Below, piece after piece: positions 1 to 42,492 of a stretch of DNA of 42,492 nt (positions are counted from its first letter, which is position 1; every line of letters starts with the position of its first letter). Origin of the DNA: Candidatus Gottesmanbacteria bacterium (GTDB taxonomy: Bacteria > Patescibacteriota > Microgenomatia > UBA10105 > UBA927); NCBI GenBank assembly GCA_016218215.1, contig JACREM010000057.1:1-42492 (forward strand). The letters are read 5' to 3'. The notes below the pieces were generated by a model, which was not told the DNA's origin, ran no database searches, and saw only the letters and a list, made by a program, of their open reading frames with translations. A program made the translations under genes and the position numbers.

Positions 1-43
1 AGGCAGACACAATCTGCTCACGTTCTGCTATGGGTCGTTTCAT
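1..43 (-). CDS. 5' end of a divergent gene, truncated by window edge (MKRPIAEREQIVSA...)
   Basis: Reverse strand ATG at 43 preceded by strong SD GGGAGGTGAAG; only 14 codons visible. Confidence 0.4.
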   Translation of the reverse strand, partial: MKRPIAEREQIVSA

Positions 44-162
44 ATGCTTCACCTCCCTTCCTGGAGAGAAGCATACGGTAAGTGGTTAAAGGAAAATTGA
101 GAAATCAAGAAGCGGCGTAAATTGAGAGATCAGTTTACACGCGACAAAGCCCCAATTCTAGC

Positions 163-191
163 TTGACCTCAGTGTAAAGGTGCGGTACAAT
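163..191 (+). promoter_or_regulatory. Sigma70-type promoter of the infA/ribosomal operon: TTGACC-N17-TACAAT
   Basis: -35 at 163-168, 17-nt spacer, -10 at 186-191; upstream of infA. Confidence 0.65.
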
Positions 192-286
192 TACATCTTA
201 GTTCGTATAACCCGGGTAAATATAAGTATGGATTCGGGTGCCCTCCAAGCTTCGCGCGAGGAGGGTCTGTTAGTGGTAATGACCGT

Positions 287-502
287 ATGGCACATCAAGG
301 AAGTTTTGAAGTAGAAGGAGAAGTCACTGAATGTTTACCAAATACGCTATTTCGGGTAAAATTGCCAAACGGTCGCATGGTACTTTGTCATCTTTCAGGT
401 AAGATGCGGATAAATTTTATCCGGATCATGCCGGGAGATAGAGTACGGATGGAGATGACTCCGTATGATGCGACAAAGGGAAGAATTATTTATCGTGTAT
501 AA
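287..502 (+). CDS. infA: Translation initiation factor IF-1
   Basis: 71 aa, [21 protein letters not shown]...[19 protein letters not shown] motif; beside rpmJ/rpsM. Confidence 0.97.
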
Positions 503-516
503 ATGTTTTTTAGCAT

Positions 517-630
517 ATGAAAGTTCGCGCAAGCACAAAGAAAATTTGTAATAAATGCAAGATCGTGAGACGCCGTGGGCGGGTGTACGTGATTTGTGAA
601 AATCCGAAACACAAGCAGAGACAAGGATAA
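517..630 (+). CDS. rpmJ: 50S ribosomal protein L36 (zinc-binding form)
   Basis: Read directly: [37 protein letters not shown]; not in ORF track because it is short. Confidence 0.97.
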
Positions 631-713
631 ATAGAATACACAATGTCCAAATCACAATAACCAACATGGTTGCCTTGCTGAGTATTGGGATTTGAGAATT
701 GAGATTTTGAAAT

Positions 714-1127
714 ATGGCACGTATAGCAGGAGTAGATTTACCAAATGAAAAAAGACTTGATACTGCCCTTACCTATATCAAGGGCATTGGGCGGACCAAT
801 GTTATAAAAGTGTTAAAAGAGTCAAATATCGATGCGAGTAGGCGGGTAAAGACTCTTACTGATGAGGAAACAAACAGAATCGGAAAGGTTTTGGAAAAAG
901 GGTATACGGTAGAAGGAGACCTGAGGCGTGAGGTCGCCGAAAATATTAAACGCCTTCGGGAAATAGGAAGCTACAGGGGAACTCGACATACAAAGAGTCT
1001 TCCGGCCAGAGGGCAAAGAACGAGATCAAATGCACGTACCAAGCGTGGGAAACGGCTCACGATTGGAGCCATGAAAAAAGACGATAAAGCAAAAATGGAT
1101 ACAAAGTCGGCACCAGAAAAAAAGTAA
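714..1127 (+). CDS. rpsM: 30S ribosomal protein S13
   Basis: MARIAGVDLPNEKR...RGQRTRSNARTKRG. Confidence 0.98.
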   Translation: MARIAGVDLPNEKRLDTALTYIKGIGRTNVIKVLKESNIDASRRVKTLTDEETNRIGKVLEKGYTVEGDLRREVAENIKRLREIGSYRGTRHTKSLPARGQRTRSNARTKRGKRLTIGAMKKDDKAKMDTKSAPEKK

Positions 1128-1130
1128 TCT

Positions 1131-1502
1131 ATGGCAATAAAAAAAGCAAAACGAGTTGTAGAAAAAGGACGAGTGTATATTACCGCGACATTTAACAATA
1201 CGCTTGTCACGATCACTGATCTTGAAGGAAACACTCTTTGTTGGGGTTCGTCAGGGCTTGTTGGATTTAAAGGCGCACGTCGTGCTACTCCATACGCCGC
1301 AACGACAGCTGTAGAGACAGTGTCACGAAAAGCCCAGGATTTTGGGCTACGGGAAGTAGAAGTGTATATAAAAGGTCCTGGCGCAGGACGAGATGCAGCG
1401 CTTCGGGCGCTTCGATCAGTAGGTCTTGGTATTTCACTCATCGCAGATGTTACTCCTATCCCGCATAACGGCGTCAGACCAAAGAAAAAGAGGAGAGTTT
1501 AA
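1131..1502 (+). CDS. rpsK: 30S ribosomal protein S11
   Basis: [16 protein letters not shown]...[15 protein letters not shown]. Confidence 0.98.
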
Positions 1503-2122
1503 TGGCACGATATACAGGACCGCGAAGTCGATTAAGCAGACGCGAAGGAGTAGACCTTGGGCATAAGACCGTGGGAAGCAAAGCCCACGCGATGCTTTTA
1601 AAACGACTTCAGGTTCCTCCGGGGCAACACGGGTCAAAAGGGACAGGAAAGATATCCGGATTCGGCCAACAGCTTCGAGAGAAGCAAAAGGTGAAAAGGA
1701 TGTACGCAGTGTTGGAGAGGCAATTTCGTAAAGCGTTTGAGCGAGCACGATTAGTACGAGGCAATACCGGGGAGAAGCTGCTTGAAATCATGGAGCGAAG
1801 GCTTGACAATGTTTTATTTAGATTGCTTCTCGTCCCAACCAGAGCGGCATCGCGACAAATCGTTTCACATGGACATGTGTTTGTTGATGGAAAAAAGGTG
1901 AATATTCCTTCATTTGAAGTATCGGTCGGACACGTCGTGACACTCGATCAGACAGCAACTGAAATTCCGGCAGTGAAAAAAATGCTTGATGAAAAAAATA
2001 TCAAGCTTCCGGAGTGGCTCGAACGCAAAGGTCCGTCAGGCAGAGTCGTCAGGCTTCCCATGAGAAGCGATATAGGAGAAGACATAGCAGAACAATATAT
2101 AGTAGAGCATTATTCACGGTAG
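1502..2122 (+). CDS. rpsD: 30S ribosomal protein S4
   Basis: S4 N-terminal and S4 RNA-binding domain (ERRLDNVLFRLLLVPTRAASRQIVSHGHVFVDGKKVNIPS). Confidence 0.98.
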   Translation: MARYTGPRSRLSRREGVDLGHKTVGSKAHAMLLKRLQVPPGQHGSKGTGKISGFGQQLREKQKVKRMYAVLERQFRKAFERARLVRGNTGEKLLEIMERRLDNVLFRLLLVPTRAASRQIVSHGHVFVDGKKVNIPSFEVSVGHVVTLDQTATEIPAVKKMLDEKNIKLPEWLERKGPSGRVVRLPMRSDIGEDIAEQYIVEHYSR

Positions 2123-2140
2123 GGAGGAAGAATACATGAG

Positions 2141-2164
2141 ATGAAAAACCGGAGAGTTTTTCAT
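2141..2164. promoter_or_regulatory. Intergenic hairpin ATGAAAAAC-CGGAGA-GTTTTTCAT between rpsD and rpoA
   Basis: Perfect 9-bp stem, 6-nt loop. Confidence 0.5.
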
Positions 2165-2190
2165 TCCACGCATTTCTTTTACAAAAATAT

Positions 2191-3111
2191 ATGATAGAAC
2201 CAAATTTTAAAGTCAACACGGAAAGCGAAAAACAAGGCTACGGAGTTTTCTCCATTGAGCCTCTGGAACAAGGATATGGTCAGACACTCGGAAATAGTCT
2301 TCGACGGGTACTTCTTTCCTCTCTTCAGGGATCTGCGATCACCTCTGTGAAGATTGTTGGCGTAAAGCATCAATTTACGACTCTCCCAGGGTTGAAGGAA
2401 GACATAGTAGAGCTTATATTAAATTTGAAAAAAGTTCGACTTATTGTTGAGGGTGCTGGTCCTGCTATACTCAGACTTTCAAAAAAAGGCCCGGGAGAAG
2501 TGACCGCAGGCGATATCGAAGCGCCGGCAGGAGTAACAATCGTTAATACTGATCTTGTCCTTGGAACTTTGGCAGATAAAAAAGCAAGTCTTGAGATGGA
2601 ACTTACCGCAGAAAAAGGGTATGGCTATGTTCCGACAGAAGATCATAGAGTAGATGAGATTGGTCGTATTTCTATGGACGCGCTCTATAGTCCGGTACAG
2701 CGTGTAAATTATCGGGTGGAGGCCACACGCGTTGGCCGTATGACGAATCTTGATAAGCTTGTTATGGAAATCTGGACAGATGGAACCATCTCTCCACTGG
2801 ACGCGATGAAAATGTCAGCCAAGGTACTTGTGTCGTTTTTCCTTCAGGTGTACGAACCAAAAGCCTCACGAGTAGAGGAATCCGTTGCAGTGACTCCGGT
2901 GTTGTCTGATGAAGTGTTAAAAATGCGTATAGAAGAACTTGATATTCCAACTCGGATCGTCAATGCGCTTGCAAACGGAGGCATAGAGACTGTCGGACAG
3001 CTCCTTGGAACGGATCGTTCTGAACTTATTAAAGTCAAAAATCTTGGAGCCAAGTCTTTGGCAATTGTCGAAGATAAACTTCGGGAAAGAGGCGTCGCGC
3101 TTACTGTATAA
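2191..3111 (+). CDS. rpoA: DNA-directed RNA polymerase subunit alpha
   Basis: GYGQTLGNSLRRVLLSSLQGSAITSVKI and alpha-CTD. Confidence 0.98.
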   Translation: MIEPNFKVNTESEKQGYGVFSIEPLEQGYGQTLGNSLRRVLLSSLQGSAITSVKIVGVKHQFTTLPGLKEDIVELILNLKKVRLIVEGAGPAILRLSKKGPGEVTAGDIEAPAGVTIVNTDLVLGTLADKKASLEMELTAEKGYGYVPTEDHRVDEIGRISMDALYSPVQRVNYRVEATRVGRMTNLDKLVMEIWTDGTISPLDAMKMSAKVLVSFFLQVYEPKASRVEESVAVTPVLSDEVLKMRIEELDIPTRIVNALANGGIETVGQLLGTDRSELIKVKNLGAKSLAIVEDKLRERGVALTV

Positions 3112-3127
3112 ATCGTAATACATTCAT

Positions 3128-3607
3128 ATGAGACACGGAGTCTTTGGAAAACAACTATCACGATCCAAAAATGAAAGGCGTAGGCTTCGTCAGGGGCTAC
3201 TTCGTGATTTGTTTACGAAAGGGGCGATCGTTACTTCCAAGGCAAAAGCGCAATCAGTGAGAGGTGTAGCTGAAAAACTTATTACCAAAGCAAAAAACGG
3301 GTCAGATCAAAAAAAGAGAGAAGCATGTAAAGAACTAACAGATAGCCATGTTGTTGAAATTCTCTGGCAGCGTGCGCGTGTTCAGTGGGCAAACCGAACC
3401 TCAGGGTTTACCAGAGTAAGCATCTTAGGGCAAAGGCGCGGAGATGCGACGACTCTCGTGAAATTATCTTTTGTGGATGAAGAAGTCAAAAAAACTGAAG
3501 ATGCAAAAATAGAAAAGCCAAAAAAAGCTGAAGTAAAGAAAAAAATTGCGGCACCAAAAATAACGTCTGTAAAGGCGAAAAATACCAAAAAGCCCGTAAA
3601 GAAATAA
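3128..3607 (+). CDS. rplQ: 50S ribosomal protein L17 with Lys/Ala-rich C-terminal extension
   Basis: MRHGVFGKQLSRSKNERRRLRQGLLRDLF. Confidence 0.95.
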   Translation: MRHGVFGKQLSRSKNERRRLRQGLLRDLFTKGAIVTSKAKAQSVRGVAEKLITKAKNGSDQKKREACKELTDSHVVEILWQRARVQWANRTSGFTRVSILGQRRGDATTLVKLSFVDEEVKKTEDAKIEKPKKAEVKKKIAAPKITSVKAKNTKKPVKK

Positions 3608-3611
3608 CCAT

Positions 3612-4049
3612 ATGAATACACCCAAAAAACTTACACGAGCGACGAAGGCATCAGAGATCAAACATGGTTGGCGTCTTTTTGATGTGAAGGGAAAAGTATT
3701 GGGACGAATTACGTCTGATATTGCCCAGGCACTCATGGGCAAATCAAAACCATATTATACAAAGACTCTTGATTGTGGGGATTATGTCGTCGTCGTCAAC
3801 GCAAAAGAAGTTGCTGTTACAGGAAAAAAAGAAGCAGATAAGATGTATGGGAATTTTTCAGGATTTCCTGGGGGCTTAAAAGAAAAAGCACTCTGGCAGA
3901 TTCGCGCAGAGAAACCGTCCCTTATCATCACACACGCGGTGAAAGGTATGTTGCCGAAAAATAAACTGCGTGATAGACTCATGACTCGACTGTATGTATA
4001 TGCGGATGAAACACATCCATATATCGAAAAGTTTGAAGCAAAAAAATAA
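3612..4049 (+). CDS. rplM: 50S ribosomal protein L13
   Basis: HGWRLFDVKGKVLGRITSDIAQALMGKSKPYY. Confidence 0.97.
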   Translation: MNTPKKLTRATKASEIKHGWRLFDVKGKVLGRITSDIAQALMGKSKPYYTKTLDCGDYVVVVNAKEVAVTGKKEADKMYGNFSGFPGGLKEKALWQIRAEKPSLIITHAVKGMLPKNKLRDRLMTRLYVYADETHPYIEKFEAKK

Positions 4050-4050
4050 T

Positions 4051-4545
4051 ATGGACAAAGACGGTACACCAGACGCTGCAGCAGTAGAAGATACAAAAAT
4101 GAAATCGGTATCTGTTTCGTATTACGAAGCACTTGGACGTCGTAAAGAATCTACGGCACGAGTAAGACTATATGTAGTAGGCGATGAGGTCATGACCATA
4201 GACGGGAAAACTGTTGAAAAAGGTGGATTCTTGGTGAATGGAAGAACAGAAGATTCATATTTTCCAGGAGACGTATATAAGAAAATGTTGCTTGAGCCAT
4301 TTCGTACGACCAACACGATCACTCGGTTTGCGACATCGGTAAAAGTATCAGGCGGAGGACTTATGGGACAGCTCGGGGCTGTCATTCTTGGAGTTTCCAG
4401 GGCTCTTGAAAAAGTAGATAAAGAAAAATTTCGACCAATACTTAAAAAACGCGGATTTATGAAGCGCGACCCCCGCATAAAACAGCGCCGCAAAGCAGGA
4501 TTTGCAGGCAAATCAAGGGCGAAGAAGCAGTCTCCGAAACGATAA
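4051..4545 (+). CDS. rpsI: 30S ribosomal protein S9 (start trimmed from ORF track to ATG 4051)
   Basis: YYEALGRRKESTARVRLY...RDPRIKQRRKAGFAGKSRAKKQSPKR. Confidence 0.96.
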   Translation: MDKDGTPDAAAVEDTKMKSVSVSYYEALGRRKESTARVRLYVVGDEVMTIDGKTVEKGGFLVNGRTEDSYFPGDVYKKMLLEPFRTTNTITRFATSVKVSGGGLMGQLGAVILGVSRALEKVDKEKFRPILKKRGFMKRDPRIKQRRKAGFAGKSRAKKQSPKR

Positions 4546-4556
4546 CGCCTTGTTCT

Positions 4557-4585
4557 CTGTCATCCCCGCGGAAGCGGGGATCCAG
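4557..4585. repeat. REP-like palindrome copy 1: CTGTCATCCCCGCGGAAGCGGGGATCCAG
   Basis: CCCCGC...GCGGGG hairpin; second copy at 8263-8291. Confidence 0.8.
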
Positions 4586-4633
4586 AAAGAGTAAATTTTT
4601 ATTCTTTTAATTTCTCTTCTAAATCAGTATCCT

Positions 4634-5563
4634 ATGTCTATGGATGTTCTTTCTGTATCAGGTCTTACAAAACAATATGATGGCTACACAGCTGTTGATC
4701 ACATTTCTTTTTCTATTAAAAGAGGAGAGATTGTGGGTCTACTGGGTCCAAATGGTGCCGGAAAAACGACGACAATTCAGATGCTTCTTGGATTGACACT
4801 CCCAAATGATGGTGGCATTTCATATTTTGGAAAAAATTTTCTTCAAAATCGCGAAGAATCACTCTCGAGGATGAATTTCGCATCGTCTTATAGTGCCGTA
4901 CAGGGAAGAATGACGGTCTATCAGAATCTTCGTATCTATGCAGGACTCTACGGTGTCAATGAAACTGATAAAGTGATCCGACAGCTACTGGATCTCATGG
5001 ATATTGTTTCGATCAAGGATCAGGTTTTTTGGAAATTATCTTCAGGTCAAAAAACCCGTGTGATTCTTGCTAAGGCTTTTATTAATAATCCGGAATTGCT
5101 TCTTATGGATGAACCTACGGCAAGTCTAGATCCTGAGATAGCAGAAAAAGTGATAGAAATACTCTTGGATATGCGAAAATCTCGTGGTGTATCTATTTTA
5201 TATACAAGTCATGACATGGAAGAGGTAGAGGCACTCTGTGATCGGGTAATATTTTTAGATCATGGGAAGATTCTTGCAGAAGATACACCTCTTGGATTTA
5301 CGAAAAGGATAGGAGATTGTACGCTCATCGTGACGTTTGATGGTGAGCAAAAAACAGTCGTATCTCATGTGAAATCAAAAAAATATGCGTATAAATTTCC
5401 TAGAGATGAAGTTATAGAAGTATCTCTTCCCGAGGGAGACATACCTGCATTACTTTTCGATCTCGGCAAGAAAAAAATATGGATTACCAATATTGATGTA
5501 AAAAAACCAAGACTTGAAGATGTGTTTTTACAAATTGCAAAGGGGAAATATGAGCTTAGGTAG
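4634..5563 (+). CDS. ABC transporter ATP-binding protein
   Basis: Walker A GPNGAGKTT, signature LSSGQKTRV, Walker B LLLMDEPT. Confidence 0.95.
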   Translation: MSMDVLSVSGLTKQYDGYTAVDHISFSIKRGEIVGLLGPNGAGKTTTIQMLLGLTLPNDGGISYFGKNFLQNREESLSRMNFASSYSAVQGRMTVYQNLRIYAGLYGVNETDKVIRQLLDLMDIVSIKDQVFWKLSSGQKTRVILAKAFINNPELLLMDEPTASLDPEIAEKVIEILLDMRKSRGVSILYTSHDMEEVEALCDRVIFLDHGKILAEDTPLGFTKRIGDCTLIVTFDGEQKTVVSHVKSKKYAYKFPRDEVIEVSLPEGDIPALLFDLGKKKIWITNIDVKKPRLEDVFLQIAKGKYELR

Positions 5564-6335
5564 AATAAACACAGTCCTCCTGCACTCTTGGTATCACTTT
5601 ACTCATAGCATGGAAACGTGGGTGGATTTATTCTGGAATTCTTCTATACAGATTATATTATTTAGTTTTTTGGCAACTGCCGTATCAAAAGGCGGGGATA
5701 CTACGTCGGCGAAATATATGGTCGTCGGAATGATATTTTGGAATATGATCTGGGTCAATCAGTACGCTATGGCCCTTGGAATTCTCTGGGAGACATGGTC
5801 GAGAAGCTTTAGTAGTCTTTTTATTTCTCCACTTTCTATGAATGAGTTTCTTGTAGCTCAGATGATATCCGGATGCATCAAGTCATTTGTGGCTTTGAGT
5901 ATGTCCATGATTATCGCAAGTACTATTCATGGAATTTCACTTTTCCCTTTGGGTATATGGTTTTTTGTGTATTGTTTCGAGCTTATGATTCTTGGATGGG
6001 CGTTTGGGTTTTTAGTGCTAAGTCTTATTCTTCGGTTTGGTACAGATGTTCAGTCACTCTCCTGGGCGATAGTTTTTGCTATTCAGCCGGTCGGAGGAAT
6101 ATTTTTTCCGTCACAGTATCTTCCGGAATCGGTTCGGTGGATTTCATCTCTTTTGCCTACGTCCTATCTTTTCGCGTCTCTTCATGGGCAACTTGCAGGA
6201 ATGCCAGCAGATATAGAACGTATCGTATTAGCTACAGCAATAAATTGTGTGTATTTTGTTGGATCATATTTTTTATTCCAACATCAGTATAAAATGTCTC
6301 GGATAACCGGACGTTTTGCCCGCATGGAGTCCTGA
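5550..6335 (+). CDS. ABC-2 type transporter permease (start trimmed to ATG 5550)
   Basis: Multi-TM protein overlapping the ATPase stop; ABC-2 permease-like. Confidence 0.85.
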   Translation: MSLGRINTVLLHSWYHFTHSMETWVDLFWNSSIQIILFSFLATAVSKGGDTTSAKYMVVGMIFWNMIWVNQYAMALGILWETWSRSFSSLFISPLSMNEFLVAQMISGCIKSFVALSMSMIIASTIHGISLFPLGIWFFVYCFELMILGWAFGFLVLSLILRFGTDVQSLSWAIVFAIQPVGGIFFPSQYLPESVRWISSLLPTSYLFASLHGQLAGMPADIERIVLATAINCVYFVGSYFLFQHQYKMSRITGRFARMES

Positions 6336-6370
6336 TTCCATCAGGCTTTACAAAAGCATATCATCGCACA

Positions 6371-6427
6371 TCGTCTTAAAGGCCTTGAAACGGCCTGACC
6401 CCGTAGGGAAGGCCTGGCCTTATGAAA
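6371..6427. repeat. Dispersed GGCC-rich intergenic repeat, short copy
   Basis: CGTCTTAAAGGCC..TTGAAACGGCCTGA.CCCG...AGGGA..AAGGCCTGGCCTTAT shared with 27111-27197. Confidence 0.7.
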
Positions 6428-6470
6428 TACGATCACTTGCACTCGTGATAATTTTATATATACTTAAGTC

Positions 6471-7340
6471 ATGGCAACAAATACTTCCCAGATTCCTGAT
6501 TTATCAAGCGTCTTCAGTTCTTCTTGGTTTGGGAAATTAAAATTTATCATCGTTTTGCTTGTTATATTGTATTTGTTTAAATCCACACTTATTTTTATCC
6601 CGCCAGGATATGTTGGGGTGACGTATGATCGAGGGCGGGGTGTACTAGAGGGAGTAAAAAAAGAGGGCATGAGTTTTGCCATTCCCATGTGGCAGACGGT
6701 GTATTATTTTGATACTAAAATTCAGGAATATACCATGTCAGCTGCAGTTGATGAAGGAGCGCTACGAAAAGACGATTCACTGGATGCACCGACGAGTGAC
6801 GGACAGCAGGTTAAAGTTGATGCTACGGTTCTGTTTCGGTTAGATCCAGAGAAAGCGCCAGAACTTCTTCGAAGTATCGGTGTTGAATTTGTTGATAAAA
6901 TTATTCGACCATTTTCCCGAAGTCAGATCCGCATGGTTATAAGTCGGTATACAGCTCCACAGATTTATTCGGAGAAGCGTCAGGAAGCAGAGACGATTAT
7001 GACTCAGGAGTTATCCGAACTTCTAAAATCAAAATATATTGTGATAGACAAAGTACTACTACGGGCTGTATATTTTTCACCGGAATACTCGAAGGCCATT
7101 GAGCAGAAAGTTATCGCAGAACAGCGTGTAAAACAGGCGGAATTTGAAGTAAAGGAAGCCACACAGCGCGCGCAGTCAAAGATAGCAGAAGCAAAGGGCT
7201 TAGCAGAAGCGCAGGCTCTTCAGAAAGCCACACTTACTCAGGAATTTTTAGAGTTAGAAGCGATAAAAAAATGGGACGGAAAATTGCCGCAAGTGTCAGG
7301 CGGCGGATCAAATCCTTTTATAAATATACCCCTGAAGTAA
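6471..7340 (+). CDS. Prohibitin-like SPFH/Band 7 family protein
   Basis: N-terminal TM, PPGYVGVTYDRGRGVLEGVKKEGMSFAIP, Ala/Glu-rich coiled coil. Confidence 0.88.
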   Translation: MATNTSQIPDLSSVFSSSWFGKLKFIIVLLVILYLFKSTLIFIPPGYVGVTYDRGRGVLEGVKKEGMSFAIPMWQTVYYFDTKIQEYTMSAAVDEGALRKDDSLDAPTSDGQQVKVDATVLFRLDPEKAPELLRSIGVEFVDKIIRPFSRSQIRMVISRYTAPQIYSEKRQEAETIMTQELSELLKSKYIVIDKVLLRAVYFSPEYSKAIEQKVIAEQRVKQAEFEVKEATQRAQSKIAEAKGLAEAQALQKATLTQEFLELEAIKKWDGKLPQVSGGGSNPFINIPLK

Positions 7341-7376
7341 TTTCTTCTGATGTAGTATTGAGATTATCCCTTAGAT

Positions 7377-8261
7377 ATGAAAATTCCTCATTTTTATAAA
7401 GCACAGTCAAGACTCGGGATGATTTATCTGCCGTACAAAGGGACGACGTTTAATATCGGTGTTGAAAACGGACCTGATGCTGTCCTTTCAGAGAGCGTGT
7501 TAAAAAAAATCGATTCAGCGGCACACGTTGACGCGTACACATTTCCTGTGCTTGATGAGAAAGATAGCGCACAGTATCAAGATGTGCTATCAGACTCAAC
7601 GAAAATATTTCGGGATCTTATAGAAAGTACTCTGAAGGACTATGAAATGCAGGTTGTTATTGGGGGTGATCATAGCGTTGCGTTTCCGTCAGTTCTTTCG
7701 ATTATGAATCGGGTCGATTCCAAAAATATTGGGTATATTCAGTTCGATACACATCGTGATATCTGCTCGTTTAGAGAAACTCCGAGTGGAAATTTTCATG
7801 GTATCTACCTTCGAGCCCTTACTGATAATCAGTTTGACGATGGTCCGGTAAAACGGCTCGTGGAGTCGCCAATGTCATTTTCTCAGGTGTTCTATGTTGG
7901 CAATCTTGATGATGATCCAATGGAGCGGCCCTTTTTACAAGGAAAAACACTCAACAATATTACGCGCAAAGATATTCTTGACGATAAAAGTACATCAATC
8001 AAACGATTATCAGATTTCATCTCAAAATTTCCTCATATTCATCTGAGTTTTGATATTGATGTGTTTGATAGCACTATCGCTCCTGCGACCGGCACGCCAT
8101 CACCGGATGGACTGTATCCTGACGATGTGTTTCCATTGCTTGAGGTATTCAAAACTATTCCCAGTTTTTCTATGGACTTAGTCGAAGTAAATCCTGAGAA
8201 AATAGGCGCAGAGAAAACTGTCGCCCTTGCGCAAAGGGTTCTTCTTGCAATATTAAAATGA
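7377..8261 (+). CDS. Arginase/agmatinase (ureohydrolase) family protein
   Basis: GGDHS, FDTHRD, SFDIDVFD metal-binding motifs. Confidence 0.9.
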   Translation: MKIPHFYKAQSRLGMIYLPYKGTTFNIGVENGPDAVLSESVLKKIDSAAHVDAYTFPVLDEKDSAQYQDVLSDSTKIFRDLIESTLKDYEMQVVIGGDHSVAFPSVLSIMNRVDSKNIGYIQFDTHRDICSFRETPSGNFHGIYLRALTDNQFDDGPVKRLVESPMSFSQVFYVGNLDDDPMERPFLQGKTLNNITRKDILDDKSTSIKRLSDFISKFPHIHLSFDIDVFDSTIAPATGTPSPDGLYPDDVFPLLEVFKTIPSFSMDLVEVNPEKIGAEKTVALAQRVLLAILK

Positions 8262-8262
8262 T

Positions 8263-8291
8263 CTGTCATCCCCGCGCACGCGGGGATCCAG
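8263..8291. repeat. REP-like palindrome copy 2: CTGTCATCCCCGCGCACGCGGGGATCCAG
   Basis: Near-identical to 4557-4585, loop differs. Confidence 0.8.
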
Positions 8292-8316
8292 GTTAGTATT
8301 TTATTCTCATGAGCAA

Positions 8317-8688
8317 TTGACTATGTATGATACAATCAAAGCAAATAAATCTAAAAATATGAATAAATCTAAATTGAAGTTACCAAATCAAATAGCGGTT
8401 TCCATTCAGAAGGGCGAATCAGAAGCTCTTGTCGCTGTGCTTGAAAAATATGATGCAGTAACTGAAGGCAATAGTCTGACAGAGTTATTTTTTAATGTGA
8501 ATGATCTTATTTATACAATTTTTGATGTCCCTAAGAAGCTTCAGGAAGATATTCAATTTATACCATCTAAAGAAGCTCAAATTGCGATGGTAAGCATAGC
8601 ACAAAGTCAGCCAAAAAAATTTGCGCGGCAGTTTGAAATAAACAGATTTATTAAAAATGATTCGTATCAAAGGATTGCAATGGTATAA
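8317..8688 (+). CDS. Hypothetical protein; possible partner of downstream HicA-like toxin
   Basis: ORF directly upstream of 8696-8941; start uncertain (8317, 8323 or 8359). Confidence 0.55.
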   Translation: MTMYDTIKANKSKNMNKSKLKLPNQIAVSIQKGESEALVAVLEKYDAVTEGNSLTELFFNVNDLIYTIFDVPKKLQEDIQFIPSKEAQIAMVSIAQSQPKKFARQFEINRFIKNDSYQRIAMV

Positions 8689-8695
8689 ATACCAT

Positions 8696-8941
8696 ATGAA
8701 ATCTTTTGGAGATAGAGCTCTCATTCGTTGTCTCTCGAATTTAGGATTTCAAAAACAGCCTCAGGTAGGTTCAAGACATTGGAAGTTTAAATGCCCAAAG
8801 AAGCATAAAGCAGGTGAACGACCTTTCGTAGAGGTTTTACAAGGAAAAACTGAATACGATCGAATCACTCAGAGTAAAATAATTAGTAATCTCAAAAAAC
8901 ACGGGTTTACTCTTGGCGAAATAATTGAAGCTTTTCGTTAA
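8696..8941 (+). CDS. HicA/YcfA-like small RNA-binding toxin candidate
   Basis: MKSFGDRALIRCLSNLGFQKQPQVGSRHWKF...KTEYDRITQSKIISNLKKHGFTLGEIIEAFR resembles the HicA dsRBD-like fold pattern. Confidence 0.5.
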   Translation: MKSFGDRALIRCLSNLGFQKQPQVGSRHWKFKCPKKHKAGERPFVEVLQGKTEYDRITQSKIISNLKKHGFTLGEIIEAFR

Positions 8942-8952
8942 AGCGATTCAAA

Positions 8953-9959
8953 TTAAATGTTTGGAGCACCTTGGGAGATTAGACCCAATTTTTGTTTTGC
9001 AACTTCTAAAATAGTTTGATCGATCTGCTTCTCCTCTGTAGAGAGATAGGTTATAGTTTTAAGATTTTCCATTGCAATATCGACGCACATTTTAAGGTGT
9101 GTTTGTAACTGACCATATAGATTATTAGCTTTTGGGTTATTCCTAGCTATCTCTAAAATTGTAATTGCTTCATTCCATCTAGATTCTAGATAGGAAGGTG
9201 AAGAATCAATTTGCCAGTCGGCAGGACCAGAAAATTTCCCAGGTGGACTAAAAAGTCCTTTTCTTTCTATAGATACATACTCTCTTAAGTCTCCTGTCAT
9301 TCCATGATTGAAATAATCTTCGAACTTTGACACTGAATCAGACATTCCTAATCGTTTGTATTCTGCAATTATTTTTTCCATTCCTCCAAAAAATTCAAGT
9401 GCTTGTTGTTCGGGTACTACCAAATTATATCGTCCCAAGATTTGCTGAGAAAGTATCTCTGGTATTTTTTCAAGATTTCCTTTTAGTCCGATTGATTCAA
9501 TTTGAGCAGGATCTAATTCGCTTAGAAATGAAGTAAAATTGTCTTTATTATTAATATTGATCATCATTTGTCCTTGAGTAGCAGACCCATTCTCGCTCAT
9601 GAGGGTGGCTCCTCCGGAAACAGGCTCAAGTGATAACCCAATATTATGCAATGTTTTTTTGTGAACAGAAAGCAAGAAAAATGAGTTTGCTTGTATATTT
9701 CCTTCTTCTGAAGCAATTGTGCCGTCAGCTGTTTGTGGTTCTACACCCCCCCCTCATTCGGCTCGAAGCTAGAGAGGATCATTCTAGCCATCATGTTACC
9801 CATTGAAAAATGACTGTTATATTTCTCTATATCATCAAATAATCGATTCACATAGTGAAGATTAACTTGTATTGGTTGATCTTCTACGCTAAAATTTACG
9901 ATTGTCGCAATAGGAATTTCTCCTTCCGGGGTTGCATCAAATTGTCCTTCTAGAACCAT
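8953..9959 (-). pseudogene. Hypothetical protein split by a frameshift at a G8 homopolymer (two ORFs 9741-9959 and 8953-9675 joined)
   Basis: Minus strand AATGAGGGGGGGGTGTAG; adding one G gives continuous EPNEGGGVEPQTADGTIASEEGNIQANSFFLLSVHKKT... into the second ORF. Confidence 0.75.
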
Positions 9960-10007
9960 GAATATATTTTAGGTTGATTAATGTATTTAGTCAATCAAGA
10001 AACAGTA

Positions 10008-11017
10008 GAGCTTGGTCCGAAACTCCTTGCAGATTGATTTGATAACGAAATAAGCAGCTGACATCCTGAATATGTAGTTCTGACGCTACGGAAGGAGGCC
10101 AACTGCCTATGAAATATATATCTCGTTTTCCCACGAAAGTAAAATTGCTTTTGGAGCTAGAATATCCTCTCATTGACCAACTCTTGCCTCGAAAAGGATT
10201 CATTGGCGGGAGGATTGGATACTCTAAGCCGTTGGTATTTAAATGGCTGTTAGTGAAAAAGGTGACCAACTGGGCATACCGTACGATCACGGAACTTTCC
10301 GGTATCTCCCACCAAACATTTGTGCGAAGAAATCAGGATTTTCTTGCCCATCAGGTCTATCAACAATTTTTCCAACATCTCGTGAAAACAGCGGTAAATC
10401 ATGGATTCATTCGTGGAGTCAAGGTCGCTCTTGATTCTTCATTTGTCTCAACATACAGCTCCAAACGAGAACTGGGAAGTGACGGGTGGAATGGATTCAA
10501 ACAATCCTTCGGGTTTAAACTCCATGCTCTCATTGATACTGAAACCAGGTTTCCGATTGCCCTCATCATCACCAACGGACTGGCTGCCGATTGTACACTG
10601 GCCATCCCTTTGCTTAAGAAGGCAAAACGATATCTGAAGAAAAAGGGGTATGTGCTTGCAGATAAAGGATACGATGACAGCGATATCATCAACTGGATTG
10701 TGAAGATGCTTCATTTTAAAGCAGGAATACCGATGCGGAAGAAAAGCAGACTCGCCAAGGGCAAGAAAAACAGATATGGCAATCTCCTCAACTGGCGAAT
10801 GAAGGCCGTAGGGAGAACCTTCAAAAAATCTATATACAAGTTTCGAACCGAAGTAGAACGCTTTTTCTCCCAGATCAAACACACATATCATCTGGGAAAA
10901 GAATATTGTCGGGGAATTGAAGCATTTACCAAAAACGTCTATCTGGCCTTGATTTCCTTTTGTCTTACCAAGCTTTATGGCGTTGGAATGAGGAGTTTTT
11001 AATTATGGACCAAGCTC
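10008..11017 (+). mobile_element. Complete insertion sequence (~1010 bp), IS5-like
   Basis: Perfect 11-bp terminal inverted repeats GAGCTTGGTCC (10008-10018) / GGACCAAGCTC (11007-11017), flanked by direct repeat AACAGTA (10001-10007, 11018-11024). Confidence 0.9.
10109..11002 (+). CDS. DDE transposase (IS4/IS5-like)
   Basis: VALDSSFV, ADKGYDD, FRTEVERFFSQIKHTY; SD GAAGGAGG upstream. Confidence 0.9.
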   Translation: MKYISRFPTKVKLLLELEYPLIDQLLPRKGFIGGRIGYSKPLVFKWLLVKKVTNWAYRTITELSGISHQTFVRRNQDFLAHQVYQQFFQHLVKTAVNHGFIRGVKVALDSSFVSTYSSKRELGSDGWNGFKQSFGFKLHALIDTETRFPIALIITNGLAADCTLAIPLLKKAKRYLKKKGYVLADKGYDDSDIINWIVKMLHFKAGIPMRKKSRLAKGKKNRYGNLLNWRMKAVGRTFKKSIYKFRTEVERFFSQIKHTYHLGKEYCRGIEAFTKNVYLALISFCLTKLYGVGMRSF

Positions 11018-11055
11018 AACAGTACACCAGTCTTGAAATAGTTTTGAGCCTCGGT

Positions 11056-11397
11056 TTATGGCACGAATTTGTGTTGCTCTGGAGTCCATGCGGGAGTACA
11101 GGGCATGAACATGGTGAGATTTCCTTCCCAGTAAAATTTTTCTCCTGGCTCAATAAGTACTACATCACCGAACTGTAAGAAGACTTTTTTCCCTTCAACA
11201 ACTACTGATCCCGTACCATTTATGACGTATATAAGTTCTTTGCATAGAGTATTGGCCGTTCTTCCTGTCTCTGGATATCTGCCTTTCAGTTCTACGATTA
11301 CTGCATTGATGTCACGATCTCCCAGTGGATATTCGTGCGCTATGCACGACTTGCTATTGGAATATTTTATAGATTGGATCGATGGAATATGTTTCAT
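11056..11397 (-). CDS. Small cupin-domain protein
   Basis: ELIYVINGTGSVVVEGKKVFLQFGDVVLIEPGEKFYWEG. Confidence 0.85.
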   Translation of the reverse strand: MKHIPSIQSIKYSNSKSCIAHEYPLGDRDINAVIVELKGRYPETGRTANTLCKELIYVINGTGSVVVEGKKVFLQFGDVVLIEPGEKFYWEGNLTMFMPCTPAWTPEQHKFVP

Positions 11398-12803
11398 CTA
11401 TGTGTATTCTCTGTCAGTTTTATGATTTTTTGTATCATTCGTAAAAATGAGGGTTGAGTATTGTATTTCTGTGCTTCGATTAATGGTATCCATCGTACAT
11501 CACGAGATTCGTGGCTTATTGTGAGCGGTTCGCTAAAATCAGCGATAAGGAGTATTCGTATATCAAAATGATCGTGGGCAATCTTTTTATTGTGAGCTGG
11601 GATTGTATGCACGTCAACGTCGAATATTCCTTTGCATTTTGGAGTATCGTCTAAATGTTTTAGTCCTGATTCTTCAAAAGCTTCGCGTTTGGCGACGGCA
11701 AAGGTGTTGTTTTCTCCATCGGAATGTCCGCCAAATTGTACCCATATGTTGAGTTTTTTGTGATGCGTGAGAAGTGTGTGGGTAAAGGTATGGTTCACGA
11801 TAAACGCAGAACCGGTCACATGACCTGAGGTGTTTTCATGATCAAAACAATGTATATCATCCTCGATAAACGAAATTATTTTTCTTCTCGATTGTTCTTC
11901 ATTTGTATCATGAGACCTGTATTTACTTAGGTGTTCAAGAATAAAATTTCGTTTGTCGTTTTTATCCCAAAAATAATTACTAGTTGGTGATAGAAAATTT
12001 TGTCCGGTTACCACATTTTTTCCTATTTTTTGTTCGAGCGCGATTCTTGCGTCTTTGGCGATTTTTCCACCTTTTCTTGCCGGTATTTTATTTTCTTCTA
12101 ATCCCTCTGTATTATCCTTTTCAGAAATTTTTCTGGTAGAAAGTTCTGCGAGGGCAGTAAAAATCAATTCTTCTTCACTCATATGATCCCGTAAATTCTG
12201 CGTTTTTAATCCTTTCAGGTTTTTATGATCTTTCACAGATAAATCGCTCCATTCCTGATGGATAATATTCGTTAATATTGCAAATTCTTCACCCTTTTTT
12301 ACGCTATGGCTGCTCCAATAATCAGTAAGTTTATTTCGTGTTTCTTGTCCCATCATTCGTTGTTGTATCCATTTTTCGCTTCGGCCCTGTTTTTGCCAAT
12401 ACTCTCTTGAACGATTGAGCGCTTTTTCTGGATCGTTCATTTCCTGCATTCTCTCGTATCCGACTTTGGCGAGCCAAAGTTTTATTGGTTCAGCCTTTTT
12501 ACTTGGAACGGATTGAATAAGTCTAAGAATCGTTTCGACATTGGCTACATCTGTTTTGTAAAATTTACCATCGGTAGATTGCATTTTCAGTTGGTCACAT
12601 TTTGTGACCAACTGACTTCCTTCATTCTTTAGTCGATTTTTTAAAGTAGTCCAATAGCTTTTTGCTTTTTTAAAATTGATTTGATCTGTTAATGCGGCGA
12701 CAATATCAATTACCGAAAAGAACCAAGATTCACTTTTTTTGTCATAAAAGCGTCGAATTTTAAAATTTTCGAAGATAGCAAGTGAGTTTTGAGTATTTTG
12801 CAT
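11394..12803 (-). CDS. Bro-N/DinD-like domain protein fused to C-terminal Nudix hydrolase domain
   Basis: N-term IRRFYDKKSESWFFSVIDIVAALTD...; DinD-like KNLKGLKTQNLRDHM...; C-term GHVTGSAFIVN...FGGHSDGENNTFAVAKREAFEESGL Nudix-box. Confidence 0.85.
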   Translation of the reverse strand: MQNTQNSLAIFENFKIRRFYDKKSESWFFSVIDIVAALTDQINFKKAKSYWTTLKNRLKNEGSQLVTKCDQLKMQSTDGKFYKTDVANVETILRLIQSVPSKKAEPIKLWLAKVGYERMQEMNDPEKALNRSREYWQKQGRSEKWIQQRMMGQETRNKLTDYWSSHSVKKGEEFAILTNIIHQEWSDLSVKDHKNLKGLKTQNLRDHMSEEELIFTALAELSTRKISEKDNTEGLEENKIPARKGGKIAKDARIALEQKIGKNVVTGQNFLSPTSNYFWDKNDKRNFILEHLSKYRSHDTNEEQSRRKIISFIEDDIHCFDHENTSGHVTGSAFIVNHTFTHTLLTHHKKLNIWVQFGGHSDGENNTFAVAKREAFEESGLKHLDDTPKCKGIFDVDVHTIPAHNKKIAHDHFDIRILLIADFSEPLTISHESRDVRWIPLIEAQKYNTQPSFLRMIQKIIKLTENTHR

Positions 12804-12809
12804 GTGTAT

Positions 12810-13988
12810 TTATAATACCTGACTAGTATTTTGATTCTTTTTATAAAGTAACCATCCGGGTAGAGCAACGATCAATGTCAAAACCGCTAATAGTATAAGA
12901 GTATTTTTTATTCCAAACACGTCAATTGCGTATCCGCCCAGAGGCATGGTAATTCCGACGATTATAAATGTCAAAAAACTATAGGTAGAAAGCATGGTGC
13001 TTCTTTCTTCGTTGCTGATTTCTTTTTGAAGCAAAATGAGGAGTATTTGATCTTTATATGATGCCACTAAAAATAAAAGCAGCATTATCGCCACGCCGGC
13101 TATGGAGTTTATTTTACTCAATGTCAAAAAAGCAAGAGATGTAAGAACTATACTCAGGGATAATGAGAAGTTTGAACCAATTTTTGGAGAATTTTATATG
13201 TGTATATAGAAATAGGCGCTTTGCATCCGGAAAATATGGCAGCAATGGCTCCAAGAAAGGCAATTGGTATCCCAAGTGTAATTTGTAGAGGTTGATGCAT
13301 GTTGTTTGCATAAAGACTTCCGACAAAAAATAAGGTAGAGCCAATGATAATCAGTCCAAAGATGTGCTTATTGGTGAATGATAATAGAACACCCTTTTTT
13401 ATTTTTTGAAAATATATTTGAAGAGACGGTCTATCACCTTTGAATTCCCATCGTATGAGATAGATAAGAAGTGCAGACAAAAATAAAAATATTGAAGATA
13501 CTATATACGGTAACTGCGGAAATTCCTTATACATGAAAGAAACCAAAGGACTTGCAAGGAGTGTACCGAGTAAAAGATATGCACTTATTTTCCCTTGAAC
13601 TTTGGGGTATTCCTCACTCTTGTCCTGACGCAGTAATATGTCGTGGGTCAGTGAAGAAAACGCTCCCGATTGGAGTGCGATTCCACTTCCGGCCCAGAAC
13701 CGAGCCTGTTAAAAATATTGGGAATATAGGATTGATAGCAACAATGAGAGGAGCAAATGCGTGAATCACGAGGCCCCAAAAGACAGAAGTTTTGTGTCCA
13801 AAAGTATCGGCAAACCCGCCTGTTGGAATCTCAAGAAGTGCGTAGCAGATAAAAAATACAGATGAAAGCAAAGCGATCTCAGTCTGATTTAGCCCATTTG
13901 AAAGTCTATATAGAGTTTCTATTACCGCGACAGCGTATGCCGCACCCATGAAAAAATTTGCAGTATATATTTTGTAAATTTCTCTCAT
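12810..13988 (-). pseudogene. MFS transporter with two frameshifts
   Basis: Three consecutive minus-strand fragments (…GGFADTFGHKTSVFWG…; …MVSFMYKEFPQLPYIVSSI…; …GGYAIDVFGIKNTLIL…) joined by frame changes near 13690 and 13168. Confidence 0.85.
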
Positions 13989-14005
13989 AGCGAATTTATT
14001 TTTAC

Positions 14006-14671
14006 TCACGGGCATCGCTCCGATTTTATGTAACCCGCCGCTTGCGCTTCTTTCTCGGTGCAAAACCACTGTTCGCCGACGTCTTCTTCTACGACCGCAA
14101 ATGGGTACTGAGTGCACCCGGGCATGTGATATGTTTTTCTTGTCCTGTCTATATTTCCTTTTATGGTACAGTTTGGGTTTTTAGTATTGGTCATAGACTG
14201 ACACGTGCCATACAGTCCAAGATTGTTTCCTTTTGCGTCGTCTGCCACTCTTTTAAGTGCCTCTGTTTGTGACGTTTTGTCACTATGATACCGCGCAAAC
14301 CCTCCGGCAAGAAGTTCTTTATTTACGAGCGTGTCTCTCGCGTATACGAGCGCCATGCCTCGGCCTTGTTGATCCGGGATCTGCTCGGTTATCCAGACTC
14401 GTTTTCCGGAGACGAGTTCTTCAAGTTTTTTCTTTGCCTCCTGCCCGCCGCATAGTTCAAGTTCCGGCGCATCGAGCTGGCGCAGTCGTAAACGTTCTTT
14501 ATTTTCGAGAATGAGTGTATCACCGTCATAGACCGAGATCACTCCGACTCCCTGAGTATATTCCAGTGTTTTTTCTCGGTATAAAAGTATGCCGTTGAGG
14601 ATAAAAGAGGGAATAAAGAGGAGGGCAAAAATAGTTGCAAGTCGAGGTAAAATTGTCGCCTTCTTGACCAT
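14006..14671 (-). CDS. Thermonuclease (SNase)-like protein with Cys-containing C-terminal module
   Basis: VISVYDGDTLILENKERLRLRQLDAPEL, GRGMALVYARDTLVNKELLAGGFAR. Confidence 0.92.
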   Translation of the reverse strand: MVKKATILPRLATIFALLFIPSFILNGILLYREKTLEYTQGVGVISVYDGDTLILENKERLRLRQLDAPELELCGGQEAKKKLEELVSGKRVWITEQIPDQQGRGMALVYARDTLVNKELLAGGFARYHSDKTSQTEALKRVADDAKGNNLGLYGTCQSMTNTKNPNCTIKGNIDRTRKTYHMPGCTQYPFAVVEEDVGEQWFCTEKEAQAAGYIKSERCP

Positions 14672-14675
14672 GTGA

Positions 14676-15452
14676 TCAGTATATCATTTCATTTTTATAT
14701 TTTCGTAATTTATTTCCAAGTAGAGTATTAAGGTGGGAGTGAGGAAATAAATCTTTTGGGTATAGAGAGATTACCTTCAATTTATATTTTTGTATCATCT
14801 TTAATTTTTTCTTCATAAGAGCATCATATCTTTTTAGTTGTCCTTGTAATCCAAAAAACTCTATGAGCGTTTTTCCTATTTTAAAGTCTGCAGTAAATCG
14901 ATCCTGTGGATATGGGACGTTTCGCTCATGAGGAATTTTATTGGTTGATAGCCAATCGTCGATAATCTTTTCAGAAAATGAGTCACACTTATGGCCATCC
15001 TGTGCGATAAATTTTTTTGCAAACAAAACTGGATTTGGTGAAAATCCCGCTTCTCGGATGGCAGAATTCCAAGAATCGAATGTTCGATAATAAGATCCAT
15101 AGTGACTGTAGAAGTCTCTTTTTGTAGGGATGCGTTTATGTTTGGTGGCAAATTCAATTAATAGTTGTAGTAAATGTTTTCTTGAGTATTGAATTTGAAA
15201 ATGATGTGGGGTGTTGATGCCGCCTTTTCGATTAAAAATAGCCCTTACGGATGGAGATATTTTTTCTATTCCATTTCTATAGCCACGAAGTTGCAATTCG
15301 ATTTTTTGAGATTTGCGTAAATGAATATGTCGCGTGTAATAAAAAGATGATCCTAAAGAGATAGACAATTTTTTTGCAATATCTCTGAAGCTGTTACCTT
15401 TTACACGAAGTAGACATGCATTTTTCTTTATGTCTTTGGGCAGTTTATTCAT
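14676..15452 (-). CDS. Putative PD-(D/E)XK (Vsr/DUF559-like) homing-type endonuclease with homing-endonuclease-associated repeat
   Basis: HTH (SFRDIAKKLSIS), repeat RIPTKRDFYSHYGSYYRTFDSWNSAIREAGFSPN, nuclease-like SFSEKIIDDWL...FTADFKIGKTLIEFFG...KKKLKMIQKYKLKVI; start trimmed from 15524 since the extension is tRNA. Confidence 0.65.
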   Translation of the reverse strand: MNKLPKDIKKNACLLRVKGNSFRDIAKKLSISLGSSFYYTRHIHLRKSQKIELQLRGYRNGIEKISPSVRAIFNRKGGINTPHHFQIQYSRKHLLQLLIEFATKHKRIPTKRDFYSHYGSYYRTFDSWNSAIREAGFSPNPVLFAKKFIAQDGHKCDSFSEKIIDDWLSTNKIPHERNVPYPQDRFTADFKIGKTLIEFFGLQGQLKRYDALMKKKLKMIQKYKLKVISLYPKDLFPHSHLNTLLGNKLRKYKNEMIY

Positions 15453-15454
15453 TG

Positions 15455-15528
15455 TCGGGGTGGCCGGTCCCGCCCCGGCAACCTCTCGCACCCCATGCGA
15501 GTGCGCTAGCTTATTGCGCCACACCCCG
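15455..15528 (-). tRNA. tRNA-Pro(GGG), non-canonical elbow
   Basis: Cloverleaf: CGGGGTG/CACCCCG acceptor, GCGC/GCGC D-stem, CTCGC-ATGGGGT-GCGAG anticodon arm, GCCGG-GGCGGGA-CCGGC T arm. Confidence 0.8.
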
Positions 15529-15557
15529 TAGTATCTTCTTGTATTCTATCATTCTTT

Positions 15558-16364
15558 GTGAAAGAATGGGTTCAAGAATTATCCGTAATACATATGGTAG
15601 GAATCTGGATCGGCATCGGTGTATTTGTTCTATTCATTCTTCTCTCAATGGTTCGTGTTCTTCAGGAATACGAACGGGGAGTCGTTTTTTTTCTCGGGCG
15701 CTATGTTGGTACCCGAGGTCCTGGGCTTATCCTGTTAGTGCCTATGCTTGAACAACTTACGACCGTTTCACTTCGTACGGTGACCATGGATATTCCTTCG
15801 CAGAAAATCATTACAAAAGATAACGTTTCCATAGACATTGCTGCAGTTGCGTATTATCACGTCATCGATCCAGAAAAATCAGTAGTAAAGATAGAAGATG
15901 TTCAAAATGCCGTGAATCAAATTAGCCAGACGACTGTTCGAAATGTTGTCGGACAATTCATGCTCGATCAGTTGCTCCAAAAAACGCGGGATATCAATAC
16001 CCAGATAAAAAATGTGATCGATGCTCATACAGAGCCATGGGGCGTTCAAGTGACTGTAGTTGAGATAAAAGATATTTCATTACCTGAAAATATGCAGCGT
16101 GCCATGGCAAAAGAAGCGGAAGCGGAGAGGGAAAGAAGAGCTAAAATTGTTGCTGCAGAAGGGGAATATCAGGCAGCAGAAAAGCTCGGGCAGGCAGCAG
16201 ATCTTATCAGTAAGCATCCGGTTGCTCTCCAGCTTCGTACGCTTCAGACGATGGCTGAGATTAGTGTTGAGAAAAATTCGACTATTATTTTCCCTGCTCA
16301 GTTTATGACTACTGTTCAAGAAGCGATCAAGATGATCGGGAATGATTCAAAAAAGCTAAAGTAA
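15558..16364 (+). CDS. Slipin/stomatin-like SPFH protein
   Basis: [26 protein letters not shown]...[18 protein letters not shown]-type stomatin pattern. Confidence 0.93.
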
Positions 16365-16404
16365 TTATATTCATCTTATTCCTGCCCGGAAAAGGAGTTC
16401 TCAT

Positions 16405-17433
16405 ATGTCTCAGGATGCAAAACTTCAGGTGATCCGTCTTGCCATGGAGCAGATTGAAAAGCAGTATGGTAAAGGATCCATCATGCGGCTTGGAGAACAG
16501 TCAGGAAAAATGGCGATCGATGTTATCTCCACAGGATGTCTTCCTTTGGACCTGGCTTTAGGAGTTGGTGGACTTCCGCGCGGTAGAGTGATCGAGATAT
16601 ATGGTCCTGAGGCTTCAGGAAAAACGACTGTCTGTCTTTCAACTATTGCAGAAGCGCAAAAAAACGGAGGGGTTGCGGCGTTTATCGATGCAGAGCATGC
16701 TCTCGACCCACAGTGGGCAGAGACGCTCGGGGTTAAGCTTGACGACCTTCTTATTTCTCAGCCGGATACTGGCGAGCAGGCACTTGAAATTGCTGAGACG
16801 CTTATTCGTAGTGGTGGTATAGATATTATTATCATTGATTCTGTCGCGGCCTTAGTCCCACGAGCTGAGATAGAAGGAGAGATGGGTGATTCCACCATGG
16901 GTCTTCAGGCGAGGCTCATGTCTCAGGCACTTCGAAAGCTTACCGCCGTTATCTCAAAATCAAAGACGATCGTTGTCTTTACCAACCAACTTCGTCAGAA
17001 GATTGGTGTCATGTTTGGCAATCCCGAGACGACCACGGGTGGTATGGCTCTAAAATTTTACGCGAGTATCCGTATGGATTCGCGAAAAATTGAAAGCCTC
17101 AAAGACGGGGATGTTGTCATAGGAAGTAGGCATAGAGTCAGAGTCGTAAAAAATAAAGTCTCTCCGCCATTTCGCGTAGCAGAGTTTGATGTTATGGGGA
17201 GTGGTATTTCAAAGGAAGGTGCACTTATCGACGTAGGTCTTGAGTACGGTATTCTGACAAAGTCAGGAGCATTTTTTAAGTATGGCACACAGATGCTTGG
17301 ACAGGGGAGAGAAGCATCGAAATTGTTTTTGAAGGAAAATCATAAAATGAATAAAGAAATTTCCGATGAGATCTGGAAAAAAGTGAGATCCGGTTCTGTT
17401 CAGCCAAAAGTGGTCATCGGTACCGAAGAGTAG
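16405..17433 (+). CDS. recA: Recombinase RecA
   Basis: [42 protein letters not shown]. Confidence 0.99.
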
Positions 17434-17436
17434 TGT

Positions 17437-17928
17437 ATGAACGAGTCTGCCAAAACCGAAGTATCATCAAAACTTTTGAATGCTGGGTTTCGGTATGTCT
17501 CCATACGAAAAAGAAGCGAAAAAGAGATACTGGATTTTTTGAAAAAAAAAGCAGTGAAAATTGCCGGAGGAATTACAGTCTTAGATGACGTTTTGGAAAA
17601 ACTTCGGGGATATGGATATATAGATGATTCAGTTTTTGCTTCATGGGTGATAGAAAGTCGAAGATCTCATAATCCCCATGGAACTGAAAGTATTGTTCGA
17701 GAACTCAAGGGCAAGGGAGTGTCCCCAGAAGATATTGAAGCGTCGCTACAAAAGAAGTCTACTGAAACAAGGACAGATAAAGAACTTGCGAAGCAAGTTT
17801 TAGAAAAGATTATCGGTCGGTATCAGGGGCTACCTCCTTATGAGAAAAAAAGGAAACTTTTTGGGGTACTTGGAAGGCGGGGATTTGCTTTTTCTGTCAT
17901 TTCTAGCGTCGTTGACGATCTGGTGTAA
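17437..17928 (+). CDS. recX: Regulatory protein RecX
   Basis: Directly after recA; RKRSEKEILDFLKKK, LRGYGYIDDSVFASWVI. Confidence 0.93.
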   Translation: MNESAKTEVSSKLLNAGFRYVSIRKRSEKEILDFLKKKAVKIAGGITVLDDVLEKLRGYGYIDDSVFASWVIESRRSHNPHGTESIVRELKGKGVSPEDIEASLQKKSTETRTDKELAKQVLEKIIGRYQGLPPYEKKRKLFGVLGRRGFAFSVISSVVDDLV

Positions 17929-17940
17929 AGAAAGTATAAT
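17912..17940 (+). promoter_or_regulatory. Sigma70-type promoter TTGACG-N17-TATAAT at recX 3' end, upstream of rny
   Basis: -35 17912-17917, -10 17935-17940. Confidence 0.65.
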
Positions 17941-18128
17941 AGCAAGTAGCATTACGTGTCATAAAAACTAGTATGATTCAAACGAAGTATAAAAGCATTT
18001 CCGTCGCATTGTTATCTGCTTTTCCACCTGAGATTTCTTTAGGGTAATTCTTCGTGCTTCATCAGTTTTTATCTCACACATATCGAAATTTTTATTGATG
18101 CATTGTTACACACCTGCGAAGGAGGCAT

Positions 18129-19664
18129 ATGTTTGACGTACTAAAGACACTTTCAAATCTGGTAAAGGTGAGAAAAAGTATCCCGAAAAAGAAGCAGAAG
18201 CAACCCGTTGTTTCATATCAGAATAATCCGCAAGTGCATGGCACAAAGCAAGTACAAGTACCGATAAAGCCTGTAGTTCCTTCGGTACCGGTGGTAGATA
18301 CTGAGGCACAGGTTCGCATGGCAGAGGCGAAAGCCCGGGAGATAATCGTTGAAGCAAAAAATGAAGCATTTAAAATTCGAAAAGAAATCGAAGACGAGAT
18401 GCGAAAGAAGCTTGAAATTATTGACAGACGCGAAGGCGCCCTGGAAGAGAGGGAAAAAGTCACCCGTGATTTAGAAGCCAGGTCCGAAAAAATTCTCATC
18501 GATACAGAAAAATTAAAACAAGATCAGGTAGTAAAACTTGAACGATCAGCACATCTTACAAAAGACGAAGCGCGCGAACAAATTCTCGCGGAAATTAGAC
18601 TTCGGTTAAACGAAGACATAGCAAAAGAGATTCGGGAGTCAGAAGCAGAGGCACATAAAAAGTCAGCGGAGAAGGCGAAAGAAATACTTGTCGATGCCAT
18701 GCGTCACGGTGCAACGAATTATGTGACGGAATATACCGTTTCTATAGTAAAAATTACCGACGAAGAGATGAAAGGCCGGATTATCGGCAAAGAAGGACGG
18801 AATATCCGTGCATTTGAAACCGCAAGCGGTGTAGATGTGGATCTAGATGAAGAAGGCATTATTAGGCTTTCCTGTTTTGATCCGGTGCGTCGTGAAACCG
18901 CGAGAATTGCACTGGAGAGACTTTTACGCGACGGACGTGTACAACCGGGGCGGATTGAAGAGGTTATAGAGCAGGTGAAAAAAGAACTTGAGCGCGTGAT
19001 GTTTGAAGAAGGACAGAAATTAAGTCACGCAGTCGGTGTATATAATTTACCGGCACCGCTTATCGCACTTTTAGGCCGATTCAAATACAGATTTTCATAC
19101 GGTCAGAATATGATTGCCCATACTTTGGAAGAAACGAAGATCGGTATTGCTCTTGCGCACGAAGTCGGAGCAGATGTAAATATTGTGAGGCTTGGGTGTC
19201 TTCTTCATGACATTGGGAAAATTGTCATGGATAAAGAGGGGAGCCATATCGACCTTGGTGTTGAGCTTTTAAAAAGATATGGCATACCGCAAAAAGTTAT
19301 AGATTGTGTGGCACAGCATCATGAGGATACGCCATTTACATCATCTGAATCCATGCTTGTATATATTTCAGATGCTATCTCCGGTAGTAGGCCGGGAGCG
19401 AGAAATGAAAATTATGAAGAGTATACCAAGAGACTCAAGGATCTTGAGGATATCGCAAAAGCACACGCTGGGGTTAAGGAAGCGTTTGCATTTCAGGCAG
19501 GGAGAGAGCTTCGCATCGCGGTCGATCCCGGAAAAGTGGATGATGCGACAGCAACGGTTATGGCTTCGGAGGTAAAAGATGAGGTCGAGAAAAAACTTAC
19601 CTATCCCGGGCAGATTAAGATTACCGTTGTCCGCGAACTTCGTGCCACAGAAACCGCAAAATAA
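18129..19664 (+). CDS. rny: Ribonuclease Y
   Basis: Coiled coil, KH (GRIIGKEGRNIRAFETASGVDV), HD (LLHDIGK); SD GAAGGAGG. Confidence 0.96.
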   Translation: MFDVLKTLSNLVKVRKSIPKKKQKQPVVSYQNNPQVHGTKQVQVPIKPVVPSVPVVDTEAQVRMAEAKAREIIVEAKNEAFKIRKEIEDEMRKKLEIIDRREGALEEREKVTRDLEARSEKILIDTEKLKQDQVVKLERSAHLTKDEAREQILAEIRLRLNEDIAKEIRESEAEAHKKSAEKAKEILVDAMRHGATNYVTEYTVSIVKITDEEMKGRIIGKEGRNIRAFETASGVDVDLDEEGIIRLSCFDPVRRETARIALERLLRDGRVQPGRIEEVIEQVKKELERVMFEEGQKLSHAVGVYNLPAPLIALLGRFKYRFSYGQNMIAHTLEETKIGIALAHEVGADVNIVRLGCLLHDIGKIVMDKEGSHIDLGVELLKRYGIPQKVIDCVAQHHEDTPFTSSESMLVYISDAISGSRPGARNENYEEYTKRLKDLEDIAKAHAGVKEAFAFQAGRELRIAVDPGKVDDATATVMASEVKDEVEKKLTYPGQIKITVVRELRATETAK

Positions 19665-19696
19665 AGCCGATATATCAATATAATTTTTTTGATATA

Positions 19697-19725
19697 TTGA
19701 CAGGACGAGCTAAAGTAACTACATT
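19697..19725 (+). promoter_or_regulatory. Promoter of HU gene: TTGACA-N17-TACATT
   Basis: -35 19697-19702, -10 19720-19725. Confidence 0.65.
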
Positions 19726-19798
19726 TTGTCATAGAGATTGATAGAGTACGCCAAGTGCTTATTAATTATTCATCTGTCCAAGAAGGAGGTGAATAGAT

Positions 19799-20071
19799 AT
19801 GACAAAAGCAGATTTAGTGGAAGTTGTTGCAAAGAAAGCCAGTCTCACTGCAAAAGCAGCCAGAGAATCAGTCGCAGCAGTGTTTGGTGCAGTCACAGAC
19901 TCACTCAAAAAAGGAGAAAAGGTAGTCGTGACAGGGTTTGGTACTTTTATGGTCCGAACACGCAAATCACGAACAGGAAGAAACCCACAGACTGGAGCGC
20001 CGATCAATATTCCGGCACGAAAAACTCCGGGATTTACAGCAGGGAAAGCGCTTAAGAAAGTCGTAAGATAA
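19799..20071 (+). CDS. hup: HU family DNA-binding protein
   Basis: MTKADLVEVVAKKASLTAKAA...GFGTFMVRTRKSRTGRNPQTG. Confidence 0.97.
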   Translation: MTKADLVEVVAKKASLTAKAARESVAAVFGAVTDSLKKGEKVVVTGFGTFMVRTRKSRTGRNPQTGAPINIPARKTPGFTAGKALKKVVR

Positions 20072-20078
20072 ACAGAAC

Positions 20079-20122
20079 AAAAAGAGGAGTACCTACGCAG
20101 AAGCACAGGGCTTCTCTTTTTG
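20079..20122 (+). terminator. Rho-independent-like terminator after hup
   Basis: AGAAGC...GCTTCT stem within AAAAAGAG...CTCTTTTT. Confidence 0.6.
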
Positions 20123-20163
20123 GTGCGGATTGACAAATCCTATGGTAACGATACACTTATGGT

Positions 20164-20991
20164 ATGGCAGCAAAGAAGCAACCTGTAGCTCAAGAGTCTA
20201 CGAAAGCGGAACCCAAAGAAAGCAAGAAAGAAGAACGCCGTCCCTCCATGATGCAGGTGGTAGAGGTCGTTGATGAAAATGATACTCCAGTAGAGAGTAA
20301 GTCTAAGATTCCTGCGAAAATTGATGATTCCGATGATTCTTTTGACTCAGAAACGAAAGAGGTTTTGGAAGAAAAATCTGAAAGCAAAAAAGAGGTAAAA
20401 GATGTCAAAGCTTCTGGGTCATGGAGTGATGAAAAACTTTCAGAAGAAGTTCCAAGAAAAAATAACGACACTGTCATGGCCGAATTATTTGGCAATAAAG
20501 ACGCGGCCTTTGGTGGAGAAATTACTTCTCATACAAGGAAAAATCCCGTGATGTATGTTATGTGGGTTATAGCTGGCATTGCAGCAGCGGTACTTGTCGG
20601 CGGCTCTTTCTTTGCGTTTGCAAAAAAATCTACAAAGACAGTGTCTTTTGTTCCATCTCCGACTGTGGCACCGGAACCCACAGCCACTCCGACTCCGGAG
20701 CCGGTCAATAAGCTTGATTTTACTATCAAGGTATTTAACGGCGGCGGATTGAAAGGTGCTGCCGGAAAAATGAAAAAAGCTCTTGAAGACAAGGGTTATA
20801 AAGTTACCGAAACGGGAAATACCAGTGATTTTAATCATCCGAAGACCGAAATATATGTGAAGACGGGTAAAGAAAATTTACTTTCTTCGCTCGTATCAGA
20901 TCTTAAAGATTCATACGCACTTGGTACATCGGCGGCTACGCTTGAAGCAAGCGCCTCAACTGACGCTCAGGTTATAGTAGGAAAAGAGTAG
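20164..20991 (+). CDS. Membrane protein with LytR_C-terminal domain
   Basis: Charged N-term, single TM, FTIKVFNGGGLKGAAGKMKKALEDKGYKV. Confidence 0.85.
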   Translation: MAAKKQPVAQESTKAEPKESKKEERRPSMMQVVEVVDENDTPVESKSKIPAKIDDSDDSFDSETKEVLEEKSESKKEVKDVKASGSWSDEKLSEEVPRKNNDTVMAELFGNKDAAFGGEITSHTRKNPVMYVMWVIAGIAAAVLVGGSFFAFAKKSTKTVSFVPSPTVAPEPTATPTPEPVNKLDFTIKVFNGGGLKGAAGKMKKALEDKGYKVTETGNTSDFNHPKTEIYVKTGKENLLSSLVSDLKDSYALGTSAATLEASASTDAQVIVGKE

Positions 20992-20995
20992 GGTA

Positions 20996-21745
20996 ATGCG
21001 CTACAAAGCTCTCATTCTCGATCTTGATGGTACGACTCTTCCTCACGGCTTCAGTTCTCATCCAAGTGTCCGGGTAAAAGCTGCTATTGCGCGTGCTCAA
21101 AAATTCGTTCATGTGTCTCTTGCTACCGGCCGTCCGCTCAACATCACAAAACCAATAATTGCGGAACTTGGAATTATCGGTCTATGTTCGGTGCATGATT
21201 CTACTCAACTGTATGATCCGATGAAGGACGAAATCATTGATGTTGTTACCATTGAAAATGGTAAGGTACTTGAGGTTTTGTCATCTCTTTCAGGTATTTC
21301 GGGAAAGATTTTGATCGGACTTAAAAATGACGAAACGGAATATAAAAAAGGATCATTGCCAAATGATATCTGCGATATAGCCGTGCCGGATATATCGGAA
21401 AACATTGTCGATTCATATATCGAAAAGGTATCAAAAGTAGACGGAATCTATGTACATAAAATTCCATCATGGAAAGGTGACTTATTTTGGTTAGTGGTTT
21501 CAAGTGCTGTTGCAACGAAACTTCACGCTGTAGTAAAAATTGCTGAGTTAGAGAAAATAAAACCAGAGGAGATTATTGGTGTTGGGGATAGTTACAATGA
21601 CTATCCGCTTCTCTCGGCTTGCGGGCTAAAAATTGCTATGGGCAATGCAGTACCGGAGCTTAAGGCCATAGCAGATTTTATTGCGCCTACGGTAGACGAG
21701 GATGGAGTTGCAGTGGTGATAGAAAAGTTTATATTGAATCAATAG
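20996..21745 (+). CDS. HAD superfamily (Cof-type) hydrolase
   Basis: LILDLDGTTLPHG, GVGDSYNDYPLLSACGLKIAMGNA. Confidence 0.93.
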   Translation: MRYKALILDLDGTTLPHGFSSHPSVRVKAAIARAQKFVHVSLATGRPLNITKPIIAELGIIGLCSVHDSTQLYDPMKDEIIDVVTIENGKVLEVLSSLSGISGKILIGLKNDETEYKKGSLPNDICDIAVPDISENIVDSYIEKVSKVDGIYVHKIPSWKGDLFWLVVSSAVATKLHAVVKIAELEKIKPEEIIGVGDSYNDYPLLSACGLKIAMGNAVPELKAIADFIAPTVDEDGVAVVIEKFILNQ

Positions 21746-21797
21746 ATTAGAACCTCGAGTTTCCCTTCTGTATCAAGCTTCGGTATAATCCGTATTG

Positions 21798-23024
21798 ATG
21801 AAATATTACATCAAAACTTTCGGTTGCGCTGCCAATGAGGCAGATAGTGAGCGGATAGCATCGCTTTATGCATCTCGGGGATTTAAGCGGGCGCGCAGCA
21901 TGAAAACAGCCGATGACGTGGTCATAAATACCTGCATGATTCGGGAAAAGGCAGAAAATAGAGTGTATGGATTGGTCTATAATCTCTCAAAAGAAAAAGA
22001 ACGACGGCGTCTTTTGGGAAAATCATTAAAGATTGTTGTGACTGGCTGTATGGTTGGTATGGCGACGAGAGAAAAAACTGGCAAGATGCTCTCGAGTATT
22101 AAAAAAAAGATGCCTTCAGTTGATGAATTTTTGCCAATTGAAGAAGTAGGATTCGATTTTGCACCGATCCGGATAGACAAAAAGCATGCGTGGGTTCCGA
22201 TAAGTAATGGCTGCAACAATTTTTGTACGTTCTGTGTTGTGCCCTTTACTCGCGGAAGAGAGATTAGCAGACCATATCAAGATGTACTTATGGAATGTAA
22301 AGAATTATTGGATAAAAAATATACTCATATTACATTGGTAGGGCAGAATGTCAACTGCTACGGCGCTGACTTGATCCTGGGTACAGAAAATGTTCATGTA
22401 TTGAGAGATATAGAAAAACCCTTTTTTCAAGCGTCTAAACACAAGGATTTTCAGCATATTGAATTTAACGGAAAATCCATAAAACCTACGTATGTAAAAC
22501 ACTTAGGGAGATTAAGAATTCCGACGCTTTTCCCAGAGCTTCTTACCGATATCTGTGCACTAAAGGGTCTTGTCGAATTGGATTTTATCTCCAGTAATCC
22601 TTGGGATTTTTCCGATGAACTTATTGAGACGATTGCAGCAAATAAAAAAATTTCAAGACACATTCATCTCCCCGTTCAGTCTGGTGATAACGCGATGCTA
22701 CGAAAAATGAACCGCTGGTATACAAGAGAGGAATATCTTGAACTCATATCAAAAATTAAAAATCAAATATCAAATATGACGTTTAGCACAGATATTATCG
22801 TTGGATTCTGCGGGGAGACAGAAGAACAATTTGAACATACGTTTGACCTTGCGAGGACCGTCGGATTTAGTAAAGCGTATGTTTCCATGTATTCTGATAG
22901 ATCTATGACAGCAGCGCACAAAGTATATACAGACGATGTCCCGCACGCGGTAAAGAAAAAACGATGGGAGTTACTTGAAGAAGAAATAAATAAGACCAAT
23001 ATTAGAAATGGTACATACCGTTAA
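21798..23024 (+). CDS. miaB: tRNA-2-methylthio-N6-dimethylallyladenosine synthase MiaB-like, apparently lacking TRAM domain
   Basis: KTFGCAANEADSERI, radical SAM CNNFCTFCVVPFTRG; coupled to miaA. Confidence 0.9.
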   Translation: MKYYIKTFGCAANEADSERIASLYASRGFKRARSMKTADDVVINTCMIREKAENRVYGLVYNLSKEKERRRLLGKSLKIVVTGCMVGMATREKTGKMLSSIKKKMPSVDEFLPIEEVGFDFAPIRIDKKHAWVPISNGCNNFCTFCVVPFTRGREISRPYQDVLMECKELLDKKYTHITLVGQNVNCYGADLILGTENVHVLRDIEKPFFQASKHKDFQHIEFNGKSIKPTYVKHLGRLRIPTLFPELLTDICALKGLVELDFISSNPWDFSDELIETIAANKKISRHIHLPVQSGDNAMLRKMNRWYTREEYLELISKIKNQISNMTFSTDIIVGFCGETEEQFEHTFDLARTVGFSKAYVSMYSDRSMTAAHKVYTDDVPHAVKKKRWELLEEEINKTNIRNGTYR

Positions 23025-23025
23025 T

Positions 23026-24015
23026 ATGGATAAAAAAAAACTTCTCGTCGTCTGTGGTCCGACAGCGACTGGAAAAACAAGTCTTGCAGTATCGCTTGCA
23101 AAAAAATTTGATGCAGAACTCGTGTCTTGCGATTCCCGTCAGGTGTATACGGGCATGGATATAGTGACCGGAAAAGAGCTCGATTCTCGAGAAACGATAG
23201 AGAAGCTTCGATTATCCGCTACGCATAACGGTTCTGATTATTTACTCGTTCCATATTTGTTTCAAGGAGTGCCTCTTTGGATGTATGATGTTGTTTTGCC
23301 GAGTCAGGAATTTTCTGTTTCACAGTACGAATATCTTGCCGGTATGGTGATTTCGAATATACAAAAAAATCATAAACTTCCCATTGTCGTCGGCGGGACA
23401 GGTCTTTATGTTCGCTCTCTATTAAGACCTATGGATACTATCTCAATTGCACCCGATTCTGCGCTTCGCAAAGAATTGTCATTCTTATCGCGTTTTGAAT
23501 TACAGGAGAAGTTGAAACAATTAGACTTAAATACATGGGAGAAGTTAAACGATTCAGATAGAAACAATCCCAGACGATTAGTTCGTAAAATAGAAATTAA
23601 TCTCTCGCAAAAAAAATTGCTGAAAAATAATTCGAAGATTGATTCTAATGTGCTTTTGATTGGACTGACTGCACCATTGAAAAAAATATATGAACGCATA
23701 GATATAAGAGTGGACGAACGCATGAAATCAGGTGCACTTGACGAAGTGGAAAAGATGCAATCCTTATATGGATTTGATATTCCATCTATGACAGGACTTG
23801 GATATAGGGAGTGGAGAGAGTATTTTAAACAAGAGAAAGATTCAGGCTTTCAGAATGCAATCATTCAGCAGTGGAAATTTGATGAACACGCGTATGCAAA
23901 AAGGCAGATGACCTGGTTTAGGAAAGAAAAAAATATCCATTGGTTTGATATCCAAGATACGAATGCGTTTCTCAAAATAGAGAGTCTTGTGAGGGGATGG
24001 TATACTAAGGAGTAG
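23026..24015 (+). CDS. miaA: tRNA dimethylallyltransferase
   Basis: GPTATGKTSLAVSLAKKFDAELVSCDSRQVYTGMDIVTGK; start trimmed to ATG 23026. Confidence 0.96.
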   Translation: MDKKKLLVVCGPTATGKTSLAVSLAKKFDAELVSCDSRQVYTGMDIVTGKELDSRETIEKLRLSATHNGSDYLLVPYLFQGVPLWMYDVVLPSQEFSVSQYEYLAGMVISNIQKNHKLPIVVGGTGLYVRSLLRPMDTISIAPDSALRKELSFLSRFELQEKLKQLDLNTWEKLNDSDRNNPRRLVRKIEINLSQKKLLKNNSKIDSNVLLIGLTAPLKKIYERIDIRVDERMKSGALDEVEKMQSLYGFDIPSMTGLGYREWREYFKQEKDSGFQNAIIQQWKFDEHAYAKRQMTWFRKEKNIHWFDIQDTNAFLKIESLVRGWYTKE

Positions 24016-24018
24016 TTT

Positions 24019-24040
24019 CCAAATCTGTAATCAGATTTGG
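24019..24040. terminator. Hairpin CCAAATCTG-TAAT-CAGATTTGG after miaA
   Basis: Perfect 9-bp stem, 4-nt loop, no clear U tract. Confidence 0.4.
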
Positions 24041-24083
24041 AATTACTAATCCTAGTGCCGATTCAGCGGCATAAGGAGTCAGT

Positions 24084-25055
24084 ATGCAAACACGGATTGA
24101 AATTACGTTTAAAACAATTCTTCAAACACTCGGACTGCTTGTTGGCTTATGGCTCGTGATTCAGATACAGGACATTCTCTTTCTGCTTTTTATTTCTTTT
24201 ATCCTCATGTGCGCACTTGGTCCTATTGTTGATGTTATGGGGCGGGTTAAATTTCCGAGGGTTGTGAGTATTATACTTATCTACGTAATAATATTTGGAC
24301 TTTTCGGAGTTTCATTTGCAGGAGCTCTGCCATCTTTGGTCTCTCAATCGGTACGATTTATTCAGGACCTTCCGATGTTTGTCTCACGAGTATTGCCGAA
24401 TCTGAATATCGATGCAAATGCGATCAGTCAACAGATTGCGCCCGTCGGGGAAAACATAGTACGGGTTACGGTAGGGTTGTTTTCAAACGTTATTACGACT
24501 CTTACGGTACTTGTATTTACATTTTATTTCCTTCTTTCCCGTCACAAACTTCAATCTGTGCTAGATACGCTTGTCGGTGAATCTTTGTCTTCCCGCATCA
24601 CGATAATCATATCTCATATCGAGAAGCGTCTTGGCGCATGGGTGTTGGGAGAATTTTTTCTCATGCTGTGTATCGGGGTATTTGTGTATATCGGGCTATT
24701 TTTTCTGCATGTAGATTTTGCACTTCCGCTTGCCATTATCGCAGGATTACTCGAGATTGTCCCGATTATAGGTCCGATTCTCTCTGCCATCCCTGCGGTT
24801 CTCGTTGCATTTTCCGTGTCGCCATTTTTAGCTTTCCTTGTTGTGGTTCTTTTTATCGTAGTTCAACAACTCGAAAATAATTTAATCGTTCCGTTTGTTA
24901 TGAAGAAAAGCGTGGGACTTGCCCCTCTTGTTACCATGCTTGCCCTCATGGTCGGCGCGCGGTTTGCGGGTGTCATCGGAGCGATGCTTTCGGTTCCCAT
25001 ACTGCTTGTCGTTCAGGCAGTTGTCTCAGACTTTTTAAAACCGAAAGCTAAATAA
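24084..25055 (+). CDS. AI-2E family transporter
   Basis: Multi-TM; VPIIGPILSAIPAVLVAF, QQLENNLIVPFVMKKSVGLAPLVTM. Confidence 0.92.
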   Translation: MQTRIEITFKTILQTLGLLVGLWLVIQIQDILFLLFISFILMCALGPIVDVMGRVKFPRVVSIILIYVIIFGLFGVSFAGALPSLVSQSVRFIQDLPMFVSRVLPNLNIDANAISQQIAPVGENIVRVTVGLFSNVITTLTVLVFTFYFLLSRHKLQSVLDTLVGESLSSRITIIISHIEKRLGAWVLGEFFLMLCIGVFVYIGLFFLHVDFALPLAIIAGLLEIVPIIGPILSAIPAVLVAFSVSPFLAFLVVVLFIVVQQLENNLIVPFVMKKSVGLAPLVTMLALMVGARFAGVIGAMLSVPILLVVQAVVSDFLKPKAK

Positions 25056-25064
25056 TTCTACAGA

Positions 25065-25443
25065 TGCCCTCGTAAGCCAGATTCTGTTTTTTTCTCATCG
25101 CCAAGATAGCGATTCGAAATAGACTCTCATTTCTCTAGTGCCCGCAGTCTTCGTGACGTAGATCCGGAATGCTACGTTGTGACGTCACAGTCGTCGGTTG
25201 CAGCGGGTGGGATTACCTCGTTTCACATCCTTTGCATATCGTAAGTTTCCCTAGGATGAAGCAAAAGACTCGTCTCTGTGGTTCTCTCATCCTGTCGATT
25301 CAGGAATCGTTTCTTTGGGTTTTCACCCTTAGAACACCAGTCTCGCCATACGGCGGATCACCGTTTACGCGGAGTCCCCTCGCATTCTGCTGTCTGGACT
25401 TTCCTCCCCGATTGAATCGGGGCGAGAATCCGGGGTTCTGCAG
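25065..25443 (-). ncRNA. rnpB: RNase P RNA (class A-like)
   Basis: Minus strand: GGGGAGGAAAGTCCAGACAGCAGAATGCGAGGGG (CR-I) and 3' ACAGAATCTGGCTTACGAGGGCATCTGTAG. Confidence 0.93.
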
Positions 25444-25449
25444 ACCTCT

Positions 25450-25455
25450 ATTATA
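25450..25455 (-). promoter_or_regulatory. -10 box of rnpB (TATAAT)
   Basis: Perfect TATAAT on minus strand; TTGATA lies upstream at sub-optimal spacing (14 nt). Confidence 0.5.
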
Positions 25456-25529
25456 CTCTATATTGGCAGTATCAAGTGATTTTTTGTCATTTCTTGCAAT
25501 GTTATTGAGTATTTTGTACTGTAGGATTA

Positions 25530-27056
25530 ATGCTTGCCAAAGTATTATCTGGTGCGGTGGTTGGACTTGAAGCCGTTCCCGTTACGGTTGAGGTGGATAT
25601 TGCCTCTCAAGGTCTCCCTTCATTTACCATTGTGGGTCTTCCGGATAAAGCAGTAGAGGAAAGCCGTGAGCGGGTGAGAAGTGCGATAAAAAATTCAGGA
25701 GCAGAGTTTCCGGCAAAACGTATCACTGTCAATCTTGCTCCTGCAGATCTTCCAAAGGTCGGCCCATCGTATGATCTGCCGATTGCTGTTGGCATTCTTA
25801 TCGCATCCGGTCAACTTCCGCTTGTTTCTGAAAAAGAATTATATATTGGAGAGCTTTCTCTCGATGGAACACTCCGGCATACGAATGGGATATTATCGTA
25901 CTCATTGCTTGCTCAGGCTCTCCGCTGTCCGCGAGTTTTTTTCCCATCGATCGATTCCCGCGAGGCGGCTATAGTGTCGGGTATTGAGATTATTCCAGTC
26001 GTCTCACTCCTCACATTATTTCAGCATTTACACGCTCTGACACGTATTGAGCCTACGAAGCACGAATCATTTGAAGATGCTCTGTCGGAGCAGGTTTTTG
26101 ACTTTGATATGGCAGATATCATGGGGCAGGAACAGGCGAAGCGTGCTTTAGAAATTGCAGCAGCAGGAGGACACAACGTATACCTCCATGGCCCTCCAGG
26201 ATCAGGCAAGACGCTCCTTGCCCGTACATTGCCGTCCATTCTTCCTGCTTTGACTGAAGAAGAGTGTCTTGAGGTCACAAAAATCTATTCTGTGACCGGC
26301 AATCTTCCGGCAGGTCAATCTCTTATATTTTTTCGGCCTTTTCGTGCACCTCATCATACGACGTCGCGGATTGGGCTTATAGGAGGGAGTGCTCACCCGA
26401 TGCCGGGAGAAATTTCTTTAGCTCATAGGGGAGTACTTTTTGCAGATGAGTTTCCGGAATTTCCCCGTCACGTCCTAGAAGCACTTCGTCAACCGCTGGA
26501 AGACGGCGAGGTTCACATCTCCCGTGCCTCAGGGTCTGTCACCTATCCGTCAAAGTTTTTACTGGTTGCCGCAAGCAATCCCTGTCCATGTGGCAATTTC
26601 GGTTCTGAATTAAAACGGTGTACCTGCCTACCCGGCCAGGTGCGGAGGTATCAGCTTCGGGTTTCCGGACCGATTTTTGACCGGATTGACCTCCATGTAT
26701 CGGTACCTGCGGTGTCGATAGAAAAACTTACCCGTTCGTACTCATCTGAATCGTCCAAAGACATAAAAGCGCGCGTGCAGAGTGCACGGAAAATATCTCT
26801 CAAAAGACTTTCTGGGACGCCGTTTCTTTCAAACGGGGAGATGTCATCCAAAGCGTTGAAAACGCTTTGTCCATTGTCTCCTTCCGTTCTTTCATTTTTG
26901 GAACACGCGTCTCACAGGTTTGGGTTTTCCGCCCGCGGGTTTACAAAAATTATTAAAGTCGGACGAACCATCGCAGATCTCGCGCACGAGTCTGAGATTA
27001 GTGTCGCTCACATCGCCGAGGCACTCCAATACAGGGGACATGAGGGTGTAGCCTAG
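25530..27056 (+). CDS. comM: YifB/ComM family Mg-chelatase-like AAA+ ATPase
   Basis: SGAVVGLEAVPVTVEVDIASQGLPSFTIVGLPDKAVEESRERVRSA; GPPGSGKTLLARTLPSILP; ASNPCPCGN. Confidence 0.96.
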   Translation: MLAKVLSGAVVGLEAVPVTVEVDIASQGLPSFTIVGLPDKAVEESRERVRSAIKNSGAEFPAKRITVNLAPADLPKVGPSYDLPIAVGILIASGQLPLVSEKELYIGELSLDGTLRHTNGILSYSLLAQALRCPRVFFPSIDSREAAIVSGIEIIPVVSLLTLFQHLHALTRIEPTKHESFEDALSEQVFDFDMADIMGQEQAKRALEIAAAGGHNVYLHGPPGSGKTLLARTLPSILPALTEEECLEVTKIYSVTGNLPAGQSLIFFRPFRAPHHTTSRIGLIGGSAHPMPGEISLAHRGVLFADEFPEFPRHVLEALRQPLEDGEVHISRASGSVTYPSKFLLVAASNPCPCGNFGSELKRCTCLPGQVRRYQLRVSGPIFDRIDLHVSVPAVSIEKLTRSYSSESSKDIKARVQSARKISLKRLSGTPFLSNGEMSSKALKTLCPLSPSVLSFLEHASHRFGFSARGFTKIIKVGRTIADLAHESEISVAHIAEALQYRGHEGVA

Positions 27057-27110
27057 TATATTTTCAGATGACATTGCATGTCATCGAGAGACTACAGTGC
27101 AGAAATCCAG

Positions 27111-27197
27111 TCGTCTTAAAGGCCAGGCCTTAAAACGGCCTGAACCCGCAGGTTGAGTGAAGCGAAATCCCTTAGGGAGAAGGCCTGGCCTTATAAA
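27111..27197. repeat. Dispersed GGCC-rich intergenic repeat, long copy
   Basis: Terminal inverted AAGGCCAGGCCTTA...AAGGCCTGGCCTTA; shared with 6371-6427. Confidence 0.75.
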
Positions 27198-27251
27198 AGC
27201 ATATTGAGTTTTTTGTATACGTATTAGATCATTTATTGTTACTATTACTAT

Positions 27252-27947
27252 ATGGAAGACAATGTAGAACAGGATCTATCGGTTATAAGTCGTGCAGAAA
27301 CAATTTTGTCGAATCTTGGATTAACATGGGATGATTTAAAAAATAAGAACGTGTTGGATATGGCTTCTGGATCATCTACTCTTGCCCATGCAGCATCAAT
27401 GCTCGGAATGGATACAAAAATCTTCTCTGTTGATATAGATCGTCAAAAGGAATGGGTTGGTTTGCCGAAAGATGTTAAAAGCAAGATTGTTCAAGGAGAT
27501 GCAGAAAAGTTGCCATTTGCCGATGAATCGTTTGATATTGTATTAGACCATGGAGGAATGGGAATATTGGGATTTAATGAAGCCGCCAGAACATTGCGTT
27601 TAGGAGGTCAGTTTCGGATGTTCCCGATTGGTGGTCAGATACTCGAATATTGGAATATTTCATTCTTTCTAACTGAAATTGAGGGGAAAGAATCAGCAGT
27701 CGTTCAACAATTAATTCAGAAGTTCGATCAGCAAATATCTGATGCAAATGGTTGGATACCAAGCGAATATATTACATTGCGGGAAAAAGCATTGACTGCA
27801 TTATCATCAGATCAAAAAATTGAAGTCATAGAAATGTTGATTGACCGTTATGCTCAAATGACAGAGATGCCTCTATTTTTGTATGAGTTAAAAGATCCGA
27901 TGGCTCGAGAACCTAATGGTGTGATGATATATAAAAAAAGTTATTAA
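27252..27947 (+). CDS. Class I SAM-dependent methyltransferase
   Basis: VLDMASGSSTLAHAASMLG...SVDIDRQ...GDAEKLPFADESFDIVLDHGG. Confidence 0.88.
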   Translation: MEDNVEQDLSVISRAETILSNLGLTWDDLKNKNVLDMASGSSTLAHAASMLGMDTKIFSVDIDRQKEWVGLPKDVKSKIVQGDAEKLPFADESFDIVLDHGGMGILGFNEAARTLRLGGQFRMFPIGGQILEYWNISFFLTEIEGKESAVVQQLIQKFDQQISDANGWIPSEYITLREKALTALSSDQKIEVIEMLIDRYAQMTEMPLFLYELKDPMAREPNGVMIYKKSY

Positions 27948-28172
27948 GTAACAGATATTAACAGACTCATTTTTACTTTAAAGAGGATGTGTGTATACTA
28001 AAAAAAGGCAAATCCAATAGCATAATTGTATAAATTTATTTGTATATAATATAGTTGCATTCACGCTTCAGTGGTTTTTGTGAATATTATAATTTTGAAA
28101 GTAAAATAGATTCACACGTGAAGTCACAAGGTTTCATTGCAGGTTTATTGAAAAAGAATTAAACTCATAAAT

Positions 28173-28514
28173 ATGCAGCAAGATATTTCTGCTTCAAGAA
28201 ATGCCTCAGCAACTCCTCAGGGAACTGATAATAAGACAAAATCAATAATTACAATTATATTTTTGTTTATTGCATTCCCAATTGGTTTTATTCTCATGTG
28301 GTTTTGGACACGGTGGTCAATATGGATAAAGGTGTTTGTGACAATCATTACGATTATTCCTTTATTAAGCGCACTGGCAATTGGATTGTTAGTTACTATT
28401 AATCCAAGGGAACAAATGTATAAGGGAAAGTGTAAAAGTCAATGTAAGGAAAATGTACAGTTTCAGACTTGCTTTGATTCATGTATGAACCAAAATTCGA
28501 GGAATCCTCAATAG
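28173..28514 (+). CDS. Small membrane protein with Cys-rich C-terminus
   Basis: Two TM segments; CKSQCKENVQFQTCFDSCM tail. Confidence 0.6.
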   Translation: MQQDISASRNASATPQGTDNKTKSIITIIFLFIAFPIGFILMWFWTRWSIWIKVFVTIITIIPLLSALAIGLLVTINPREQMYKGKCKSQCKENVQFQTCFDSCMNQNSRNPQ

Positions 28515-28678
28515 CAGTGTTTATTAACACCCTCGGAGCGCAAGTGAATTTTATGGTTTGAATGTTCCCCCTTTGATTTTTGAGGTAAGAATTGTGAGGT
28601 AGTAGTTGAATAATTGTACATCGGCGAAAGAATCAATAGGTTAAATAGCCTGAGTATATTTTCGGGAAATATTTACAT

Positions 28679-29260
28679 TCATTTATTTTTTCGACCACTG
28701 AATGTTGTGATGATAAAAGAAATAAATAATGAACTGATGATAAGCACACAAATATATAAAAATATACCGTTGTACCCGATTTCTCCAGGATTTAAAAATC
28801 CATATGGATACCAGGAAGTTATATGTCCGAGAATTAGAGTATATGCTAAATAAATAAAGAGAAATAAAATCCAGGTAAGTGCTTTTTTGAAAGGTATTTT
28901 TTCCGAAGGAGTAAAAAACCAATCCAATGTCATGGCGAGCGGAGAAATGTAATGCAAGGTAATATTTACCCAACTTAGGAATTCAGTATTTTTTCCTCCG
29001 AGGAGTATGGTAAATCCCAATCCGGTAATAAGTATGTACAAAGTAGCAGCACCTCTGATGGTATTCATTGTTTTGATTTGAGGAATATCAAGAGATTGAA
29101 CGATCAAAACAAATGAAACTAAAAAATTACTTAGGACGGTGAAGTAACTCAGGAAATTCGAAGGAGTTTGTCTGAAAGTGAGGAGCTGCGTTGTGATTGC
29201 AATCAGTATAATTACTCCAATAATTAATCGGTATATTTTTAAGTAGAAATTATTATTCAT
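28679..29260 (-). CDS. Pr6Pr family membrane protein
   Basis: Six-TM pattern; FLSYFTVLSNFLV, LHYISPLAMTLDWFF, YPYGFLNP. Confidence 0.85.
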   Translation of the reverse strand: MNNNFYLKIYRLIIGVIILIAITTQLLTFRQTPSNFLSYFTVLSNFLVSFVLIVQSLDIPQIKTMNTIRGAATLYILITGLGFTILLGGKNTEFLSWVNITLHYISPLAMTLDWFFTPSEKIPFKKALTWILFLFIYLAYTLILGHITSWYPYGFLNPGEIGYNGIFLYICVLIISSLFISFIITTFSGRKNK

Positions 29261-29333
29261 AATTAATTATATCAATTATGATATTTACGTGTTTTAGCTT
29301 CAGAGTAGGACGTTACTTTATTCTTACACTAAA

Positions 29334-29371
29334 ACAAAGAAACCCCGCCGAGAACGACGGAGTTTCTTTAA
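29334..29371 (-). terminator. Terminator downstream of the zinc-ribbon gene
   Basis: TAAAGAAACTCCGTCG TTCT CGGCGGGGTTTCTTTG hairpin on minus strand with G-U wobbles. Confidence 0.6.
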
Positions 29372-29386
29372 ATATCTTCATTTATA

Positions 29387-29530
29387 TTACGTAGCTCCGA
29401 TTTTGTACATACCGGTTCCGCAGGTAGGACACTTTCCTTTCATTGCCGGTTTCCCATTTTTCATGGTGACTTTTACTGCAGCCGGGTCTTCCCTCTTTGC
29501 TCTGCATTTTACACAATACATAGATGCCAT
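29387..29530 (-). CDS. DUF5679-like zinc-ribbon microprotein (47 aa)
   Basis: Read directly: MASMYCVKCRAKREDPAAVKVTMKNGKPAMKGKCPTCGTGMYKIGAT*; two CxxC; SD GAGGAGGTGAAG. Confidence 0.85.
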   Translation of the reverse strand: MASMYCVKCRAKREDPAAVKVTMKNGKPAMKGKCPTCGTGMYKIGAT

Positions 29531-29556
29531 ATAAAACTTCACCTCCTCTCAAAAAA

Positions 29557-29877
29557 CTATTTTTGATACAGTCTCACGTATAGTAAAAATTCAGTCATAA
29601 ATGCGAGGACAGCAAGAACCACGGTTTTAAGAAGATCTAGTTTTATCGCCTGAAATTCTTTTGGATCTATCATGGTCGTAATCTGTGCAGATTGTGTTAC
29701 CTTCACTGTCTGACTTGTATCTATATGAGGCATATGCTGTTTGAGTGAATACTGGGGAAGAGAAGATGGTTTGACTGTTTCAACCGGCGAGGTTGCTTCA
29801 TGTACAGGTGAGCCGGAAGAAAAATGATGTCGTCTTTGGTCTGACTTAATTTTTTCCTGTCTGGTTTTTTTTGGCAT
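29557..29877 (-). CDS. Hypothetical C-tail-anchored protein
   Basis: Basic N-term, single C-terminal TM (LLKTVVLAVLAFMTEFLLYV). Confidence 0.6.
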   Translation of the reverse strand: MPKKTRQEKIKSDQRRHHFSSGSPVHEATSPVETVKPSSLPQYSLKQHMPHIDTSQTVKVTQSAQITTMIDPKEFQAIKLDLLKTVVLAVLAFMTEFLLYVRLYQK

Positions 29878-30013
29878 AGGGTCCGTTTATCAAAAGAAAT
29901 GCCTTGTGCCGATGAGCGTAGCATAGCTTCATTTCGCTTGTCAACTTTCTCCAAAAAAAATATTCTTGTTGATTGACAAACTATTTAGACGAATCGTAAG
30001 ATTATGAATACTG

Positions 30014-30475
30014 ATGGTGTTCAATTCTGTTTTTATTTTTTATAGTATTATTATAGTGTGGTTAGTCGTCCTGACCATTTTTTTTGTTCAGATGCGGGCT
30101 CATTACAACAAGCTAACTGTGAATTCAAAGGGTGATGGACTTTTGGACATATTAAATGGTATATTGAAAAATCAGGAAGAAACGAAGACGCACATCTTGG
30201 GACTTGAAAAGGGACTTGCTACAGTATATAGGGATGGAAAATTTCATCTTCAGCATATTGGGCTTGTACGGTTTAATCCCTTCTCGGATACTGGGGGATC
30301 GCAGAGTTTTACCTTGGCTCTTCTGGATGGGCATCAAAGCGGACTCGTCATGACATCACTCTATGCCAGATCCGGGCATAGGTGGTATATAAAGCAAATC
30401 GAAAAAGGAAAAGGGAAAGACATTCAGCTATCAAAGGAGGAGCAAGAAGCTATCGCTCATGCACACACGATATGA
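30014..30475 (+). CDS. DUF4446 family protein
   Basis: N-term TM; HLQHIGLVRFNPFSDTGGSQSFTLALLDGHQSGLVMTSLYAR. Confidence 0.88.
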   Translation: MVFNSVFIFYSIIIVWLVVLTIFFVQMRAHYNKLTVNSKGDGLLDILNGILKNQEETKTHILGLEKGLATVYRDGKFHLQHIGLVRFNPFSDTGGSQSFTLALLDGHQSGLVMTSLYARSGHRWYIKQIEKGKGKDIQLSKEEQEAIAHAHTI

Positions 30476-31662
30476 AAAAACTTACACAACCACTTGTTAT
30501 CCTTATAGGAATTGGATTATTTTTATTATCAACAGGAGTATCGTTTGCTGCATTTAGTTTTTTTCAAAAAGGTAGCACAAATAGTACATCAATTCCTTCT
30601 TTGGGCGGTACGAGTGAGAAAAAGCCAACGAAGAAGTTTTCTATAGATCCATCTATCCCACGCACTGCACTTTGTCCTTTGAACGGAGACAAATATACCG
30701 AGCAGGAAAAAGTCATCTGGGAAAAAAGACGCCCCTTGGCAGTCATGATAGAAAATCACGAGGAGGCGAGGCCCCAATCGGGTTTGTCGTATGCAGACAT
30801 AATCTATGAGTCTGTGGTAGAAGGAGGAACGACGCGATTTATGGGTATTTTTTACTGTGGATCAGCGGCTTTTAATATTGGTCTTGCTCCGGTTCGAAGT
30901 GCGCGCACATACTTTCTCCCATGGGTGCTTGAATATGACGCGTTTTATAATCATGTCGGCGGCGCCGGAAACTGTAATGATCCGACGGTTGACGAAAGAG
31001 CCAAGGCGCTTTGTCAGATAGACCAGTACCGCATAAAAGATATGGATCAATTCGGTATTTCATTCCCCACCTGCTATAGAAATTACGACAGGCTCGACCA
31101 TGAGGTGGCGACGGAGCACACCATGGTGTGTTTTACCGATAAACTTCATGTACTCGGAGAAAAACGAGGATGGACAGCTATTGATGATAACGAAGTGAGA
31201 TGGGATAAGAATTTTGTGCCATGGAAGTTTAAAGAAGATGCAAAAGAATCTGACCGTGGTGCATCATTTTCAGCAAGTTTTTCAGGATGGAAAAGTATGG
31301 AAAAAGGGTATGGTGTAAAGTGGGTCTACGATAAGCCTACAAACGTATATAAGCGCTTTAACGGGGGAGTTGCCCATTTTGATTTTGAGTCTAAAGAACA
31401 GCTTACAGCAAAGGTCGTGATCATTCTTTTTGCAAAAGAAACCGGTCCGGTAGATGAACATGGTCATTTACTCTATGCAAATATTGGCTCTGGTGATGGG
31501 TTTGTCTATCAGGATGGAAAAGCAATAAAGATGACATGGAAAAAACCGCTTCGTACTTCGCGAACCCAGTTTTTTGATAAAAACGGAGAAGAGATATTGC
31601 TTAATCCGGGAAAAATTTGGATACATATGCTTCCAACCGGAACGCCGATTACGGTTGAGTAA
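30472..31662 (+). CDS. DUF3048 domain-containing protein (YerB-like)
   Basis: PLAVMIENHEEARPQSGLSYADIIYESVVEGGTTRFMGIF; start trimmed to ATG 30472. Confidence 0.9.
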   Translation: MKKLTQPLVILIGIGLFLLSTGVSFAAFSFFQKGSTNSTSIPSLGGTSEKKPTKKFSIDPSIPRTALCPLNGDKYTEQEKVIWEKRRPLAVMIENHEEARPQSGLSYADIIYESVVEGGTTRFMGIFYCGSAAFNIGLAPVRSARTYFLPWVLEYDAFYNHVGGAGNCNDPTVDERAKALCQIDQYRIKDMDQFGISFPTCYRNYDRLDHEVATEHTMVCFTDKLHVLGEKRGWTAIDDNEVRWDKNFVPWKFKEDAKESDRGASFSASFSGWKSMEKGYGVKWVYDKPTNVYKRFNGGVAHFDFESKEQLTAKVVIILFAKETGPVDEHGHLLYANIGSGDGFVYQDGKAIKMTWKKPLRTSRTQFFDKNGEEILLNPGKIWIHMLPTGTPITVE

Positions 31663-31721
31663 AAATATTATTGAAGACATGTTGTCGAAGACCATAGCAC
31701 CTGCCTAGAAATGGACATTCT

Positions 31722-32300
31722 ATGTTAGAAGATATCGTAATCTCAAGAGTGAGAGTTAAAATGCTTGAGTTATTTTTGTCTAACCCGGGGATGATTTTTC
31801 ATGTACGAGATATAGTGCGAAGGGTCGGAGAGGAGATAAATGCGGTTAGGCGTGAGCTTGCGCACATGGAAAAAGCCGGAATGGTGTCTAAAGAGCCGCG
31901 GGCAAATAGGCTTTTCTATGTATTTAAAAAAGAATACCCGCTTTATAACGAACTTACGGGAATCATCGCAAAATCTACCGGCGTTGGTCTTGAGATGTAC
32001 AAGCAAAAAGCAAAACTTGGAAAAATAAAATTTGCTGTGATATCAGGAAGACTCGTACGAGGACTTCCCAATAGAGGAGGGAATGACGTAGATCTTCTCA
32101 TCGTCGGTACTGTAGTATTACCGGAACTCGCACAGATCGTGAAAGCTGAAGAGGGAAGACGCGGGAGGGAACTAAATTATACGGTCATGACAGAAGAAGA
32201 GTTTGAATTTCGTAAGTCCAGACGCGATCCGTTTGTACTGTCTATCCTTACGGGATCAAAAATTATGGTCATAGGGGATGAAGAAGACCTTGTTTCGTAA
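31722..32300 (+). CDS. Winged-HTH protein with nucleotidyltransferase-like C-terminal domain
   Basis: wHTH N-term; ISGRLVRGLPNRGGNDVDLLIVG resembles MNT GS...DxD motif. Confidence 0.7.
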   Translation: MLEDIVISRVRVKMLELFLSNPGMIFHVRDIVRRVGEEINAVRRELAHMEKAGMVSKEPRANRLFYVFKKEYPLYNELTGIIAKSTGVGLEMYKQKAKLGKIKFAVISGRLVRGLPNRGGNDVDLLIVGTVVLPELAQIVKAEEGRRGRELNYTVMTEEEFEFRKSRRDPFVLSILTGSKIMVIGDEEDLVS

Positions 32301-32319
32301 CATTTGATACTACTTTTCG

Positions 32320-33687
32320 ATGAAGCATATTCATATCCGTTTATTTATTGTTATTATATTTCTAACTCTTTTTGCTGGAGTCTTAAGTCTTCCTGAAGAG
32401 TATCATCTTGTATTTTCTTTTGGCCCTATACATGTTGACCGGATGATCAATCCTCCGACCATTGAGTACAACAAATTTGGGATTTCATGGAAAAAGCAAT
32501 TTAAAACACATTTAGGTCTAGACCTTTCTGGCGGGACACACATTGTCTTGGAAGCGGATATGAAAGATATTCAAGCGCAAGATAGACTGAATGCGCTTGA
32601 ATCCGCGCGCGAGGTTATCGATCGAAGGGTCAATTTTTATGGGGTATCAGAACCCATCGTTCAGTCTTCTCGGGTAAATGATCTGTATCGTATTATCGTT
32701 GAACTTCCTGGAGTATCAAATATGGATCAGGCTGTCGAAACGATTGGGCAGACTGCAAAGCTTGAATTTCGGGAATTTAAAGAAGCAAAAGATGCAACTC
32801 CGGGAGCATTTGTTATACCTTTTATAGAAAATACTCTTCCGGTTGGAATCACGGGTAAAGAATTGCAGACTGCATCTTTGGTGTTTAGCCAGCAGACCAG
32901 TGAGCCACAGGTATCCCTTGAGTTTACTTCCGAAGGAGGAAAAAAATTTGCAGATGTGACAAAAAAACTTATCGGTAAACCTCTGGCAATTTTCTTAGAT
33001 AATTCTCCGCTCACATGGCCGCGTGTAAATACCGAGATTTCAGATGGAAAAGCTGTGATTACCGGATCTTTTACCAGAGATCAGGCAAAGACGCTTTCAC
33101 TCCAGCTCCGGGCTGGCTCTCTGCCTGTACCGGTTTCTATTATTGAAAAAAAGACAATAGGAGCTACCCTTGGTCAGGAGTCCGTTGCAAAAAGCATTCG
33201 AGCCGGGCTTGTTGGACTTGTCATCGTTCTTGTCTTTATGATTCTTCAGTACGGGTACTTGGGATTCTTAGCCGATACGGCGCTTATTATTTACGGTCTT
33301 ATCTCTTTTTCTATATTTCGCGCTATACCAGTTACACTTACGCTTCCTGGTATAGCCGGTTTTATTCTTTCGGTCGGCATGGCGGTTGACAGCAATATAC
33401 TTATTTTTGAGCGCTATAAAGAAGAGCTTCGGCATGGGAGGTCATGGCACGTTGCGATGGAACTTGGGTTTGGAAAAGCGTGGGACAGTATACGAGACGC
33501 AAATATTACGACTATTATTACGTGTCTTATTCTTTATAACCCTGCCGGATGGGCGTTTCTTCCAAGTTCAGGCTTAGTGAGAGGGTTTGCGCTTACCCTG
33601 CTTGTGGGAGTTGTGGTAAGTCTTTTTACCGGTATTGTTGTGACGCGTACCCTCATACGCGTACTGTATAGAAAGGGAAAATCATGA
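32320..33687 (+). CDS. secD: Protein translocase subunit SecD
   Basis: GLDLSGGTHIVLEAD, SVGMAVDSNILIFERYKEELRHGRS. Confidence 0.97.
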   Translation: MKHIHIRLFIVIIFLTLFAGVLSLPEEYHLVFSFGPIHVDRMINPPTIEYNKFGISWKKQFKTHLGLDLSGGTHIVLEADMKDIQAQDRLNALESAREVIDRRVNFYGVSEPIVQSSRVNDLYRIIVELPGVSNMDQAVETIGQTAKLEFREFKEAKDATPGAFVIPFIENTLPVGITGKELQTASLVFSQQTSEPQVSLEFTSEGGKKFADVTKKLIGKPLAIFLDNSPLTWPRVNTEISDGKAVITGSFTRDQAKTLSLQLRAGSLPVPVSIIEKKTIGATLGQESVAKSIRAGLVGLVIVLVFMILQYGYLGFLADTALIIYGLISFSIFRAIPVTLTLPGIAGFILSVGMAVDSNILIFERYKEELRHGRSWHVAMELGFGKAWDSIRDANITTIITCLILYNPAGWAFLPSSGLVRGFALTLLVGVVVSLFTGIVVTRTLIRVLYRKGKS

Positions 33688-34556
33688 TTCGATTTAGTAA
33701 ATACATACTATTGTATTTTCTTTTTTCAGGAGTGTTTTTGGCTGTTGGCATGTATTCATTGGCGCGTTTTGGTCTAAAACAGTCCATAGATTTTACCGGG
33801 GGCGCGTTACTCGAGATGAAAGTTGCAGATACTACCACTCAAACGATTTTAGAAGATATCGGGAAAAAGCAAAACATGGCGATTGCGAGTATGCAAAAAT
33901 CATATGAAAAGACATATGTTCTTCGGATAAAGCCGGAGGATGCTGAGAAAGTCACCGTATTTGTGGATGAAATAAAAAAGATAGATAAAGAGGCGCAGTT
34001 ATTACGTCGGGAAACGGTTGGTCCAATTTTGGGGAAAGAATTACTTATGAAAGCGGTGTCTGCCGCAATTATTGCTATGATCGGAATCCTATTGTATGTG
34101 GCGTACGCATTTAAAAATATCAAATTCGGCGTCTCCGCTATCATTGCTTTGTTTCATGATCTTCTTATGGTTCTTGGAGTTTTTTCGCTCCTTGGGCATC
34201 TTCGTGGAGTTGAGGTCGACACGCTTTTTGTTACTGCGTTTCTTACGACTATGAGTTTTTCGGTTCACGATACCATCGTTGTATTTGATCGGATACGCGA
34301 ATACTTGAAACGCGGGGTAAAGCTTTCATTTGAAGAGACCTGTGATCTTGCTCTTACCGAAACCATGGGCAGATCAACTACAAATTCTTTCACGATAATA
34401 TTTATGTTGTTTGCGCTTGTACTCCTTGGAGGAGACACTGTTCGTTGGTTTACTATGGCGCTTCTTGTCGGAACCATTTCCGGAACGTATTCTTCGCCAT
34501 TTATTGCGACTCCGGTTCTTATCCTCTGGGACAGATGGGAGAAAAGGAAGAATTAG
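33684..34556 (+). CDS. secF: Protein translocase subunit SecF
   Basis: SIDFTGGALLEMKV, SVHDTIVVFDRIREYLKRG; overlaps secD stop. Confidence 0.97.
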   Translation: MIRFSKYILLYFLFSGVFLAVGMYSLARFGLKQSIDFTGGALLEMKVADTTTQTILEDIGKKQNMAIASMQKSYEKTYVLRIKPEDAEKVTVFVDEIKKIDKEAQLLRRETVGPILGKELLMKAVSAAIIAMIGILLYVAYAFKNIKFGVSAIIALFHDLLMVLGVFSLLGHLRGVEVDTLFVTAFLTTMSFSVHDTIVVFDRIREYLKRGVKLSFEETCDLALTETMGRSTTNSFTIIFMLFALVLLGGDTVRWFTMALLVGTISGTYSSPFIATPVLILWDRWEKRKN

Positions 34557-34571
34557 CTGATAGCTGACAGA

Positions 34572-35921
34572 TTAGAGCTGAGAAGAGATTTCTCTGATTA
34601 ATACTTCTCGATCGTTTGTAAGTGTCCCGGCTTCAACCTTGGTAAACAGCTCAGAAAGAATTTTTCCGACCATGGGTCCGGGTCTTATTGAAAGTATTTC
34701 CATGACGTCGTGCCCGCTTATTTTTAAGTCTGAAACGGAAAATGGCTGCTTCTGCACTTCTTCAAGTCTTTTTTTGTACAGTTCCAGTCTCCACGATGTT
34801 TCTAGGGCTCCTCCTCCGAGTCGATCGCCTATCCGTAGAGCGAGCATATCTGGCAAAAATTCGACTGTCGCACGGCGTATAAACCGCCGTATGGCGCTGT
34901 CTGTCTGACGTTCGTCGACACTAAACTGGTGCCACCGGATGAGCGTGATGAGTTTATCAGTTTGTTTTTTGGAAAGCCTTAATCTATACGCAACCCGTTT
35001 GGCAATTCCGGCACCCACTACTTCGTGATTAAAAAATGTTACGATTCCTTTTTCGTCGACACGTCGTGTTTGCGGTTTTCCTATGTCATGGAGGAGGGTA
35101 GCAAGTTTTGTAATCGTGTCGTTTGACGGGCAGTTTTTTAGAGCCATGACGCTATGAGTACCGACATCAAATATGTGGTGGCGTTTGGGGCTTTTTTGGC
35201 CGTATTCAAAAGCGACCTCAAGTTCCGGAAGGATAAAGTGGAGAAGCGTGCTATTTTTGAGTATAAGTATGCCGTCTGCTGCAAATTCAGAGTCTACGAG
35301 CTTTAACAATTCATCTCGGATTCGTTCAGATGAAATTTTGTTGATAAGAGGCGCATGTTTTTTTATGGCATCTAATGTTTTATCCTCTATTATCATTCCG
35401 ATCTGTGAAGCTATGCGGACTGCTCTCATCATACGAAGGGCGTCTTCTTTAAAACGATCATCAGCGTTTCCGACGGCGCGGATGAGATGATTTTCCAGAT
35501 CTTTTGCCCCTTCGTATGGATCGATGAGTCTTGTCCCGTTAGTTGCGATTGCGTTTATGGTAAAGTCGCGTCGTGAGAGATCTTCTTCTAACGATTTTCC
35601 CCACGTCAGTATTCCAGGGTGTCTGTGGTCGGTATATCCGGATTCACTTCGAAATGTCGTGATTTCATAGATATCTGTTACTTCGTCTGGGTTTTTTTCA
35701 GAATGAATTTTTATGCCGACGGTTCCGAATGTATTATCATAAAAGCTGTCCGGAAAGAGAGAAAGAATTTCTTCCGGCGTTGCATTGGTGGTGAAATCCC
35801 AGCCCTTGGTGGATTTTCCGAGGAGTAAATCTCTGACAGATCCTCCCACTGCAAAGGCTAGAAACCCCTTGGCTTTTAGTGTGGATATGACAGATAGAGC
35901 AAACTTTGGAAGTACGATCAT
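34572..35921 (-). CDS. cca: CCA tRNA nucleotidyltransferase with HD domain
   Basis: FAVGGSVRDLLLGKSTKGWDFTT, RRDFTINAIA, LLHDIGKPQTRRVDE. Confidence 0.94.
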   Translation of the reverse strand: MIVLPKFALSVISTLKAKGFLAFAVGGSVRDLLLGKSTKGWDFTTNATPEEILSLFPDSFYDNTFGTVGIKIHSEKNPDEVTDIYEITTFRSESGYTDHRHPGILTWGKSLEEDLSRRDFTINAIATNGTRLIDPYEGAKDLENHLIRAVGNADDRFKEDALRMMRAVRIASQIGMIIEDKTLDAIKKHAPLINKISSERIRDELLKLVDSEFAADGILILKNSTLLHFILPELEVAFEYGQKSPKRHHIFDVGTHSVMALKNCPSNDTITKLATLLHDIGKPQTRRVDEKGIVTFFNHEVVGAGIAKRVAYRLRLSKKQTDKLITLIRWHQFSVDERQTDSAIRRFIRRATVEFLPDMLALRIGDRLGGGALETSWRLELYKKRLEEVQKQPFSVSDLKISGHDVMEILSIRPGPMVGKILSELFTKVEAGTLTNDREVLIREISSQL

Positions 35922-35946
35922 TATGACCCTATGATATCATAGGAAG

Positions 35947-37650
35947 ATGAAGAAATGGCGCATTGAGCAGTCGCTTTCTTTGAAAGGCTCAAAAAATAAT
36001 CGAATAGAGAATATAAAAGAAACACTCCTTGGTATTCGGGGAATTTCTGACTCAAGTGAGATTGAATTATTTCTCCATCCTCCGTCTCCCTATGAACTAA
36101 CCGCAGAAGAGGTTGGGATAAAAAAGACAGATCTAGCCCGCGGTATCAAGAGAATTCTTGAGGCCCACAAAAAAAAAGAATCCATTGTTGTATATGCGGA
36201 CTATGACGCAGATGGCGTTACGGCTGGTGCAATCATGTGGGAGATGCTTCATTCTCTCGGGTGCAATGTGATGCCGTATATTCCACATAGAATCGAAGAG
36301 GGGTATGGGTTATCAGAAAAAGGTATCGATAAAGTACAAGAGGAATTTCATCCGTCGCTTATTATTACCGTGGATCATGGGATAACCGCGCATGAAAAAG
36401 TCGTCTATGCCAAAAATCACGGGATAGATGTGATCGTCACAGATCATCATGTTTTGCCTGACATACTGCCGGATTGTCCCATCGTTCATACGACCAAGCT
36501 TTGCGGCGCAGGTGTTTCGTGGTTTGTTGCAAAGGAAGTTGCTCATGCCCTGGAAGATAGCCTGTTAAAACATCCGCTTGGAGCACGGTGGAAAGAAGAA
36601 ATTTTGGCTCTCGCGTGTATCGGAACCATTGCAGATATGGTTCCGATCATTGGTCCAAATAGATCTATCGTATGGTGGGGGCTTGCCTCGCTACGAAGTA
36701 CAACTCGTGTTGGCCTTTTAGCAATTATAGAAGAGGCAGGCTTTCAGAAAGAGATTATCGGTACATACGAAATATCTCATTACATTGCCCCGAGACTAAA
36801 TGCCATGGGAAGGCTTGATCACGCCATTGACGCACTCCGACTTTTGTGTACCAGAAAGCTCGATCGAGCTCGTGCACTGGCTTCGTCGCTTGGTGAGACG
36901 AACAAGGAACGTCAGGGGCTGACTGTCGATACACTCTCCCAGGCAAAAACATTGATCCCTGATGAAGTTCACAAACTCATATTTTTAGGTCATAGAGATT
37001 TTAACCCAGGAGTCATCGGACTTGTGGCCGGAAAAATTGTAGAGGAGTATTACAGACCTTGTATTGTTCTTTCAATAGGTGATTTTCTTTCAAAGGGATC
37101 AGCCAGATCCATCACGGGATTTAATATGATTGAAGCCATACGGACATGCACGGATTTGCTTGTGGACGTTGGTGGACACCCGATGGCTGCCGGATTTACC
37201 GTTGAAACGAAAAATATTGATGCACTAAAAAAACGCCTGGAAGACCTTGCAGATACTGTGATATTGGATGAACAACTCGTTCGTGAGATTCGTATAGACG
37301 CAGCGCTTTTAAAAGATGATGATCTGTTAAGAATTTGCCAGATGCTCGGAGAATTTAAACCGTTTGGATTCGGAAACGTTGAACCGGTTTTTGCTCTCTT
37401 TGGAGTGAAAATTATGGAAGTGAAAAAAATTGGGAAAGAGGGAAAACATGTAAAGCTGAAGATTCAGGTGGGGGATGATATGCATGAAGCGCTTGTATTT
37501 AACGGTACGGCGTATGCTCCGTGGATTGCAGTAGGAAATACAGTTAATTTATGTTTTACCCTTGACATGAATACCTGGAATGGACGCTCGACACTTCAGC
37601 TCAAAGCCCGGGATATAAAATTGCATGAGGATGAATTCCAAAGTGCTTGA
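35947..37650 (+). CDS. recJ: Single-stranded-DNA-specific exonuclease RecJ
   Basis: VYADYDADGVTAGAIMWEML, VTDHH, VGGHPMAAGFTV. Confidence 0.95.
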   Translation: MKKWRIEQSLSLKGSKNNRIENIKETLLGIRGISDSSEIELFLHPPSPYELTAEEVGIKKTDLARGIKRILEAHKKKESIVVYADYDADGVTAGAIMWEMLHSLGCNVMPYIPHRIEEGYGLSEKGIDKVQEEFHPSLIITVDHGITAHEKVVYAKNHGIDVIVTDHHVLPDILPDCPIVHTTKLCGAGVSWFVAKEVAHALEDSLLKHPLGARWKEEILALACIGTIADMVPIIGPNRSIVWWGLASLRSTTRVGLLAIIEEAGFQKEIIGTYEISHYIAPRLNAMGRLDHAIDALRLLCTRKLDRARALASSLGETNKERQGLTVDTLSQAKTLIPDEVHKLIFLGHRDFNPGVIGLVAGKIVEEYYRPCIVLSIGDFLSKGSARSITGFNMIEAIRTCTDLLVDVGGHPMAAGFTVETKNIDALKKRLEDLADTVILDEQLVREIRIDAALLKDDDLLRICQMLGEFKPFGFGNVEPVFALFGVKIMEVKKIGKEGKHVKLKIQVGDDMHEALVFNGTAYAPWIAVGNTVNLCFTLDMNTWNGRSTLQLKARDIKLHEDEFQSA

Positions 37651-37688
37651 AAATATAGGGCGAATATTGAACACTTAAGGGAGTATAA

Positions 37689-38512
37689 TTGGAGTTAATT
37701 AACTCTATGGATACAACAAAAATTTCTCTCTTTAAAGGGAAACAAATCAGAAAAACATTATTTAATAATGAGTGGTGGTTCGTGGTGGAAGATGTAGTTT
37801 TGGCACTTATTGATTCAAGTGATCCCAAACAATATATCCAACGCATGAAACAGCGAGATGTTGAGCTTGCTAAAGGGTGGGTACAAATTGTACATACCCT
37901 TGAAGTTTCAACAGAGGGTGGTAAGCAAAAAATGCTTTGTGCTTCCACTGAGAGTATATTTCGTATAATTCAGTCAATTCCATCCCAGAAAGCAGAACCT
38001 CTTAAGCGTTGGCTAGCTCGAGTAGGATATGAGAGAGTACAGGAAATAGAAAATCCAGAACTCGCTACAAAGCGCACTCGGATGCTCTATAAATTGAAAG
38101 GATATAGCGATGATTGGATAGAAAAAAGGATGCGCGGTATCGCTATCCGGGAAGAGCTTACTGATGAATGGCAAAAGCGGGGAGCAAGAGAGGACAGAGA
38201 TTACGAAATATTGACTGCAGAAATTTCCAAGCCACATTTGGAGTCACGCCGAGTGAGTATAAGAAATTGAAAGGCCTGCGACGTGAGAATTTGCGCGATC
38301 ACATGGATGATTTTGAGTTGATTTTTAATATGTTGGGAGAACGGGCTACTACCGAGATCCATCGGAATGAGCAATCTCGAGGAGTTTCTAAATTAAAAGC
38401 CGATGCCAAAGCCGGTGGAGATATAGCAGGAGGAGCGAGAAAAAATTTAGAGAAACGACTCGGAAGATCAGTGATCTCAAAGAAAAATTATCTGTACGAA
38501 GCGGAAAATTAA
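37689..38512 (+). pseudogene. Bro-N/DinD-like (phage antirepressor-related) gene with one frameshift
   Basis: ORFs 37689-38270 and 38168-38512 join as ...YEILTAEISK|ATFGVTPSEYKKLKGLRRENLRDHM... if one G is added near 38231. Confidence 0.85.
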
Positions 38513-38578
38513 AAAAGATTGAAATAATTCTATGAGCAAATCTTGTCAGGCAATGTTCTGGGTAGTACACTGCTTCGT

Positions 38579-41500
38579 ATGGTAGATTCCCTCTTCTCAG
38601 ACTTCACCAATATTTATTCGCTTTCTAAGACCTTGCGGTTTGAGCTAAAGCCAATTGGAAATACCCAAAAAATGCTGGAAGAAAATCAGGTCTATGAAAA
38701 AGATAAGCTGATAGAAGAGAAATACCAAAAAACTAAGCCGTTTCTTGACCGTATTCATCGTGAATTTGCAACAGAATCACTTGTAAATGCTTCGCTATCC
38801 GGGTTGGAAGACTATTTTCAGGTTTTAAAGCAGTGGCAGGAAAACAAAGAAAATAAAAAGGCCCTAAGGAGTAGTGAAGCAGAATTAAGAAATCAGATAG
38901 GGCAATTTTTTAACGATAAAGCTAAAACTTGGTCTGAAGAACGATATTCTAACTTGCCTTTTAAAAATAAAGATATAGAGTTATTTTTTGAAGAGGAAGT
39001 TTTTAGTCTTCTGAAACAATCATATGGAAAAGAGGAAGGTTCTCTTATGATCGATGAAACCACAAGAAAGCAAATTTCGATATTTGATACGTGGAAGGGA
39101 TTTATTGGGTATTTTAAAAAATTTTTTGAAACTAGAAAAAATTTATATAGAACTGATGGTTCATCAACAGCTATAGCAACTCGCATCATCGACCAGAACC
39201 TCAAGCGATTTTGTTTTAATATGCAAATATTTGAGAAAATAAAAGATAAAATTGATCTGACTGAAACAGAATTAAACTTCGCTATTTCACTGGATGAGTT
39301 GTTTTCATTGAATTACTATAACAAGTGTCTATTGCAAGATGGGATAGATTACTACAACAGGATTGTGGGTGGGGAAACAAAAGAAAACGGTGAGAAACTG
39401 AAAGGAGTCAACGAAATTATCAACAAATACCATCAGGACCACAAGAAAGAAAAAATACCTTTTCTCACCCCACTAGATAGGCAGATTTTGAGCGAAAAAG
39501 AAAAGTTCCGTAAAGAAATTGAAAATGATGATCAGCTTTTAGCGACTATTAGGGAATTTTATGATATAGCGGAGGAAAAAAGCAAAATTCTTCAAGCACT
39601 TTTTACCGACTTTGTTTCTAATAATGAAAGCTACGCGCTTGAGGAAATATATCTTTCCAGGCAAGCGTTTAATACTATTTCTGGTAAATGGACAGAAGAA
39701 AAGAATAAATTAGAGAAATGGCTATACGAGGCAATGAAGCCGGATAAACCAACAGGTTTAAAATACGAGAAAATAGAAGACAGTTACAATTTTCCTGATT
39801 TTATCGCCCTTTCCTACCTGAAGACAGCGTTAGAGACAGCACCCACTCAAGAAACGGTTAAGTTCTGGAGGGAGCGATATTATCTCACTAAAAATGACCC
39901 CAATAGAATACATAGGCCGTTGTCGGGCAGTGAACCCATTTGGAACCAATTTCTTAAGATTTTTAATTTCGAATTTTCATCTATTTTTAAGAATGAAGTC
40001 CGAAACCAGAAATCAGGAGAACAGGAAGTAATAGGATACGATATTTACAAAAAATATTTTAGAGAATTGGCTGATGGTAAAAATATTACAATAACACCTG
40101 AATCAAAAATTGTTATTAAAAACTTTGCGGACACGGTTTTGTTGCAAATTTACGCAATGGGTACCTATTTCGCGGTGGAGAAGAAGCGTGCATGGCTTAT
40201 GGAATATAGCTTGGGAGAATTTTACACCGACCCAGAGATTGGTTATTTAAAATTTTATGACAATGCGTATGAAGGAATAGTTCAGAATTACAATCTATTG
40301 CGTAATTATTTAACCAAAAAACCTTGGGACGGAGCACAAAAATGGAAGTTGAATTTTGAGAATAGTACCTTAGCAGACGGATGGGATAAAAACAAAGAGT
40401 CAGACAACTTTGCAGTAATTTTAAGAAAAGAAAATCAATATTTTTTAGGAATAATGAAGAAAGGTCACAGTAAAATATTTTCCGATAGAAATGAAACGCA
40501 ATACTCTGATAGTATGGACAGCAGAAGTTATGAAAAAATGGTATATAAATTTTTTCCGGATCCATCCAAAATGTTTCCAAAAGTTTGTTTTTCAGAAAAA
40601 GGAATTAATTACTTTAACCCGCCTAAGAAGGTACTAGATATATATGAGAAGGCAGAGTTCAAAAAGGGTGATAGTTTCAATATTTATAGCATGCACGAAC
40701 TTATCGATTTCTACAGAAATTGTTTAACCATGTATGAAGGATGGAAAGATTATGACTTTAAAAACCTGAGACCGACACAAGAATACACCGATAATATCGG
40801 TGAGTTTTACACCGACGTCTCGAGAGACGGATACCGAATTAGTTTCAAAAATATTTCTCAGGATTATATAAATAAAAAAAACCTGAATGGTGAACTATAC
40901 CTTTTTGAAATTTACAATCAGGATTTTGCAATCGGGAAAACTGGAAAAAAGAATTTACACTCGTTATATTTTGAAGGTATTTTTTCACCAGAAAATGCCG
41001 AAATAGGGTTTCCACTCAAGCTAAATGGGGATGCTGAAATATTTTTTAGACCAAAATCAATCGAAGTACAAAAAGAAAGACGCAAATATACAAGGGATAT
41101 AGTAAAACATCAACGGTATACACAGAATAAAATATTTTTCCATTCCCCCATTACATTAAATAGAGGATTAGGAGATATTAATTCATATCAGTTTAATTCA
41201 AAGGTAAACAGTGCTCTTGCTTTAGATCCTAATATAAATATTATCGGAGTGGATCGGGGAGAAAAACATCTGGCGTATTATTCTGTGATTGATCAAAATG
41301 GCAAACCCCTGGAGAACGGAAGTCTCAACACAATAAATAAAGTGGATTATGCTGATAAGCTTGAAGAGAGAGCTGGAGGTAGAGAACAGGCAAGAAAAGA
41401 TTGGCAGTCTGTAGAAAGTATAAAAGATCTTAAGAAAGGATATATTTCCCAAGTTGTTCGAAGACTTGCGGATTTGTCAGTCAAATATAATGCGATTATA

Positions 41501-42436
41501 GTCCTGGAAGACCTAAGCATGCGTTTTAAACAGATTCGCGGCGGCATAGAGAAAAGCATATACCAGCAATTGGAAAAAGCGCTAATCGAAAAACTAAACT
41601 TTCTTGTGAACAAAAATGAGATAAATTTCAAGAAAGCTGGACACCTGTTCAAAGCGTATCAGCTTACCGGACCATTTGAAACTTTCAGAGAGATGGGTAA
41701 ACAAACAGGGATAATTTTTTATACTCAGGCTTCCTATACTTCAAAAATTGATCCTTTGACAGGCTGGAGACCAAGTGTATATCTGAAATACAGTAGTGCT
41801 GAAAACGCTAAAAAAGACATCAAGAAGTTTACGGATATTATCTTTGACAAAAATAAAAATCGGTTCGAATTTACATATGATCTCAAGAAATTCCTGGATC
41901 AAAAGGAATATCCGAGTAAAACAATTTGGACAGTCTGTTCGTGCGTCGAACGGCACAGATGGAATAAAACGTTACATAATAACAAAGGGGGATATGATCA
42001 TCACCAAAACATCACGGAAGATTTTCGCCAGCTCTTTGTGAAATATAATATTGACTATGAGTCTGAAAATTTTTTTAACATGCTAACCACCCTTGATACA
42101 AAAAACTATGAACAATTTTTCAGGAATTTTATCTTTTACTGGAGCCTTCTGTGTCAAATACGAAATACAGATGAAAACGCCAAGGATGAAAATAGTAAAG
42201 ATTATATTTTTTCACCAGTGGAACCGTTTTTTGATAGTCGGATTTCTGAAAAGTTTGACGAAGATCTTCCTAAAAACGGAGATGACAACGGAGCTTTCAA
42301 TATAGCCAGAAAGGGAATTATAATTTTGAGAAAGTTATCAGATTTTCATTCGCAATATGGAACTTGTGAAAAAATGACTTGGGGTGATTTAAGTATCTCC
42401 CATAACGAATGGGACAATTTTGCACAACAAACCTGA
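38579..42436 (+). CDS. cas12a: CRISPR-associated endonuclease Cas12a (Cpf1), type V-A effector
   Basis: N-term FTNIYSLSKTLRFELKPIGNTQ; GWDKNKESDNFAVI; RuvC-I IIGVDRGEKHLAYY, RuvC-II IIVLEDLSMRFK, RuvC-III DDNGAFNIARKG; ATG 38579 preferred over TTG 38543. Confidence 0.97.
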   Translation: MVDSLFSDFTNIYSLSKTLRFELKPIGNTQKMLEENQVYEKDKLIEEKYQKTKPFLDRIHREFATESLVNASLSGLEDYFQVLKQWQENKENKKALRSSEAELRNQIGQFFNDKAKTWSEERYSNLPFKNKDIELFFEEEVFSLLKQSYGKEEGSLMIDETTRKQISIFDTWKGFIGYFKKFFETRKNLYRTDGSSTAIATRIIDQNLKRFCFNMQIFEKIKDKIDLTETELNFAISLDELFSLNYYNKCLLQDGIDYYNRIVGGETKENGEKLKGVNEIINKYHQDHKKEKIPFLTPLDRQILSEKEKFRKEIENDDQLLATIREFYDIAEEKSKILQALFTDFVSNNESYALEEIYLSRQAFNTISGKWTEEKNKLEKWLYEAMKPDKPTGLKYEKIEDSYNFPDFIALSYLKTALETAPTQETVKFWRERYYLTKNDPNRIHRPLSGSEPIWNQFLKIFNFEFSSIFKNEVRNQKSGEQEVIGYDIYKKYFRELADGKNITITPESKIVIKNFADTVLLQIYAMGTYFAVEKKRAWLMEYSLGEFYTDPEIGYLKFYDNAYEGIVQNYNLLRNYLTKKPWDGAQKWKLNFENSTLADGWDKNKESDNFAVILRKENQYFLGIMKKGHSKIFSDRNETQYSDSMDSRSYEKMVYKFFPDPSKMFPKVCFSEKGINYFNPPKKVLDIYEKAEFKKGDSFNIYSMHELIDFYRNCLTMYEGWKDYDFKNLRPTQEYTDNIGEFYTDVSRDGYRISFKNISQDYINKKNLNGELYLFEIYNQDFAIGKTGKKNLHSLYFEGIFSPENAEIGFPLKLNGDAEIFFRPKSIEVQKERRKYTRDIVKHQRYTQNKIFFHSPITLNRGLGDINSYQFNSKVNSALALDPNINIIGVDRGEKHLAYYSVIDQNGKPLENGSLNTINKVDYADKLEERAGGREQARKDWQSVESIKDLKKGYISQVVRRLADLSVKYNAIIVLEDLSMRFKQIRGGIEKSIYQQLEKALIEKLNFLVNKNEINFKKAGHLFKAYQLTGPFETFREMGKQTGIIFYTQASYTSKIDPLTGWRPSVYLKYSSAENAKKDIKKFTDIIFDKNKNRFEFTYDLKKFLDQKEYPSKTIWTVCSCVERHRWNKTLHNNKGGYDHHQNITEDFRQLFVKYNIDYESENFFNMLTTLDTKNYEQFFRNFIFYWSLLCQIRNTDENAKDENSKDYIFSPVEPFFDSRISEKFDEDLPKNGDDNGAFNIARKGIIILRKLSDFHSQYGTCEKMTWGDLSISHNEWDNFAQQT

Positions 42437-42474
42437 AAGAGAAATACTAGGCTTCATATGTTATACTATAGGGC

Positions 42475-42492
42475 ATGGAAGACGCTATGCCA
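42475..42492 (+). CDS. Possible start of the next gene (MEDAMP...), truncated by window end
   Basis: ATG 38 nt after cas12a stop, TATACT box 8 nt before it; only six codons visible. Confidence 0.2.

Follow-up and report, generated by a model that had tools for sequence, protein, structure and literature searches.

Bro-N is one of the commonest domains of phages and mobile elements, and we know of no general DNA target for it. To our knowledge, the Escherichia coli Bro-N protein DinD (b3645) is the product of an orphan SOS gene, known as such and not as a sequence-specific regulator. Operators located inside genes are familiar from autoregulated repressors, as in the cases of lac O2 and gal OI. 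The DdrC protein of Deinococcus radiodurans is induced by DNA damage, forms dimers and binds DNA, and it was reported to do so without sequence specificity (PMC5436757).

In this work, we analysed a window of 42,492 nt from a Candidatus Gottesmanbacteria contig, in which a single gene encodes a DinD-like protein joined to a Nudix hydrolase (table 1). Most probably, the fusion is a one-off joining, and the larger surprise is a widespread DinD-like family with its own probable operator inside the coding sequence. As this operator we propose a palindrome, which was absent from the original prediction, made earlier from the sequence of the window.

The DinD-like half resembles E. coli DinD in its build (Bro-N followed by a helical C-terminal part), in its match to the PADLOC family PDC-S13 and in the presence of a palindrome inside the gene. 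In E. coli, however, the palindrome has a centre of 2 nt instead of the 3 nt found in the window, and the protein has no Nudix domain. Orthology between the two was not indicated, the window DinD half having no NCBIfam match and the two proteins falling under different PDC-S13 profiles. Phage Bro-N/KilAC antirepressors also combine a Bro-N domain with an in-gene palindrome at the matching place, but they have a C-terminal ANT/KilAC domain, which is present in L326 and absent from the Pfam scan of the window ORF.

At the level of structure, a Foldseek search returned DdrC (7qvb, 7udi, 8u0g) as the sole significant fold match (E 2e-6, probability 1.00). Homology to DdrC was not seen in sequence, with 11-13% identity in the fold match and no sequence match in the PDB search. 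The resemblance concerns the fold and the nature of DdrC as a DNA-damage-linked dimer, whereas its reported sequence-unspecific DNA binding differs from the operator binding proposed here. The lac O2 and gal OI systems are alike in having an operator inside a coding sequence; unlike them, the operator proposed here would be part of the very codons that specify the DNA-binding domain of its repressor, superfamily-wide and co-evolving with it. We found no published description of an in-gene Bro-N/DinD operator or of a Bro-N + Nudix protein in the literature searched, which was poor in subscription journals.

The fused gene is a single uninterrupted frame with an ATG start, as had been claimed, and the domains assigned to it were recovered by our searches. 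Residues 4-275 match PDC-S13 (2.6e-117) and phrog_15286 (1.2e-88), in agreement with the predicted DinD-like N-terminal part, while the Pfam Bro-N model over residues 18-113 was marginal (25.3 bits, against a cut-off of 25.6). The C-terminal Nudix call was borne out by PF00293 (22.9 bits, cut-off 21.1) and by PDB entry 3fcm_A (1e-21 over residues 289-463), the Nudix fold being assigned from sequence alone. Even the details given for the Nudix box were accurate, that is, REAFEESGL preserves REUXEE and Asn occupies the Glu position of G-x5-E. Since relatives have Lys (3fcm), Thr (L112) or Ser (L113) at that position, the change is a trait typical of the subfamily. Besides this altered position, the window protein shares with the 3fcm-type hydrolase a match over its full length and a common GGHSD box, but the latter stands alone, whereas the Nudix part of the window is a C-terminal tail without a start of its own.

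Table 1. Features of the fused gene and of the in-gene palindrome (positions in the window)
Feature	Position	Strand	Evidence
Whole ORF, DinD-like Bro-N protein + Nudix hydrolase (469 aa)	11394..12803	-	Domain searches
DinD-like half, residues 1-276, full length	11976..12803	-	PDC-S13 match; stand-alone relatives stop at the same point
Nudix half, residues 283-463, full length	11415..11957	-	3fcm_A match; stand-alone relative L111
Nudix box GGHSDGENNTFAVAKREAFEESGL	11661..11732	-	ORF translation; homologue alignments
Fusion junction, Tyr277 (TAT) through Asn282 (AAC)	11958..11975	-	Comparison with L009 and L111
In-gene palindrome TCAGTTGGTCACA-AAA-TGTGACCAACTGA, proposed operator of own product	12587..12615	-	Synonymous-shuffle controls; covariation
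First helix of predicted winged helix-turn-helix, residues 31-39	12687..12713	-	AlphaFold2
Predicted recognition helix, residues 44-60	12624..12674	-	AlphaFold2; mutual information
Predicted wing beta-hairpin, residues 70-87	12543..12596	-	AlphaFold2 (strands 70-75, 81-87); covariation of residues 81-82

The source genome is metagenome-assembled (1.27 Mb, 97% complete, 96 contigs). Just upstream of the fused gene, an MFS transporter gene (12810-14117, minus strand) is apparently in pieces, in different frames. On the other side, a cupin gene (11056-11397, minus strand) shares 4 nt (ATGA) with the end of the Nudix half, and the two are probably translationally coupled; a DDE transposase of an insertion sequence (10109-11002, plus strand) is found close downstream. 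Farther away, at 14676-15524 (minus strand), an ORF with a homing-endonuclease-associated repeat overlaps a tRNA-Pro (15454-15528).

Stand-alone relatives of both halves show where the two genes meet. Tyr277 aligns with the stop of the close relative L009 (AGTAATTAA vs. AGTAATTAT), the codons being AGT AAT TAT in the window and AGT AAT TAA in L009, and Asn282 is found at the position of the start Met of L111. Among Nudix relatives, L111 is the nearest, a gene of 190 aa that stands alone and is 48% identical over residues 283-459. Given these alignments, the simplest history is the loss of the dinD stop (TAA to TAT) together with the loss of the Nudix start, and the fusion looks like a private gene merger.

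The distribution of relatives points to the same rarity. The 80 closest DinD relatives in GTDB belong to many phyla and are at most 83-85% identical to the window protein; with the exception of two truncated ones, they stop at about 274-292 aa and have no Nudix tail; the closest of all are mostly in Patescibacteria-type genomes. No second DinD-Nudix fusion was present among the approximately 260 DinD-type genes fetched, nor were both halves found in one frame in 96 relatives, 374 genomes of the class, viral contigs or phage and plasmid records. The original prediction had called the architecture unfamiliar, and our search for Bro-N + Nudix indeed returned no record in the genomes, databases and literature searched. 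A fusion seen in one genome only, and hinging on a single base (TAT vs. TAA), might be taken for an assembly or base-calling error in a metagenome-assembled contig. Nevertheless, the Nudix start codon is also gone, so that a restored stop would leave the Nudix domain without a start at the usual place, and we consider such an error unlikely.

Because no other fetched locus had both halves, the DinD relatives lack the tail and L111 stands alone, the dedicated sanitation or signalling effector that had been suggested is unsupported. While the domain calls and the fusion itself hold, the halves show no sign of forming a conserved module. The two domains are intact and of full length, with REUXEE preserved in the Nudix box, as would be expected if the fusion had been selected as a signalling or nucleotide-sanitation effector, but no second case turned up among the 80 nearest relatives, the 96 relatives, the 374 class genomes, the viral, phage and plasmid records or the fetched loci, and DinD-like genes can bear another tail (HTH_3 in the C-terminal fusion at 535-1683 of L192). 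A selected effector is thus very unlikely in our judgment, even slightly more so than an assembly or base-calling error. As for function, "DNA-damage or antirepressor module" is adequate as a family label, but "defence" goes back solely to the PADLOC candidate label PDC-S13, which also takes in E. coli DinD. The defence-related context consists of this label and of one relative, a DinD-like gene on an Arcobacter cloacae plasmid (L109, 4010-4906) located in a type I-B CRISPR operon, where cas4 and cas1 flank it. The first 267 positions of another PADLOC model, Specificity_I (717 aa), also match E. coli DinD.

Codons 63-72 of the DinD half contain a perfect palindrome of 29 nt, made up of 13-bp arms and a 3-nt centre, with the predicted recognition helix encoded on one side of it and the wing on the other. 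Stems of at least 11 bp were found in 39% of 104 relatives, compared with 0.07% after synonymous-codon shuffles, and stems of at least 7 bp fell into the nt 180-210 bin in 80 of the 104 genes, with 10 at most in any other bin. In a set of 221 genes, at least 11 of the 13 pairs were formed in 67%, against 1.2% in synonymous shuffles; all seven core pairs were present in 143 of these 221 relatives, which are 32-100% identical to the window. The synonymous-shuffle controls indicate that the palindrome exceeds what protein constraint would produce. Moreover, its sequence is wholly different between relatives (e.g., GGTTACAAAATGTAACC, TGTACGAAAAAATCGTACA, TGTCCGAAAAAATCGGACA and GGGTATGGACAAATTGTCCATACCC) and occurs in two codon phases, so that, as judged from the sequences, it is the symmetry of the DNA that is conserved and not the peptide.

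Similar palindromes were found in the better known relatives. At least 12 of 13 pairs were formed in 40% of 43 E. coli-type dinD genes (2.3% in shuffles), including a near-perfect palindrome in E. coli K-12 dinD (GACCATTTCGAGGAGATCCTCGATATGGTC), and at least 11 of 13 pairs in 36% of phage Bro-N/KilAC antirepressors (4% in shuffles). In each of 1891 E. coli genomes the K-12 palindrome sequence is present a single time, and all of the near-identical matches listed are located in dinD. E. coli has two dinD alleles (L128, L280-L286), which are only 59% identical over the first 246 nt and 95-98% identical over the next 354 nt, the differing 246 nt including the helix and the palindrome. In the other allele, which is the commoner one and is carried by about two-thirds of E. 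coli, the palindrome is weak, no better than its null. On this pattern of identity, the two alleles would represent a DNA-binding module exchanged within a species.

The way in which paired bases change together bears on what the palindrome is. Among 218 genes, pair 3 is TA in 75, CG in 74, GC in 65 and AT in 2, with mismatches in 2; in the commonest class this involves joint changes of a Val wobble base and of the first base of a nearby Asn/Asp/His/Tyr codon. Pair 9 joins two synonymous sites, GAG/CAG being found with Leu CTG in 104 genes and GAA/CAA with Leu TTG in 76, and no discordant pairing was seen among the commonest combinations in the 218 genes. Pairs 7, 8 and 11 are unconstrained. 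In the 1962 cells of constrained pairs, G.T occurred 12 times and A.C 22 times, that is, G.T is no commoner than A.C. With pairs 7, 8 and 11 free and no excess of G.T, the covariation fits the duplex-DNA contacts of a dimer better than it fits an RNA stem.

Arms of 11-14 bp around a short AT-rich centre would fold in RNA, and in each of the two non-coding arrays described below one palindrome is followed by seven T, so that an mRNA hairpin acting in attenuation, translation control or protection has to be considered instead of a DNA operator. Such a hairpin would not be expected to leave stem pairs 7, 8 and 11 free, to show G.U no more often than A.C or to have bases that covary with residues of the recognition helix and wing, and we regard it as improbable. 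Imperfect palindromes are known to be corrected by template switching between their arms, and the fact that most arms are perfect would be in line with a functionless mutational process of this kind. However, template switching would not spare pairs 7, 8 and 11 yet fix pairs 9 and 10, it cannot make bases track distant residues and it gives no reason for one site kept across many phyla and three subfamilies, all of which makes it the least credible of the explanations. The rejection of these two explanations, the RNA hairpin and the purely mutational one, is based on the pair covariation in the 218 genes.

The protein side of the covariation was studied with an AlphaFold2 model (71 sequences, one plasmid-record row left out; mean pLDDT 90.4), which has an N-terminal winged helix-turn-helix; neither the model nor the Pfam scan indicated a recombinase or cleavage domain in the protein. 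Mutual information was calculated for half-site bases against those protein columns that the palindrome codons do not encode. Half-site positions 0-6 covary with residues 43, 48, 49, 52, 53, 56 and 57, and positions 8-9 with residues 81-82 (base 9 with the wing); in the model, these residues map to one face of the recognition helix and to the second wing strand. The correspondences take the form of a code, in which Arg57 goes with T0G1 and Lys57 with A0T1, Lys53 with C3 and Val53 with A3, and Tyr82 with C9 and Arg82 with T9. In the E. coli-type dinD set of 43 genes, the helix residues covarying with palindrome bases are 35, 37 and 38.

When recombination swaps modules, helix and operator are passed on as a linked pair, which inflates some of these covariation counts, as the E. 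coli dinD alleles illustrate. When residues 38-92 were left out of the tree, joint change of residue 82 and of the synonymous base 9 was seen in about 25 of 25 independent pairs (p ~6e-8). On the module's own tree the agreement was 9 of 9 (p 0.004), suggesting that swapping is not the full explanation. Additionally, nine residues predicted the half-site correctly in 93% of cases from genes less than 60% identical (51% for random residues) and in 79% from genes less than 50% identical, values that are somewhat optimistic since the nine residues were chosen on the same genes. The covariation predicts a cognate site within the protein's own gene. These data lead us to the strong inference that the protein forms a winged-helix dimer and has its own in-gene palindrome as operator, with TGTNACCnnYT as the predicted half-site in the commonest class.

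Searches of whole genomes suggest that the sites are nearly confined to DinD-like/Bro-N genes. In the genome of the window, the core 17-mer (with up to two mismatches) occurs three times, each inside a DinD-like gene, and seven of the eight exact GGTTACAAAWTGTAACC sites in 315 genomes are in DinD genes. The TGTACGANNNNNTCGTACA sites in 240 genomes number 10, with 6 at DinD gene positions, 1 in a decayed copy and 3 in non-coding DNA. A second copy of the operator within 1.5 kb of the gene is uncommon, with a close match in 5 of 218 cases, two of which are a tandem gene pair; in a verrucomicrobial DinD-like gene (L060, near 4946), an extra copy is found approximately 60 nt upstream of the start codon. 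The window has a second DinD-like gene (37689-38509, plus strand), 39% identical and split into two frames, which still has its own, different palindrome at 37872-37899.

The three non-coding TGTACGANNNNNTCGTACA sites are in two stretches, both of them arrays of 4-6 palindromes of several operator classes. One array (L368, 8340-8620; G454:C25, ~96340-96620) consists of six operator-like palindromes about 45 bp apart, adjoining a HEPN/MNT-like gene pair in a genome with a single intact DinD-like gene, which belongs to a different class. The other (L373, 1350-1530; G577:C6, near 52587) has four, of three classes, one of them followed by the run of seven T in a terminator-like arrangement. The presence of such arrays in two genomes suggests that the palindromes have other uses besides self-repression.

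Our preferred reading, to which we assign a probability of roughly 0.7, is a private DinD-Nudix merger in which the protein binds its in-gene operator, limits its own expression by a roadblock and forms a transferable, self-regulated unit. A dimer of the DinD-like protein would bind the palindrome about 200 nt downstream of the start, inside its own coding sequence, and would plausibly block transcription there, repression being deduced from the position of the site. The bound dimer would act as a roadblock and thereby provide a negative feedback independent of the promoter. Because the operator is inside the gene, the switch would travel with it, and feedback of this type would suit a gene whose genomic surroundings differ so widely, with one copy lying between cas4 and cas1 and others fused to other genes. 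Damage to DNA or infection by a phage might perhaps draw the protein off the operator, with a rise in expression; release by damaged DNA is a guess by analogy, prompted by the likeness in fold to DdrC. In the genome of the window, loss of the dinD stop would have brought the adjoining Nudix gene into frame, so that the Nudix domain would be made only as the tail of a DNA-binding protein and under the same feedback.

Within-genome paralogues raise the question of a different use of the site. None of 88 paralogue pairs share the same half-site, with 3.2 expected, although this deficit is borderline (Poisson ~0.04). Together with the exchange, between E. coli dinD alleles, of their first 246 nt with both the helix and the palindrome, and with the mixture of operator classes in the non-coding arrays, it would be compatible with an operator by which related mobile genes recognise one another (for incompatibility, immunity or recombination) and not one of simple self-repression; with a deficit of this size and a protein devoid of recombinase or cleavage domains, we hold this to be doubtful, if clearly less so than the hairpin. 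In a broader and speculative version, to which we give slightly more credit, Bro-N/DinD would be a superfamily of self-addressed DNA-binding proteins, in which helix, operator and wing form one swappable cassette that gives each mobile gene a private identity code, paralogues keep different codes and the non-coding arrays, made up of foreign operator codes, act against incoming Bro-N genes, either as decoys or as sensors.

Should the protein indeed target the palindrome, a large Bro-N family would carry its binding site within its own gene, together with a readable recognition code. Self-repression from within the gene suggests a way by which a gene may take its own regulation through horizontal transfer, into any operon or fusion. 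It would also be a clear case in which the choice of synonymous codons is dictated by the DNA sequence that the encoded protein recognises.
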